From Trichobilharzia szidati (Eukaryota > Platyhelminthes > Trematoda > Strigeidida > Schistosomatidae), in the NCBI GenBank assembly GCA_944472155.2, contig OX235273.1, forward strand, positions 35,375,204 to 35,439,203: a stretch of 64,000 nucleotides of DNA, given 5' to 3'. The position numbers and the translations under genes were made by a program. The notes under the pieces were generated by a model. The model ran no database searches. It saw nothing but the letters and a program-made list of their open reading frames with translations, and was not told where the DNA came from. Positions 1 through 64,000 of the stretch are shown piece by piece. The stretch's first letter is position 1. Every line of letters begins with the position of its first letter.

Positions 1-400
1 ATGTAGCTTTGTTCAAACATCATTGTTGTTGTTTTCCATCAGAGCAACCAAACTTTAAGCGAGCGAAGGATGCGAAAAAAGAGTAAGTTTTAGCTTTCTT
101 AAAAGCATAGGCAGTTACGATAATATAGTTTATCATTATGGCATATTAGTGATACTTTAGTGAGAGGTAGCTTCAAAGATCTGGAAGGTTAGAACCTGTA
201 GGACAAACTGACCTTTAAGATGTCTCATGAAATTGCGTAGGCCCCATTCTGTAGTATTTTCACAAAAAACTAAGCAGGCTTGTAGATAGTAGGAGCAAAA
301 GCATATTCTGAATTTAGATCTGTACATCCCTTATTGTTTTTTGTCAAGGATCTAGGCTGTTAATTAATTCAACAGTTTTCAAAAAATTCATTTTCCTGTC
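1..400. other. left-edge AT-rich DNA, no gene seen
   Basis: No convincing ORF, RNA gene or recognised repeat is visible. Only short AT-rich non-coding sequence precedes the diverged repeat that starts near position 400. Confidence 0.5.
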
Positions 401-1050
401 CTACGGATTGCAGCGATTGACAGTTGTTACCGAAGTAATAATATATAATTATTCCTGTCTATGCAGGAACATACCAATTGTTCAGGCATGGATAAGTTAT
501 TATATAAATTGCACATATTTCGATGTATGGTGAATTTACAGTTTGTTTATTCTTTCTGACATTAGAGTCAGTCGGAACAGTCTGCAAAATAGTCTGTTTG
601 TGTAACACATAAAAAAATATAGAAATATTGTCTTCGCATTAACAAAAACTCAGACATCAGACGAATGTAATACAAATACCTGGGGAAAATAAAGTTTGAA
701 GTAAATTCTTCCATATAACTTTGTTATGAACAGCATGCTTGGCTTAATGTACATTGATGTATTATTTTTAGGTCAGTGATGTATTTATTCCATTTTGTCA
801 GCAGTCTAATCGTAGTTTTATAATAGGAAAGAAATTTGACCGTGGATACGAAAACTAGATAAGGTCACGTTGGATTGTTTTACTGCATGAAATGGGGCCG
901 AGGTCGATTCCAGAACTATCCATTGGCGCCATTTGTGTCGGCATGACAGACTGTACACGTAAGTTCAGTAATACATTGAAAGCTGTTTGAGAACCAGTTG
1001 CTTCTTTATTTCAGATCAAGAATACTCCTTGTACAGAATGTTGGCCAGCG
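400..1050. repeat. diverged dispersed or duplicated repeat, copy 1
   Basis: This stretch aligns by eye with 8620-9260 in the same orientation. Shared landmarks are the pieces 'aggcatggataagt', 'aaatatagaaatattgtctt' and 'ccatataactttgtt', and further on 'ttgttttactgca'. Identity is patchy with indels, so the duplication is old. No coding capacity is seen. Both copies sit just left of a minus-strand CR1-like element, so they may be a duplicated target region or part of a longer element. Confidence 0.55.
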
Positions 1051-1339
1051 TCTTCAAGTGTTAGCATGGGATCGAACATGGAATTTGAGTGTGAATTTAC
1101 TTAAATGGTCTGGAGTCCAGCTTCCTTTCAGTTTAAATGTAGGGTTGTTCGACCCCGACCAGTAGGTAAATAGAAGAGTAGGCTCAGCAGCAGAATACCA
1201 GAAAGAGAATGTATGTGAACATCAGAAGAACATTAATGTTTCATGTATATACAAATGTTTACAAATATATATAACCGTATAGTAAACATATCCTATATTC
1301 TAGTGGTGTTTTCATGTATTTTTGCGAAGTCTTAGAGTT

Positions 1340-4130
1340 TATTTAGTGTCATAATATTTAGTAGTGAGTCTAGGCGTTGTAGTTTTCTAATAGCTCATGC
1401 GTTTTAGAAATAAGGGGTGCGGTCTGATTGGCATAGTCATTGGGATGAAACAGTTTATATAGCAAGCGTTTGAATGCTATAATAGAGTGACAGGTCCATA
1501 TTTCTAGGGGTAAACTGTTCCAAATCTCAGAATACATGACAATGAAGAAGTTTGCACGGAGTGCTGTCCTACAGTTTTTCCTAGATACTGTGCACGTTTG
1601 GTTACGCAGGTTGTAGCAGCCTTCCGGTGAGAACTGTATCTCCTTGCGGTCTGAGAATGATATTTTATTCAAGACTTTAAAGAAGAATGTTAGGTTAATA
1701 CTGAGTCGTCTCATCCAGAGTGGGTCAATACCTAGGATTATACACATTGATGTGTAGTCCTTTTCGCAGTCAAATCCTGGTATTTTAGACGTGCAGTATC
1801 GTTGGACGCTTTCCATCTTAAGCCTGTCACTTACGCGAGTGCTGCTGAGAATAAATGGACAATATTCAAGTAGTGGTCTGACACAAGTTTTATATCATAC
1901 AAGTTTCGCTTCGTAGTTGTGGATGCCTATTCTTTTGTTGTTATTCTTTACTTAATTAGTTTTACCAATGCCCGTGTATTATCGGGCCGTGAGTGGAGGA
2001 TGAGTTTTTAGTTTGATGGACTCAGATAACTGATTAGATTTGTATGAGTGGTAAGTTTGCTTGAGTGTTATGAGTGATGAATAGTCACTACATCTGTAGA
2101 ATTGCCTAGCATGCTTACGCAGTCGGTTTCGAAACTTTACGGGGATGAAGTCAGGCTATTTAGGCCTCGTTTCCACAAGTCTTACTGGAGCGATGAAGTC
2201 ACATACAAGTCGTACGTTCTCACAGAGTAATTTGTTTGTCTCTATAGCCGAGCTGCATGTAAAGTATGGCCCCCAATCTAGGGTGCGTAGGTATAGTTTC
2301 AGGTCATATCACTCAACATGTCTATAACCCCTGAGTAATACTTTGTTGGCGTTTATTGTCGAACTCATGCTGGTGTTAATGTTGAACGTACTAAATACTA
2401 CTCTGTGGTCGCTACCAGGAAACTATTTACCTACTCGAAGGTTAGTGGGGATGATACCATTAGTGAAAACTAGATCTGAAATCTTATATAGTCTGGTAGG
2501 ATGCTGTACGTGTTGTTGCCAGTCTTTTGTTTCTATTAAGTTAAAAAATTCATTATACCGTTTTGGTGAGGAAAGTGGTTGCCAGACTACTTCAGGCATA
2601 TTCAAGTCCCCACACATAATTTTAGCCGTGTGAGGTAGTGAAGTGGCGTAAGCGAAAGTGCAAGCAAGCTTCATATCACCTTCAGCAGTTGAGCATGGGG
2701 GATGATAGATGCAACCTATAAGATAGGAAATGGAGTGAGACAGCCTTAGAATAGCCCAGACTGAGTCATTATCTGTGATGAGCTCTGAGTAGAAGCGCTC
2801 TGTGGCCTTAATATCGGACCTGATATACATAGCACATCCTCCTCCTCTGCCATGGTTTCTGTCACCTCTGAATACATAATAGTTATCAATAGAAATATCT
2901 TTATCGCAAATCTGAGGAGTGCACCGTGTTTCAGTAATCATTGTGAGAGACGGGTTGCAAATTAAGGGTACTGCCGTGAAGTCAAACATCTTGCTTAGTA
3001 AGAAGCGAGCACTGATGAGACAGAATGAGAGAGTTGGGGATGATGGTGAAATCGCATATATCTTTAAAAACATTATCCTCAAGGTTTATAGCGTCTGGAG
3101 TAGACTGTATGATGAATGCTAACTCAGATGGTGGTAACTTACTGGCAGTGCTGGAAAAGTGCACTACACCGGTATCAGCACAGACAGAGGTGCTATCGTT
3201 GGTTACCTTGACGGATGTGAGGTGTTCATAATACCGTGACTGAAATGCATCGCCCTTCCCTCCGGTGATAAGTGGCTTGACAGTATGTTCGCTATTTGCG
3301 TCAATATTGAGGCTGAAATTTCGTGTTGGCTGAGAAATTTAGATTGGATGAAGGGGAGGTAGGTATTTCTTGTGGATAGTATGCCGGAGTAAAGTTACGT
3401 GCATCGCAACCATGACTAACATTTTGTGTGTTTAAGTTATTTTTGTAAATATTAGTTCATCGATGATCTCGGGTGGCTTGTATCCGGTGGTTTTCGGGGA
3501 TGTGGTAAGTCAGAAGGCCACATTTAGGAAACAAGTCTAACACACTTGTTCCTTGTTGTAGAGGTCCCTGGATCACACTTTCGTCTATATTAGCCATAGA
3601 TAGGAGAGCTGTGTCGGGGTAGGTGTATGCTTGCCTATAGGGTTTCGACTTATTTTTAGGGTACCCAGAGAGATAGATTCTGTTGTGTCTATCGGATGAG
3701 GATTTGTTCGGTGTTGGATGAATCGGCGGGTTACCTCTCTTTTCATTGACGTTATATTTATGTTAGTATGAAGACTTATTCAACTTCCCTGGGTTAATGG
3801 TAGGATTAGAGTCACTGAAGTTAGTGTTATTTGGTTTGTTACTGAGAAACCTATCACTGGCGGGTTTGAGTACAGGTATTCTGGATGACAGTGTTATGTT
3901 ACTTCATTTTGTGTGCACACTAGTCTGAATGCTACTCAAGGAGGTTATATCTAATGGTACATTCTCGAGCTTAGCCTTTTGCGTAACACTGGTGGTGGTA
4001 TTATCAGCTGATGGTGATGATGTGTCTAGCAAGCATAACTCTAAAGATGCATGTAATCCTATGACCGTAGTTGCGCTGGTGGCGTCAACAAAACCAGGTC
4101 GATGAAATTGAGCAAGAGTCTTATCCATTT
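1340..4130 (-). mobile_element. degenerate CR1-like non-LTR retrotransposon, internally deleted
   Basis: The minus strand encodes pieces of the protein that is intact at 10291-13392. The C-terminal tail lies at 1816-1370, where 'SFSDRKEIQFSPEG' matches 'SFSDIKDIQFAQEG' of the intact copy. The endonuclease domain lies at 3082-2423, with 'CGDLNMPEVVW', 'GRGGGCAMY' and 'LIGCIYHPP'. The end of the endonuclease, with a GSDH-like motif, is just left of 2423 in another frame. The catalytic RT core is missing between about 1.8 and 2.4 kb, so this copy cannot retrotranspose. A small ORF at 4128-3904 may belong to its 5' region; this is uncertain. Confidence 0.75.
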
Positions 4131-5090
4131 ATTGCTGGCAGTATTATATATTGTGTTTGGCTTACTGTTCCAATTACACTCATTTTTACCGCTGTTAATC
4201 TAACAAGTTCGACTAAAAAATACGTACAAGCATACAGTGTATCAGTCGACAGGTGTAGGTTCCTATGCGGTAAAAAGTATGACGTTGCTTCACAAGCTCA
4301 ATGCTGATCTTAGCAACTTAAGTAAAGAGCATGCGCGTAGGTCATCATTGTTGCTTGCAATGGTAAAATCAAATCACACTACAAGGATACACTGGAAAAT
4401 AATTTGCTAGTGGTCAGAGGAGCTGAAATATGAAAAAGTAGGATGCAAACTAAATAAGTCTCACAAAATTGTCTTCTGGGAAACCAAATGATTAGGTTGC
4501 CTGAACGACTTCGAGCTCGCCTCCAGTTGGTTTCGACAAGATATAACGCTCACAATTTATGCGTGACCATCGATCCTCCTGGACCCTAGCTCTGGCCATC
4601 CCAATCTCTGAATCTTTGGCCTAGCCCACCTGACCTTATGTCCGTGGCCGAATTACTGGTGTTATATATATATCCAAAATCTCACATTGAAGATGCATGG
4701 AGTTAGTCCAAGCATTTTTACGCATGAATAACCCAGCCATTCATCCTTTGGTCTGTCTCCATGGGTCAAAATTATTGTCCCCCTAAGATAAAGTGAGAGA
4801 TTCATAGGTTACTTGGAGGCAAGCCTAAATTTGGAACGTGCTTATCCCATTTAAAACTTCTGAGTTTAGAAAGTTGCACGCTACCTTCGGTAAAGAATTT
4901 ACTCCAGGAATTCGTCAATCAAGGATGAAGTCTTGATTTTTATAGCCCAAAATGCAACTGTGTAAATGATGGAAACCTTTTCGTACACAAACTTCGGGGA
5001 TAAGAAATCCAATGGGGGCCCAGAGCTGACTGCTGATAATGACACAATCTAAGTGGCAAGGAAGAGGCACTGACAATCACAAAACTATTT
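4131..5090. other. gap without recognised gene
   Basis: Only short ORFs are present and none resembles a known family. The segment may include the 5' remnant of one of the flanking CR1-like copies, but I cannot show this. Confidence 0.4.
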
Positions 5091-5099
5091 CTACTGAGT

Positions 5100-6370
5100 C
5101 CCCACTCAAGTGTTATCATCTCTGGCTGCTTCAGAGAAATACCTAATAAGTTTCTTTGACACTGAACTGGACATCGCATTTAAATCTCTGAGGATACCAG
5201 AATCAGGAGGATCGACAGGCCCCAGTGACCTTCGCCTAAAGCTCCTCATGGAGCTAGCATCTCACACAACCGGCCAACTGAATGCGATTTTCATACTCTC
5301 CCGAATGGAGTGTTGCTCTGCACCATAGTACCAGGTATCCGCGAAGGAGGATCAGGACAGTGTACTTCAGACTACAGCCTATCAGTCTCCCCAGGGACTT
5401 AATCAAGAATCATCAAGGAAGCTATCATGGCATATCTGGAGCATAGACCGCAATCCGAGGAGACCTCTCATGCCTGCCAAGTCTTACGGCAAGAGAAAAG
5501 CTGGGTCAAGCAAGAGGAAGACAGAAGGGCCGTTGACGTTGAGTTCGTTGACTTCAGGAAGGCCTTCTGTAAAGTGCCTCATAACAGACCGCTTACGAAG
5601 TAAGAAAGTCTTGGAATCTAGGGTGGCTCACTAAACTGGATTAGGGAATTCCTCATAGGTAGGAGAAAGAGAGTCAGTCTCAACTCAACTCTCCTCCTGG
5701 ACAACAGTACCTCATGGAGTGACACAAACCACTGTACTCGAGCCCCTCTAATTTATTTTGTATATAAATGAGTTACGTATGCTCAATGATTCCCTCATGG
5801 GCCTTTACGCAAATAACCTAAAATATTTGCAGAGAGCCAAACGCTGAGAGTCACGTGCTGACAGCGCAACGAAATCTCAACGAATTCTAAGGATTTTCAA
5901 TTCATTGAATTGCGAAACCTCACGCAATGAACAAGCAAGCATCAGCTCATACAAACTATGTAGAATAACGATCCCATCGTTTCAGACTCATATGGATCTA
6001 AATATCACAATAAGTCACGACTTAACAAACCACAGCACACTCTTGCCTTCTGACAGCTCGAACTGTCATCTGTTGTCAGATCAAGACTGGAAGACTGAAT
6101 CCAGGCACAGTCTTGGATTCGAGGGGGAACCATACATTATACAAAATGGTTGAGAGGAGAGTAACATGCATGATTCTCGGAATTGCTAATTCATCATACG
6201 GTGAAAGAGTTAACAGATAGAATCGTTTCGCCTTGTCATACAGTAAGCAGAGAGATCATATTACGATGTTTAAAATTCCAAACACTAACTACCGACATGA
6301 TCTATTTCGTATTTCCTTTCCGTCTAAGTTGCAATGCGTCATAAGACATAGTAGAAGAGCTTAAAAGCTG
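5100..6370 (+). mobile_element. degenerate CR1-like RT remnant
   Basis: Read in shifting plus-strand frames with many stops, this is an RT of the CR1 group. Around 5540-5600 'VEFVDFRKAF' corresponds to the RT block normally ending in D-x-x-K-A-F-D. 'LNWIREFLIGRRKRV' follows near 5640, and the C-terminal tail ('YGERVNR', then 'YRHDLFRIS') lies near 6200-6310. It abuts the next plus-strand copy at about 6400, so two decayed copies lie in tandem or nested. Confidence 0.6.
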
Positions 6371-6399
6371 ACACAGAACTGTATCAATAAGTATATGCG

Positions 6400-8170
6400 A
6401 CCAGTTGCAGACCAGTTGCGCTACTTCCAGTGATATCGAAGATATTGGAAAGTCTCATTGACGACCACATGAGAAAATACTTCGACGGCACTAACCTACT
6501 CAATGAAGCACAGCACAGTTTCAGGAGGGGAAGATCCTGTGTGACGAATCTTCTACTAGCTTGGAACGATTGGGCACTATCCTGGGACGTAAAGGTACCA
6601 GTCCATGTGATCTTTCTCGACTTTGCGAAAGCATTCGACACAGTTCACCATGGTCTGCTCCTTCACAAAATAAGCAGGGCGGGTGTTTCTGGAGCACTTC
6701 TCGCATGGCTGAAAGATTATTTAGGCGAGAGAGAATTCTGCACCAAAGTCGACCGCATCAGATCATCCTGGCTCACCTCGGCATCAGGGGTTCCTCAGGG
6801 TTCTATCTTAGGGCCGTTGATGTTTTTGATTTTTATCAACTACCTGCCCTGTCAACTGAACTGCTCTGCGCTTCTTTACGCTGATGACGTAAAGATTTGG
6901 AGAGCAATAAACTCATCGGGAGAATCAGACAGATTGCAGGCTAACCTGCAAAGTCTGGGAGACTGGGCTCTGGCTAACGGAATGCCTTTCAACCTAAGGA
7001 AGTGCAAAGTGGTGCAACTTCATTCCGGCAGGTCACAGAGTGTAAATTACACCCTTGGTGGCCAGAACTTGAGTTGTGTGCCATCAGAACGCGATCTAGG
7101 CCTTATTTTAACAGAAAAGCTAGACACCAGTGTAAATTACACGAGGGACGTCGCCAAAGCTTACACAACTTTACACTTTATGCATAGGCAGCTGGGAGCT
7201 CTTACTCCCGAACTATTCTTAAGGTTGTATACGACATACGTGAGGCCACTCCTTGAGGTGTATAATATCATTGCTCCTCAGCTACTCAAAAGGGATGCTT
7301 ACATTCTAGAAAGTGTCCAGAGACGAGCGACAAAATGAATGATCGGCCTCCACAACAAATCATATGAGGAAAGACTGAAGAAATTAAGTCTTTTCACACT
7401 TAGTTACCGTAGTCACAGGGGAGACCTCATCACCGTCTATAAGATCTTAGATGACCAGGCCCACCCTAATAAGAGCATCCTGCCATTAAGTGATTATAAG
7501 CTTCCACGAGGTAACCCGCTAAGGATAGCACACCAGAGACCAAAGACTCGAGTGCGTTCACATTTCTTCTCGCTTCGAGTTTGCCGTCTCTGGAACGCTT
7601 TACCGGCGGCCGTGACTACAGCGCCATCTGTGGAGACTTTTAAGCGGAAGCTGGACAATCATGCAGAAATGCATGGTTTGTGTCTCAATGGCTTATCCAC
7701 TTAAAATTTGAAACCACACTGTCAATGGGTAAGCATACAAGCTAAATCCCCATGACCCGTTCTGTCCTCTCTCACTGTACCGACTACTCTATCTTTTCCT
7801 TAGGTCACCTTTATTTTTTCGCTTATCTCAACCTACATTATCTACACTACAACCTATTATTATTACTATTCTGCCTTTATGACTGCACCGAATGACCAGC
7901 GGGTGTTAGGTCAAACTCCATTCACGGCAGCAACTCAGTCCTAACATACTGCACACTACAAACCACATATTGACCAGTCCTCGCACCACTCCTCTTGGAG
8001 TCTATCAGAGCTAAAGCAGTCGAGTGGCGGGTTTACTACACATAAGTTCACCGAAGATCTGGAACCTCTACCTTACAATCAAGAAGCGAGCTCGAAGAAA
8101 TCACTGGTTTATACTAGCTCGTAATCAGGATATAGAATATCGGATATATCTAAGTCTTCTTTGTTTTTGT
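6400..8170 (+). mobile_element. CR1-like non-LTR retrotransposon, 5'-truncated
   Basis: A plus-strand RT reading frame runs from 6430 to 7335 and continues, after one stop at 7336, to 7704. Visible RT blocks are 'EAQHSFRRGRSC', 'FLDFAKAFDTVHH', 'ASGVPQGSILGP' and the catalytic 'YADDVKIWR'. The C-terminal part carries 'HFFSLRVCRLWNALP'. The endonuclease is absent (5' truncation). The 3' UTR to about 8170 matches 16260-16740 of the other plus-strand copy, including 'gagtggcggg' and 'tactagctcgtaa', which marks the shared 3' end. Confidence 0.8.
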
Positions 8171-8619
8171 TTCGATCTCGTTCTCCGTGAGCATTTGCAG
8201 TGGGATGTTTTTAATAATAATAATTTGCTTTATTCCAGAAACAGTACTAGTGGTACAGTGTGGAATTTTCAGCACATATGTACAATATTTGCATCTAATT
8301 TTACCGACATTCAAAATAAGTATTAAACAAACAAAAAAATCTGAAGACACCAACAGCAAAAACAAAAAACAGAATAAACACAAAAAGATTATGAATGCGA
8401 AAAAGTTCCAGAGTCTACCAAGGTCTAATGCAGTGTTTGTGGTGGTAGTGTGAGTAATCCTGAATAATACAAAATTTTTTAAGGTGGTGACTATGGCGTT
8501 CACAAACAATGATTGTCAGTTTAATATTGCCGAAAAGTATAGAAAATAAGAAAAAAACAACCACAAAACTAATAGTTACATGATGGTTAATGACAGGACA
8601 ATTTTGTAATACTCATAGT

Positions 8620-9260
8620 GCTAATAGAGTCGGAACCAGTGGATACACAATAGAAGGAATATATAATATATATTTTCCTATCAATGTAGGACACACCAGT
8701 TGTACAGGCATGGATAAGTATTATTTAAATTACATGAATTTGATTTATAGTGAAATTACATGGTTGCTGTCCTCTCTGACATCAGATAGTGAGCACATTC
8801 TGATAGTTAGTCGTTCGATGGAGCACATAAAGAAATATAGAAATATTGTCTTCGCATTAACAAAAAAACCCAAGTACGTGTCGGATAAATTACAAATATT
8901 TGGGAAAAAAATAAAGCTTGAAGTCAATTCCTCCATATAACTTTGTTGTGTGCGGCATCGTATCTTGTTTTATGTTCAAATTGTGTATTAATTTAAAATG
9001 ACTGATTTATTTTTATGATTTTGACATCACTTAAATTGCAAGTAATACCAGATGTGAATTCAACTGAATGTAGATTAATATTGGTCATTGTCAAGCAGAT
9101 TTGTTTTACTGCACTCAAGTCACCCATAGCCCGCCATTTGTCACAGCATGGTTGCTCCGTACGAGTAAGTTGATAAACGCGTAGAAAGCTATATAAAAAC
9201 CATTTTAGATCGTTGACAGTGCTTGTATAAGATGCTGTACAGCGTCTTGTTGTGGTGACA
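8620..9260. repeat. diverged dispersed or duplicated repeat, copy 2
   Basis: This is the second copy of the repeat seen at 400-1050, in the same orientation and flanking the other minus-strand CR1-like element on the same side. No protein is supported; the short ORFs here do not agree between the two copies. Confidence 0.55.
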
Positions 9261-9498
9261 GTGGATTTCATCAAGGATGCTGAGCCATTACTAGCCAAAC
9301 CTTGAGGGATGATATATGAGTAAGTGACTTCAATTGTTTCTCAGCTTCATTCGGAATGTAGATCAATGCAACTTGTACTACAAAGTAAATACAACAGAAA
9401 TGTACCAGAGGACAAAGAAAAACCAGGTCGAGTCTAAAGCATTTGATTATATTCGTTGTACATTGTAATTTGATGAACAAAAATTTGTTTCTACTATG

Positions 9499-10368
9499 TC
9501 TTTTTATGCATTTATGCTACTAGTTTATTTATAGTCTTTAGGGAAGTAAGGGTATTTAAGCGCGTTTAAGGACTGTAGTAGACTAATAGTTGATTCGTTC
9601 TAGGAATAAACAGTTTATTTATATAGTCGGTAGAGTGAAATAGTCTTTTTATGCATTTATGCTACTAGTTTATTTATAGTCTTTAGGGAAGTAAGGGTAT
9701 TTAAGCGCGTTTAGGTACTGTAGTAGACTAATAGTTGATTCGTTCTAGGGATAAATAGTTTATTTATATAGTCGGTAGAGTGAAATAGTCTTTTTATGCA
9801 TTTATGCTACTAGTTTATTTATAGTCTTTAGGGAAGTAAGGGTATTTAAGCGCGTTTAGGTACTGTAGTAGACTAATAGTTGATTCGTTCTAGGGATAAA
9901 TAGTTTATTTATATAGTCGGTAGAGTGAAATAGTCTTTTTATGCATTTATGCTACTAGTTTATTTATAGTCTTTAGGGAAGTAAGGGTATTTAAGCGCGT
10001 TTAGGTACTGTAGTAGACTAATAGTTGATTCGTTCTAGGGATAAATAGTTTATTTATATAGTCGGTAGAGTGAAATAGTCTTTTTATGCATTTATGCTAC
10101 TAGTTTATTTATAGTCTTTAGGGAAGTAAGGGTATTTAAGCGCGTTTAGGTACTGTAGTAGACTAATAGTTGATTCGTTCTAGGGATAAATAGTTTATTT
10201 ATATAGTCGGTAGAGTGAAATAGTCTTTTTATGCATTTATGCTACTAGTTTATTTATAGTCTTTAGGGAAGTAAGGGTATTTAAGCGCGTTTAGGTACTG
10301 TAGTAGACTAATAGTTGATTCGTTCTAGGGATAAATAGTTTATTTTTATAGTCAGTAGAGTGAAATAG
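9499..10368 (-). repeat. six 145-bp tandem units spanning the end of a CR1-like ORF
   Basis: The string 'tctttttatgcatttat' recurs at 9499, 9644, 9789, 9934, 10079 and 10224, exactly 145 bp apart. On the minus strand each unit carries the last roughly two dozen codons of the adjacent retroelement ORF (ending 'NQLLVYYST' and a stop) plus its 3' UTR. Units 2-5 are essentially identical. Unit 1, farthest from the ORF, and unit 6, fused to the ORF, carry private changes. That pattern fits expansion of the inner units by unequal exchange, slippage or template jumping. Confidence 0.95.
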
Positions 10369-13300
10369 TGTGTACAGAGAGCGTTTGAAACTTAAAACTG
10401 TATTACAGTTCCTGATATCTAGGGGCAGATTGTTCCATATTTTAGAATACATGACTGTGAAGAAGTTTTCGCGGAGTGTTGACTTAAAGGCTTTTATTGT
10501 CACTGTGCAATTTTGGTTACGCAGATCGTAAGAGCCTTCTTGCGCGAATTGTATGTCCTTAATGTCTGAGAATGATATTTTGTGTAGGACCTTATAGAAG
10601 AATACTAGGTTTATAATTAGTCGTCTTGTCCAGAGTGGGTCAAGTTGTAGAATCTTGCAACGTGAGATGTAGTCTTTCTTACATTCGTAGCCTAGTAGTT
10701 TCGAGGTAAAATATCGTTGGATACTTTCAATTCTTAGCTTTTCACGTGTGTGAGTGCTGCTAATAATAAATGGACAGTATTCTAGTAGTGGCCTCACACA
10801 GGTTTTGTACAGAATGAGCTTTGCTTCATTGTCGTGAAAGTTCCTGAGTATGCATCCTAAGAGCATCCTCGACTTTTGAGTCTGTGATGCCACTTGCTCA
10901 GAGAATGTTAGGTTACTCGAGTACCTCAGACCTAGGTCAACGACACTTTGGAGTTTCGTTAGGTTAGCCGATTGAAGCGTTAACTTTATGTCGATTGAGG
11001 GTGCACCGAAGCAGATCCAGCCACATTTTTTAAGGTTAAATTGGAGGTTCCATAAAGACGACCAAGCAGTCACTTTATCTAGTTCTTCTTGTACAACATT
11101 CTGGAAGTACCCTAGGTCATCAGGTTGGAATGTATAAGCTACTTTGAGGTCATCTGCAAAGATGAATGGTTTACCATGAGTAAAGCAAGCGCATATGTCG
11201 TTAATATATAGGGTAAATAGAAGGGGTCCAATGACACTACCTTGTACTACACCAGAGGTGATTTGGCTAGGTTTCGAAGTTATAGATCCGAGTTTAACTA
11301 TTTGGGACCTATTGTTAAGGAATGATTTAAGCCATCCTAATAGCGGGTCACTTATTCCTAAGGATTTCAGCTTGTGCACTAGTAGTAAATGGTCGACACG
11401 GTCAAATGCCTTTGAGATGTCAAAGTAGATGACAAGTACTAGTTGTCGTCTGTCACGACTGCTGGTCACAAAGTTAAAGAAGTCTAAGTGGCATGTTAAA
11501 CAAGATCTGGATTTTAGGAATCCATGTTGGTTCGGACTTATAATATTGCAACTAAGCATATGCTTCATTAGGTTTTCTTTAACTAGTCTCTCCATAATTC
11601 TAGAAGCTATAGGTGTGATATTAATTGGCCTGTAGTTACTGACGTCTGTTTTCGAGCCAGATTTGTGTTTAGGCATGATAAACGTTGTTTTCCATACATC
11701 AGGGTAAGTTTGGGTTTCTAAGGACATTGTGAATATTTTAAGCAGGAGTAAGGGAATGTCAGGGCCACCATATTTATAAAAATAGGATGATATGCCGTCA
11801 GTACCGAAACCTTTTGAGCATTTTAGGGTTCTTATAGTTTGTTTAATGTTAGCATAGTTAAATTCAATAGTGCTAATTAAGTTTGGTGTGTGTGGAGATG
11901 GAGTTTGTGCCACATTAGTAGCAGGGTGTATATTGAGTAACTGGACTGTGGGCTTAAGGTAGTTACCTGCAAAAGTTGAGTTGAATAATTCACACATGTC
12001 TGCGGAATTAGTACATAGCCTACCTTTGTCTATGAGGAGAGAAATGCTGTGTTTTTTGCGATTCATTCGCTTCTTTAAGATTTCCGTGAGTGCATACACT
12101 CTAGCAGGACTGGCTACTGCGATGCGTTCTTCGTTCCTCATACGGAAATTTCGAGCTTGTGAGATGGAACTAAGGGTGTTAAGTATCAAACCTAGTGTGC
12201 CAAAGTCGTGGTGTTTGAAGTAACTTGTTGAGAGTTTCTTCAGTTTCATACGATCCTTTGGTTTTATGAATGACTTCCTATGTGGGGACAGCTCAAGTGT
12301 TTGCAGTGGAATGACAGCATCTAAGCATGTGTTCGAGTTATGGTAGAAGATGCTCAGAGCTCTCGAGAGGTCATCAGTAGTGAAGTATTCGCTCCATTCG
12401 GAGGATCTTAGCACTGATTCTACTAAGGTCCAGTTTGCCTTACTATAGTTCCTATATAGTACTTGTTGTGAAGTGGAGGTATGAGCTGCATTGCTATTCA
12501 GTGGAAGTGGCAGAGCACACATTACTGTTTTGTGGTCACTACCTGAAAACTTAGAACCCACTAAGATTGAGAGGGGGCTTATATCGTGACAGAATATTAA
12601 GTCTAGTACATTGTCACCTCTTGTAGGGATAGTGACAGTTTGTTTCCAGCCAAAAATGTCCAGTGTCCCTAAGAGCTTGTCGTATTTAGTTGGCCCTTTT
12701 AATAAGTCCCAGTTGATTTCGGGTAGGTTGAAGTCTCCACATATGATCTTATGCTCATATGGAAGAGTGGATACTTGCTCCAGTACATTTATAAGTTGTG
12801 TCTCGTAATCACTAAAGGTGCCAGGTGCTCTGTAGATACATCCTATTAGTAGTGTAGCACTTTTGAAGTGTACGTTGACCCACAGGGTGTCGTGCATGTC
12901 ATTGAGTTCCCTATTTTCTAGCTGTAATACAGTAAGTGTGTTCAGGAAGTACAGTAGGCAGCCTCCTCCCTTACCACTCTTCCTGTCACAGCGAAAGTGT
13001 ATGTACCCTTCGATGCTTATCTCTTCGTCTGGTATATTGGAGTGACACCAGGATTCCGTAATAATGATTATAGGGGGTTTGTATACCAGCGTATGTGCCC
13101 TGAGCATCGGTAGTTTGTTAAGGATAGATCTAGCATTAGTAAGTATTAAGTAGAGTTGAGATTTGAAGTAGTGTTTGAAGTGTTTAAGCTCGTCAATAAG
13201 GTTCAAGTGTGGATCGGCATCCGCTGTTTCCGCGTGGCATATCAACCCTGTGTTGCAACCAGTTTGTCCACCTATGTCTGTCAAGTTACTATCCATCTTT

Positions 13301-13392
13301 TTTAGTGGGTAATAGGTTTGATTATTAGATAAACTATACAATGACGTGGTTCTAGGCTTGGGTAGGTTGGAGACTTGGGTTGAGGTTTTCAT
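10291..13392 (-). CDS. CR1-like retrotransposon endonuclease-reverse transcriptase, intact ORF
   Basis: An unbroken 1033-residue ORF encodes the enzymes of target-primed reverse transcription. From about residue 82 an APE-type endonuclease is visible: 'LILTNARS', 'ITESWC', 'GGGCLLYF', 'IICGDFNLPEINW' and 'GSDHKTVM'. The RT follows with 'NYRPINITPI', 'YFDISKAFDRVDH', 'VVQGSVIGPLLF' and the catalytic box 'FADDLKV' (FADD rather than the usual YADD). The C-terminus carries 'YCPFIISSTHTREKLRIESIQRY', shortened here to its ends 'YCPFII' and 'SIQRY'. An ATG is present at 13392, but the natural start may lie farther upstream, since the preceding ORF ends only about 90 bp away. The ORF's last codons lie inside the 145-bp array. 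An intact frame suggests recent insertion; activity is not shown. Confidence 0.85.
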   Translation of the reverse strand: MKTSTQVSNLPKPRTTSLYSLSNNQTYYPLKKMDSNLTDIGGQTGCNTGLICHAETADADPHLNLIDELKHFKHYFKSQLYLILTNARSILNKLPMLRAHTLVYKPPIIIITESWCHSNIPDEEISIEGYIHFRCDRKSGKGGGCLLYFLNTLTVLQLENRELNDMHDTLWVNVHFKSATLLIGCIYRAPGTFSDYETQLINVLEQVSTLPYEHKIICGDFNLPEINWDLLKGPTKYDKLLGTLDIFGWKQTVTIPTRGDNVLDLIFCHDISPLSILVGSKFSGSDHKTVMCALPLPLNSNAAHTSTSQQVLYRNYSKANWTLVESVLRSSEWSEYFTTDDLSRALSIFYHNSNTCLDAVIPLQTLELSPHRKSFIKPKDRMKLKKLSTSYFKHHDFGTLGLILNTLSSISQARNFRMRNEERIAVASPARVYALTEILKKRMNRKKHSISLLIDKGRLCTNSADMCELFNSTFAGNYLKPTVQLLNIHPATNVAQTPSPHTPNLISTIEFNYANIKQTIRTLKCSKGFGTDGISSYFYKYGGPDIPLLLLKIFTMSLETQTYPDVWKTTFIMPKHKSGSKTDVSNYRPINITPIASRIMERLVKENLMKHMLSCNIISPNQHGFLKSRSCLTCHLDFFNFVTSSRDRRQLVLVIYFDISKAFDRVDHLLLVHKLKSLGISDPLLGWLKSFLNNRSQIVKLGSITSKPSQITSGVVQGSVIGPLLFTLYINDICACFTHGKPFIFADDLKVAYTFQPDDLGYFQNVVQEELDKVTAWSSLWNLQFNLKKCGWICFGAPSIDIKLTLQSANLTKLQSVVDLGLRYSSNLTFSEQVASQTQKSRMLLGCILRNFHDNEAKLILYKTCVRPLLEYCPFIISSTHTREKLRIESIQRYFTSKLLGYECKKDYISRCKILQLDPLWTRRLIINLVFFYKVLHKISFSDIKDIQFAQEGSYDLRNQNCTVTIKAFKSTLRENFFTVMYSKIWNNLPLDIRNCNTVLSFKRSLYTLFHSTDYKNKLFIPRTNQLLVYYST

Positions 13393-13481
13393 TTGGCTTA
13401 TGCTTGTGCAGTCTTTGGGTGTGACTAATAGTTCCGTGTGTACTAGCCCATGTCTGTTTTCTTCCCGGTAGGGGGCCGACG

Positions 13482-13994
13482 TTAGTGGTACGGGTTCAGA
13501 AGGGTTAACATCCCCACCAGCTGTTTGGTTAGCGCTGACAGGGATGTGTTGGATAAAAAATCATTGGTACCTTGTGATACCCATGACTTGTTAATCTGCC
13601 TACTGTGTGTGGACATTCCAAGAGACCTTACATGGGTGTCGTTATGTGCGTAGCTGCACTGTGGTTTGTTTCCCAGAAGGCTTGTTCCGTATAATCTGCC
13701 AAAGTTAGTTTGTATGTCATGCCTGGTGGCTGAGTTCCGAGTGTTGTCACTTTTACTACTTTGCGTGATAGCGTCACTACACCAGCTACCAGTGTGACTT
13801 GGCACAGTATGCAAGTAGGTTGTGTCGTTGTTGTCCTTGGGCTCTATGTCCTTATTTTTGTTTTTAGTTTGGTTGCTAGCATGGTTTTGAATATTATTTA
13901 CCTTAAAGCGTGAGATATTCTTGGGAGTCTGAATATGTTGGGGAATCTTCGCAACAAGTGGCGTATTTCGGCCTGTTTTGTTACAAAAGTACAA
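13482..13994 (-). CDS. possible ORF1 or 5' part of CR1-like element
   Basis: This 170-residue minus-strand ORF lies directly upstream of the EN-RT ORF and is rich in Asn, Ser, Thr and Lys. It has no catalytic motif that I recognise. Its place and strand make it a candidate ORF1 remnant of the same element, or the N-terminal extension of the main ORF separated by a frameshift. It contains no zinc knuckle. I cannot exclude that it is untranslated 5' sequence with a chance ORF. Confidence 0.4.
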   Translation of the reverse strand: MYFCNKTGRNTPLVAKIPQHIQTPKNISRFKVNNIQNHASNQTKNKNKDIEPKDNNDTTYLHTVPSHTGSWCSDAITQSSKSDNTRNSATRHDIQTNFGRLYGTSLLGNKPQCSYAHNDTHVRSLGMSTHSRQINKSWVSQGTNDFLSNTSLSALTKQLVGMLTLLNPYH

Positions 13995-14139
13995 AAAAGG
14001 AAACCAATGTTAATATTTTAGGTAGCTAAGTATGTTAGAAGAAGGAGTTCACTAAAGAATACAAAATAAGAGAGAAATAAAAGAGTATAAAATTATGTTG
14101 TCAATAACAAAGCAAGTCACAGGTTTCACGCAATCATGT

Positions 14140-16740
14140 CTGTGTTACAGCAAGGCTGACTATGCTGAAATGCGGAGGCTCTTGTCCGATGCAGACTGGC
14201 CCTAAGCATGGGATGAGCTGTCTGTGGATGAACACTGGGAAGCGGTAAAAAAGATTATTCATACAGTAATCTCGGATACCGTCCCTTTAGTCACAACACA
14301 GCCCAAAAGAAAGTCATCATGGTTAAAGAGAGGCACGCAGCGTATTCTGCAAGCAAAGCGGAAGGCTTGGTTTACGTGGCGCGTATCTGAGATCCAGATC
14401 GACCATTATGCATACCTGGAACTCAGGAACAGGTGCAATGCAAGAGTCAGGAGGGACAGGAGGTCATTCTAGGCTAACCTTGCTAAAAACTCTCGGAAAA
14501 CCACAAGAATTTGTACCGATTCATGTCGAAAGGGAAACCAACCAACCAAGGGGCTCGCGCCTAAGTAGGCCAAAATGGTCAATACCTCACTAGTCTGGAG
14601 ATGGCTGAAACATTCAGTTTAGCCTTCGCCAAACAGCTAAACAGCAATGTGGGTATTACCGTTACGGACCAAAATGGTGGCATCACTATTTCACAGGAGG
14701 AGACCAAATAGCCAGCACCCAAATAAACCCTGCAATAGTACTAAGAAAGCTGCAACGACTCATACCTGGGAAGTCCCCAGGTTGCGATGACATCAGGCCA
14801 TCTGTTCTGAAACAGTGCGCCGAAGCTCTCTGTAGGCCCTTACGCGACTTGTTGCAGCACTCCATGGAATCGGGGAAACTGCCAAAGGAATGGAAAAGAA
14901 GTATCCTTTCTCCGATCTTCAAGGGTGGGGATAGGCAAAATCCCACCAGTTATAGACCAGTAGCTCTACTCCCAGTGGTATCGAAAGTACTGGAAAGTAT
15001 TATTGATGATCACATCAGGGAATATCTCGATAGGTCTAAAATACTCCATGAAGCCCAACACGGTTTCAGGAAAGGAAGATCCTGCGTCACTTACTTATTA
15101 TCAGCTTGGGACGACTGGACATCATGCTGGGATATGAATGTTCCAGTCCATGTGATCTTTATAGACTTTGAGAAGGTATTTGACACTGTTCACCAGAACC
15201 TTCTCCTGAACAAAATAAGCCAGGTAGGTCTAGGTAAACCACTTCTGTCATGGTTGAAGGACTACCTAACTGAAAGGCAATTTTGCACCAAGGTCAATCG
15301 AGTCCGATCATCTTGGCACAGCTCCTCATCAGGAGTGTCGCAGGGTTCTATCCCAGGACCACTGATTTTATCAATGATCTACCATGCAGTCTAAGCTGCC
15401 CGACTCTTCTATACGCTGATGACGTGAAGATATGGAGGGCGATAAAGTGTCCGGAGGACTCAGATAGACTGCAGGCAGATCTAAGGCTTCTGGAAGACTG
15501 GGCGGTGGCCAGTGGCATGACTTTCATCCTCAAAAAGTGCAAAGTAGTGAAGTTACGCACCTGTAGACTACAGAATGCAAGCTACACCCTGTGCAATGAA
15601 AGCTTGTCCTGCTCAACGTCGGAACGTGACTTAGGTCTAGTTCTAACGGAGAAGATGGACACAAGCCTAAATTACACGGGGAATGTAGCGAGGACATATG
15701 CGGTCATACACTTTACACATAGACAATTAGGTGCATTCACTCCTGAGCTATTTCTAAGGTTGTATAAAACATACGTCAGACCGCACCTTGAAGTGCATGA
15801 TATCATTGCCCCCACTGCTTAGAAGAGACGCCAACCTCTTGGAAAGAGTCCAACGACGGGCAACAAAAGGAGTGGTTGGTCTCCGAAATAAACCATATGA
15901 TGAAAGGCTGAAGAAATTAGGCCTATTCACACTTAGCTACCGTCGTCTTAGGGGGATTTAATTACTGCCTACAAAATAACAAATGATCGGAATCACCCAA
16001 ACAATGGTGTTCTGCCATTGAGTAGGTATAGGCTCCCTCGTGGAAATCCTAGAAGGATAGCTCATCAGAGGGCAAGGACCCGGGTGCGCTCCCACTTCTT
16101 TTCCCTGCGGGTTTTCCGTCCCTGAAATTCCTTACCGGCAGACGTAGCTATGGCACCATCTGTGGATGCCTTTTAGCGAAGGCTGGACAACCATGCAGCG
16201 ACACAAGGACTGCATCCAAATGACCTATCCCCTTAAAATCGCATACACCATTCAAAGGTAGAAAATAAACTTTTCGTTTTACACCTTTACATTCTCTTCC
16301 GTCTTACTCTCCTGGCAGCTTTAACTACACCTATTATTATTATTACTGGTATATATATATATATACCGGTTGGCTGACTGTTGTTACGTTTTCGTATTCT
16401 TTTTCTGTCTGTTAGTCTGAATACCTTCATTAATTATATTTATTATTATTATCTCTTTTCTGTTGACGAAGTTACCGAAGTACTAACTGGTGAAAGGATC
16501 AACTCCATTCACAATAGTAATAGTCTTAACACACCTCATTCTACAAACCACATACAATTAATCCCTGCACTACTCCTTTTGGAGTCAACCAAAGCTACGA
16601 CAGTTGAGTGGCGGGACGAACTACGCAGACGTTGAACCGAAGATCAGGAACCTTCACCTCACAATCAAGAGGCGAGCACGAAGAATTCAAACTGGTTTTT
16701 ACTAGCTCGTAAAAACGGTATTGGATATTGAACAGAGGCA
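14140..16740 (+). mobile_element. CR1-like non-LTR retrotransposon, frameshifted
   Basis: This belongs to the same family as 6400-8170 but is longer at the 5' side. The plus strand carries the linker and RT: 'KRKSSWLKRGTQ' near 14310, 'SPIFKGGDRQNPTSYRPVA' near 14910, 'FIDFEKVFDTVH' near 15160, 'SGVSQGSIPGP' near 15330 and 'YADDVKIWR' near 15410. Frameshifts fall at about 14470, 15390, 15820 and 15960. The 3' UTR to 16740 matches that of the 6.4-kb copy. The endonuclease is missing. It lies head to head with the minus-strand CR1-like element. Confidence 0.8.
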
Positions 16741-19700
16741 AATTCGTAATTGCAAGGTCAATTTACGTTACATTTTTCTGTGGGCGTCTCATCCAGGGAG
16801 GACGGTTTCTCGAGATTCAAGGTTGTGATGTGTTAACATGAATTCGTTTCCCATTGAAATTTAAAGCTTTCTTTTTTGACTATTTTGCGTATTTTAATGT
16901 GTCTATGTCAATTTCTGTCACTGCCCAGCTAGCATTATTTTCGGGCGCACTACAGATTTTTTGATGCAAAATCTTCGGGATGCTACTATAAGCTTATTTT
17001 TAGTCTGAAGTTCACAGTTATTAAGTTTATTGTTAACGATTGTGGTAAACCTGCAATCATTCAGCTAATTCGCGTATGTTAGGCCAAGATAGTGAACTGT
17101 TTAATTACAATTAAGTTAGCCCTATAAGCGTACAATAATGCTGAAGTAAATTTCGCAAGTTTTCAACCAACTTCCACTTTCTCTACGGAGTAAATCCTGA
17201 AATTGGTGACTCTAAGCAACAGTAGCCCAAAACCAAACTGGCGAATAAATGGACTGATGACCTTGACGAATTTATTAACAGAGAGTGGTTTAACCTGACT
17301 ATAAGGACTCCTGTGAGAAATTGGGAGGTTTTCTTGGAACAAATACAAGATTATTACCCTATGCAACCATTTTTTAACATTGTATTACTTGTATGTAGAC
17401 GTTTATTACAGATTACGCACTTCTACTTCTGACGCATCTGATTGGTCGCTAAAGATAGTTTCGTTTTGGGCTGCTCTTGTATAGTCACCTAAAATTGCTC
17501 TAAAATAGTTTGATTACGCTTACAAACTGGAACTGTGTGTTGGTTTTCAGCATGAATGGCACTAATTTAGCACCCTATTCATCTTCTAGGCATTTTCTGA
17601 AGCAGCTCAGAACCTACTGTTTGCTTATTAGCCTTATTTCAACACTCTTAGCCCAGATTCAGCGTCCAGAGCTCTTTTTAAGGAAGACCAGCGTTATTCC
17701 ATTACATGATGGGACCATTTCAGATCGATAAAATATTCATTTAACGTAAATTGACATTATTGACGAGTAGGTTAAATTTAGTTTAGAATTGTTGTAAGGT
17801 TGGACTTTAAAGCGTTTCTACGGTATTAGCAATGAATCCTGTTAGTCACTTTTATTCAGGGTTCGCTATGAAAGTAATATTCGGCTGATAAAACGTAGTA
17901 AGTAAGGCACAGATCGGTGTAATTTCTAACTCACTTCCAAGCTGCTTTCATCACAAAACAATCAACCGATGTCTGTTTTAAACTGTCACTCTTAGACATG
18001 CGAACGGAAAGGAATTCTAACAACAATTTGGGCGTACATGTTTATGTTATAAATGCATACCGAAACAATAAGGTAATACTAACAGATGCACAGGGGCACA
18101 TCCTATTCGTAATGTTGTCTGCCGTTCATTTAATAGTTAACTGTCCAACCATCTGGTGAACTCTGTTATTTCCCGCAGTGCAGCATCGGGATTTCGTTGG
18201 TTCAAGCTGACAAGTTGACATCCTAACCGTTCACAAGCATTCCGAAACATGTTTGGTTGCGGTGTTCAGCGGGCGGTACGCGGAATGTTTTCCGTGGTGT
18301 TATACTGACGTGTCCACCTCACTATCTCTCAGAGTATCTAAGACTAACATTTAAGGAAAGGCAACATACCACTGTTTAGTTGTGAATCCAAGAAAGCCAC
18401 AACGACATGGGCACATGGCAAACTATATGCACTGTCCTCCTCCAAATCCGTCAATCACAGCAAACTGATATTAAGACCATCTATAATAAATAAGGAGAAG
18501 AAATTATACCTTCTTGTACTGTTACTTACCCCCCATCTTATTCGTTTTATAAGCACAATCAATTCCAACTACTTCTGGAAAGTTATGATGATAGAGGTCG
18601 ATCATATCATTACGAGCGAAAACGATTTTTAAGGCAAAACACCTAGTTGGTACCTTGGATTTTCTGCTTAACATTTCAAGGATTTAGAGTGAGAGCTTTA
18701 GTTTATTTAGTGAATGCCAAGTAATGGGAAAGTCAGTTATGTGGCGGACAAATAATTCCTTATTAATCACAGTCATGTTAAAAACTTGCGAATATTCGTT
18801 GTACACTTTTGAGTTCATAGCAAGAATTTTCGGACATGGGGATAAATAAGTTTGGTAGTTTTTGAGTTTAGTATACCGATAGGTACAGTAATAATGTCGT
18901 TTCCTTGAGAGTTTATTGACACAATTTAAAACGTAAAAGTTCTTTTTACTAAACAACTAGAATTCAGAATATTCTGTAATTTGAGTTAGTTCGATTAGAC
19001 GGTTATAAAAGAATGTGCCTGTCTTTTCGGTTCCCGTTCAACCGACAGGGATTTTGGTAATATGTACCACACTGTTCGCATTACAGTGGTTCAGTCTACT
19101 TCAAAAGATTACAATGCAAAGCTATAACAATAAATATCAGTATGCTAAGAAAAGCTAACTTCAGGACCAATGTGGTTTGACTTTAAATGCTCAGGATTGT
19201 GAACCAAATGTCCCATTATTTCCTCTATTATTGACGTGCCTGTCAAATTTGGAATATGAACTGTAATAATATCGGTCTTAAGGATGACTTTCGGCAACAA
19301 AAGTCGTTCTACAGGGGTTGTCATAGATAGAGTCCTTACTAGCAGGTGAATCTCCTGCTTTTCATGCTGAAACATATGACATAAATTCAGTTTAAAGTGG
19401 ATAGTGTGTCATATATTATCATTTCCAAATATCTGTGGTCAAAAATCGAGCGGCTCCTTATTCATAAGGACTTTCCAACTGCTAGTATATGGATGTGATA
19501 AACACGCTTGCTTCAGAAGCTCACTCAGTTGATACTAAAATTCACCCTCAATTGGATCGGAGCTACAATCTGGTATGAAGCAGAAATAATGGAGAGATGA
19601 TGCTTTTATTTTCAGGTCACTGCTTACTCCAACACAACATGTAGGCTAAGGCACATAGATGACTACTAGTGGGTATCCAGTCGAGTAATATGACTTCTAT

Positions 19701-21690
19701 TCGTGCGCTTAGTGAAACATCAGCTAAGCTAGACGCTAATGCTATAGAGTTTCCAGATAGGCGCACATGACACATACTGTTGAACCTGCAGATAGAGAAG
19801 TTATTCGAAGCATCTCATTGGGGTGTGAAATACGTTGGCAGTGAGGCTTTCCAAGATTTATGCTAGACATGTCTGCTATCCGATTTGCAACAGTATATGA
19901 ACGCTGTATGTTGCAACCTTGGGCTCAACACGTGGTTTCAGAATTTCTGTACCAAATATCTCAATGGAACCGAGCTCTGTGATCGTAACCGACCAGCAAC
20001 TCGAAATAATCAGGATACCAATTTTCAACGAGTAAAGATAATTCAGTAAACAATGGTTTATACATGGGAATAAAAATTTTTGTGATAGTTGATTAAGTGA
20101 CTGAATATACGGCTAGTAAAGTAATTCTCGAAAGCGTACGGGCAAGCTGAATTTTCAATCAATTTCTTGTTTAGTGTTTCAGATACTAACCGAGCTGTCA
20201 AACCGAAGTAGGTGGTTTTGTTAAGGGGTCATTCCCTGAGCTTTTGGCGACGTCTGACTCTCAAAGCTGTGGAGCGACTTCATTAAGTGCATTCCTATGG
20301 TTACTGGTGATTGGAACAGGTGATTTTCTTGGGTCGTAGAACTCACTTGCATCACGTGCTTGAAATCACCCTCTACCACCACCACCACCACCACTTCGAT
20401 TATGACCGCCAAAATTTTTCACCTAATTAATTTCCAAAGAAGACTACTAACTGTACCTTCAATATATTTAGTGTAAAGAGCATCTTAAGCTAATAATAAC
20501 TTATTGTTTCTTCAAGTGATGGGTTTGAAGAAGCAAACATCAGATCAATAATAATGGAGTAAGTCTTACTTTTGAAATCATCCGAACATGACTGAACAGT
20601 CGCTGATACAGATATTGTTTGACAACTTTTGCTTCATTGTATATATATATATATCATTAGCATTGGTGACAACATAGTTTTTATGCACATTTTGATCACG
20701 ACAAGATCATCATGAGAAAATGAGACACATCGTGTGTGTGTAATACACAAAATTTAGTAGGTATAATGCATGCAGATTATCTCTTTTGACTCGTCATACA
20801 TGTTACTGTTTGTCGTTTGAGATTTTTTGTCACTGAATTATTGCTCAGTTTCTCAGTCAGCTCTCGTTAACACAGGCATCTCTAAATTAGGGTTTTAATC
20901 ACAAAACCATTTAATAAATTTCTACTTCATGAAAATAAACAGTAAAAGGGAAGCTAAAGTGATTCTAACAGAAGCCGGATAAAGTTGGAAATGTCTCTAC
21001 AGAGGTTCACAACTCACGTGTATTGTTCAACTTTGGATTTAACTTTATGTGACTTGAAGTATAGAAATGACGCTTAGGATTAGTTTCATTTCGTTTATCC
21101 AATGAAACGGTCTGCACAAAGTTCACATTCACGCACATGGTTATCAGTGTTTCGGAAATCAACTGGACTCGGGAATGTTGGGCTCACGATATCGTCAATG
21201 AATTAAAACTATTATAATCTTACACTGAAGTAGTAACTGTTTTTACACTCACTGTTATCCAGCTAAACTTCCTTGAATTATAGAACCTCGATGAATCTAA
21301 GCCAATATAGGTTTTTGGGTCCTTGCGATACGCGGGTCTGAACATCACATAAAAGTTATCAGTTATCACTTGGAATGTCTTGCTAGGTTGTTTTAAAGTA
21401 ACATGAACCGTTTAGATCAGCTCCAGTCGAGTTATGTTTGTTAAACTACAAATCCAGAATGCCTCCTTATTGGTGTGTTGCACTTCAAAACAGCATATAC
21501 GGAGGGCTTCAGATGACTTCGACGTTATATATGTCTATCCTATTGTAAAGTATAATATAGTCCAGTGCATGAAAGTGTATGGCGGGTAGGTTGGTAGCAT
21601 TATTATTTCAACTAATAATCATGAGCTACTTGCATATTTTTGAGATTTGTTCTTATTGGATATACTTGTTATTGATTTCGTTCTTTTTAG
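16741..21690. other. long stretch without recognised gene
   Basis: About 5 kb with only short ORFs that lack family similarity, splice-consistent partners or compositional support. It contains a (ta)n run near 20639-20656 and a (cca)n microsatellite near 20380-20394 that creates a Val-rich shadow ORF on the minus strand. The right end should contain the promoter of the downstream prenyltransferase gene; no specific element can be assigned. Confidence 0.5.
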
Positions 21691-21691
21691 T
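21690..21691 (+). promoter_or_regulatory. possible trans-splice or 5'-UTR acceptor upstream of FNTA
   Basis: 'ttctttttag' ends at about 21690, 37 bases before the predicted FNTA start codon. It is a good pyrimidine-rich AG acceptor with no obvious coding exon joined to it. In schistosomes such a site can be a cis-spliced 5' UTR acceptor or a spliced-leader acceptor. Which one applies cannot be told from genomic DNA. Confidence 0.35.
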
Positions 21692-21727
21692 TGCCCCTGA
21701 GTTTTCTACTTACACTATTTGGTGTTA

Positions 21728-22060
21728 ATGAGTACTAGTGGGAAGCATCTGTTTTATAGAGACAGAAAAGAATGGAATGACATTACTCCTGTTCCTCAAG
21801 ATGATAATGGTCGGCACATTGTAAATATAGCATATTCAGAAGAATTTGTTGACGCACATGATTATTTCCGTGCAGTTTTGTTAAAAAATGAACTTAGCGA
21901 GAGAACATTTTCTTTAACATCGGAGATTTTATTAATGAATCCTGCCAACTACACGGCTTGGGAATATAGAAGAAGAATCATCAAGGAAATTTCGCCAGAT
22001 CTTAATGCTGAGTTGCGTTTTGTGGGTGGCCTTATTGAAGAATATTCGAAAAACTATCAA
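21728..22060 (+). CDS. FNTA: protein farnesyltransferase/geranylgeranyltransferase I alpha subunit, exon 1
   Basis: The alpha subunit pairs with the FNTB or PGGT1B beta subunit to prenylate CaaX proteins in the cytosol. This exon gives residues 1-111. 'RKEWNDITPVPQDD' and 'AYSEEFVDAHDYFRAVL' match the conserved N-terminal region of FNTA proteins, and the first PFTA repeat is 'NPANYTAWEYRRR'. ATG at 21728 is chosen because the frame is closed by TGA at 21698 and the next residues already match the family. The exon ends in phase 0 at CAA|GTGAGT. The four exons sum to 396 residues, close to the human protein (379). Splice phases fit throughout and no break is seen, so this is a normal functional host gene. 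Confidence 0.95.
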
Positions 22061-23949
22061 GTGAGTGATTATATATATATATATCACAAAAGTGCTAAAT
22101 AATGCCACAGAATTAAGTGGGACAGCTTATTTAAGAAGAAAAATATTTCGGAGGTAATAGCATTAGTCACGAGAGTTTTGTGTACCGTGGATGACAAATT
22201 CTGTTTAAATTGCACAGTTTATGTTGACACTTCTTAACTGTGCAACTGTTATCACTATCATCAACGCTGGATGACGTCAGGTAATGAATAACATGAGAAA
22301 TGTTTCTGCTAAATGGATGTGAGCACTGCATGACTACTTGCATCTAACTGCAAATACTTGGCCTTACGCACTAACTTTGTTCAGGTGTATTGCTATGAAG
22401 TCGACTTTGCATTAGCAAACTAGGGAGTTCAGTTTTTTCGTGTCACTATAATTTGAGAGTAGCAATGCTTGCAGAATACTTAGGGTCACAATATCATATG
22501 AGATACTCGTGTTGTTGTTTCCGTACAGTATTTTATCTTAATATAAACAGCAGTGTGAAATTGGTCTTCACTAGCTTAATTATAGTTAGTATTCTTATGG
22601 CAATGTTTTCTTTTTGCAAAACAATTTAACAGTCTTCTTGTCTACAAGCGAAGAAAGTCAATATGGCATTTTAAACGTTATTGCATTAGTTAAGATAGCT
22701 ACACAGTAAAAAGAGGGTGAGCAGGTGAATACCAATGTTGAACCAAAAGAAGAAAAAGTTGCTGGGTTTCATGTCAATCTTTAAAATATCGAAGATATAC
22801 ATAAAAGAGTATATTAGTGTGCTTTAGTGCAGTTGATTTAGGCACACCTTATGAAGTCATTGATTTTTAATATTTTGTCTATATTTCAGCATAGTTAAAA
22901 GTATGTATAAGAAATTCTACAAATTGGTCGTATTAGTTCTTGTTCTTTCAATTTGATTTTGCTCTAATTAACATTATTCTTTGAAATATCACATTAATTA
23001 GGCATTGCTCAACACATCAGTTCTTCTAGTCATTTTGTGTTTAAAAATTCATTACTGAAAGTTCGTGAAACTGTAAACCTCGTCTCAGTTATGTATGTAT
23101 GTCTAGAGATCTAACAAGGGATTTGCTTAGTTTTTAGGATTTGTATTTGTCGAATTTCACTTAGGTTTCCCATAATAATAATACTAATAATAGTTGAGCC
23201 TAAAATTTTGGAATTTTCATTGATCACTCTACTGCCTTCGTAGTTATCACAGGATGATGAATATGTTTTATTGAACATTAAAGGCAGTCAAAAAGAATCC
23301 TGTGTGACTGCTAAGCATTAATCAATACTCCGTTTAATTTGATCGTTCAACTTTACACTTTACCTTTATATATTTATAAGGTGTGTCTGCTAGTAGATGC
23401 GCCCAATTTTAAATTTGTTCTCATCAACCTCCACTTATTAAGATTGACATTGTTCGGAGGTTAACATTCTAGATTTGACATATTTCTAATTTTAGGGTGT
23501 ATTTATATAAGAGATACGTAAAAATTCTCCTCGTATTCACCCTTTTTCCATTAGATTATTTGGTTCAGTGAGAAAATTCATTTATTCTCGTATTACACTT
23601 GTCGGGTGACAGTTGCAACCAGGTTCAATTTGGTGCTGACACTAGTAACTAATGTGACGTGTCTAGTCCTTTCTTTGGTGCAGACTGAATTCTATCGGTC
23701 AGGTTTGTTATGTGGCCACCATTCTAGGTAGCTCGCCATCACGGTGCACATTGATTTGATGATATTAGATAGTTGAAGGCAATCGGCCACAAGAAGCCTT
23801 GGACCTAGGTTTCGTGCTAGTTGGCACTCGTCAGCAAGGCGTATCTGCAACCCTTCAAGGTTGCAGGTTGTAGAAATTAAGATATTCTGACTGATCTAAT
23901 ACATGAATGCTTTGTAGAAATAATTTTATTGATTTCTTTTTCTTTGTAG
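22061..23949 (+). other. FNTA intron 1
   Basis: A 1.9-kb AT-rich intron with GT-AG ends. From about 23580 to 23900 it contains a dispersed repeat also seen at 57600-57900 (+) and 52190-52560 (-). No other feature is recognised. Confidence 0.85.
23580..23900 (+). repeat. dispersed repeat family R1, copy 1
   Basis: It shares 'ggtgcagactgaattctat' and the following 150-250 bp, including 'aggcgtatc' and 'gcaatcgg'-like pieces, with 57600-57900. The reverse complement of 52190-52560 is a more diverged relative. It lies inside FNTA intron 1 and has no coding potential in this copy. Confidence 0.65.
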
Positions 23950-24264
23950 TTATGGCATCATCGCCAGTGGATTGTGGAGGAATTATCAAAACAGACTGCT
24001 AACGGATCATGTAACACACATCTAACACATCTCAGTTCTGAGGAACTTAGTTTCACTGATGATGTTATCTCGGATGATCCAAAAAATTATCATGCATGGC
24101 AGCATCGTCGATGGATTGTGACATTTTTTAAAATACCTGTCGAAGAAGAATTGGCATTCACTGAACGAATGCTTTTAATCGATGTACATAATAATTCAGC
24201 GTGGAATCATCGTTTCTACATAATCACGCTTGATGAAGGTTTGTCTCCAGCTGTTCTTACACGT
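23950..24264 (+). CDS. FNTA: protein farnesyltransferase/geranylgeranyltransferase I alpha subunit, exon 2
   Basis: Acceptor ttttctttgtag and donor CGT|GTAAGT enclose 105 complete codons. The exon completes PFTA repeat 2 across the junction ('NYQ' + 'LWHHRQWIVEE') and carries repeats 3 ('DPKNYHAWQHRRWIV') and 4 ('HNNSAWNHRFYII'). A short insertion after repeat 2 ('KQTANGSCNTHLTHL') is not in the human protein and accounts for part of the extra length. Confidence 0.95.
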
Positions 24265-24379
24265 GTAAGTCATTTAACTTTAGGTATTCAAGCTAATTGA
24301 GCATGATTTCCAGTGTATAAATTAAAATATAACTAACATGTATTACTGTTTTCTTTTTTCGCGTTTTTTCAATTTTTAG

Positions 24380-24717
24380 GAAATCGATTTTGTGCAGAAG
24401 CGAATCACTTTTGCACCGAATAATGAGAGTTCATGGAATTATTTCTATGGCTTATTAGTACCTCTTGCGCATAACAGAAAGTATATTTCCTCTGAGACAT
24501 CTAAACCATCCGATGAAAAATCTTCCAGTAATGTGATTGATTTAATGCCTAAACTTCAGCTTATGCTAAAGTTTGTTGAAGATTTAATGGCAGTTGATCG
24601 TACTGTTGTTGACTGTCTGGCTCCACTCAGCTTCTTAGTTGAAGTGTACACTGATTACTTGGAATTACATTTTATGAAACAGTCAAATGGCTGTGGCACA
24701 CCAGGAAAACAAGACAG
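24380..24717 (+). CDS. FNTA: protein farnesyltransferase/geranylgeranyltransferase I alpha subunit, exon 3
   Basis: The preceding intron is only 115 bp. The exon starts 'EIDFVQKRITFAPNNESSW' (PFTA repeat 5, 'NNESSWNYFYGLL') and runs through the helical C-terminal part ('LMPKLQLMLKFVEDLM', 'FLVEVYTDYLEL'). It has a hydrophilic Ser/Lys insertion after repeat 5. The donor AG|GTAAGC is in phase 2, which the next exon completes. Confidence 0.93.
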
Positions 24718-24809
24718 GTAAGCAGTAATATGTTATATGTTGTTAAGGGAGATATAAGTATGCATTTATTTATAATAATTTAATAGTTCACAGTGTAACA
24801 TTAATAGCC

Positions 24810-25380
24810 ATCGCCTCCCCCGACGGGCATTACTAGCTCATATAGGTGCAGGTTGGAGGAAAAGAGTAAGTGGTGGCCAAACAAAAACATGGCCTCATCA
24901 ATCCATGAAATCCTTAACAGTTAAACTGAGTCAGGTAGGGAGATGCAGACTTCCGGGTTGGGGCCTGCCCTCGGGACTCTAAGAATCAATGGCTGGAGAC
25001 AATAGGTGACATGGCTCAAAATCGTTGTCAATGGCTTACGCAGATGTATTCAGTCTCTGTAATCTTTCATATTCCTTTCTACCATTACTCATTCTGTTTC
25101 ACTCTTCTACTTGTCAAAACTCTATTGATTACCTGCACTCATCTTCTTGTCTTCCTTTGTGTGCTGTTAGGAACGTGGCAACTGGAACTGCTGCACTTCG
25201 GTGCCAAGTTCTATGTTGAATCCAAACAGAGAGAGACAGAAGTACATAATATTCATTCAGCGAAGAGACTCTTTTCAACAACGAATCTGTTATCAAGCTG
25301 TACAATCGTATATATGTATTATAAGAAATTATATCCGATGAGGGAACTGAATCAAAGGTGTGAATACGTGAAATAATAAT
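24810..25380 (+). mobile_element. RTE-like 3' fragment (family A) in FNTA intron 3
   Basis: This plus-strand sequence is the same 3' region as the minus-strand element at 47745-49240. Common pieces are 'gagtaagtggtggccaaaca', 'aaatccttaacagttaaact' and 'caaaatcgttgtcaatggct'. It ends in an (aat)-rich tail near 25370. The element is 5'-truncated to its last roughly 570 bp and encodes nothing useful. Confidence 0.8.
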
Positions 25381-25456
25381 AACAGTAGTATGAAATGCAA
25401 TTAAAATATTCGTGATTATAGTCATAATTAAATGTCAAGTGGCAAAACAATTAATG

Positions 25457-25457
<1 letters not shown>

Positions 25458-25505
<48 letters not shown>
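25458..25505. repeat. (AT)n microsatellite
   Basis: An uninterrupted dinucleotide run lies downstream of the RTE fragment inside FNTA intron 3. Confidence 0.95.
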
Positions 25506-25506
<1 letters not shown>

Positions 25507-25744
25507 ATTCATAAAATGTATAGAGGTTGGAAAAAGGTGTGTAATTATAGGATTAGTAGACTAATATAAAACGTTGCATAACATGGTGTGAGATTTGGTA
25601 AGATAAAATTCAACAGTGTAAAAAGTGGTTTTTGGATTTAGAGTGGTAAGTGAAAACAATTCGGAGTGAGAATAATAATAATAATCGTAGTAATGAGCGA
25701 AAGGTACCTAGATTAACTAAATAAACAAAATAAATAAATAAATG

Positions 25745-26160
25745 TGTATTCATCTACGGCCAAGGCAGAATTAAGGATTGTACATACTTCTTTTGCACAC
25801 AAAGGTCTGGTTTAAATTCATGGAGGGCCAAGGCATTCACTGTCTTTAGAAGTTTGACAACGAAGAAAATGTGGCAGGTTAGTATGGATTTGATAGATGA
25901 TCTTAAAATCATGTTCAAGGTTGGTAGAGTGAACGGAGTCGATCCAGTGTTCTAGAATAGAGCCTGGCACATGCTTTCTTTCTTCCTTGTAAAGCCATGC
26001 TGGGATATATTCTCCTATCCGTGTGGAAAACGTCCTCTGGCCACGACCAGTATACCTTACTGCACAAGATCAAGTAAATTGAAGATGCACACTGAGGCCG
26101 CCAGACGAGAGAGTTTATCTTTTACAGAGAGATGGAGAACAACTTGCAGCTGGTGAGTGT
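25745..26160 (-). mobile_element. Penelope-like element fragment, GIY-YIG endonuclease end
   Basis: On the minus strand, with frameshifts, one reads 'YTGRGQRTFSTRIGEYIP', then 'ALALHEFKPDLCVQKKYV' and 'SLILPWP'. These match the C-terminal endonuclease region of Penelope-like elements, as in the fragments at 40322-41111 and 55200-55770. It is a decayed fragment inside an FNTA intron. Confidence 0.6.
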
Positions 26161-26744
26161 GATTTGTAATCTCGCTGTTGACGGGTAATTGAATATCAAT
26201 AAATGCACTCGCATGGTCGATATGTATCATACTAGTTTGTATATAATAATCCCGGCAAGATATCGTAGAAATAATTGCAGCATATTTTATCAGCTGAGAA
26301 TTTACAATTTTATTGAGTCGTACTTTTCACTTTCTATCGTTGGATTCCAACAACCGAATGAATCTTCAGTTGCCCAGTTTATGTATACTTCTATCAAACA
26401 CTGTGTGTGGTGGTTTTGCCTTATAATATTTTAGAACTGTAACCAAATTGTGCATCATACCTTTTTAGAGTGAACTAGGACAAAAAAAGGTTGTGTGTTG
26501 CCATTGTAGATCATTGTTAATATGATCTCTTCTATAATTCGGTAGAGAGAATTTACACCTTCATTTGAGTACGCACAGTGGTTTTTCGTAGATATTTAAG
26601 ATTACAGTCCAATAAAGAAGGTGATTGATTCTAAACCTTTGTCAAAGACGTCTCGGTGTAATGTCTAAGCTTAAGACGCAATAGTTTAAAAAGTGAATCA
26701 GAAATAATTCATTTTTAATATTAGCTAATATTCCATGCTTAATT

Positions 26745-26935
26745 TAGTGCGTCGGTGGCACAGTGGTTAGGACTCTCGCTGACCATGCACATGGTCCGGA
26801 GTTCGATCCCCTGCCGACGCATACCCGATATCTATGGTCGGCCTGCAAAATTCGGGCTACCGATGTCCATGCTGACAATTCCATACTTGTACTGAAAATA
26901 CGGTGTGGCATTAAGCTGTAATCAAAATAAAATAA
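26745..26935 (+). mobile_element. tRNA-derived SINE, family A, complete copy
   Basis: The head at about 26747-26821 is tRNA-like: arms TGCGTCGG and CCGACGCA can pair, with an A-box-like 'tggcacagtgg' and a B-box-like 'gttcgatcc'. The body ('gatatctatggtcggcctgc', 'aaaatacggtgtggcattaa') is shared with the minus-strand copies at 32010, 38525, 54465 and 60530. It ends in an A-rich tail (aaaataaaataaaa). Confidence 0.85.
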
Positions 26936-26955
26936 AAAATAATTGAGTTTTAAAT

Positions 26956-27113
26956 TTTCCCGTCGATTGATTGGACCGAAGTGCTCGGTCTGCTGCTAGT
27001 GACCATCGGTCAATTAAATTCTAATTACATGCCCAGACATCGTCGAAGCATATGCACAAAAAGCCGACATGTCAACCTGAGACAGAGCACTTCGGTCCGA
27101 TCAATCGACGGGA
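26956..27113. repeat. inverted repeat flanking a SINE 3' end
   Basis: About 29 bp at 26958-26990 ('gtcgattgattggaccgaag') recur inverted at 27083-27113, with two or three mismatches. The spacer includes 'ctgctagtgaccatcggtc' and 'aaattctaat', which matches the 3' end of the hammerhead SINE immediately downstream. The palindrome ends where that SINE begins. Confidence 0.8.
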
Positions 27114-27117
27114 CCCG

Positions 27118-27335
27118 TTGTACAAGAGGCGGCTCTCCTGGCCCAAGTGGTCTAGTGGATAACGCTTTAGCGTTTGAAACTATGAGCACTGGGTTCGAGT
27201 CTCGGAGGTGGGAACATCATCACTCACTGGGGAATGCAAGTACGTTCAGATGACGAGTCCCAAATGGGACGAAATGCGCGTTATCCTGGATTCCACTGAT
27301 AGTCACCATCCACCGATTAAATTCTAATATTCCCT
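27118..27335 (+). mobile_element. Sm-alpha-like tRNA-derived SINE carrying a hammerhead
   Basis: The pol III-type head at about 27128-27205 has an A-box-like 'tggtctagtggataacgc' and B-box 'gggttcgagtctc'. It is followed by a hammerhead-like fold at 27240-27295 and the tail 'tagtcaccatccaccgatta'. The order (tRNA-like promoter, then hammerhead) is that of the schistosome Sm-alpha retroposons. It lies in FNTA intron 3. A second, more decayed copy is at 41580-41805. Confidence 0.8.
27240..27295 (+). ncRNA. hammerhead ribozyme-like RNA in SINE
   Basis: Stem II pairs G27257-C27261 with G27266-C27270 over loop AAAT, followed by GAAA at 27271-27274. Stem I pairs GTTCAG (27244-27249) with CTGGAT (27286-27291) using G-U wobbles. 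The predicted cleavage triplet is ATC at 27283-27285. The core reads ATGACGAG where CTGANGAG is canonical, so C3 is replaced by A. C3 normally pairs with G8, so cleavage is probably weak or lost. Confidence 0.75.
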
Positions 27336-27717
27336 GTTAATAACAGTCAAATACACCAATACTGGCATTTAAATTGTACAACCTGACAATTATTAAAAAG
27401 AGTTAATCAATAATTTGTTAAGTAAATGTGTTCAACGAAGAGTTACTACTTTCAGAGATATCATTCTCAAGCACTGCAATCACATAAATATATATAAGGC
27501 CTTACGCAGTTAAACCAAATACTACAAAGTTAATAGATGATGTTATCTTAGCTCATTCAGTTTGGCAGACCCAGTTCAAGCCTGCTAGTTCTCCCCTGTC
27601 CACTTTTTATGTATAGAAGTTATTACATATATATTACGTACTTTTTATACCTGAAATAATGTGAAGTAAAAATTTCTCTGTTCATAATATTCCGATTGTT
27701 TTTATTTACATATATAG

Positions 27718-27922
27718 TCCGCATGTTGATGCATCAATAGGTGGTGATTCTCTGAACATAACATACGATCCTAAAACTATTTTTGATCGTGCCATCTCCC
27801 TATGTGATCGTTTGGCTAATGAAGTGGACAGAATTCGAGCCAGTTATTGGCAGTATCGTGCTCGTCAATTGACGTTTTTCGCCAAGAAAGTCAACTTACC
27901 ATGTGACATCATCATATCATAG
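27718..27922 (+). CDS. FNTA: protein farnesyltransferase/geranylgeranyltransferase I alpha subunit, exon 4 and stop
   Basis: Acceptor atttacatatatag is followed by one base that completes the Ser codon left open by exon 3. The exon encodes 'TIFDRAISLCDRLANEVDRI', then 'RASYWQYRARQL', matching the C-terminal helix of FNTA proteins ('YWRYIGRSL' type). Translation ends at TAG, 27920-27922. Intron 3 (24718-27717) is 3 kb and full of mobile elements, fitting the schistosome habit of longer downstream introns. Confidence 0.93.
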
Positions 27923-28134
27923 ATGTTATAACTGATTGCATCTGTGAGACTACATATTTAATATTTTCTAATCAAGACTGTATTTCGTCCTTGGAATTTA
28001 ACAATACAAATATTCCTGCTGAGATTTTTGCTATTGTGAGAGGTTTTGTTGTTTTTCTTTGTCTTTAATGTCCTTAATGACTTTACTACCTGTAAATTGT
28101 GAGTTCGAAGATTTTTGCTATATTATTATTATTT

Positions 28135-28700
28135 CCTTTAATTCCTAGAGGAACATAGGGCTTCAGCTGCACGTCTCCATTGCGTTCGGTTCTCTGCTAC
28201 AGTCTTCACCTGGCTCCACGTCTGCCCACATGCTTTCATCTCCTCTTCACATGACCTCCTCCAAGTCACCCTTGCACTGACGACCAACTCGCCGCTTCCC
28301 TTTCGGGTTCTACTCGAGCAATGGCTTGTCTAGTGATGTCACTTGATGGTTTGTTTTCTCAGAGCATGGCCAATCCATCTCCATTTCTTCCAGCCTATTT
28401 GTTTCACAATCGGTTCCTGGTTGGTTCGCTCCCAGAGATCCCTCCCTGTTGCTGATCCTTTCTGGCCATCTGATGTTGAGTATTGAGCGAAGACAACTGT
28501 TAATGAAGGTCCGTAGTTTGTTTGAGGTGCTCTTTATGACGCACCAAGTTCCTGATCCGTATAGTAGCACTGACTTCACATTGGAGTTGAAAATCCGGAT
28601 CTTATTTTTGATGCTGAGTGCTGTTAACCTCCACACAGACTTGAGAGAAATGAAAGCTTGTCTTGCTTTCCCTATCCTATTGTTGCTATATAGGCGAAGT
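28135..28700 (-). mobile_element. RTE-like 3' end (family B)
   Basis: The minus strand encodes the end of an RTE polyprotein: 'NKIRIFNSNVKSVLLYGS', 'RTFINSCLRSILNIRWPERI', then 'TDCETNRLEEMEMDWPCSEK' in place of the usual basic tail. The 3' end is marked by 'cctagaggaacatagggctt', a string repeated in related copies. It lies just downstream of FNTA and is 5'-truncated. Confidence 0.8.
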
Positions 28701-28869
28701 TAATTCGCACCTCTAAGAAAATTGACGCTTACATTGATATAATGAAACTCACTTCAGTTAGTGAGTTGGCTCAAATACTCTTCAATTAACTGTGTTATTC
28801 ATGACTAATTGTGGGAATCTGGTGTCTATGTTAAGTCGCTTAGATGATCGACATTATCAACAGGGATTA

Positions 28870-29215
28870 AATTTGACATTAAGCTCAGAATGTCTCAACT
28901 GTTTGTAGTGCAAGGGCTGATTGTGCCCATAAGCTCTAATTTCCTCCTCACACGATCTCCTGCATATCACATATGGACCCACAACTCCTTGTTTCCCTCT
29001 CGACAGTCTGATGCGGGACATCACTCAACGGTCTCCTCAGCGTGTGTGTCCGACTCATTTCCACCTTCTTCTGAAGATTTGTTGCGAAATAAGGTCTTGG
29101 AAACTTCACCACCAAAGTTTCATGTTCCTAGTTCTTTCTGGCTATCTGACGGTCAGTGTACATCGAATAAGGTAGTTATCTGCAGCCTGTTCGAAGTCCT
29201 CTAGGTAATGTGCTA
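28870..29215 (-). mobile_element. RTE-like 3' fragment (family B)
   Basis: It is similar to 28135-28700 and 44490-45010: 'tttcctcctcacacgatctc', 'catatcacatatggacccac' and 'cattccacct'-like pieces in the same order. It is degenerate and non-coding. A partial second copy of its first part recurs at about 29365-29413. Confidence 0.6.
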
Positions 29216-29413
29216 AGTCTCTGAACCATATATAGAAGAACTTACCCGACATTAAATTTGGAAATACGAATAATGTTCTTCATTCTGAGTGTATTAGATT
29301 TCTACATTGATTTCAAATTAATTAATTAATTAGTGAAGGTAGGTTTCGCATTTGTGATCCTGGATCTAATTTCCTCCTCACACGATCTCCTCCATATCAT
29401 ATATGGACCCACT

Positions 29414-29717
29414 GTAGGATTAATTTTACCTACAGATTTAGTCCTTCCGCTCAGTACTGACGACACAGAGTCTTGGCTTAACTATAGTTAAAAACAGAAT
29501 GACTTGACTTAAAGTTTATCTGTTTCTAAAACATAAAATAAATCATACAATTACACCAAGAAAAATATACAAATCCATTGTCATTCAAGAAAGGACAAAA
29601 ACGTACCGAACAGTATTGAGGAAACGGACAAAATGAACAGTTAATTAATTACATGTACACACAAATAAAGTGACAGAAAACAGAGGACACTCAAGGTCAC
29701 ATCACATGGTGTGAGTT
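29414..29717 (-). repeat. candidate 3' LTR of BEL/Pao element
   Basis: The segment directly downstream of the DUF5641-like ORF reads TGTAACTCACACC at its 5' end and ...AATCCTACA at its 3' end on the minus strand, giving TG...CA termini and about 304 bp. Its outer edge abuts RTE-B sequence at 29413. No matching 5' LTR is seen in the window, so the boundary rests on termini and position only. Confidence 0.4.
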
Positions 29718-29750
29718 ACATTAAATTGACCAATAATCGCGACAAAAAGG

Positions 29751-30120
29751 TCACATCATATTGATTGGCTCTCTATCATAAAGTCTATCTATCTGCGCGA
29801 TTAACACTCCCAGCGAACGATTACCAATTTGACTTCTCGTATCTGGAACTTTCAAGTTGTCTGCTTCTTCCAACAAACCTACGCTTCTTATATCTCGTTC
29901 GACTTCTTGAGTTGCAATTTTCAAACGCACCGCCCTGACGCGGCCATATTGGTCATAGTACACCTGCCTAACTATAGCCTTTGGCCAGAGACCTCTCGAT
30001 GTGTCAGTACTGTTAAGTAGGTTATATCCAACCATTTAGATCTTGCTTGCAGCATCGGAAGATATTCACGTAGCCATCTATGCCAGAACAAATCAGTTTA
30101 ATGTTGTGGAAGTAGTTGTC
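29751..30120 (-). pseudogene. BEL/Pao pol C-terminus (DUF5641-like)
   Basis: Around 30105-30060 one reads 'FWHRWLREYLPMLQARSKW', the signature that follows the integrase core in BEL/Pao polyproteins. After a frameshift the ORF 30035-29751 gives 'TSRGLWPKAIVRQVYYDQ' and 'GRVRAVRLKIA', ending near 'SVGLLEEADN', a DUF5641-type domain. The reading frame is disrupted at about 30108 (stop) and 30040 (shift). Confidence 0.75.
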
Positions 30121-30129
30121 TATAGGGTT

Positions 30130-32000
30130 GGAAGAAAGCACATCCATCTTTAGCATTCGTTGTACTTTTGTAATATTGTAATTTTCTTCAGAATTCACCG
30201 ATTGCTGGACGAGCCACAGTTAAAGGCTTTTTACGATCAAACAAAATACACAAATCAAGTGCATCGTCCTCACCGACTACTTCATCTATGCGTACCATAG
30301 AATCGTCAGCTTCAATCAAAACCCGTAGAATTGCATAACGAGCACAACACTGTGCTTGACGCCATGATCCAATGTCACCAGCATTTTCTGCTGGAGAATA
30401 GAACTCCATAGAAGTTACACCTGTACGAATCACTGACAACCAATTGTTATAGACTACATCTGGGACATCGCCTTGAGCACAGTCAGTATTCAAACCGAAT
30501 TGCTCCAGAACAAGAGGTAAATCAGATAAATAAATTCTAACGCACTCAGCTCGACACCCTTCTATTGCATAGGAAAGGTTTGAAAACTTGCTGTCATACG
30601 TTTCGCCTGGTTCATACCAACTTTTTACAGGACCTCCATTAATGATATCTTCAGTAGTTTTTGTGTCAAAATTTAGTTTTCCATCACAATCACGCTGAAA
30701 CAGTTTACCAGAACTATGTCCCAACAGTTCATGAATTCCAACTTGTAATTCAAAAGAACTTTTAGCGTGTTCCACGTACATTTGTTTGCCTTGATTACGT
30801 AGAAATTCTGATTTAGGATCCTTGAAACGAACACTAAGTACATTATCCAAAGAAACATTTTTAAATCCACCAACTTGTCGTACATCATCACAGTTAGCCA
30901 TATTAATTCCAACAGGAATTCCAGAAGTTGCAAACGTCACTACATCCAAACTAGTAAAGTCTGGTTGTAGGAATTTATATTTTTCATATGTAGAAGGCCA
31001 TGGTAAATTTGTTAACAACCTTTCAGCATTATCTACAAGTCGTTGGAATTTTGTTGACATTGATCTATTTACAACAGCGACAAATGATTCAAACTGCACG
31101 AACGCCAAAAGGATCACGGTATGACTCTATAAAACTCATATAGTTTTCAACAACAGAGTTCTTATCTTTAACCTATAACCTGGAGGCATCTTTGTGAGTG
31201 GTTACTGAGCCAGTAGTAAGGCTTTGAGCATACTGATGCCACATTTCTGATTCGATTTGGTTTAGTGAATGTGCTTTAGAATCTTTACAACAATCGACTA
31301 GTAACTTCATCAGCTCACTATAGTCACCATATTCAAGCTGCAAAGATGTGTCCGAGGGAAGGGTATCATAAGATATGGCTTGGACAGATTTCTCAGCTGA
31401 CGCAAACCGAAGGGAGTAAACTTCTGTTTTAGAGTCAGCATTTTTGAAAAGTCGTGTATTATATGCTTCGGTTTTTATACTTTCCAGGTTCTTTTGAATT
31501 AACTCTGTATCACTAGGAGTACAGCTTGCGGAATAGTGAGTTGTTATTTCAGTTGGACCGAATCCAAGGCGTAAACGACGGAAGCTTAATGAATATAGTG
31601 CAGGAGCTACTTCTTCCCACAAAGCTTTGAGACCTGTCTCCGGATTAGAAAACGCGCTATTCACTGATAGAAGCTCTGTTACTCTACTCAAAGTAATAGC
31701 TAGAACGAACTTGGTATCTCCAAAAGACAAGTAATTTCCAAAGTTGCCTAGAACTGATGCGAAGTACTACAGCAAGTGGTTTATCTCCTCCTCAGAAAAG
31801 TTCTTCTTTTTCGCTTCTTCAGTGAATGAATGCACATCTTGTGACCTGAAGAATCGATAAATAAATAGGAATATTCCAACAGATTCTGGGGATGTTTGAA
31901 TTAAACCAATCAGACCACCAACCCATGATGCTTGTGTGCAGCTGAAGACATAATCCTTTTCACTTTTACTAAGTGAACGGAATGCTTCGGTTATGTCAAA
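30130..32000 (-). pseudogene. DPP3: captured, intronless dipeptidyl peptidase III fragment
   Basis: DPP3 is a cytosolic zinc exopeptidase (family M49) that removes dipeptides from peptide N-termini. This segment matches it from about residue 17 ('DITEAFRSLSKSEK') to about residue 660 ('KLQYYKSTTNAKDG') without introns. The zinc motif HELLGH is intact near 30720-30700. The second motif reads EGCRAE instead of EECRAE, so the third zinc-binding Glu is lost by a single G for A change. In-frame stops lie near 31768, 31173 and 30188, and a frameshift within 'DPFGVRA' near 31095. About 80 C-terminal residues are missing and no poly(A) tail is seen. BEL/Pao coding sequence flanks it on the same strand. 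Confidence 0.88.
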
Positions 32001-32009
32001 ACAATTTTT

Positions 32010-32212
32010 TATTTATTTTTTTATTATTTTTATTTTGGTTACAGCTTGATGCCACACCGTATTTTCAGTACAAGTATGGCATTTTCAGCATGGATATCGG
32101 TAGCCCAAATTTTGCAGGCCGACCATAGATATCGGGTGTGCGCCGGCAGGGGCTCGAACCTCGGACCATGTGCATGGTCGGCGAGAGTCCTAACCACTGT
32201 GCCACCGACGCA
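32010..32212 (-). mobile_element. tRNA-derived SINE, family A
   Basis: Nearly identical to the minus-strand copy at 38525-38708 and related to 26745-26935. The A-tail is seen as the T-rich run at 32009-32036, and the tRNA-like head with 'ggctcgaacc' and the terminal 'gccaccgacgc' ends at 32212. It sits exactly between BEL/Pao RT sequence and the DPP3 segment, hiding that junction. Confidence 0.9.
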
Positions 32213-32214
32213 GG

Positions 32215-33360
32215 AGGTGGGACATTTACGTAGAAGTCCATACTACGAGAAAGAACAGGTTGCTTTGAAGTTTTCAATAAACTAACAGAACGAAAGTAAC
32301 GTGCTGCTGGCCAGAAGATGGACTGAAGGCGATGGAAATAAACCATGCAGTAAATCACAAGAGTAAAACCGTGACGGTGTGGCAAGTACCAAACCTGTCC
32401 ATCAACGTGATCCTCTTCGACCACTTCAGCGAATTCTCTTTCAATATACTGAGACATTGCATTAGTATACTCTTTGTACAGGTCTGAGTCTTGACAGAGG
32501 CGTTTCCTCAACGAACTGAGTCTACTCATCGCCAATTTTCTATTATTAGGTAAAATTTGTTGTCGACGCCATGGAAGTGCTATCTGATAATGTCCGTCAA
32601 CTAACTGTTTGGACTCTGACATAATATTTAGAGCCTTACGATCTTCAACAGACATGGGCACGTGACGACTCACATCGTCAAACTCATTGTTATAGAACCG
32701 TTCGAACATAGCCTCAATTTTTTCTGTAGCTAAGGTGTGATTTACCATGCTAGTTTCTCCGAGGGTTTTCCTGTATGGTCTCTGTAATGTCCACTCCAAA
32801 GGAGTCTTTATGGCACAAGGTTCGTTAGCTCCATCAAGCCTTTTATCGATCGTTATATGAGCTTCTGGCACGTTGCAGCCAATAAGCATCTTCATTTCTT
32901 CATTCTTAACCTCCGGTAAAACTATTTCATCCAGGTGACCCCATGAGGCCATCTGATCTGCTGTTGGTACAACTCTTTGTAACTGTGGCAACCTCTGTAC
33001 TGTCCATGCTTTCGAAACAGTAACATGAGGGGACGAATCAAACGGAGAGACTTCCAGTTCTACCTGTTTGCAAGACAAAGTGGATTGTGAACCAAGCGTC
33101 TTAAGGGAGACTGTCATAGTTGCTCCTACTAAACCTAATTCTCTTGCTAGATCTTCAGTGACCAGTGTTGCGTCTAAACCGCTATCCAAAAACGCACAGG
33201 TTTGAACAACATTACCATTATATCTGGCTAAAATGGGCACTATAGCGAATGCTGTCTCACTTGTCGGAAACTTGTGCAAAGTCATATCACTACGCTGTTG
33301 AGCGTTGATATGCACATCATTTTTTATATCGTCGGATAATCCATGGCTTCTGTGCAGCAA
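32215..33360 (-). pseudogene. BEL/Pao aspartic protease and N-terminal RT
   Basis: The minus-strand ORF begins after the zinc knuckles. The aspartic protease active site is 'FLDSGLDATLVTEDLARELG' (D-S-G). The RT entry region follows: 'GHYQIALPWR', 'LPNNRKLAMSRLSSLRKRL', 'YIEREFAEVV'. The next part, 'WYLPHRHGF' and 'WPAARYFRSVSLL', resembles the YLPHH...VVFDAA block with frameshifts. The catalytic YxDD box is absent because the frame is cut by the SINE and DPP3. Shortly after 'FYVNVPPP' the ORF runs into the SINE. Confidence 0.8.
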
Positions 33361-33379
33361 TGTGTGGTGTCTCCAACCA

Positions 33380-33555
33380 AAACCTTCAACTGTACAGGAC
33401 CTTGGAGAAAGACAATTTTTTGCTATATGATTTGCTTTTAAACAGACGTTGCATAGTTTTCTCTTGGAAACAAATGCCAGACGTTAATCTAGGTCTTTAT
33501 CTTTAAACTCCGAACACTGGTCTAGGAAATGTCCTCCCGAACATAATATACAGGG
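33380..33555 (-). pseudogene. BEL/Pao gag zinc-knuckle region
   Basis: The minus strand reads 'CSGGHFLDQC' and then 'CNVCLKANHIAKNC', a C-x2-C-x4-H-x4-C type knuckle typical of BEL/Pao gag, continuous in frame with the protease ORF. A TAA stop between the two Cys clusters near 33484 breaks the frame. Gag upstream of this is not recognisable. Confidence 0.65.
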
Positions 33556-33560
33556 TGGGA

Positions 33561-34045
33561 TAAATAAACGTGACTCATTCTTAGGACCATTATTCGGTTT
33601 TTCAGTAGCAATCACTCACATATTTCATACTTATATTACGTGAGCATATCTATCAGTTACAACAAATCCTGTCTATTCCAGTAAGTCATCACAATGCTGC
33701 CTATTATCTCCTCTTATGCCACCCTACCCTTTAGAATATGGTTGCGGATACTGTCTCAGCACCCTTACACATTTTCACTATGACCAGTGTACATTTAATA
33801 TTCAGGCCATTATGGTCAGTGCTACATATTGCAAATATACATATATCTCTCAACGTATTGCAAAGTTCTTTCTATTATAGCCTTTCTAATCTTATTAATA
33901 CTTGACTATGGATAGCCATTTCTCCTAATTGACTTAAGTGGACTTCGCTAAGGCAGGTAAATGGTGTTTACTAATTGGTTCTAGTAGACGCTAATTCCAA
34001 GTGGCCAAAGGTAGTGCCAATTACCCCATCTTCCAGTTGGGCAAT
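33561..34045. other. gap without recognised gene
   Basis: About 0.5 kb of non-coding AT-rich DNA between the BEL/Pao remnant and the Gypsy-like fragment. No LTR matching 29414-29717 was found here. Confidence 0.4.
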
Positions 34046-34049
34046 GGAA

Positions 34050-34500
34050 GCACTCATTAAAATCTTCGCATGCTATGCAGCCCGGAGAAATGGGAAAGAG
34101 CTACACCAAAAATAATACAACCGTTCTTTTTTGTATACCCCACGACGCTAAAAGCAGAACTTTCAATGGGATGGATGTTGCGCACCCACCAGCATATAGT
34201 ACTGCTGTCACGTCCAAATCATCGGAATGGTGCTGTGGGTTATTTCCGGTGGGGTGACCCTGTTTATGCTCGAGCGAAATGTATTGAAGGTCGGCCTACG
34301 GTTACACGTGGAACGGTAATTTATGAAGTGGAGAATGAATCATGGATGAGACACAAAAACTAATTATGACGTCCCCTACTTGATACATTTAAACTACCTC
34401 CAGTTGATAAGAAGGCAGTCGACGAACAAGAAGGAATCTCATCCCAGAAGGCGATCCGGTCGCAAGAGATTCCAGACGGTACGATTTCAAGTTGACCGAA
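34050..34500 (+). mobile_element. Gypsy-like LTR retrotransposon fragment (integrase end)
   Basis: The plus-strand ORF 34070-34363 contains 'ELSMGWMLRTH' followed by 'WGDPVYARAKCIEGRPTV' and 'GTVIYEVE'. The order resembles the end of Gypsy integrases, where an 'AEL...GR.LRT' block precedes a 'GD.V' barrel and a 'W.RH' motif. The fragment is short and frameshifted near 34140, so family assignment is tentative. Confidence 0.5.
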
Positions 34501-35208
34501 AGAAGAAGATGTACTAGTTTTATCGTACGCGTTTATTTCCCTTTCTCTGATGAGGGACGTGTTACATAGACCTAATTTTCCTAAAATACCATTTCAGTTT
34601 CACGATCTTTCCTGCTTTGCAGGTCAATCATCGTCACTGACCCGGTGGTCTGGGTTAGATTCTAATTAGCACGCTTGCATGGAAACGGTATAGCAGCCAG
34701 GTCCTGCTACGCCTACTAACGAAGAAGGCCCCAAAGTCCCAGGTTATCTACTTTAACCACCTGGGTTATCGTCCACTTAGGCCAACCGGATCTCACTACG
34801 CACCCTTCTCCGCTGTCCTAAAATACTACATTAATCTTTACACTGTTAGTTGTATTCCCCTCTCTCCACTTGTGACCTTAGAATCCTATTGGCTGTTAAT
34901 AGGAGAGGGCAAAAGCTCTCTATCTCAACGGTAGGTTTTCTCTTATTGTCTTCTTGCATGACAGTTTCAGTGATATCGTATCGTTATTGTTGTTGCTAAT
35001 AGTGATTAGAACGGCAGGCTCGCGAATCAACTAGGTAAGGAATTCGTTTGCGCGAATTACCAAGTGTATTATCAACGGTCAGATCACAGCTAAAGAGAAC
35101 TCAAAAGAACTGGAGGAAATGGAGATGTGCGTTGTTGAAGTTCAATGTTTCCACTCGGAAAATAAGAGTAAAAAAAAACAAAGTATAAAACTGTGTATTG
35201 TTTTTTTT
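34501..35208. other. THADA downstream region, no gene seen
   Basis: Non-coding sequence 3' of the last THADA exon. No clear AATAAA signal close to the stop was identified on the minus strand. Confidence 0.4.
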
Positions 35209-35534
35209 CTAAAAACATTTCATACGACGATTCACAATATACCTGTTTAAGTAAAGAGTAGTCAAGGTATCAGGTTTACAAATGGAAAGATCATAGAGTT
35301 CATTGAGTTTAATTTCATCACAGGAGAATACTTCATCATTGGAAGAATTCATCATGTGAAGCAAACAGTCATGTTGTTTAATATCTACACTTAATTTATT
35401 ATTGTTATCATTATTATTTGCAACAGACGTTGATGATTTTGAAAAGCCACTGAATACAATTCCGATTAACTCCACTGTGTCATACTCTTCTTCGAATGTT
35501 GTCTGTTGAACTATAGGCATATGCGTACATTCAC
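35209..35534 (-). CDS. THADA: THADA-like protein, last exon
   Basis: The acceptor ...tatagagag leaves two bases that complete the codon opened by the previous exon (phase 1), giving 'SKCECTHMPIVQQ'. The exon reads 108 more codons to a stop at 35209. It is hydrophilic and Asn-rich in the middle ('ANNNDNNNK') and ends 'YLNRYIVNRRMKCF'. Similarity to the THADA C-terminus is weak; assignment rests on strand, phase and position. The intron before it is about 9.7 kb. Confidence 0.6.
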
Positions 35535-35829
35535 CTCTCTATATAAAATAATAATGAAAAAGGGACGTAGAGACGTGTTTGATGGTAATCCAATAATATA
35601 ATGGAAAAATCTATGATGCTTATACGCCAAGGATTGTGATAGTAGAGTCTTACAGTTAAGTGATTGTAATTATCTAACCTCACCATATATTATAGACAAT
35701 CCGCAAAATACTCTGCACAACTCATGTAGCTCCTAAACATTCGATCCAGTTTTACTATGCAATAAATAACATTTTCCTTCCCACTGCGAAACGTAAGAAG
35801 CTTCGGGTGAGCTAATTGTTCCAGACGTC

Positions 35830-36235
35830 AGTTCATCTTCCTCGTATTTTTTTTGGATACCCATTGGAACATAGAGCATATATCCAATCCACCCTCTTCT
35901 CTCTAGACCATTTTAGCTGGTTCAAAAATTGCTCATCTGCTTTTATTTATTCCTCATACGATCCCTTACATTTCATCCTCCAACGCAGACCCGGCTCATC
36001 GTTACCCGTTCGAGTTCTACTCGAGAGCTCAATGGTCGCGACCTCAGTGTATGTTCAACCCATCTCCGTATGCTCCGGCACTTTGCTGACCAATGCTTTC
36101 TTGATTAGTTCGTTGGCGAATTTCCTTGTTGGTAATGCTTTCTGGCCCGCCATCTGATCTTCATCTGTATCGAGGCAGCTGTTGATTATCTTCTGAGGAA
36201 AATTAAAGCACCATTTGGAGCATGTAAGAGCTTAT
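35830..36235 (-). mobile_element. RTE-like 3' fragment (family B)
   Basis: It begins 'cccattggaacatagagcat' and continues with 'gttcgagttctactcgagag' and 'ccatctgatcttcatctgta'-like strings shared with 28135 and 44490. Non-coding, inside the last THADA intron. Confidence 0.65.
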
Positions 36236-36404
36236 AACATACACTGTTCTGAATTTCTAGTTTCCCTTGTATTATATATAACATGATTAAGTTATGCGTA
36301 ACAGAAAATCATCCGTCAACACCTCATAATTAGCCGACATCAAAACAAAGTCTGCTTTAAAGTTAATTGAAACTTCAAGTATTGGTTTTGTAGGGATTTT
36401 GTTT

Positions 36405-37010
36405 GATTGCATGGAGGATTTCATCATGAGCTGATATCAGTTAGAGAACCACTGGAAAACCTGGGAGTACTGGACAGCTGTTTCGTCAACCTAGTTTGGG
36501 ACTCTTCAGCAATACACACCCACCGGGGTTTGAACCCAGGGCCTTCTGGTTACAAGGCAAGCTCGTAGACCATTGAACCACTGGGACGCAACCCGATGGC
36601 CCATGAATTTTAACTCCTGCCAATTCACAACATAGCGCGACTATTTCACAATGTCTTCTTCGATGAGCGTCCTGGGGTTCTTGTGCGAAGCCGTGACCAG
36701 CAGGGTACAGCAGGTTAAATATGAGGCAGTAACTCATCGAAGAACACATTGCGAAACGGTTGCGCTATGTTGTGAATTGGCAGAAGTTAAAATTCATGGG
36801 CCATCGGGTTGCGTCCCAGTGGTTCAATGGTCTACGAGCTTGCCTTGTAACCAGAAGGCCCTGGGTTCAAACCCCGGTGGGTGTGTATTGCTGAAGAGTC
36901 CCAAACTAGGTTGACGAAACAGCTGTCTAGTACTCCCAGGTTTCCCAGCGGTTCTCTAACTGATGTCAGCTCATGATGAAATCCTCCATGCAATTAAGTG
37001 AAACCATAAA
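36405..37010. repeat. head-to-head inverted pair of tRNA-like SINEs (family B), pair 1
   Basis: Arms 36405-36665 (-) and 36738-37005 (+) are near-identical reverse complements over about 260 bp, separated by about 75 bp. Each arm has a tRNA-like head facing the centre ('cccagtggttcaatggtcta', B-box 'gggttcaaaccccggtg') and a tail pointing outward ('aactgatgtcagctcatgat'). This is a large palindrome able to form a hairpin. Confidence 0.9.
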
Positions 37011-37239
37011 AACACAAAAACTGAATATCCTCACAATAGTGATAGGTTCCAGGATGGACAGTAGGGGAGAGAGTGTATTATGTTAGCTGCTCACCGATGA
37101 CCATAGATGAGTGTCCTAGCCCTATATCACTGTTATCGACTGAAGAAATTTAGAATCCACGGGTTATTCGATTGCCGAATTCAATATGATCAGTGATATG
37201 ACTTCATAGACTGAAGACTAAAAAGTTTGGAAGGAAAGA

Positions 37240-37590
37240 AAAGCACCTACTAATTGAAAGAAAGGCTACTTTGTCAAGCTAGAAAAGAAGGGCAGCATAG
37301 GCCATTGTGCATATACCAGCATGAAATCATACTCCTGTCCACACCGAGAAAAATATTAATTCATACAATACTAGAAAGACTGCAACAGATGCGAAATTCC
37401 GTCTGGAAAAAGACGGGTTAAGTAGAAGCTAATCATGGCGGATCAAACTTCAACTCTACGCATCAACCATTGAACAGCAGTCAAATCTCTACTTCAACTT
37501 CATCGACTTCGCAACAGAAAACTCAGCGTAGCCTTTGAAGTAAAGGCAAGAGTAACACAAGACTGACCACTAACACTGATGATACTCCTA
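37240..37590 (+). mobile_element. RTE-like RT remnant (family B)
   Basis: In broken plus-strand frames one finds 'SNLYFNFIDFATEN' near 37480 and 'FEVKARVTQD' near 37535, matching the RTE blocks 'SLYINFIDYEKAF' and 'FEVKTGVRQG'. It is followed at once by a different RTE family. Confidence 0.5.
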
Positions 37591-38425
37591 ACTGTAGCGC
37601 CAAATGGATTAATCGCTGACGAAATTTCAGAATGGATACAGAAGGTTTATTTGGCATATGCCAACTTGCGCCATCTATGGCGTAGACGTGATATCCAGCT
37701 GGTCGTCGATCAAAGGATTCGTGTACTGCTCAGCAGTCCGCTCTGTCCTCCTCACTGGCTATGAATGATACATGACCATTGAAAGTGGAAGATACGAAAA
37801 GGCTGTCTGTCTTTGATCATAGGTATCTGCCTCATATCTCCCGTATTAAGTGGTATAATAAGGTGAGCAATATTCAGGTTAGGCATCGGTTGAGTGCTAG
37901 GTAAAGAGGGGAAATCAGTCGACGAGGTTGTGAAGTTACATCGATTGAGTGAGATGGTTAGAACATGTGTTACGCATGTCTAGCCACCGATCGCCTTCAT
38001 TGACGGGCAGTGCGTTAGCCACTGACATAGGGTGGATCAGGTTGCAAAAGAGCTGGTGATGGTCAAGCGAAAACATGGCTTCATCAGTCAACGAAATCCA
38101 CAACAATTAGTTTAAGCCAGCCACGTAGAGCAGTGTAGACTGGTGTCTGGTTGAGGTCCTCAGGATGGTATAAGCCAGGAGCTGGAGACAATAGGTGATA
38201 TGGCTCAAAATCGTTCTCAATGGCTGGCGCAGATGCATTTGCTCTTTGTAATTTCTCATGTCCAATAAAAATTGAGTGTTCTTTCATAATACTCTTCCTT
38301 TTGCTTCACATTCTGTTTATTATCTCTCTTTAGACTATTCTCTTGCTTTGTGTGCTACAAGGAGAGAGTGTGGCAACTCGAACTGCTACACATCTGTGGA
38401 AAGTTCTACGTTGAAACCAATCATT
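37590..38425 (+). mobile_element. RTE-like 3' fragment (family A)
   Basis: 'NGLIADEISEWIQKVYLAYA', 'NLRHLWRRRDIQL' and the 3' UTR pieces around 37920-38250 match the element at 47745-49240. It is frameshifted and 5'-truncated. It lies inside the last THADA intron. Confidence 0.75.
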
Positions 38426-38427
38426 CA

Positions 38428-39465
38428 GTCAATTGTAGTGGACTGGATTATGCGTCACACTGTGCGGAGCGAGAAGACAGGAATACCCTGGACCAACAAG
38501 AGGACTCCAGAAGATCTGGATTTTATTTTTTATTTATTTTTATTTTGGTTTCAGCTTGATGCCACACCGTATTTTCAGTACAAGTATGGCATTTTCAGCA
38601 TGGATATCGGTAGCCCAAATTTCACAGGCCGACCATAGATATCGGGTGTGCGCCGGCAGGGGCTCGAACCTCGGACCATGTGCATGGTCGGCGAGGGTCC
38701 TAACCACTCGCCGACCAGATGATTTACGTTTAATGTCACACAAATTCGAAGAATTGTAGGCAAAAAACGACAAAGTAGCTGAAGAAGCAGAGAAGACAGG
38801 ATTCCAAGTGAACATAGAGAAAAGACGGAGGTGGTAAAAATAACCAACCAATACCGACAAGCACCAATCACTATCAAACGGGAGACATTTGAAAGACATT
38901 CACTTCCTTCACTTATGTGAGCAGCATTATTTCAACTGCAGACAGCACAACTTAGGATGTCGAAACCAGAACCAGAAAGGCAAAACAGACCTTCATCACT
39001 CTGAAGTCGGTTCGCAAATTCTTCTGCATTCAGATTTTCAACACACCAGTGTTAAGTCTTTTTTTGGCGCGTCATGAAAAGCATTTGCAACAGGATACTG
39101 CGGACTTTCGTCTACAGCTGCCTTCTCTTCAAAATGAACATCAGACTGTAGACCAGAAAGAATTACCAACGAGGAGTTCCGGCAACACAACAACCTATTG
39201 TCCCAAAAATATACCGAAGGAAATAAAGACGGTTTAGATGCACAGTGAGAAGACCTCTGAGCGACATGACATACGAAACAGGTCCACGGATTGGAACCCA
39301 AATGGGAAATGATGAGATGGGCGTAGATCCAAGGGTGACATAGTATGCGGAGGAGATAAGAGCATACGGACAGTCGTGGAGCCAGCTAAAGACAGCTGCA
39401 GAACACACCACATAATGGAAATGTGTTGCTGAAGCCCTATTTTCCACTCAGAACACAAGGTAATC
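38428..39465 (+). mobile_element. RTE-like RT fragment (family B), split by a SINE
   Basis: 'IMRHTVRSEKTGIPWTN', 'PEDLDF' at 38460-38525 continues after the SINE as 'ADDLRLMSHKFEEL' near 38705, so the RT F-A-D-D box is interrupted by the insertion. Farther on, '39290-39470' still shows the basic C-terminal region ('DWNPNGK', 'DGRRSKG'). Many stops. Confidence 0.7.
38525..38708 (-). mobile_element. tRNA-derived SINE, family A, 5'-truncated
   Basis: Near-identical to the copy at 32010-32212 except that the outer tRNA-like end is missing after 'cctaaccact'. The A-tail is the T-rich run at 38521-38546. It is inserted in the catalytic box of an older RTE copy. Confidence 0.88.
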
Positions 39466-39856
39466 GTAATATTTATGATAAATAACGATTCGATTGTAAT
39501 TTGATGGGATAATTTGCCTTAAATTTTAAAATCATATAATGTAGTTATTACAAGGAAGCCAGTATGTACTAAGAACAAATTAACCTAAGTTAATAACGAT
39601 ATACACCCTAACAGGATGTCTAAATCCTAGTTTTACTCACCTTAAAGATCCTCTTAGTAACTAACTGTTCTTCAGTGAAATATAGTAAACGCTTGTAAAA
39701 TACCTTTGAGTTAAATTTGAGTAAAAAGTCTATCAACCGAGGTAATAAGACAAACGGCGATTGCAATACACCTGAGAAAATTCGACAAAAAAAAATTTAG
39801 GAAACATAACAACTAAAAATAGCTTTTATCAACCAGAAACATGAATTGAAAACATT
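39466..39856. other. gap without recognised gene
   Basis: AT-rich intronic sequence between RTE and Penelope-like insertions; nothing recognisable. Confidence 0.4.
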
Positions 39857-41365
39857 TAAAACAAGCAACAAAGGTTCATAAAGCAGGATTTAATGAATTC
39901 ATCAAATCTCGGTAGAACTCCTATTCAACTGAATATTTTACATACACGAATATATATACTCTTGAAATTACATTGGGAGATATAAGGCTGATAAGCGAAT
40001 AAAATGCATTGAATAAGCCGTGCAGAAAGACAGGTGAGAATGTTTCCCAGGTCATGTTCAAATAGATAAGGGGAGAGAGAGAGTATGAGAGATCGAAATT
40101 AAGATAAATTGCATTACGCTTCACTTACATCACTTAGATAAACAATTAGACATTTGAGAATATAACAAGAATTGCAGACAGAGTAACATCAATAGTAATA
40201 GTTATAATAACTAATAATAATAGTGTTGAAGTGAGTTAAGATAATGCTACTGATAAAGGATAGTTTCAAATGAATCAAGAATAATAATGATAATAAGAGG
40301 TAGAATAATAAGTAAAACGTATTACCATGGTAGATTCAGACTCAAGACCATCTCCTTTTGTACACAGAAACCTGATTTATAAACTCCAGTTGCACGAGCC
40401 TCTGCGACGGCAAGCATCTTCCTGTGCCTTTGTCTGCTGATAATAGTGAATGACTTAACAGCGTTGATATCATGTCCATAGTCCACAAAATGTTTTGTTA
40501 TTGCGGTTTTTGGCACTTTACACTCAGTTGCTTTCAACCATTTTGGCAAATGCTCCATCATGCGAGTAGACAATCGCCTTTCCGTACGACCTTATGTATT
40601 TGCTTCCACAAACACACTCAAATTGATATACGCAGTTTGAAGTGTCCAGGATTGGAGACTAGTATTTCCCAGACTGTTGAAGCACTCGCTTAGTGGTGTT
40701 AAGGAAAACAAGCTTTGCAGCATAATAAGTTCTCTTGATAGCTTTGTCGAGTCTTCATTTGACTACTTCCTGTACATCATCTCCTTTGAATGGTAAACTG
40801 ATATAGACAGATTTCTTCGGAACTGTTTGGATTGTTTTACAGGGGCTAATTTCTTTAGAGTATTTATTAATGAACTTCTCAGGATATCCATTCTTAGATA
40901 ACATATCCTTCAGAGCTTTTATTTCATGGTCAATAGTACTGTCAGAACAAATTTTCCGTGCTCTATTGAACAGTGTTCTGACTAAGATCTTTTCATGCTG
41001 GATTGGAACAAAGCTCTTGAAATGCATGTACTGTCCTGTCCATGAAGACTTTCTAAATATAGATCTTTCGATTGTGCCATCAGTCATTTTCGCTAGAAAA
41101 AAGTAATGCATTTTATCTTAATTTCGATCTCTCATACTCTCTCTCCCCTTATCTATTTGAACATGACCTGGGAAACATTCTCACCTGTCTTTCTGCACGG
41201 CTTATTCAATGCATTTTATTCGCTTATCAGCCTTATATCTCCCAATGTAATTTCAAGAGTATATATATTCGTGTATGTAAAATATTCAGTTGAATAGGAG
41301 TTCTACCGAGATTTGATGAATTCATTAAATCCTGCTTTATGAACCTTTGTTGCTTGTTTTAGAAA
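39857..41365 (-). mobile_element. Penelope-like element flanked by inverted terminal repeats
   Basis: Arms at about 39857-40118 and 41103-41365 are reverse complements over about 260 bp with very few differences ('aatatatatactcttgaaat' left, its complement right). Between them the minus strand encodes the end of a Penelope-like RT (41111-40755: 'TIERSIFRKSSWTGQYMHF') and a GIY-YIG endonuclease region (about 40660-40322: 'MEHLPKWLKATECKVPKTA', 'VAEARATGVYKSGFCVQKE'). Penelope-like elements are known to carry terminal repeats in either orientation. Most of the RT is missing and a frameshift lies near 40590. Confidence 0.85.
40322..41111 (-). pseudogene. Penelope-like RT end and GIY-YIG endonuclease, broken
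   Basis: The first part (41111-40755) resembles the thumb-linker region of Penelope-like RTs, with 'KSFVPIQHEKILVRTLFNRA' and 'LKDMLSKNGYPEKFINK'. The second part, starting near 40660, shows 'CVYQFECVCGSKYI' (Cys-rich GIY-YIG entry) and then 'STRMMEHLPKWL' after a frameshift. The catalytic RT core is absent, so the copy is 5'-truncated and cannot move by itself. Confidence 0.75.
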
Positions 41366-41575
41366 CAAGAATCATTGTCGGTGTGCAGAAATAAATCACC
41401 AAGATCCAATAAAAGGGCTTTCATATATCAGTCATGAAATAGAATATAAGCAAGCCAAGGAAGGAATGTATAAGTTGTAATGTTGACACAAATCTAGGTT
41501 GAGTTGAGTGAGGGGGCCAGAGAGAAACAACACATGTTAATAAACTCCACATTATTTAACCCAGTATTGATTTTC
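41366..41575. other. short gap, nothing recognised
   Basis: Intronic sequence between the Penelope-like terminal repeat and the SINE. Confidence 0.4.
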
Positions 41576-41579
41576 CGCG

Positions 41580-41805
41580 TTGATTGATTGAACTGAAATG
41601 TTCGACCTTTGTCGACAATATCTAGCGAATGACGCTCTGGCATTTGACACAATGAATACTGAGTTGAAGTCTTAGTGGGAACACCATTACTCACCGGGGA
41701 ATGCAGATACATCCGGATGACGAGTCCCAAATAGGATAGCAAGTGTGCATCTTCCATCCGACTGCTAGTCACCATTCACTACTAAATTACTTCAAATTAC
41801 ATGTT
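41580..41805 (+). mobile_element. Sm-alpha-like SINE with decayed hammerhead
   Basis: Same layout as 27118-27335: decayed tRNA-like head, 'gggaacaccattactcaccg', a hammerhead-like core at 41711-41757 and the tail 'actgctagtcaccattcact'. Stem II 'GTCCC AAAT AGGA' survives, but the GAAA element is changed to 'tagcaa'. The core again has ATGACGAG. Confidence 0.75.
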
Positions 41806-43310
41806 AATTTGTTTGTTACATATATCACAGAATGAGACACTATTATTTGCTGGATGACGATGTTTTCAACACGATTTATTGTTGTATAAAATCATATCGA
41901 CTGTAACTATGAACAATTTCGACAAAATTGATTAGTATACTTCTTTTTCTTTCTTCACATTTTGTGTAAGGAGATTAGGATTTTCCAGATATCTGGGTGT
42001 TGAATCATTCCCTATTGTATACACTTATTCTCAGTTGATTCGATAAACAAAGTTTCCATTGCTTATCTCTTCCTCAAAGGTTCCTTCTTTTATATGAATG
42101 AACTGCTGATAATGATGTTTTTTAACCCCTATTGTTGATGTTGCCATCTTCTCTGTGTTAACCTGTCATAAATATCATCAATATACCACAATATATATTG
42201 AATAAAAAAAGCATTTTATAGACACCGGAGATGATATTAACGCACGTTGTCAAGTGATTTACTGCTGCCAGCAGACAAAGAAACAGAAAGATGTTTGCAT
42301 TTATGGAGGTTTTTGTAAATTAAAGTTAATAAACCAGGTGTCTCGGTGTACAGAAGGAAGTGGTAGTCACTCTGAATCTGCCATAGTAATATCTTTTACT
42401 TATTAACTATCATTATTATTATTATATCCATGAGTATTTTATTCTATCCCTCCGATCGTTATTTTTAATTCACTTAGAACTATCCTTTATCGCTACCACT
42501 ACTTTAAATCGTTCTGGTGTAACTACGGAAGACAAGGAAGGCCAGGCAATAGATCGTTTATTGAGAAAATCAACAGGTATTTATAGATTTTTATGTACAT
42601 TATTATTAGCGTTATTGTTAGCAGAGAAGCAACGTCTTCTGATTGGTTGTTTTCTTGCTGAAGGTTATTTTGTACTGCTTGTGACTGTTTCTCAGAAAGT
42701 TAAGCCATGTATCTGCGAATCGTATTTGCACACGTTAAGTCTGCTGTGATTGGTTGTTGAGTTCCTCAAGGTTAGGCTTGTAATTGATTTTTCTCATGAC
42801 GGGACGTAAATATTGACGTAAATTGTTGTCTACAATTTTGGCTTGCAGACAGCTATCACCACAGTGGTATTATTATAATTATTTTCATTATCAACATTAT
42901 TCATTGTGTATTTCATGATATATTTAAGTTCTTTCTCTGATAAACAGTTGTTTATTTAGCTGACGTAACTTAACCGTAATCCATTATTATCTTAATTGTA
43001 ATCTCTTATAATCCTGTGATAGAGTTACTACGTAAATCCATCATTTCTCACGCATAGTATTATTTATTGTGTGGCCAATTCATCATCTCTTGTTCCACCT
43101 TGGTCTTTATCGGATCGTCAACCAATCAGAATATCTATCGCCAGCCAAAAAGAATAATCCATTTCCACGTCTGTGAGCCAACAGTATTGTGGCAAAGAAA
43201 ATATATAAATATGGTGTGGTGTGGTGTGTTGTTTCCTAATAAATATACACAGTATCTTACATTCACAGGCCAGCTTTTGTCTTTTGATATTTGGGTGGCT
43301 CAGTGGAGAG
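41806..43310. other. intronic stretch, possible solo LTR
   Basis: No host exon is recognised. A segment from about 42519 (TGTAACTACGG) to 43267 (...TTACATTCACA) has TG...CA ends and an AATAAA-like string near its end, as a solo LTR might, but no flanking duplication or second copy was found. Confidence 0.25.
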
Positions 43311-43455
43311 TAAGGTACAACGGATGGATAGGCTTACTAGTCGAGTTGTATTACTGTATCTTTAGTATTCAGCTGAAGAGCTCTATCGCTAATTTGATGA
43401 ATGCATTAAATTCTGTTTCATTAAACTTTGTTGCTTGTTTCAAATTCGTATCAGG
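43310..43455 (+). repeat. solo fragment of Penelope-like terminal repeat
   Basis: The final part ('gatgaatgcattaaattctg', 'aaactttgttgcttgttt') is a diverged version of the outer end of the Penelope-like terminal repeat at 41300-41362. No coding part accompanies it. Confidence 0.6.
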
Positions 43456-43523
43456 AAATATATGTTTCCAATAACAATGACAATATTCTATAGTTTGGTT
43501 TGTAAGGGTTAATTTCGTTTTTA

Positions 43524-44030
43524 CGAGTTGGTCACGGATTGATATCAGTTAGAGAACCATTGAAAACCAGGGAGTACTGGACAGCTGCTGTTTCATCCTA
43601 GTTTGGGAATCATCGGAAGTACGCACCCACTGGGATTCGAACCCAGGACCTTCCGGTTACAAGGACAGCGAGCTCGTATACCATTCAGCCACAGGATGGA
43701 GTTTCCTGGAGTTCTAGTAAGAGGTTGTGACCAATGAGGTCCATCCAGAGGTCACCTGTGACGATGGATGTCCCACCGACGACATTAGTTGGAGTCGCGC
43801 TAAAATCACGAATTGGTAGAAGTTAATTCATGGACTCGCCATTGAGGAGTCGGGTCCCAGTGGCTGAATGGTATACGAGCTTGCCTTGTAACCGGAAGGT
43901 CCTGGGCTGGAATCTTGGTAGTGGGTGCGTACTTCCGATGATTCCCAAACTAGGATGAAACAGCTGTCCAGTACTCCCTGGTTTTCAATGTTTCTGTAAC
44001 TGATATCAATCCATGATCAACTCGTAAAAA
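43524..44030. repeat. head-to-head inverted pair of tRNA-like SINEs (family B), pair 2
   Basis: Arms 43524-43700 (-) and 43855-44030 (+) are reverse complements ('tagtttgggaatcatcggaa' left, its complement right) with a spacer of about 155 bp. The tRNA-like heads face the centre and tails point outward, the same design as at 36405-37010 and 56385-57265. Confidence 0.88.
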
Positions 44031-44489
44031 CAATGATAGTAGTAATAATGTGAACTGTGTGGAGAGGAAGATATGCGACTAATAAATCAACTAATAACCA
44101 CAATGCATCAATCACAGTGAAACAACAAACACGCGAATGTTTAAGATGTTAAGTTTATAGTGAAAGGAGTGAATATGAAACGAGAGATTACTACGGTGGG
44201 ATGGATTACAGCGCAGTTCAGTTCATTGACAGACAATAATAACACATCTGTCGTCAAAAGCAGTGAAATCTAGTCACATACTCCTACTTAGTGTCTTCGA
44301 AAGAAAAGTTTTCACTACTGAATACAGAAATATGTACAGAAAGTGTAATCGTTGCAGTTATATATTAAAATTAATCTGAGAACTTCATGGCGTGGCTTCA
44401 CTATTAACCGATTGAGAAACTACTAGTTAAACTTACTGATTAAGTTAGCCTCAACTTCATTAGTGTATTGTTTCTACTTTACCAAAAGA
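44031..44489. other. gap without recognised gene
   Basis: AT-rich THADA intron sequence with no recognised element. Confidence 0.4.
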
Positions 44490-45010
44490 TAGTCCTTGGG
44501 TTCCTCCAGTGGAGGGACTTCATAGGCCTTCAACACATTGCCATTCTGTCCTGTTCTCTTACCCTCTGACGGCATCAATAAGCTTTCGTATCCTCCACAC
44601 ACGATCGCCTCCATGCCAATCTTCAACCCATACCCAACACTTCGTTTCCTACTCAAGTTTCCAATCGAGTGTGTGGGGCATGATTTCACTCAACTGTCTC
44701 GTCATTGTATAACCAATCCATCTCCATTTTGTTTTGTATATTTTTTGGTTTGCTGGCAGAGTTCCTTGTTATTCATCTTTTCTGGCCATCTGATCTTCAC
44801 TATGGAGCGAAGGGGCACATGTTGAGACTCCGTTTGGTGACACGCGCATAAGGTCTGTGAACTATAAAAAAAGAATCGCTGGCCAACTTGAAGTTAGTGC
44901 TGAAAATCCGAATCTTGTTCCTTATGCTTACTGTAATAGATTTCCACACTGATTTCAGAGTAATGAAGGCCTGTCAAGCTTTTCTGATACTGGCTGGCTT
45001 TAACATCCTC
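44490..45010 (-). mobile_element. RTE-like 3' fragment (family B)
   Basis: Shares 'tttctggccatctgatcttc', 'gaaaatccgaatcttgttcc' and neighbouring strings with the copies at 28135, 51640 and 62615. Non-coding and 5'-truncated. Confidence 0.65.
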
Positions 45011-45278
45011 ATTCATGCCACCGCTTGCAGTTGAAGTGACTCTGTCTATGTATTTTATCTTTAATAGGTAAAAGTCCCAAATTCCATTATCTTCATTTCT
45101 TTGTGCCTCTGTGTAACTTTCACCTATTACTCAATGTGCGGAAAAACGCAGAGCACGACAACCGGGGCATCAATATACAGAATAACTCTGAAACTGTAAA
45201 ATGGTGTCTGATCACATCGTAGATATCATCATCATGAAATGTACAAAATACACACACACACAAAATAAACTAACTCAC

Positions 45279-45410
45279 ATTTGGATTGTGTATTTGAAGA
45301 AACTAGTAAATTCTGTGTGATTTCACAGGCCAATTTTTCCAACTTCCTACTGGCCGGTTTAACCAAATTTTTGATCAGTGTAATAAATACTTCAGCAATT
45401 AGAGCTTCTC
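45279..45410 (-). CDS. THADA: THADA-like protein, exon
   Basis: Acceptor cttttttatag and donor AAAT|GTGAGT flank 132 bp that enter and leave in phase 1. Joined to the upstream exon it reads 'DHIKVGEALIAEVFITLIKN', then 'LACEITQNLLVSSN'. This matches the THADA segment in which an '...LWKCVLTLL...AVRDAA' helix pair follows a proline-rich loop. The intron before it is only about 100 bp. Confidence 0.8.
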
Positions 45411-45509
45411 CTATAAAAAAGTAAAACACACAAAGCTATAATAAAATACGCAAAGATACAGAATGTACAGATAATGCGATTATTCCATATAACCGACTGG
45501 CAGCTGCTA

Positions 45510-45702
45510 CCTACCTTGATGTGGTCGTTAAGCTTGAATATCACAATAACCCAGCGAGCTACACTGGCTGGAACGAATGTTACTGCAAGTTCCACCACCA
45601 TGCTAGAAAAGTCATTTAAAATAGCGGCTAGACTACACGTAGTTACCATTATAGTGTAAGCGATTAGTACTATTTTGGAGGTATGTGAAAGAAGTTGTGC
45701 AG
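45510..45702 (-). CDS. THADA: THADA-like protein, exon
   Basis: The acceptor ...ctattcgccag leaves CT, which completes the Thr codon begun by the previous exon. The exon reads 'AQLLSHTSKIVLIAYTIM', 'FSSMVVELAVTFVPASVARW' and ends '...NDHIKV' plus one base at a GTAG|GTAGCA donor. The stronger-looking AAG|GTAGGT site four bases earlier would break the phase. The helical hydrophobic pattern fits the alpha-solenoid of THADA. Edges may be off by one base. Confidence 0.78.
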
Positions 45703-45804
45703 CTGGCGAATAGGTATATAACAGCAATAATGTGTTTACCTCAGATGACCAGTAAGTAGCCAACTATACTGTCTTTCCGCTCTGGAGAGGTGGTGGATAT
45801 TTTT

Positions 45805-46030
45805 TTCCTTCACGTTCCCCAGTGGAACATAGGGCTTCAAGCTAGCGGCTTGAAGTTTCTGTAGCAGTGTTTATTTTACAGGATGGGGTTGCTAGCCTCA
45901 TGACCAACCTTTCCTCTTCACTACCGTTATTTCTGGTTTAGCAAGGTAAAGGAGTGCGTCGGCCGGGGATCGAGCCCCGGACCATATGCATGGTCGGCGA
46001 GCGTCCTAACCGCCATGCCACCGACGCACC
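45805..46030 (-). mobile_element. tRNA-derived SINE, family C with family A-like head
   Basis: The body starts at 'tccccagtggaacatagggc' and includes 'ttgaagtttctgtagcagtg', shared with 53195-53445. The head 'gtcggccggggatcgagccc' to 'gccaccgacgcac' is tRNA-like with a B-box. Confidence 0.75.
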
Positions 46031-47040
46031 GAGGTGGTGGATTAGAAAATTTCAATTCCAATTTACCCTGAAGCTGTCAGTAGCTGGAGGTACAATCACC
46101 TTACTACGGAAACAACTCCAAATACCACTTCAAACAGACCATGTGTGGCTGGCGTCAAGTAGTTGCCGCCTGGGCTCTATAGTCAAGCAACACTACTGCT
46201 CTTTTTTTCTACGCACCCAAATGTGAAATGAAATTCCAAGGTGTGAGCTGCTGGGAAGTAACAACCGTCTAAATACTTCATAAGTGCACAAAGCCTTCCG
46301 AGACATATCTCAACTGTTTCCTGTATGCTTGTTATAGAATGGCTACAATATTAATAGTGTGAAAGGAGGTGACGGAAATGCTGGCAATAAGCAACAGCTT
46401 TCTGTGTGGGAGGGCTAGTGCAACGACAATCTGGCTGCCCAGACCTCGGTGTGTAGAAAGCGGGGTTCGAACCCATGACCCATTCGTATTCACTACTTCA
46501 TACTGGAATGTTCACTTTATATCTATTGGAATAATTAAGTCAAAGCATGTAGTGATATGGTTCAGTGACTCATTGCAGTATCCCAATTATGCGTGTGTGT
46601 GTAAATTCGCTGTACAATCTATAAACTACCAGTGCAACTTAATGAAATTTAAATTATTACACTTATTATAACCATATAATTACTCACACCTGACGACCCC
46701 TTGAGATATGGTGTGCAAATACTTTTTGTCAGAAGAGACAGAAAGAAGATGAATCAGTGTAAAGATGGAAAACGAAAGATGAAGATTAGTTCATTCTATA
46801 GTACACTAAACAAAGACGTGAAGTATAAAAATTGGGCACTGTGGTAGAGTGTAACTCCATTATGGATAAGATTTTATTTTGATAAGTCACAGAGTTTAAT
46901 TAACTGTTTGTCTATAAAGCCACATTAACTGGTATATAGGTATAAAGACTGGTTATATCAAAACTAACCATTGTTTCATCATTCTCTAGTTGAATGTCAT
47001 TTAGTTTATTTTTCATCTTATATGAATTAGTTAGTCTAGA
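46031..47040. other. intronic stretch with one tRNA-like scrap
   Basis: No exon is recognised. At about 46455-46490 'ggggttcgaacccatgaccc' is a B-box-like piece in minus orientation, probably a SINE relic. Confidence 0.4.
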
Positions 47041-47700
47041 GTTTGAACGATTTCTAATGGGGCATAATATTAGAGCTAAGTGTTGAGGGAAGTGAAGAGT
47101 TGAAGGAAAGGGAAAGAAGACAACTCAACAAAACACTGACAATTTCAGCAGAGGAACAGGTCTCAGGTAAGGAGAATTTCAGAACACTTTGCCAGGCAGC
47201 CAGGTGCTAATAGGAGGAGATATCAACACAGATGAAGCTAATGAAAGATTGTGAAGGGGAGGTAATTACCTAGGGGGAGAAGTAAAGGTAACAATGGATT
47301 GGTCACTTCAAAAGACTCTTAAGCCGACTAACATCTACAATTCGCCCAGAGATACCACCAATAGCAGGCACAGAACTGCCAGTAGTCACCAATGCTTCGA
47401 CAAAAGCAGAAGTTTTGATTGCCAGAGAGTAAGACCAGACGAAATTTCTCCGTCAGTACTGAAAGCTGATCCACAAACTTCAGGGGACACGCTTACGCCA
47501 CCATTGCAGAAATTTTGAAAGAAAGAAGCAAAGGTACTTAGTGATTAGGGGGAGAAGTCGAAAGAAGGGTGACTTGAGTCTGGTACGGAATCATGCTCCC
47601 GTCTATGCCAAGTAAGATAAAAATTCTCGTTATCCCGAGGAGATTAAAAGATGCTCAGGCGCGAGGTAAAATGGAATGCAGAAAACAGGATGAAATAAAG
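47040..47700 (+). mobile_element. RTE-like 5'/central remnant (family B)
   Basis: Broken plus-strand frames give 'RTLCQAARCLIGGDINTDEA'-like text, shortened here to 'GGDINTDEANERL', near 47215, then 'YNSPRDTTNSRHRT' near 47335 and 'RPDEISPSVLKAD' near 47430. The last corresponds to the 'GPDNIPAEALKSD' block that precedes RT in RTE polyproteins. Confidence 0.5.
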
Positions 47701-47744
47701 ACGTGCTGTTGGAACCCTATGTTTCATTTGGAACCCAAATAAAT

Positions 47745-49240
47745 ACTACTACTACTACTACTACTAATCTATCTGTCTGGATTCAACATAGAACTCGGCA
47801 CCGAAGTGCAGCAGTTCGATTTACCACGTTCCAAATAGCACACAAAGGTAGACAAGAAAATGAGTGAAGAGAATCAATAGAGTTTTGACAAGTATAAGAG
47901 TGAAACAGAATGAGTAATGGTAGAAAGGAATATGAAAGATTACAGAGACTGAATACATCTGCGTAAACCATTGACAACGATTTTGAGCCATGTCACCTAC
48001 TGTCTCCGGCCATTGATTCTTACAGTCCCGAAGGCAAGCCCCAACCCGGAAGTCTGCATCTCCCTCCCTACCTGACTCAGTTTAACTGTCAGGGATTTCA
48101 TGGATTGATGAAGCCATGTTTTTGTTTGGCCACCACTTACTCTTTTCCAACCTGCACCTAAATGAGCTAGTAATGCCCGTCCGTCGGGGGAGGCGATGGT
48201 TAGGCATCCGCAGCATGTGACCTAACCATCTCAATCTATGTAACTTTATAGCCTCGTCGACTGATTTTCCCTCTTTCCTCAACACTACGCCTAACTTCAA
48301 TATTACTTACCTTATTATGCCACCTAACGTGAGAAAGAGATCGTAGACATCTATGATCAAAAACAGTCAACCTTTTCATTTCTTCAACTCGTATTGGCCA
48401 TGTTTCAGAGCCATAGAGAAGGACGGAGCGAAGTGATGAGCAGTACACACGTCCCTTGGTTGATAGTCGGATGTCACGCCTACGTCAGAGATGGTGTAAG
48501 TTAGCGAAATCAACCCGAGCTTTTTGGATCCGTGCTGAGATTTCGTTTCCAATCAATCCGTTGGTGCTGATACAACTTCCCAAATAGGTGAAGTGATCAA
48601 CATGCTCTATCACTTCACTCCCTATCACTAAGCTAGGAGTTGACGTAGTCGAGTCCTGTAGCAGCATCTTACATTTTACAGGGGCGAATCGCATGCCAAA
48701 CATACGAAGATTGCTGCTCAAGGTGTTCAGAAGACTCTGCATTTTGTCAGCATCCTCCCCTGACAGGACTATGTCATCCGCATATTCTAAGTCCATAAGA
48801 TTATTCTCTGGTAACAAGTCGATTCCTAAGTCGTTAAGTTCAGTTAAGGATACTTCCATTAGCATAACTATGATGAAGTTAAACAGGAATGGGGAAAGTG
48901 GACATCCCTGTCGGACACCACTGGTTGTTATCAATTCAGATGACAATTCCCTATAAGCCCTTACCTGGCTACGTGAGTTTGAGTAGAGTGCCTTGATTAG
49001 TGTAATGTACTTTCTTGGCACTCCCTTCACAGTCAAACATTGCCATAGTACCTTTAGATCCACGGAGTCGAAGGCCGCCTTCAAGTCAAGAAATATGGCA
49101 ATTGTTGGACGCCTAAAAGTGTGTCTATGTTCTAGGATCTGTCAGAGAGTGAAGATATGACCTATGCACCCTCTACCTGGCCTAAAGCCTGCTTGATTTT
49201 CCCTCGTTTGTTCCTCCCGAGTTCTGCTTAGTCTGTGCTA
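47745..49240 (-). mobile_element. RTE-like non-LTR retrotransposon (family A), 5'-truncated
   Basis: The minus strand carries the RT and C-terminal region in nearly open frames: 49084-48485, 48448-48236 and 48300-48082. The 3' UTR follows to 47766, and an (act)n run at about 47746-47765 forms the 3' tail, as short-period tails do in RTE elements. 5' truncation falls near 49240, upstream of 'KAAFDSVD'. It is the least decayed copy of the family here; fragments are at 24810, 37590, 50460 and 63186. Confidence 0.85.
48485..49084 (-). pseudogene. RTE-like reverse transcriptase fragment
   Basis: 199 residues of RT: 'KAAFDSVDLKVLW', 'TTSGVRQGCPLSPFLFNF', the catalytic 'LEYADDIVLSGED' and 'HFTYLGSCISTNGLIGNE'. 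Together with the next ORF ('SVLLYGSETWPIRVEE', 'VFDHRCLRSLSHVRWHNKVS') it covers the palm to the C-terminal region. The N-terminal endonuclease is missing and the frame shifts near 48480. Confidence 0.85.
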
Positions 49241-49465
49241 CTAATAATGAAGTATATGCAGCTGTGATTGATTATGAATGTTGGAGGAAATGAAGCAATC
49301 GATTGTGGAGATGGTCATTAATAAGCATAAAGTCTACGAAAAGCATAATTTCACGTCGATTAACTTGCAAAGCAAAAGTATAACATGAGAATTCATGTCA
49401 ACTATCAACAACATAAGGAAAAAAATGATGAATAAAAAAATAACTTTTAGACGTTTATATCTCAC
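49241..49465. other. intronic gap
   Basis: Short non-coding stretch downstream of the THADA exon donor. Confidence 0.4.
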
Positions 49466-50231
49466 TTTCATCAGTATTTCCACTCTTCTGTGAGGTGAAT
49501 GCAACCAATCTTTGCATATCCAATAAACGTAGTGAATATAAGGCTGCATAATTCAATTCTTCTTCGTCTTCTTCTTCTGCTCCAGTTGGATTGAGTTTTT
49601 CACGAGCGCTATGACTAAAACGTGAATTGCACAATCTACACAATAGACTAAACGGATCATTACGGAGATGATCCCGCAAAGACGAGTTTTGTATCACACC
49701 ATTATCATTCTTTCTCTTTTTATCATCAGTGATATGTATTAAGTTGACATAGGAATAAAGTTGTATAGCTGTGAAACTGACTTCAGGACCTCCTCGAGTG
49801 ATCAGTGAATTTGGGACTGCAGTCGACAGTAAACGTTGATAATCTGAATCTAATAATTTGTGAATACAGTCAAACAATGAAGCAGTAGTAGTAGTAGTAG
49901 TATTGGTCGAATGAATAAGTATTGTCAGTAGTGCGTAGAAGTAACGTTTGAATTCGGCTTTGTACATGGATTTCAATTCTGTGAGTACATGGTTATCATT
50001 ATTGTTATTATTATTACTAGTATTAGCATTACAAACACTTTGATGGTAATAAATGCCTAACAATGTTTGGATAGTGAAGAGATTTTCAGTTATCTTCAAT
50101 ACTTCTGTATTAGGCTGTGGTCCACATTGAGCCATCGCATTAATGCTTTCCAAATTCATACTACAATCAGTAGGGTCACCAACTTTTGAGCATAAGTATA
50201 AACAAATTCGACGTAAGGCTGAGGTAAGCAG
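49466..50231 (-). CDS. THADA: THADA-like protein, large exon
   Basis: Acceptor gtcttcaatctgtttag and donor GAAA|GTGAGA bound 766 bp, starting in phase 0 and ending in phase 1. It begins 'LLTSALRRICLYLCSKV', continues 'EVLKITENLFTIQTLLGIYY', and has schistosome-type low-complexity inserts (poly-Asn 'NTSNNNNNNDN', poly-Thr, Glu-rich 'EEEDEEELNY'). Other conserved-looking stretches are 'GGPEVSFTAIQLYSYVNLI' and 'DPFSLLCRLCNSRF'. The alpha-helical repeats and place fit THADA, though identity to human is low here. Confidence 0.75.
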
Positions 50232-50284
50232 CTAAACAGATTGAAGACATTAGCAGAGAAAAAGAAAGGAGAGGTAAATTTCAG

Positions 50285-50315
50285 TGTGAATACATATATA
50301 TATATATATATATAC
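50285..50315. repeat. (TA)n microsatellite
   Basis: A 'tatata' run directly upstream of the acceptor region of the large THADA exon. Confidence 0.85.
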
Positions 50316-50459
50316 ATAAATATAAAGTCATCAGGAGGTACTAATTGCCACTGGATGTCTGCTGAAAAGTTCCCATATTACATCTACGGACCACCATATC
50401 CTTCCTACTGCTGTGACTGGAATCGACTGCATTCATGTTAAATAAGCGTTTAATGAATG

Positions 50460-51310
50460 TAGATTACAAAGAGTGAACACATCGACACTACTGAGAACGA
50501 CTTTGAACCAAATCACTGAATGCTTCAAACCATTGGTTCTTAGAATATCGAGGACTCTAATGAGAGATAGTCTACGCCTCCCTATGTGGCTGGCTCGAGC
50601 CAATAGTCACACTGATGCTGTAACAGCAGAAGATAAGAGAACTGGGAACGGATATATTTATCAAGAAAACAAGCCATCATAATTACACATTCTTAGTCAC
50701 ATTAAAAGTCGCTTAGGTCACCAGATAATAAATTGTTCCGATTGGTTAGCGGTTGGCCCAAGGTCAAACAATGAGAAAAAAAGTTATCCAGTGAGATTAT
50801 TTCAAAACCACAACGTAAACTCAGTTCAAATTTGAGGAATGAACACTTCTACCTCTGTGGCTATTGACTCAAAAGGTCGATTTCAATTTTGACCGCTTCC
50901 TGTCAGTCTACCAGACTTCGATTTGACCACCACTAAGTCTTTTCCAATCTGACCCAAAGTCAGTTAACATTGCCGGGTGAGGAAGACGACGTCTCGGCAT
51001 GCACAATACATGTCCCAACCATCTCAATCAATGTGCCCTCACAACTCCATTGGTTGAGTTTCCCTTTTTAACCATCACTAAGCCTAAGCTGAATATTCCT
51101 CACCCTATAATACTAATTAAAACGCGGAGATAAAACGTAAACGCTTGTAAGTAAAGATAGCTAGTGCTTTTATGTCTCTCAGTTTCAGTAGGCCATGTTT
51201 CACAGCCTTGAAGGAGGACATAGAGAACTGATGCGGAGTAAACACTCATTTGATCAATAGCTGGATATCACCAACTAGTCAGTCAGTGTGCCTTACATTA
51301 CATTTCAAAG
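50460..51310 (-). mobile_element. RTE-like 3' fragment (family A), decayed
   Basis: 'cattggttcttagaata' near 50530 and 'gaccaccactaagtcttttc', 'cccaaccatctcaatcaatg' at 50930-51040 are diverged versions of the 3' region at 47990-48240, same strand. Many indels. Confidence 0.6.
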
Positions 51311-51639
51311 CACTTAATTATCGGAATACAAGGCGTCATTCAACGAAGAAGCCATTGTCAATAAGCATCACCTATATGCATGTATGTGACTGCTAAAATG
51401 CTGTTAACTGTAAAGCTGCCTAAAACCTCGGTAGATAATGCGAGGAGTACGAACCTGTGAATCATTAGTCAAAAGCCGAATGCCTACTCCAATCAACAGG
51501 GCTAAAACTTCATATTTGACTGCTCGAACTAAAGAGGAAATCATCAGTCACACTTACACCTCCACTCCACAACCACAAACACTAAAATCAAGACGTTAAA
51601 AGGAGAAATTCCTACCGATTGCCTTATTATAACTATTGT

Positions 51640-52190
51640 CATTATTATTATTAGTCCCTTGGATTCCAAGTGGAACATAGGGCTTCAACAACGCATCTCC
51701 ACTTCTATTTTCTGCTGTCTGTCCTCTTCACCTGGCCAGCTCCACAATTGCCCATAGTCTCTCATCTCCTCATCGCCACATGATCCCCTCCATGTTACTC
51801 TCACACCAAAAACCCACTCGTCACTTCCCATTCGGATTCCAATAGAGCAACGGCCTCCTCAACGTACGCCCGATCCATTTCCAATTTCTCCTACATATCT
51901 GTTGAACAATCGGCTCTTGGTTGGTTCATCACTAGCCAGAGTTTCTTGATGCCAATTCTTTCTGGCCAGTCAGCCATTTGATCTTCAGTATGGAGCGGAG
52001 GCAGTTGCTGATAAAAGTCTGTCGTGACCTATTGGAAATCCTTTCCGTGACTTTCCGAGTGCACTTCAAGTTTCTGACCCTTATAGAAGCAGTGACTGAC
52101 TAACTTGACATTTGTGTTGAAAATTCGAATCCTGCCCTTTATACTGAATGCAGATGATTTCCAAACTGGTTTCAGGTTGACAAAGGCGTA
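51640..52190 (-). mobile_element. RTE-like 3' fragment (family B)
   Basis: Starts 'ccttggattccaagtggaac atagggcttc' at about 51658-51690 and continues through 'ttgatcttcagtatggagcg' and 'gaaaattcgaatcctgccc', shared with 28135, 44490 and 62615. Non-coding. Confidence 0.65.
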
Positions 52191-52560
52191 TCTTGCCTTT
52201 CTGACATCTTCATCCGTCCCACCTGTAGTTGAAACGATTGCCTACAACCATTTAGTAAGCATTCAGAGTGTATTTCAATAGCGAGGCAACTAGCTTTGTG
52301 ACAACAGAGCAAACCTTGACTCATAGAATTCAGTCTACACCAACACACCACGGACTAGAAGCATGACACGGTTACTATCCAGTGTCCAATCAAAGTATCC
52401 TTTACAATTATACAGAAGGTGAACCACGAAGCTGAATAATTTGATGACAGTGTCTCTGACAGTAGCAGTCAGGGGCGCAGGTTCGGAACTCAGATGGGAC
52501 ATGAGCCTCAGCAAATCTAGGTCCACATAGACCTCCTTAACGATTGACTCCAATCACTTA
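52190..52560 (-). repeat. dispersed repeat family R1, copy with a 72-codon ORF
   Basis: The reverse strand contains 'ctttgattggacactgg' and 'tgtagactgaattctat', as in 23580-23900 and 57600-57900. Here an open frame (52553-52335) runs into it: 'LFSFVVHLLYNCKGYFDWTL' up to a stop in the repeat. The ORF end coincides with repeat sequence, so it is read as part of a mobile element rather than a THADA exon. Confidence 0.55.
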
Positions 52561-52634
52561 ACATCAATTCATAGACGTCAATGTGTATTCATCACACAAT
52601 TTAATACATTAACACAGTCAAAAGTATAACTTAC

Positions 52635-53009
52635 GCGGAGATCATTCAATGACTTTAGTAACTGTTCAACTTCTTTATGAACTTGAATGTTATTCTTCCC
52701 TTGGTATATTGCATAATCAATCAAAGCGTTTACATTTCCTTCAGTATACTCATATTCTAAACTGTTTAAGGATGAATTCGATTCGACTGGAGTAAATTGA
52801 TGATGATGATTATAGTAAGGACTAAGTGTTTTCAGATACAATAGTCTTATCAATGGACATTGAACAATATTTGGGTTATTCAACCAAGAGAATGATTTCA
52901 TTAAACGATCGATTATTGATGTATATTCTGTGTTGGAAATATAAGCAGATGGTAAAAGGTATACAGGTGAACTGTGTATCTCCATAGTTGAGTATAACAA
53001 AGCATATAC
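52635..53009 (-). CDS. THADA: THADA-like protein, exon
   Basis: Acceptor cttttatcttag and donor CGC|GTAAGT enclose exactly 125 codons. Joined to the upstream exon it gives 'ILHSLLLQ'+'VYALLYSTMEIHS'. 'SFSWLNNPNIVQCPLIRLLY' matches the THADA segment '...WLAKRQNP..TRA.Y', a good landmark. A His/Asn-rich loop follows. This exon gives one of the stronger family matches of the locus. Confidence 0.88.
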
Positions 53010-53194
53010 CTAAGATAAAAGAACAGAAATAGAAGCGAATATACGAAGGGATGAAAAATGGGGGGGGGGATTTCTGAGGAAATCATTAATAAATTATTCC
53101 TTAAAAAACGTCACTTTTTATCCTGTTAATAATTTTATAATTAGGAAGTAACAAAGAAAAAGGGGAGAAATAAATCATAACTTTATTCAGTTTT

Positions 53195-53445
53195 TCTCTT
53201 GTTCCCTTACGTCTCGAGTAGAACATCGGGGTCTTCAAGCTTCATAACTTGAAGTTTCAGTGGCACAGGTGTTATTTTGATGTTAACGGGTGGAGTTGCT
53301 AGCGTCACACCCTGTCTGCCTTTCTTTTCCTGGCTTACTACATGTTAATAAACTGGGAAAGGTTTAGGAGTACTTCAGCAGGGAATCGAACACTGGGCCA
53401 CGTTTGTTCCTGGAAAGCATTCTACCACTAAGTCACTGAAGCACA
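53195..53445 (-). mobile_element. tRNA-derived SINE, family C
   Basis: Shares its body with 45805-46030 and, inverted, with 60785-60990. On the minus strand the head reads 'cttcagtgacttagtggtag' with B-box 'gttcgattccc'. Located in a THADA intron. Confidence 0.7.
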
Positions 53446-53699
53446 CGATTTCATCTATTACCTGTTATATATTATGGCTTGTTTGAACTCAGTTACTTGG
53501 AAAAGATCTCGCATATACTAAACTGCTGTACCTACTCACCCATTTGGTCGGGAATGAACAAGGTGGAATAGGACTAGAGGCGGAAATGCATCGACTGGAA
53601 GCCTCAGTACTTGTAAGCCAGTGAGTCACACATCTTATCCTTTAATAATCCACCCTTAGTTTTCCACATATGTTTAATCAACCAGCAGTCAAAACGATG

Positions 53700-54450
53700 C
53701 TTAACTAATCCAAATAGATTACATTATAATAACTGTACGCACCACCAGTTACGAACCGCCGAAACGTAGGTCAGGATGTCTAATTTTCGACGTCGATCGT
53801 TTCTAACCCCGCCTCGTTTCCAGAGCATAGAGACATTGTCAATGGACGTGAACATTGAACGTTTGTTTTACTGGGTCTGGCAGCCATTAATGGGCAACTG
53901 AAAGGCGCGAATGGTCGATCGCTTGCAAGTTGAAAGAAGACTGGAGTTAAATACGAATAAAAGTACTTTATAACTTCATTTGTACTTAACATTTGTTTGT
54001 AGACTTTGTAGTTTTCTTCAATTTAATCGCCAAACAATATAATTTCCTTCAAGGAATACTGGTGTTTTCGATTTAAAGTTGAAGAAAGTGCATAGTATTT
54101 ATCGGCTCAATCGCTTAAGTCTTCATTACGATAGGAACTTAGGGCTAAGTTCCTTGACAGACATCATAACTAGCTTGCTGATCATATGAGAGAAACGTCT
54201 TAATGCAGTTACATCCCTACTCGTCAGCAGTATGATTTCACCAACAGACTCCTAAGATATCTTGTAAACAAACGACTTATCCTTTGGTGGTAACTGCTTT
54301 CTAGTTTAACACGACTGGAACCTGCAAAAACATTAGTTTCAGCCAGTGTGATATGCAAATCGGACGACTACGTCAAGTTAGCAGCTACTGACCTACTTGT
54401 GCAGTAGCGATTCTACAAATATAACTCGTATTTTCGAAGATCGATCTGTT
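53700..54450. repeat. dispersed repeat family R2, copy 1
   Basis: Aligns by eye with 61780-62190 in the same orientation: 'caccaccagttacgaaccgc' versus 'taccaccagctacggaccac', later 'ggaacctgcaaaaacatta' versus 'ggaacctgtagaatcaata', and 'agccagtgtgatatgcaa'. Function unknown, no ORF conserved between the copies. Confidence 0.5.
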
Positions 54451-54464
54451 GTTCTTACTCTGTC

Positions 54465-54662
54465 TTGTTTATTTGTTTATTTTTGATTACAGCTTGATTC
54501 CACACCGTATTTTTTGGTACAGGTGTGGAATTTTCAGCATGTGATATCAGTAGCCCAAATTTTGCAGGCCAACCATAGATATCAGGTGTGCGTCGGCAGG
54601 GGATCGAACCCCGGACCATGTGCGTGATCGGCGAGAGTCATAACCGCTGTGCCACCGACACA
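54465..54662 (-). mobile_element. tRNA-derived SINE, family A
   Basis: 'gattacagcttgattccaca', 'tttgcaggccaaccatagat' and the head with 'gggatcgaaccccggaccat' match the other family A copies, with more differences than between the 32-kb and 38-kb copies. Confidence 0.85.
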
Positions 54663-55199
54663 CTTAAGGGGAGGACCATGAGGCCTCCCCACTGACAAAA
54701 ACTACACGCCCGAGCGCACCCGAGTAGGGTCCGTCGCAAGTCTGAACCCACCGAGGTGCAATGGTGAGTTTTTACCTGGGGTCAGAGCATTCTTCATCAC
54801 CCTGAACCCTGCACCAGTTTAGTTTATCTGGTGTTTGCATCCAAGTAAGTACGAATATGGCAGACGATAATATAGGTACTATTAATGAATTATCAACATT
54901 TTCTCCTAAGGCATACAGCGAAGTGAATAGTGAATGCTCTCACCTTCATCCACTCCGTCTTATATACTCTTAGTTGATACAATAGGTTTGCAAAAACTCG
55001 ATCTTGTAAACGAAACACATAACGCACACACATACACACACACACTTCATATGCCAAGTCATTAATTGCTTTCAGGGTAGTATTGCATGTTTGCATTACG
55101 CAACATTTAAACACACACCAATAATTTATGAGCCTACATGGAACGGATAGTTTAGCAATTTTCAAAGTTGTGCCCATCTGAGCTGAAAGAGAAACCTTC

Positions 55200-55770
55200 T
55201 CTTTCTTTCATCAAAGATCATGAAAATATGTTCTGAGGAATCTATTGACAAAGAATTGCAAAATCTACGAGGAATCTCGATGGAAAATGGTTTCCCATCC
55301 AGACTTATAAACAAGAGCCTAAAATCAAAGAAGGCTACTGAAAGGGTCCAGGTCACTACAAAATATTTCGCCACCAACCTATAAGTGACATTTTCTTACA
55401 AAAAACTATCTAGCTAGCACGTGAAACACAAGCTGTTGGATTGAGCCACTTCAACATGCACATACTGATTCACCTGGCCTTATGAGGCCGAGTACATTGG
55501 GCGTACTATGCATCCACTTGTAAAACGCGCTCAGGAACCCTGTCCAAAATGGCTACCTGATTAGCAAAGGGAGAACGTGTGTGTGTATTTGGCTCGGTAA
55601 CAGAGCACCTGGAGAACTCAGTGCATTCAACTGCATTCGAAAAGTCCCTCGAAGTCCTCTCAAACCTCTCAAAGGGAGTGAGATTAAGGCATTAAAGGCG
55701 TAGCTAAGGCACTAGCAATCCAAAAGAAATACGTCTAACCAGTGTCTTTATCATGGCCATATTAACAGTC
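55200..55770 (+). mobile_element. Penelope-like element fragment
   Basis: Broken plus-strand frames show 'LQNLRGISMENGFPSRLINK' near 55255 (RT-endonuclease linker), 'AEYIGRTMHPLVKRAQEPC' then 'PKWLPD' near 55490-55560 (GIY-YIG domain), and 'KALAIQKKYV', 'PVSLSWP' near 55705-55750 (C-terminus). Orientation is opposite to the 40-kb copy. Decayed. Confidence 0.65.
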
Positions 55771-56384
55771 AATCCTCTTAATAGTGATTATCCTATTACA
55801 CCTTTCTTATCCAAACTTCCTGTTTATTTGTGTTATTCTTACGTATTTTTAATCCCTATTTGCACTATTGTATTTTTATCCGAACTTTTTTATCCACACT
55901 GTTATATTTTTACATGTTAATCTCTACTTCTAATCTTGTTAATTTTAAACTCGACCAAGAAAAGTTCTGGAACTTTCTCACCCGTTCACCAATTACATAC
56001 ATGAACATACGGCTTAGTCAATGACTTCGTCCAAAAGAAAATTTTCTTTTCTACAACGGTCTTTCTTTAATTTTCCTATCATCTAATTAAGTTGTGTATA
56101 ATGATGCCTCATTGACTGAGGCAACCAGAACACACATTACTGTAGGATTATTGTACAGAAGTTATTTATAAGTGAACAAACAGCCAAAATACTAGATGAT
56201 AAAGTGAATAATTATCGTTGTGAGACATGAAGGAAAGTGTGAACTCATAATCGAAGTATGTAAGAGGGTAAATAGCTCCCTTCCACCGCATTCTACACAG
56301 TATATCAGTCAAGTATCGTCTTCATGACCACTGACCAAGTCTTCTAACATACTAATATTTAAGTGTTGGTTTGTAGGGATTTGA
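55771..56384. other. intronic gap
   Basis: AT-rich THADA intron with no recognised gene. Confidence 0.4.
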
Positions 56385-57265
56385 TTGATTGGTTACAGGA
56401 TTTTCGTCATGGGCTGACATTGGTTAGAGAACCATTGGAAAACCTGGGAGTAATGTACAGCTGTTTCATCCCAGTCTGCGACTCTTCGGCAGTACTCACC
56501 CACCGCCACTGTCCGAACCCAGGACCTTCTGGTTACAAGACTAGCGAGCTGGTAGACCATTAAGCCACTGGAGTCCGATCCAATGACCAGCCCATGAATT
56601 CTAACTTCTGCCAATTCACGACATAGCGTAACCGCTAGCCAATGTCTTCGGGGAGTATTTGTCCTCACACCCGACCTGCTGCACCCTACTGGTCATGACT
56701 TCTCACTAGAACCCCAGGTAACTACCAACCTGAATAGGGCGAGTCGCTAGTGAGCATCTCATTGATATCCAAGTGTTGGTTTGTAGGGATTTGACTGACT
56801 ATTTTAGATCTTCTACATTCGATTTGTCAATGATTACTGGACCGGATAAGATTGTTTTCTGAAATACACTTTTCAAAATGTTGATTTGCAAATATCGTGA
56901 TCAATAACTGAAATCGATCTGATCTTTGACAAAGCAAAACTTGAAATTTAGTCTAGTGCTCACTAGTGACCACAAGATGATGTTGCCTGATGTTCAGTGA
57001 GAAGTCATGATCACTGGCGTCACACCATGTCGGATGTCAGTACAAATACTCGTCGATGATTTCAGCTGGCAGTCGTGCTATGTACCACGAATTGACAGAA
57101 GTTAGAGTTTGCGAGTTGGACATTGGATTTTGTCCCAGTGGTTGAATAATCAACGGACTCGACTCGTGACCAGAAGGTACTGGGTTCGGTGTTCCTTGGG
57201 AGTCCTTACTACTCCCTGGTTTTTGATGGCTATCTAACTGAAATCATTTTATGATTTCGGATCAA
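56385..57265. repeat. head-to-head inverted pair of tRNA-like SINEs (family B), pair 3
   Basis: Left arm 56385-56640 (-) and right arm 57070-57265 (+) carry the same SINE in opposite orientation, tRNA-like heads towards the centre, tails outward. The spacer is about 430 bp and includes a further tail fragment at 56766-56800 ('aagtgttggtttgtagggat', also at 56361-56380). This pair is older than the one at 36.4 kb. Confidence 0.75.
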
Positions 57266-57326
57266 TATTAACGACGGTTAAAGTGAAGACAGACAGACCG
57301 CGAAAATAATAAATACACCAAATTAC

Positions 57327-57522
57327 CTGCAATAGTAGACTATGAAGTATATTCGATCGATCAGTTTTTCTTGTTGATGGTGATAATGAATCTTTACTTC
57401 TCCATTCATCCATAAGATACAACAAATGATCCAGTGTCTCCATTATACAACTTGGATGGATAATTGACGTCAATGCGGATGATGCCACTTTACGTATACG
57501 AATGTCAGGATAATAAGAACAA
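57327..57522 (-). CDS. THADA: THADA-like protein, exon
   Basis: The first T completes the Arg codon of the preceding exon, then 'CSYYPDIRIRKVASSALTS' and, near the end, 'NILHSLLLQ' before donor CAG|GTAATT in phase 0. This matches the diagnostic THADA stretch in which an 'REMAARAL' helix is followed by 'N.(I/V)HG.LLQ'. THADA acts with the FTSJ1 methyltransferase on position 32 of tRNAs, as Trm732 does with Trm7 in yeast. This is the strongest family match in the locus. Confidence 0.92.
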
Positions 57523-57599
57523 CTGGTAGAACGGGGAAAATAAAAAAATCAACAAATATATACATCCAAGAAATAAAATCCAGTTAAACAACATACATT

Positions 57600-57900
57600 A
57601 ACAGCCAGTCATTACTTTGATTGGACACTAGTTAGTTACTGTTGCAATGCATCTAGTCCTTTTTTCGGTGCAGACTGAATTCTATCAGTCAAGTTTACAA
57701 TGTGACCACCGTACCACTAAGTGGCTCGTTATTATGGTGCACTTTCAATTATTCATATGAGATGGTTGGAGGCAATCAGTAGGAAGCCTTGGACCCAGGT
57801 TTGGTGCTAAGGCGTATGAGTAAGGCGTATCCGCAACCTTGAAGGAACTCATGTCGCTTCTGAGATTCTAACCTGCGTCACCAAGGGCTGCAGTCTCAGA
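57600..57900 (+). repeat. dispersed repeat family R1, copy 2
   Basis: Same orientation and order as 23580-23900: 'actttgattggacactagtt', 'ggtgcagactgaattctatc', 'aggcaatcag', 'aggcgtatccgcaacc'. It lies in the THADA intron preceding exon 57327-57522. Confidence 0.65.
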
Positions 57901-58001
57901 GGTCTCTAACTGAAGGTTACGATGGCGTTTTTTCTAATATATTCACAACTAAAGCGTACATTATCCATCAACAATGACTTCTTGAAATGGAGTGATGATA
58001 C

Positions 58002-58174
58002 CTCACAAAAGATTTCACTGTTTGAAGTAAACGTTGAAAGTTCATCAGAGTAACAAGTTCTTTAAGTGATAACAAAATCGGTATGCCGATATCAATGCTA
58101 CTAGACTGAATAAAGTCATATAAAAAATATATGAAGTCTGTCCGGGGAATATTGGTGAAGAGAAAGAGAAACAT
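58002..58174 (-). CDS. candidate alternative exon on THADA strand
   Basis: Acceptor tttgtttccttag and donor GTGAG|GTATCA bound an open frame starting at ATG: 'IYFLYDFIQSSSIDIGIPIL', then 'LKELVTLMNFQRLLQTVKSF'. It leaves in phase 2, as the neighbouring exon 57327-57522 requires. However, it needs phase 0 upstream while exon 61072-61188 ends in phase 2, so both cannot be in one transcript. It may be an alternative first exon of a short form, or a chance ORF. No family match. Confidence 0.3.
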
Positions 58175-58228
58175 CTAAGGAAACAAATACTTCTCTACAT
58201 TGAACCGACAAAATCAAATATTTCCTAG

Positions 58229-58358
58229 AGGTATTATCCGGACAGTTTTTTCTTCACCTGGTCAAGAATCTCTACCAACTAATTCACGATCAAGTGAAGT
58301 GGAGAATTTATCATATTTAGTATTGGGTGGAGTGAAACATCTTATTTATGTACCTCAA
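58229..58358 (+). CDS. exon of unknown plus-strand gene
   Basis: Acceptor aatatttcctag and donor CAA|GTAAGC bound 130 bp, entering in phase 2 and leaving in phase 0. It reads 'GIIRTVFSSPGQESLPTNSR', then 'LSYLVLGGVKHLIYVPQ'. The next exon at 61475-61664 starts in phase 0 and gives a coherent join. I do not recognise the protein. It runs antisense through THADA introns. Confidence 0.4.
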
Positions 58359-58439
58359 GTAAGCCGTACATATGCGGAAATGTAGAACTAAATGGACGAT
58401 GATGTTCACACAGTTCCATACTAATAAATGATTCTTCTT

Positions 58440-59640
58440 TCATTTACTTTAATATATTTCCCAGTTCTAGCTCCATCTACTCAGTAGGATCTTTCTGAGA
58501 CGATTACTTCTAGGAATTCATTACCATTAGATGGAGTCAGTGAAGGTTTATTTAGATAGTTTGACTTGCTTAATAGAACAATTCCTCTCGAAAAATTATT
58601 AGAGCGTGTCATGATCAAGTTTCCAGTCTGATTTCTTCTGACTAATTTCGATGTTCTATGGACAAAAGATTTTTGTTAGCGTAATCGAGGAGAAAAGTTA
58701 AAACAGTTGATTTGAAATTGTCTACATCGTCAGCTGTGTTCAGCTCATTTATTTCTGGCGTTACATGAAATAACTTGCGTCCAAGTACCATAATTTACAT
58801 TTGAATTGGTGTCACTCAAGGCGCTGTCCCTTCTCCTTTTCTGTTTTCTTTCTGCTTGCATGAATTGCCTCACTCTGATGATGAAATGAACTTTGTTAAG
58901 TATGCCGATTATCTAACTATTTCAATGTCTGTTAACTCCCAGCTTGACTGTACTAAGACAAACAACTTTCTATCAGGCATTAGCAAATGGTATTCGTCTA
59001 ATGGCCTTAAACTTAATCCTTCCAAATGTCAGACTGTTAATTTCAGTTTCCGATGTAAACGAAATTTAAATGAAGCCGTTAGTTTCTATGACCCTTGCAA
59101 AATTGATGATACTGATATAGAAGCCAAGTCTGAAGTTAATTATCTTGAATTAATTCTCTCTTCTGACCTATCCTGATTTTCCCATGTCTTAGTGATTTCT
59201 AAAAGAATATTTTGTCTGACTTTTTACATTAGGAAGTTAAGGCACTCAGGCATAACTCAACCACTCCTCTTACAGTTTGTCAACTCGTGTATTTTACCTA
59301 TTCTTCTTCTTCACTGTTCACCCTTGCTTATTCTTTCCTGGAATGCTTAAAAAAGACTGTGTCATACTTCGTAGAACTATGGAGAGTGTCACTATGGCGA
59401 GTGGTATCCCATTGGGCCATTACGTTGACAGTGTCACTGATAGGCACTTGATGTCATGCAACAAATCCGCTAAAGGAATTTTGTCAGACTGTGACCACCC
59501 ACTCTACTCGCGGCTCCAATCTTGTGTCTCCTCAGGTAAAACAAGAAGTCTTTTCAGAAGAATTTATGCATGTACGTCTAAGTATAAAAATTCCACTATA
59601 CCATACTTAGCACGTACTTTATGTGATTAAAATAATGTCA
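58440..59640 (+). mobile_element. non-LTR retrotransposon RT remnant
   Basis: Plus-strand frames show 'VTQGAVPSPFLFSF' near 58815, the altered catalytic box 'VKYADYLTISM' (YADY for YADD) near 58900, 'SSNGLKLNPSKCQTVNFS' near 59000 and 'EVNYLELILSSDLS' near 59145. In the next ORF 'GMLKKDCVILRRTMESVTMA' and 'SGIPLGHYVDSVTDRHL' continue it to 59630. This is a CR1/Jockey-type family different from those at 5-16 kb. Decayed. Confidence 0.75.
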
Positions 59641-60529
59641 CTATTAAATAAACCATTTCCTCCACCCTTAAAGCATCAAACTTTATTGTTATTGTATTTC
59701 TTATATTTAAAATACTCTCAATTTTTTGTTTGTGTTTATTTTTTTTTTCATAAGTGTGAACATCATTTAAGCTGTGTTATAACTGTTCATTTTGTATTTC
59801 TCCTCACTATACTATATCAAGAGAACATTAGATTCAATAATCTATAACATGCAAAAATTTCCAAACTGAATCGACAGTGCTGTCTGGAACAAATTCACTG
59901 TTATTATGATAATAATAATAATTATTATATTTAATATTCTCAATTCGTGCTTCGAATATTTGTGACTTTATATCGTAAATGTGGACAAATTCCTCCGGTT
60001 AATTTTGTTTTAATTTTTAATTTTATTTATATATTGAGTAAATCAGATGCAATATTGTGACAAATGCTGAGAATTCCATTCTGTATTATAAGTACTGTTT
60101 TTGGAATAAAGTAGATTATTATTATTATATTTTTCAGGGCAAGAAGGAGAAAAAAAAGCAGAAACTATGCGTTTCCTTATGTGACTTCATTCAATCCAAT
60201 AGCAATGATATCAGCATATAGATACATTATATTTAAAGGAGCTGTAACGCACATGCACTTTCAACGTTCCCTTCAGATTCTCTAACGAAATCTATATTTC
60301 ACTGTTTCCTAATTCACATTTGGTGCTGACGATCACTCCATGTAATTCCTGACACCAGATAGTAAAGAATATAAAGATACTCAGATGGTCTAGACATCTG
60401 TTTCGTCCTAGAAAGTTAGTGGTGTAGCTGTTTATGACTTTATGTGAAACCAATTAACTACCAATCCAACCAACAGAGGTCCGGAATCCTGTGCGTCAGA
60501 CAGAATACTACAGTGAACATATATCATTA
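59641..60529. other. gap without recognised gene
   Basis: AT-rich DNA with (aat)n-like runs near 59910 and 60115; no gene or recognised repeat. Confidence 0.4.
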
Positions 60530-60713
60530 TTTTTTGATTACGGCTTGATTCCACACCGCATTTTTGGTACAAGTATGGAATTTTCAGCGTGTGATATCGG
60601 TAGCCCAAATTTTGCAGGCCGACCATTGATATCAGGTGTGCGTCGGCAAGGGATCGAACCCCGGACCATGTACATGGTCGTCGAGAGTCCTAACCGCTGT
60701 GACACCGACGCAC
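60530..60713 (-). mobile_element. tRNA-derived SINE, family A
   Basis: Same body and head as 54465-54662, with 'gggatcgaaccccggaccat' and 'cgctgtgacaccgacgcac' at the 5' end of the minus strand. Confidence 0.85.
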
Positions 60714-60784
60714 ATGAGAAACTACACACAATTGTTGTACATCAATGACACATCATCAAAGCTGAAATGTATTCATGGTCTTGC

Positions 60785-60990
60785 TAAGAAAACAAATGCA
60801 TCGATGGTTTAGCAGTAGGTGGAATACCCTCCAATCACGCATGCACGTGATCAAGAGTTCCACGCCCAAGCCAACGCACTCCTAAACCTTCCCTGGCCGG
60901 TAGTAAACTCAGTTCAAGACAAGAAAGTTGTGAATGAGGTTGGCAACCATACCCCATGAAAATAAACTACCGCTACTAAAAATTCAAAGT
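60785..60990 (+). mobile_element. tRNA-derived SINE, family C, decayed
   Basis: 'catcgatggtttagcagtag', 'cactcctaaaccttccctgg' and 'gaggttggcaaccatacccc' correspond, inverted, to 53260-53445 and 45840-46000. Confidence 0.55.
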
Positions 60991-61071
60991 TTACAGTCTG
61001 TAGTAGTATTTTCCACACGGAACGCAAACGAATGAATAAAAAGGTGAAAAAGGTACTTTCTCATTACTCAC

Positions 61072-61188
61072 CGAATAAGCAGTTTGTATAAAACTTTATC
61101 AACATCTGTCACTTGTGAAGGAGGCAGAAGATGTGTCATCAAATAAAGCAGACTGTACAATTTGAAACGGCATACTTGTGGAAGAACA
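61072..61188 (-). CDS. THADA: THADA-like protein, most upstream exon recognised
   Basis: Acceptor atcattttcacag and donor TTCG|GTGAGT bound 117 bp in phase 2 on both sides. It reads 'VLPQVCRFKLYSLLYLMTHL' and ends 'VDKVLYKLLIR', matching the THADA stretch 'HPSMF.LLLVLERLY' to 'FVPFIMRC'. Joined to exon 57327-57522 it gives a continuous match. Human THADA has well over 1000 residues before this point, so most of the gene must lie beyond the right edge or in exons I could not recognise. Confidence 0.88.
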
Positions 61189-61474
61189 CTGTGAAAATGA
61201 TTTTGGAAGAAAACACAACAGGTAAGCAATGTAACCAATGACAAATACTGTAGGAGAGAAATAATGCGAATGAACAAAAGTCACACAGTTGTGACACCAA
61301 TTCATACAAGGATCTGTCTAATCCAAATGCCGTCTAACCTCACAAAAAACAGCACAATCGAAATTATCAACATGTGATACATACAGGAATCAATTATCGC
61401 CGACTGAAAGCAGAATTTAATTCGTAACACTTATCACCACCGTGACGATAATCTAAGAATAAAAAATCATGCAG

Positions 61475-61664
61475 ACAAGGTTATATTGTACAATATACAA
61501 CCCAAGGTATCAGTTAGAGGAAGATAGGAATCCCTTGAAAAGACATAGTTATCCATTGACTGTAGTAGTTACTGGAACACAAAATACGCAAAACGCCAGT
61601 CAGAATTCATCTCAAAAACCTCAACTAGCAAGAGTAACAAGATTATTTTACGATGGAAGTGAAG
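61475..61664 (+). CDS. second exon of unknown plus-strand gene
   Basis: After 'aaaaaatcatgcag' the frame opens with 'TRLYCTIYNPRYQLEEDRNP', then 'HSYPLTVVVTGTQNTQNASQ' and 'ARVTRLFYDGSEG' to donor GAAG|GTGAGT (phase 1). An Asn/Gln/Ser-rich insert is typical of schistosome proteins. Entry phase matches the exit of 58229-58358. No family recognised. It lies 5' of the last recognised THADA exon on the opposite strand. Confidence 0.45.
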
Positions 61665-61779
61665 GTGAGTAATGCTCAGAAAATTTTCATGAGATTATGG
61701 AAGTATGAGGGAAGTTATTTCTTTCCAGCTCCCCATACCATAGAATTATCTTAAACACAACCTGTTTGAAGTGGTTTTC

Positions 61780-62190
61780 ACGACTGTATCCGTACAAAGA
61801 TCATACCACCAGCTACGGACCACCTCAAGGTAAGTCAGAATGCACAATTTTCGCGACCGACCTTTTCTAATATACCCTCTCTCCACAGTAGAGAGGTAGC
61901 ATAGCTTACATGCTGGTCAACAGAGAGAATCACCTTACTGTTGTCACACTCCCATTCACTAGAAGTACGACTTCAGCCTCATACCCCTAAAAATAGTGCA
62001 AACAACTTAAGCTATGGATGCCACCTACTTTTAGTCTAACAGCTATTCAAAAACTTTTTCTGGCATGTTGGAACCTGTAGAATCAATAGTTCCAGTCAGT
62101 GTAGCTTGTTGGATAATTGCGATATGCATGAGCTATCAGTCGGGCAGGATGATGTAGGAAGGTCTGTTAACCCTGCTGAAGTCTAAAAGT
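61780..62190. repeat. dispersed repeat family R2, copy 2
   Basis: See the copy at 53700-54450; same order of shared strings. No conserved ORF. Confidence 0.5.
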
Positions 62191-62614
62191 GACATACCCG
62201 CTTCATATTAACACATGGTGTATCACTGCATCGATATGCTTGAAAAATGCTTAAGTACAAACTGACAATTAGAATCAGTAACACACACACACACACATAA
62301 AAAATAAATCGGGTGTATCATTATTATCATCACCCACCAAAGAACTAACAAATGACTGAACTGCAACATCCCTGTGAATGTAGGTACCAGCGATATAAAT
62401 CCCTAATTAATTCTGAGGAGCGTAGTTACTTTCCATTTGGACTGCATTAAACACTCGACATTATTACCCTTTAAAAAGAGATATGAGTAGTTGAAACCAA
62501 TCAACTAACCAATCAACCTCAGCACTACAATAAACGTATTCACGCCTACAACAATTGTACATAAATGTTAACTTTACTCTTATCTGTGAAGACCAAATGC
62601 AAATTATCATTATT

Positions 62615-63180
62615 ATTTCCTTGGATTCCAATTCGAGCACAGCGTTTCAATAGGACATCTCCATTTCACTCTGTTCTATGCAATCCTTTTTAGCTGATTA
62701 CACGACTGTCTATGAGCTGTCATGTTCTCCTTACATGATCTCCTCTATGTTACCTTTGGACACGGAACAAACTCGTCGTTTCGCATTCGGGTTTCACTCG
62801 ATGGACGGAATAGCACGTCATGTCACTCAACAGTCTATTCAGCATGTGTCTAATGGAACTCCATTTCCTTCTGCGTATTTGTCAAGCATTAGGTTCTTGG
62901 TTGATTCGTTCTTTATTATGTGTGAGTTCCTTGTTGTCAATTCTTTCTGGCCAGTACCTGTTGATGTAAGTCTGCTGTAAGCTATTGAAAACGCTTTTCA
63001 TGAGTCACTGCACAAGTCTCTGAACTATACAGAAAAGCATTCACCGACTTCATAATATTAGTTCTGAAAATCGGAATCTTGTTTTTTAGGCTTAGTGCAG
63101 CAGATTTCCAACTAATTAAAGTCTATCATGCTTTTTTTCCAATCCTGCATATGGACTTCGAAAAATCTGTCGAGGGATTC
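62615..63180 (-). mobile_element. RTE-like 3' fragment (family B)
   Basis: Begins 'ttccttggattccaattcga' and continues with 'catgatctcctctatgttac', 'tgtcaattctttctggccag' and 'ctgaaaatcggaatcttg', the same order as in the copies at 51640 and 44490. Non-coding. Confidence 0.65.
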
Positions 63181-63185
63181 CTTTA

Positions 63186-64000
63186 TTTGACTGACTGACT
63201 GGTTTCAACACAGAACTTTGCATAGATGTGTAGCAGTTCGAGTTGCCACACTCCATCTTTGTAGCGCGAAGTTATTACGTTATCACGTAACTATTCTTTA
63301 ACAATCATTTGTGATAACTCATCACTTCTTTTTACTACCACTTTGTATCAACAGCCAATTCCTCTGAACGCCCTTTTTGAAATGCGTAACTCCACCGAAA
63401 ACCTACCGATTTCACCGCCTAAGTTACAACAATCCCAACCAATTGTATCTTCGCTTGACAAATTTAATTTACACGCAGATACAAAATAACCATATATATT
63501 TGCGACTGTACAGCTGTGGAAATGAATTCATCGAAAAGAGACTCTTCGCTGAACTATTGGTCTTCTCTCTATTAATGTTCAAATGGGGATTTTTCATGAT
63601 AATCACCAATTGTCTCCAGTTGCCATTGGTTATTACCATCCCGAGGACCCCAACCAGACACCAGTCTACAACTCCCTAAGTGGCTGGCCGGCTGGCTTAA
63701 ACTAACTGATATAGCCATGTTTTCGTTGACCACAACCATCTCTAGCTCTTTTCCAATCTGATCCATCCTATGTCAGTAGCTAACATTGCCCGTCGAAGAA
63801 GGCGGTGGCTAGGCTAGGCATGTGTAACATATATCCTAATCATCTCAGTCGATGTAGCTTCACAGCCTCGTCGATTGATTTCCCCTCCTTATCTAGCACT
63901 CGACCGTTGGCTAACCTGAATATTGATCACCTTATTATACCATCTTTAAACGGAAGACAGGAGACACGCACCTACGATCAAAGATAGCCAGTCTTTTCAC
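63186..64000 (-). mobile_element. RTE-like 3' end (family A), running off the window
   Basis: The 3' end begins at about 63186 ('ctgactggtttcaacacaga') and matches 47766-48360: 'cccatttgaacattaatag'-type UTR, 'ttttcgttgaccacaacc', 'cctcgtcgattgatttcccc' and 'ccttattataccatc'. The rest lies past position 64000. Confidence 0.75.

What the first reader, a model, noticed from the sequence alone, without database searches (positions are those of the whole stretch)
29414..33560. BEL/Pao retrotransposon that captured a host dipeptidyl peptidase III cDNA
On one strand, in order, lie BEL/Pao zinc knuckles, protease and RT entry, then about 1.87 kb of intronless DPP3 (about residues 17-660 of 737), then the BEL/Pao FWxRW and DUF5641-like C-terminus and a candidate LTR. 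DPP3 lacks its own C-terminus and any poly(A) tail, so it does not look like an ordinary L1-type retrocopy inserted into an element. It looks like template switching onto a host mRNA during LTR-element reverse transcription, the route by which retroviruses acquire genes. DPP3 replaces catalytic RT, RNase H and most of integrase, so the product would need help in trans.
Basis: partly seen in the sequence, partly recalled or inferred. Interest (0 to 1): 0.87.

Follow-up and report, generated by a model that had tools for sequence, protein, structure and literature searches.

The report
Retrotransposon that stole host mRNAs
In a fluke genome, likely that of Trichobilharzia szidati, this window holds an old broken copy of an LTR jumping element that contains a copy of the host's mature DPP3 messenger RNA, still bearing its spliced leader and probably picked up when reverse transcriptase switched templates; the same genome has over one hundred other DPP3-bearing places, and most of those examined are relatives that also carry spectrin.

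Summary
Confirmed, and larger than reported. On the minus strand, window 33603-29413 holds a 5'-truncated BEL/Pao copy: gag end, zinc knuckles, protease, RT entry, then host dipeptidyl peptidase III (DPP3), then the BEL integrase C-terminus (DUF5641) and 3' LTR (29806-29413). The insert is a mature trans-spliced mRNA: BEL changes into the fluke spliced leader (about 32378-32344; its exon occurs 53 times in the genome), then DPP3 5'UTR from exactly the parental splice acceptor, then codons 1-647, lacking the one parental intron tested, and back to BEL at CACAACAT, shared by DPP3 and BEL. A complete 5' end, missing 3' end and no poly(A) fit two template switches, not an L1-type retrocopy. T. regenti proteins show the same joints. 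The DPP3 query scored 127 matches in the window's genome; 38 of 41 other places examined also hold spectrin. The usual frame is about 1,385 aa; 16 copies have LTR pairs 99-100% identical, with 5-bp target duplications. They lack RT and likely move in trans. Frames stay open although amino acids seem unconstrained.

The parts
32379..33603 (-). BEL/Pao part: end of gag, zinc knuckles, protease, RT entry up to LPH; 5' end of the copy lost at 33603
   Evidence: tblastn of the L046 frame 33603-32713, 88.9% aa, and of P0128 32709-32212; BEL copies at C2:94442850 and C3:62960569 match the RT entry at 86% and 85% and continue into RT where the window changes
32344..32378 (-). spliced leader of the captured mRNA
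   Evidence: 30-nt core at 32373-32344 is 1 nt from the SL exon found with a GTAAG donor at 53 places, 51 of them on C6; the first bases (ACCGT) rest on the recalled S. mansoni leader
32242..32343 (-). DPP3 5' untranslated region
   Evidence: 96% over 131 nt (5'UTR and first codons) to the parental gene, starting right after its ...TTTGTAG acceptor
32212..32241 (-). DPP3 start codon and codons 1-10 (MDFYVNVPPP)
   Evidence: ATG at 32241; same start in P0125, P0126, P0127, P0129
32018..32212 (-). SINE-like repeat inserted in DPP3 after codon 10, followed by an A-rich stretch
   Evidence: 92% inverted copy at 26748-26942; A-rich stretch read
30101..32009 (-). DPP3 codons about 11-647 without the parental intron before codon 622; in-frame stops and frame changes show the copy is dead
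   Evidence: tblastn of P0125: 32006-31095 at 90.1% and 31099-30101 at 90.7%; window match from codon 11; parental exon boundary
30101..30108 (-). 8-nt CACAACAT shared by parental DPP3 (L051) and BEL (L053) at the DPP3-to-BEL switch
29807..30100 (-). BEL integrase C-terminus (FWHRW, DUF5641)
   Evidence: Pfam DUF5641 E 4.2e-05; 85.4% nt over 733 columns, LTR included, to an uncaptured BEL 3' end, L053
29413..29806 (-). 3' LTR, TGTTAATCGCG...CCTACA
   Evidence: 89.2% to the 3' LTR of L034 over 399 columns

Best explanation
The window holds a decayed copy of a BEL/Pao LTR retrotransposon in which the host's mature, spliced-leader-bearing DPP3 mRNA replaces the reverse transcriptase core and most of the integrase, and this arose most likely when reverse transcriptase switched templates twice while copying a packaged BEL RNA. 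Shown: BEL, spliced leader, 5'UTR, coding sequence to codon 647 (without the one parental intron tested), an 8-nt sequence shared by both donors, BEL integrase end and LTR lie in that order on one strand. Inferred: minus-strand synthesis started on BEL RNA, jumped at CACAACAT into a co-packaged DPP3 mRNA, ran to its capped 5' end, and jumped back to BEL RNA at the RT entry. Shown for the copies examined: relatives carry the DPP3-BEL joint, mostly with alpha-spectrin repeats upstream, sit dispersed with near-identical LTRs and 5-bp target duplications, and have DPP3 where RT and the integrase core should be. Inferred: they are moved in trans by BEL relatives with the same LTR, and spectrin came in a later capture. 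Inferred: the frame is kept open during replication while its amino acids are not constrained, so the product is a passenger or spacer rather than a working peptidase.
For: Spliced leader and 5'UTR joined at the parental acceptor. Both switch regions read in uncaptured BEL sequence. Parental intron boundary before codon 622 absent from the window copy. In the window's genome 127 matches scored of 345 candidates; of the 126 outside the window 41 have frames of 1,350 aa or more, 39 of them without a stop in the match. 16 of 20 long stretches fetched (partly chosen for long frames) gave LTR pairs by my filter, 99.0-100% identical; 5-bp target duplications exact in 15 of 16, 4 of 5 bases in L048 (read by eye). 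38 of 41 distinct fetched non-window places also hold spectrin. The DPP3-BEL joint was read at DNA level in 6 of them. Related architectures in T. regenti proteins. Tree with 34 T. szidati copies, the window and 6 T. regenti proteins: all form one clade (100) next to T. regenti host DPP3. HELLGH lost in 49 of 49 non-window locus records.
Against: The parental gene was read only at its 5' end and last exon, so other introns are untested. After CACAACAT the window reads TAAACTG where BEL copy L053 reads TTGGCTG, and the second parental last-exon locus (L052) shares only CAACAT and reads TAAACTG two bases later, so the exact switch base could lie a few nt on. The BEL-leader joint shows little microhomology. 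Mobilisation in trans is untested. The parental spectrin gene was not located, so spectrin being a cDNA rests on a 736-codon frame. Copies were ranked by similarity and some chosen for long frames, so the deficit of stops is partly ascertainment.
Confidence: 0.92

Rival explanations
1. A LINE-made processed DPP3 copy landed inside a BEL element and was then carried along.
For: A LINE with RT and endonuclease domains is present in the window, and reverse transcribed trans-spliced transcripts are known to carry the leader into genomes (passage of PMC12582326).
Against: Expected signature (recalled) is a poly(A) 3' end, frequent 5' truncation and target duplications around DPP3. Found: leader and 5'UTR present, 3' truncation at codon 647, DPP3 running straight into BEL, loss of the BEL stretch between the joints, and an 8-nt sequence shared at the 3' joint.
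Confidence: 0.04
2. Assembly or collapse artefact.
For: The region is repeat-rich.
Against: Same joints in T. regenti predicted proteins, a second DPP3-N-half copy on C6 with the same leader-5'UTR join, and 126 other DPP3 matches in the genome.
Confidence: 0.01
3. The spectrin-DPP3 protein is a selected, working product of the element, such as a new structural or virion protein.
For: Frames stay open: 16 stops in 15 of 127 matches against about 0.7 per copy expected from the neutral simulation scaled to 303 codons (my arithmetic). The gag start has pN/pS 0.49 against 0.64 neutral.
Against: pN/pS in spectrin (0.72), DPP3 (0.74) and integrase end (0.89) is not below the neutral simulation (0.63, 0.67, 0.63); differences from the window copy fall evenly on the three codon positions; the zinc motifs are lost.
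Confidence: 0.15
4. The copies are a duplicated host gene family, not a mobile element.
For: Some copies lie in tandem with about 4.49-kb spacing (coordinates).
Against: Paired LTRs and 5-bp target duplications in 16 dispersed copies, and BEL sequence with integrase and the same LTR. Tandem units are expected from LTR-LTR recombination.
Confidence: 0.02

Closest known systems
Bs1 retroelement of maize
   Same: Element that carries pieces of three host genes in one chimeric gene (passages of review PMC13317346); lack of RT and LTR structure as recalled.
   Different: Bs1 is a plant element and, as recalled, low in copy number; here BEL/Pao, animal, 127 scored DPP3 matches, a series of architectures, and a spliced leader marking the captured 5' end.
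Transducing (acute transforming) retroviruses
   Same: Host mRNA replaces element replication genes, joined by template switching, helper needed (recalled).
   Different: No evidence of a signalling advantage; copies are shared by two fluke species; no env seen.
Mosquito retrotransposon with a captured chuvirus-type glycoprotein
   Same: Gene capture by an LTR element; that it is BEL/Pao I take from term counts and the starts of the abstracts of PMC7642597 and PMC10084718 (search listing).
   Different: The captured gene there is viral; here host housekeeping mRNAs replace pol.
Genomic copies of trans-spliced transcripts carrying spliced leaders
   Same: Leader in the genome outside SL-RNA genes, explained by reverse transcription and integration (passages of PMC12582326).
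   Different: Here the leader is inside an LTR element at a BEL joint, not in a LINE or a free retrocopy.

Membership tests
BEL/Pao LTR retrotransposon | LTR ending TG...CA with 5-bp target duplications | tested here: met
   LTR in window; duplications in related copies: 15 of 16 exact, 1 with 4 of 5 bases. The window copy has no 5' LTR, so its own duplication cannot be read.
BEL/Pao LTR retrotransposon | gag zinc knuckle, protease, RT, RNase H, integrase with DUF5641 end | tested here: not met
   gag end, protease, RT entry and DUF5641 present; RT core, RNase H and most of integrase replaced by DPP3. It is a defective derivative; a BEL relative on C2 shows RT entry and integrase matches in frames of the same length, 1,780 aa.
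Host-gene-transducing non-autonomous LTR element (Bs1-like) | host cDNA between LTRs with element cis sequences kept | tested here: met
   related copies with both LTRs, gag start, spectrin and DPP3; DPP3 intron loss tested at one boundary
Host-gene-transducing non-autonomous LTR element (Bs1-like) | transposition in trans by a helper | not testable with these tools
   only BEL sequence with integrase and the same LTR is shown
L1-type processed retrocopy | 3' poly(A) and frequent 5' truncation | tested here: not met
   leader and 5'UTR present, 3' end missing, DPP3 passes straight into BEL
Catalytically active peptidase family M49 | HELLGH and EECRAE zinc motifs | tested here: not met
   window keeps HELLGH but has EGCRAE; 49 of 49 non-window locus records (41 distinct places) lost HELLGH; EECRAE is intact in 0 of 50, one record (EECQTE) keeps the EE pair; ligand roles recalled

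The most novel reading that the evidence does not exclude
An animal LTR retrotransposon turned into a self-spreading vehicle for host cDNA: two successive mRNA captures (spliced-leader DPP3, then alpha-spectrin) made an element whose single long frame is about 84% host sequence, which outnumbers its BEL relatives, and whose frame is selected only to stay open, so the host protein works as a translatable spacer that keeps the RNA in the cis pathway to packaging.
Probability: 0.4. Interest if true: 0.94.

Novelty: new variant of a known kind. Interest (0 to 1): 0.88.

Why it matters
Gene capture by retroelements is usually inferred long after the joints have blurred. Here both donors, both switch regions, a spliced leader that marks the template as a mature mRNA, and a graded series of descendants sit in one genome, so the copy-choice model for retroviral gene capture can be tested base by base. 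It shows an animal BEL/Pao lineage doing what transforming retroviruses and maize Bs1 do, at high copy number. It also warns annotators: the predicted spectrin-M49 proteins of T. regenti found here look like transposon products, not host genes.

Tried and rejected
Rejected: L1-type retrocopy, assembly artefact, host gene family (see rivals). Not supported: purifying selection on the captured protein; pN/pS in spectrin and DPP3 does not fall below my neutral simulation. Rfam over the leader gave one match, chance-like (E 4.3, below gathering). Literature: of the searches on flukes and on BEL capture and on gene capture by LTR elements I saw listings and starts of abstracts only, apart from passages of PMC13317346, PMC12582326 and PMC5832876; no title or abstract start names this element or a spectrin or DPP3 capture. 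The library holds open-licence papers only. I did not locate the parental spectrin gene; a count of the spectrin-DPP3 junction by DNA did not complete.
Full report
OBSERVATION. Coordinates are window, minus strand. From 33603 down to 32379 lies BEL/Pao coding sequence (end of gag, zinc knuckles, protease, RT entry), 88.9% identical in protein to a related genomic copy over 33603-32713. DPP3 follows (Peptidase_M49 E 2.7e-107 and 5.9e-27), then DUF5641 (E 4.2e-05), then an LTR at 29806-29413, TG...CA, 89.2% to a young family LTR. The copy is dead and 5'-truncated: no 5' LTR in the window, no gag N-terminus, stops and frame changes in DPP3, and a SINE-like repeat at 32212-32018 after codon 10.

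WHICH GENOME. The window lies at C3:35375204-35439203 of a 1.11-Gb, 907-contig assembly. Contig C8 is 179,022,751 bases long, the contig length listed for T. szidati proteins P0005 and P0027; I infer Trichobilharzia szidati.

THE CAPTURED mRNA. The 102 nt before the DPP3 start codon (32241) match the host gene's 5'UTR; with the first codons and one G to the left the match is 96% over 131 nt, and the 5'UTR begins right after the host's ...CCTATTTGTAG acceptor. Directly before it the window reads ACCGTCACGGTTTTACTCTTGTGATTTACTGCATG. A 35-nt pattern, the 30-nt leader core plus a GTAAG donor, occurs 53 times in this genome without mismatch, 51 of them on C6:10981062-11052470, mostly about 1.13 kb apart, against 0 for the reversed control; the window copy differs by one base from that core. 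A S. mansoni leader primer printed in PMC5832876 ends CTCTTGTGATTTGTTGCATG (passage); the full S. mansoni leader is recalled. Another DPP3-N-half copy, at C6:56524180, has the same leader-5'UTR join; it and the window are the only two non-parental places the N-half query found (4 matches from 5 candidates). In the parent, codons 1-223 lie at C3:47016589-47017257 and a last exon about 16 kb away on the same strand at C3:47000541; before it come a stop codon and ...TTTAG, an intron end that the window copy lacks. So the template was a mature trans-spliced mRNA.

THE TWO JOINTS. BEL copies on C2 and C3 read TTGCCACATCATCCGGTTTTCC (LPHHPVF, on into RT); the window reads TTGCCACACCGTCACGGTTTTAC, changing to the leader at or within a base or two of its 5' end, with little shared sequence right at the change. 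At the other end parental DPP3 (L051) reads CCACAACATACTAAATTG, BEL (L053) GCACAACATTTGGCTGATTTG and the window CCACAACATTAAACTGATTTG: CACAACAT is common to all three. The second parental last-exon locus (L052) shares CAACAT only and has TAAACTG two bases later, so the switch could lie a few nt on. The insert thus has a complete or nearly complete 5' end and a truncated 3' end, the opposite of an L1-type copy. This fits minus-strand synthesis that jumps from BEL RNA into a DPP3 mRNA, runs to its cap, and jumps back. That order of events is inferred.

NOT A ONE-OFF. T. regenti proteins P0001, P0121 and P0128 and T. szidati P0005 hold both M49 and DUF5641; P0121, P0123, P0132 and P0134 also hold spectrin repeats (Pfam columns; for P0123 the spectrin match, E 2.9e-05, is below the curated cut-off). 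P0128 has the window's architecture (gag, zinc knuckle, RT entry, leader-coded LPHRHGF, DPP3, integrase end). These are gene models and may skip sequence as false introns. In the window's genome the DPP3 query scored 127 of 345 candidates. Of the 126 outside the window, 41 have an open frame of 1,350 aa or more. I fetched 20 matches as long stretches, chosen partly for long frames. Typical frame (L034): gag N-terminus 31-131, spectrin 132-867, DPP3 868-1289, integrase end 1290-1385; seven Pfam spectrin repeats, collinear with an erythrocytic alpha-spectrin chain (8iah) over 673 residues. L046 and L032 keep gag, zinc knuckle and protease before part of the spectrin. Among 42 distinct fetched places (50 records less 8 repeats) only the window has the DPP3 N-half; 38 of the other 41 also hold spectrin; L015-L017 show none within 1.5 kb.

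MOBILITY AND AGE. 16 of the 20 long stretches gave an LTR pair by my filter: identity 99.0-100%, five at 100%, target duplications of 5 bp exact in 15 and 4 of 5 bases in L048. L033 (whose frame has a run of unread bases) and L050 gave none; L046 and L047 are tandem units. The RT-entry query found, besides the window and the C6 copy, 24 places at 62-89% over 91 or more of 108 residues among 150 scored, and the integrase query 14 places at 72-88% over 230 or more of 332 residues among 121 scored; only two of these were read as DNA at the leader joint. These lists are capped, as is the DPP3 list. One BEL 3' end with integrase is 85-90% identical to the window's and four chimeras' 3' ends, LTR included. 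Movement in trans is inferred from the shared LTR and the missing RT.

HISTORY. On a protein tree of 297 DPP3 positions the window, 34 T. szidati copies and 6 T. regenti proteins form one clade (100) beside T. regenti host DPP3, outside Heterobilharzia and Schistosoma; within it the window branches first (100), then T. szidati copies (83 with L017, 100 without) and T. regenti copies (84) separate. One DPP3 capture in the Trichobilharzia lineage before these species split, then separate amplification, is the simplest reading. T. szidati host DPP3 is not on that tree, and several T. regenti rows are partial.

SELECTION. Among 14 same-architecture copies pN/pS is 0.72 (spectrin), 0.74 (DPP3) and 0.89 (integrase end) against 0.63, 0.67 and 0.63 in a neutral simulation; the gag start is lower (0.49 against 0.64). 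Window against 16 copies over 301 codons: 0.66-0.81, neutral 0.68 (5-95% 0.48-0.98), differences even over codon positions; no stops where 3.1 are expected, but these frames were chosen open. In the 127 matches there are 16 stops in 15 matches, where the simulation scaled to 303 codons expects about 0.7 per copy. HELLGH is lost in 49 of 49 non-window records and EECRAE in 50 of 50. Reading: the frame is kept open, its residues are not. Ranking by score and choice of long frames inflate openness.

NOVELTY. The kind is known: host gene capture by LTR elements, maize Bs1 above all (passages of PMC13317346). What is new here is the BEL/Pao lineage, two host genes in series, high copy number in an animal, and a spliced leader at the joint. 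My searches found no report of it (listings), in an open-licence library only.

Noticed in passing
C6:10981062-11052470 of G000: 51 spliced-leader exon + GTAAG matches, mostly about 1.13 kb apart, a likely SL-RNA gene cluster; one more each on C1 and C8.
   Followed up: partly
C3:143900491-143900721 of G000: Second copy of the DPP3 last exon with its intron boundary but no N-terminal match on that part of C3: a likely partial duplication of the host gene.
   Followed up: partly
window 10294-13560, minus strand: LINE with one open 1,089-aa frame holding endonuclease and reverse transcriptase domains.
   Followed up: no
window 21701-22099, plus strand: Stretch with a protein prenyltransferase alpha subunit repeat (PF01239), exon-like.
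   Followed up: no
window 36378-37022: 290-nt inverted repeat, 92% complementary, 65-nt spacer.
   Followed up: no
window 28234-29412: A 48-nt repeat recurs; one copy (29365-29412) ends exactly at the LTR end, so the element likely inserted inside a repeat.
   Followed up: partly
L032, L046 (C4): A further architecture, gag-zinc knuckle-protease-partial spectrin-DPP3-integrase end in frames of 1,592 and 1,634 aa, suggesting recombination between element forms.
   Followed up: partly
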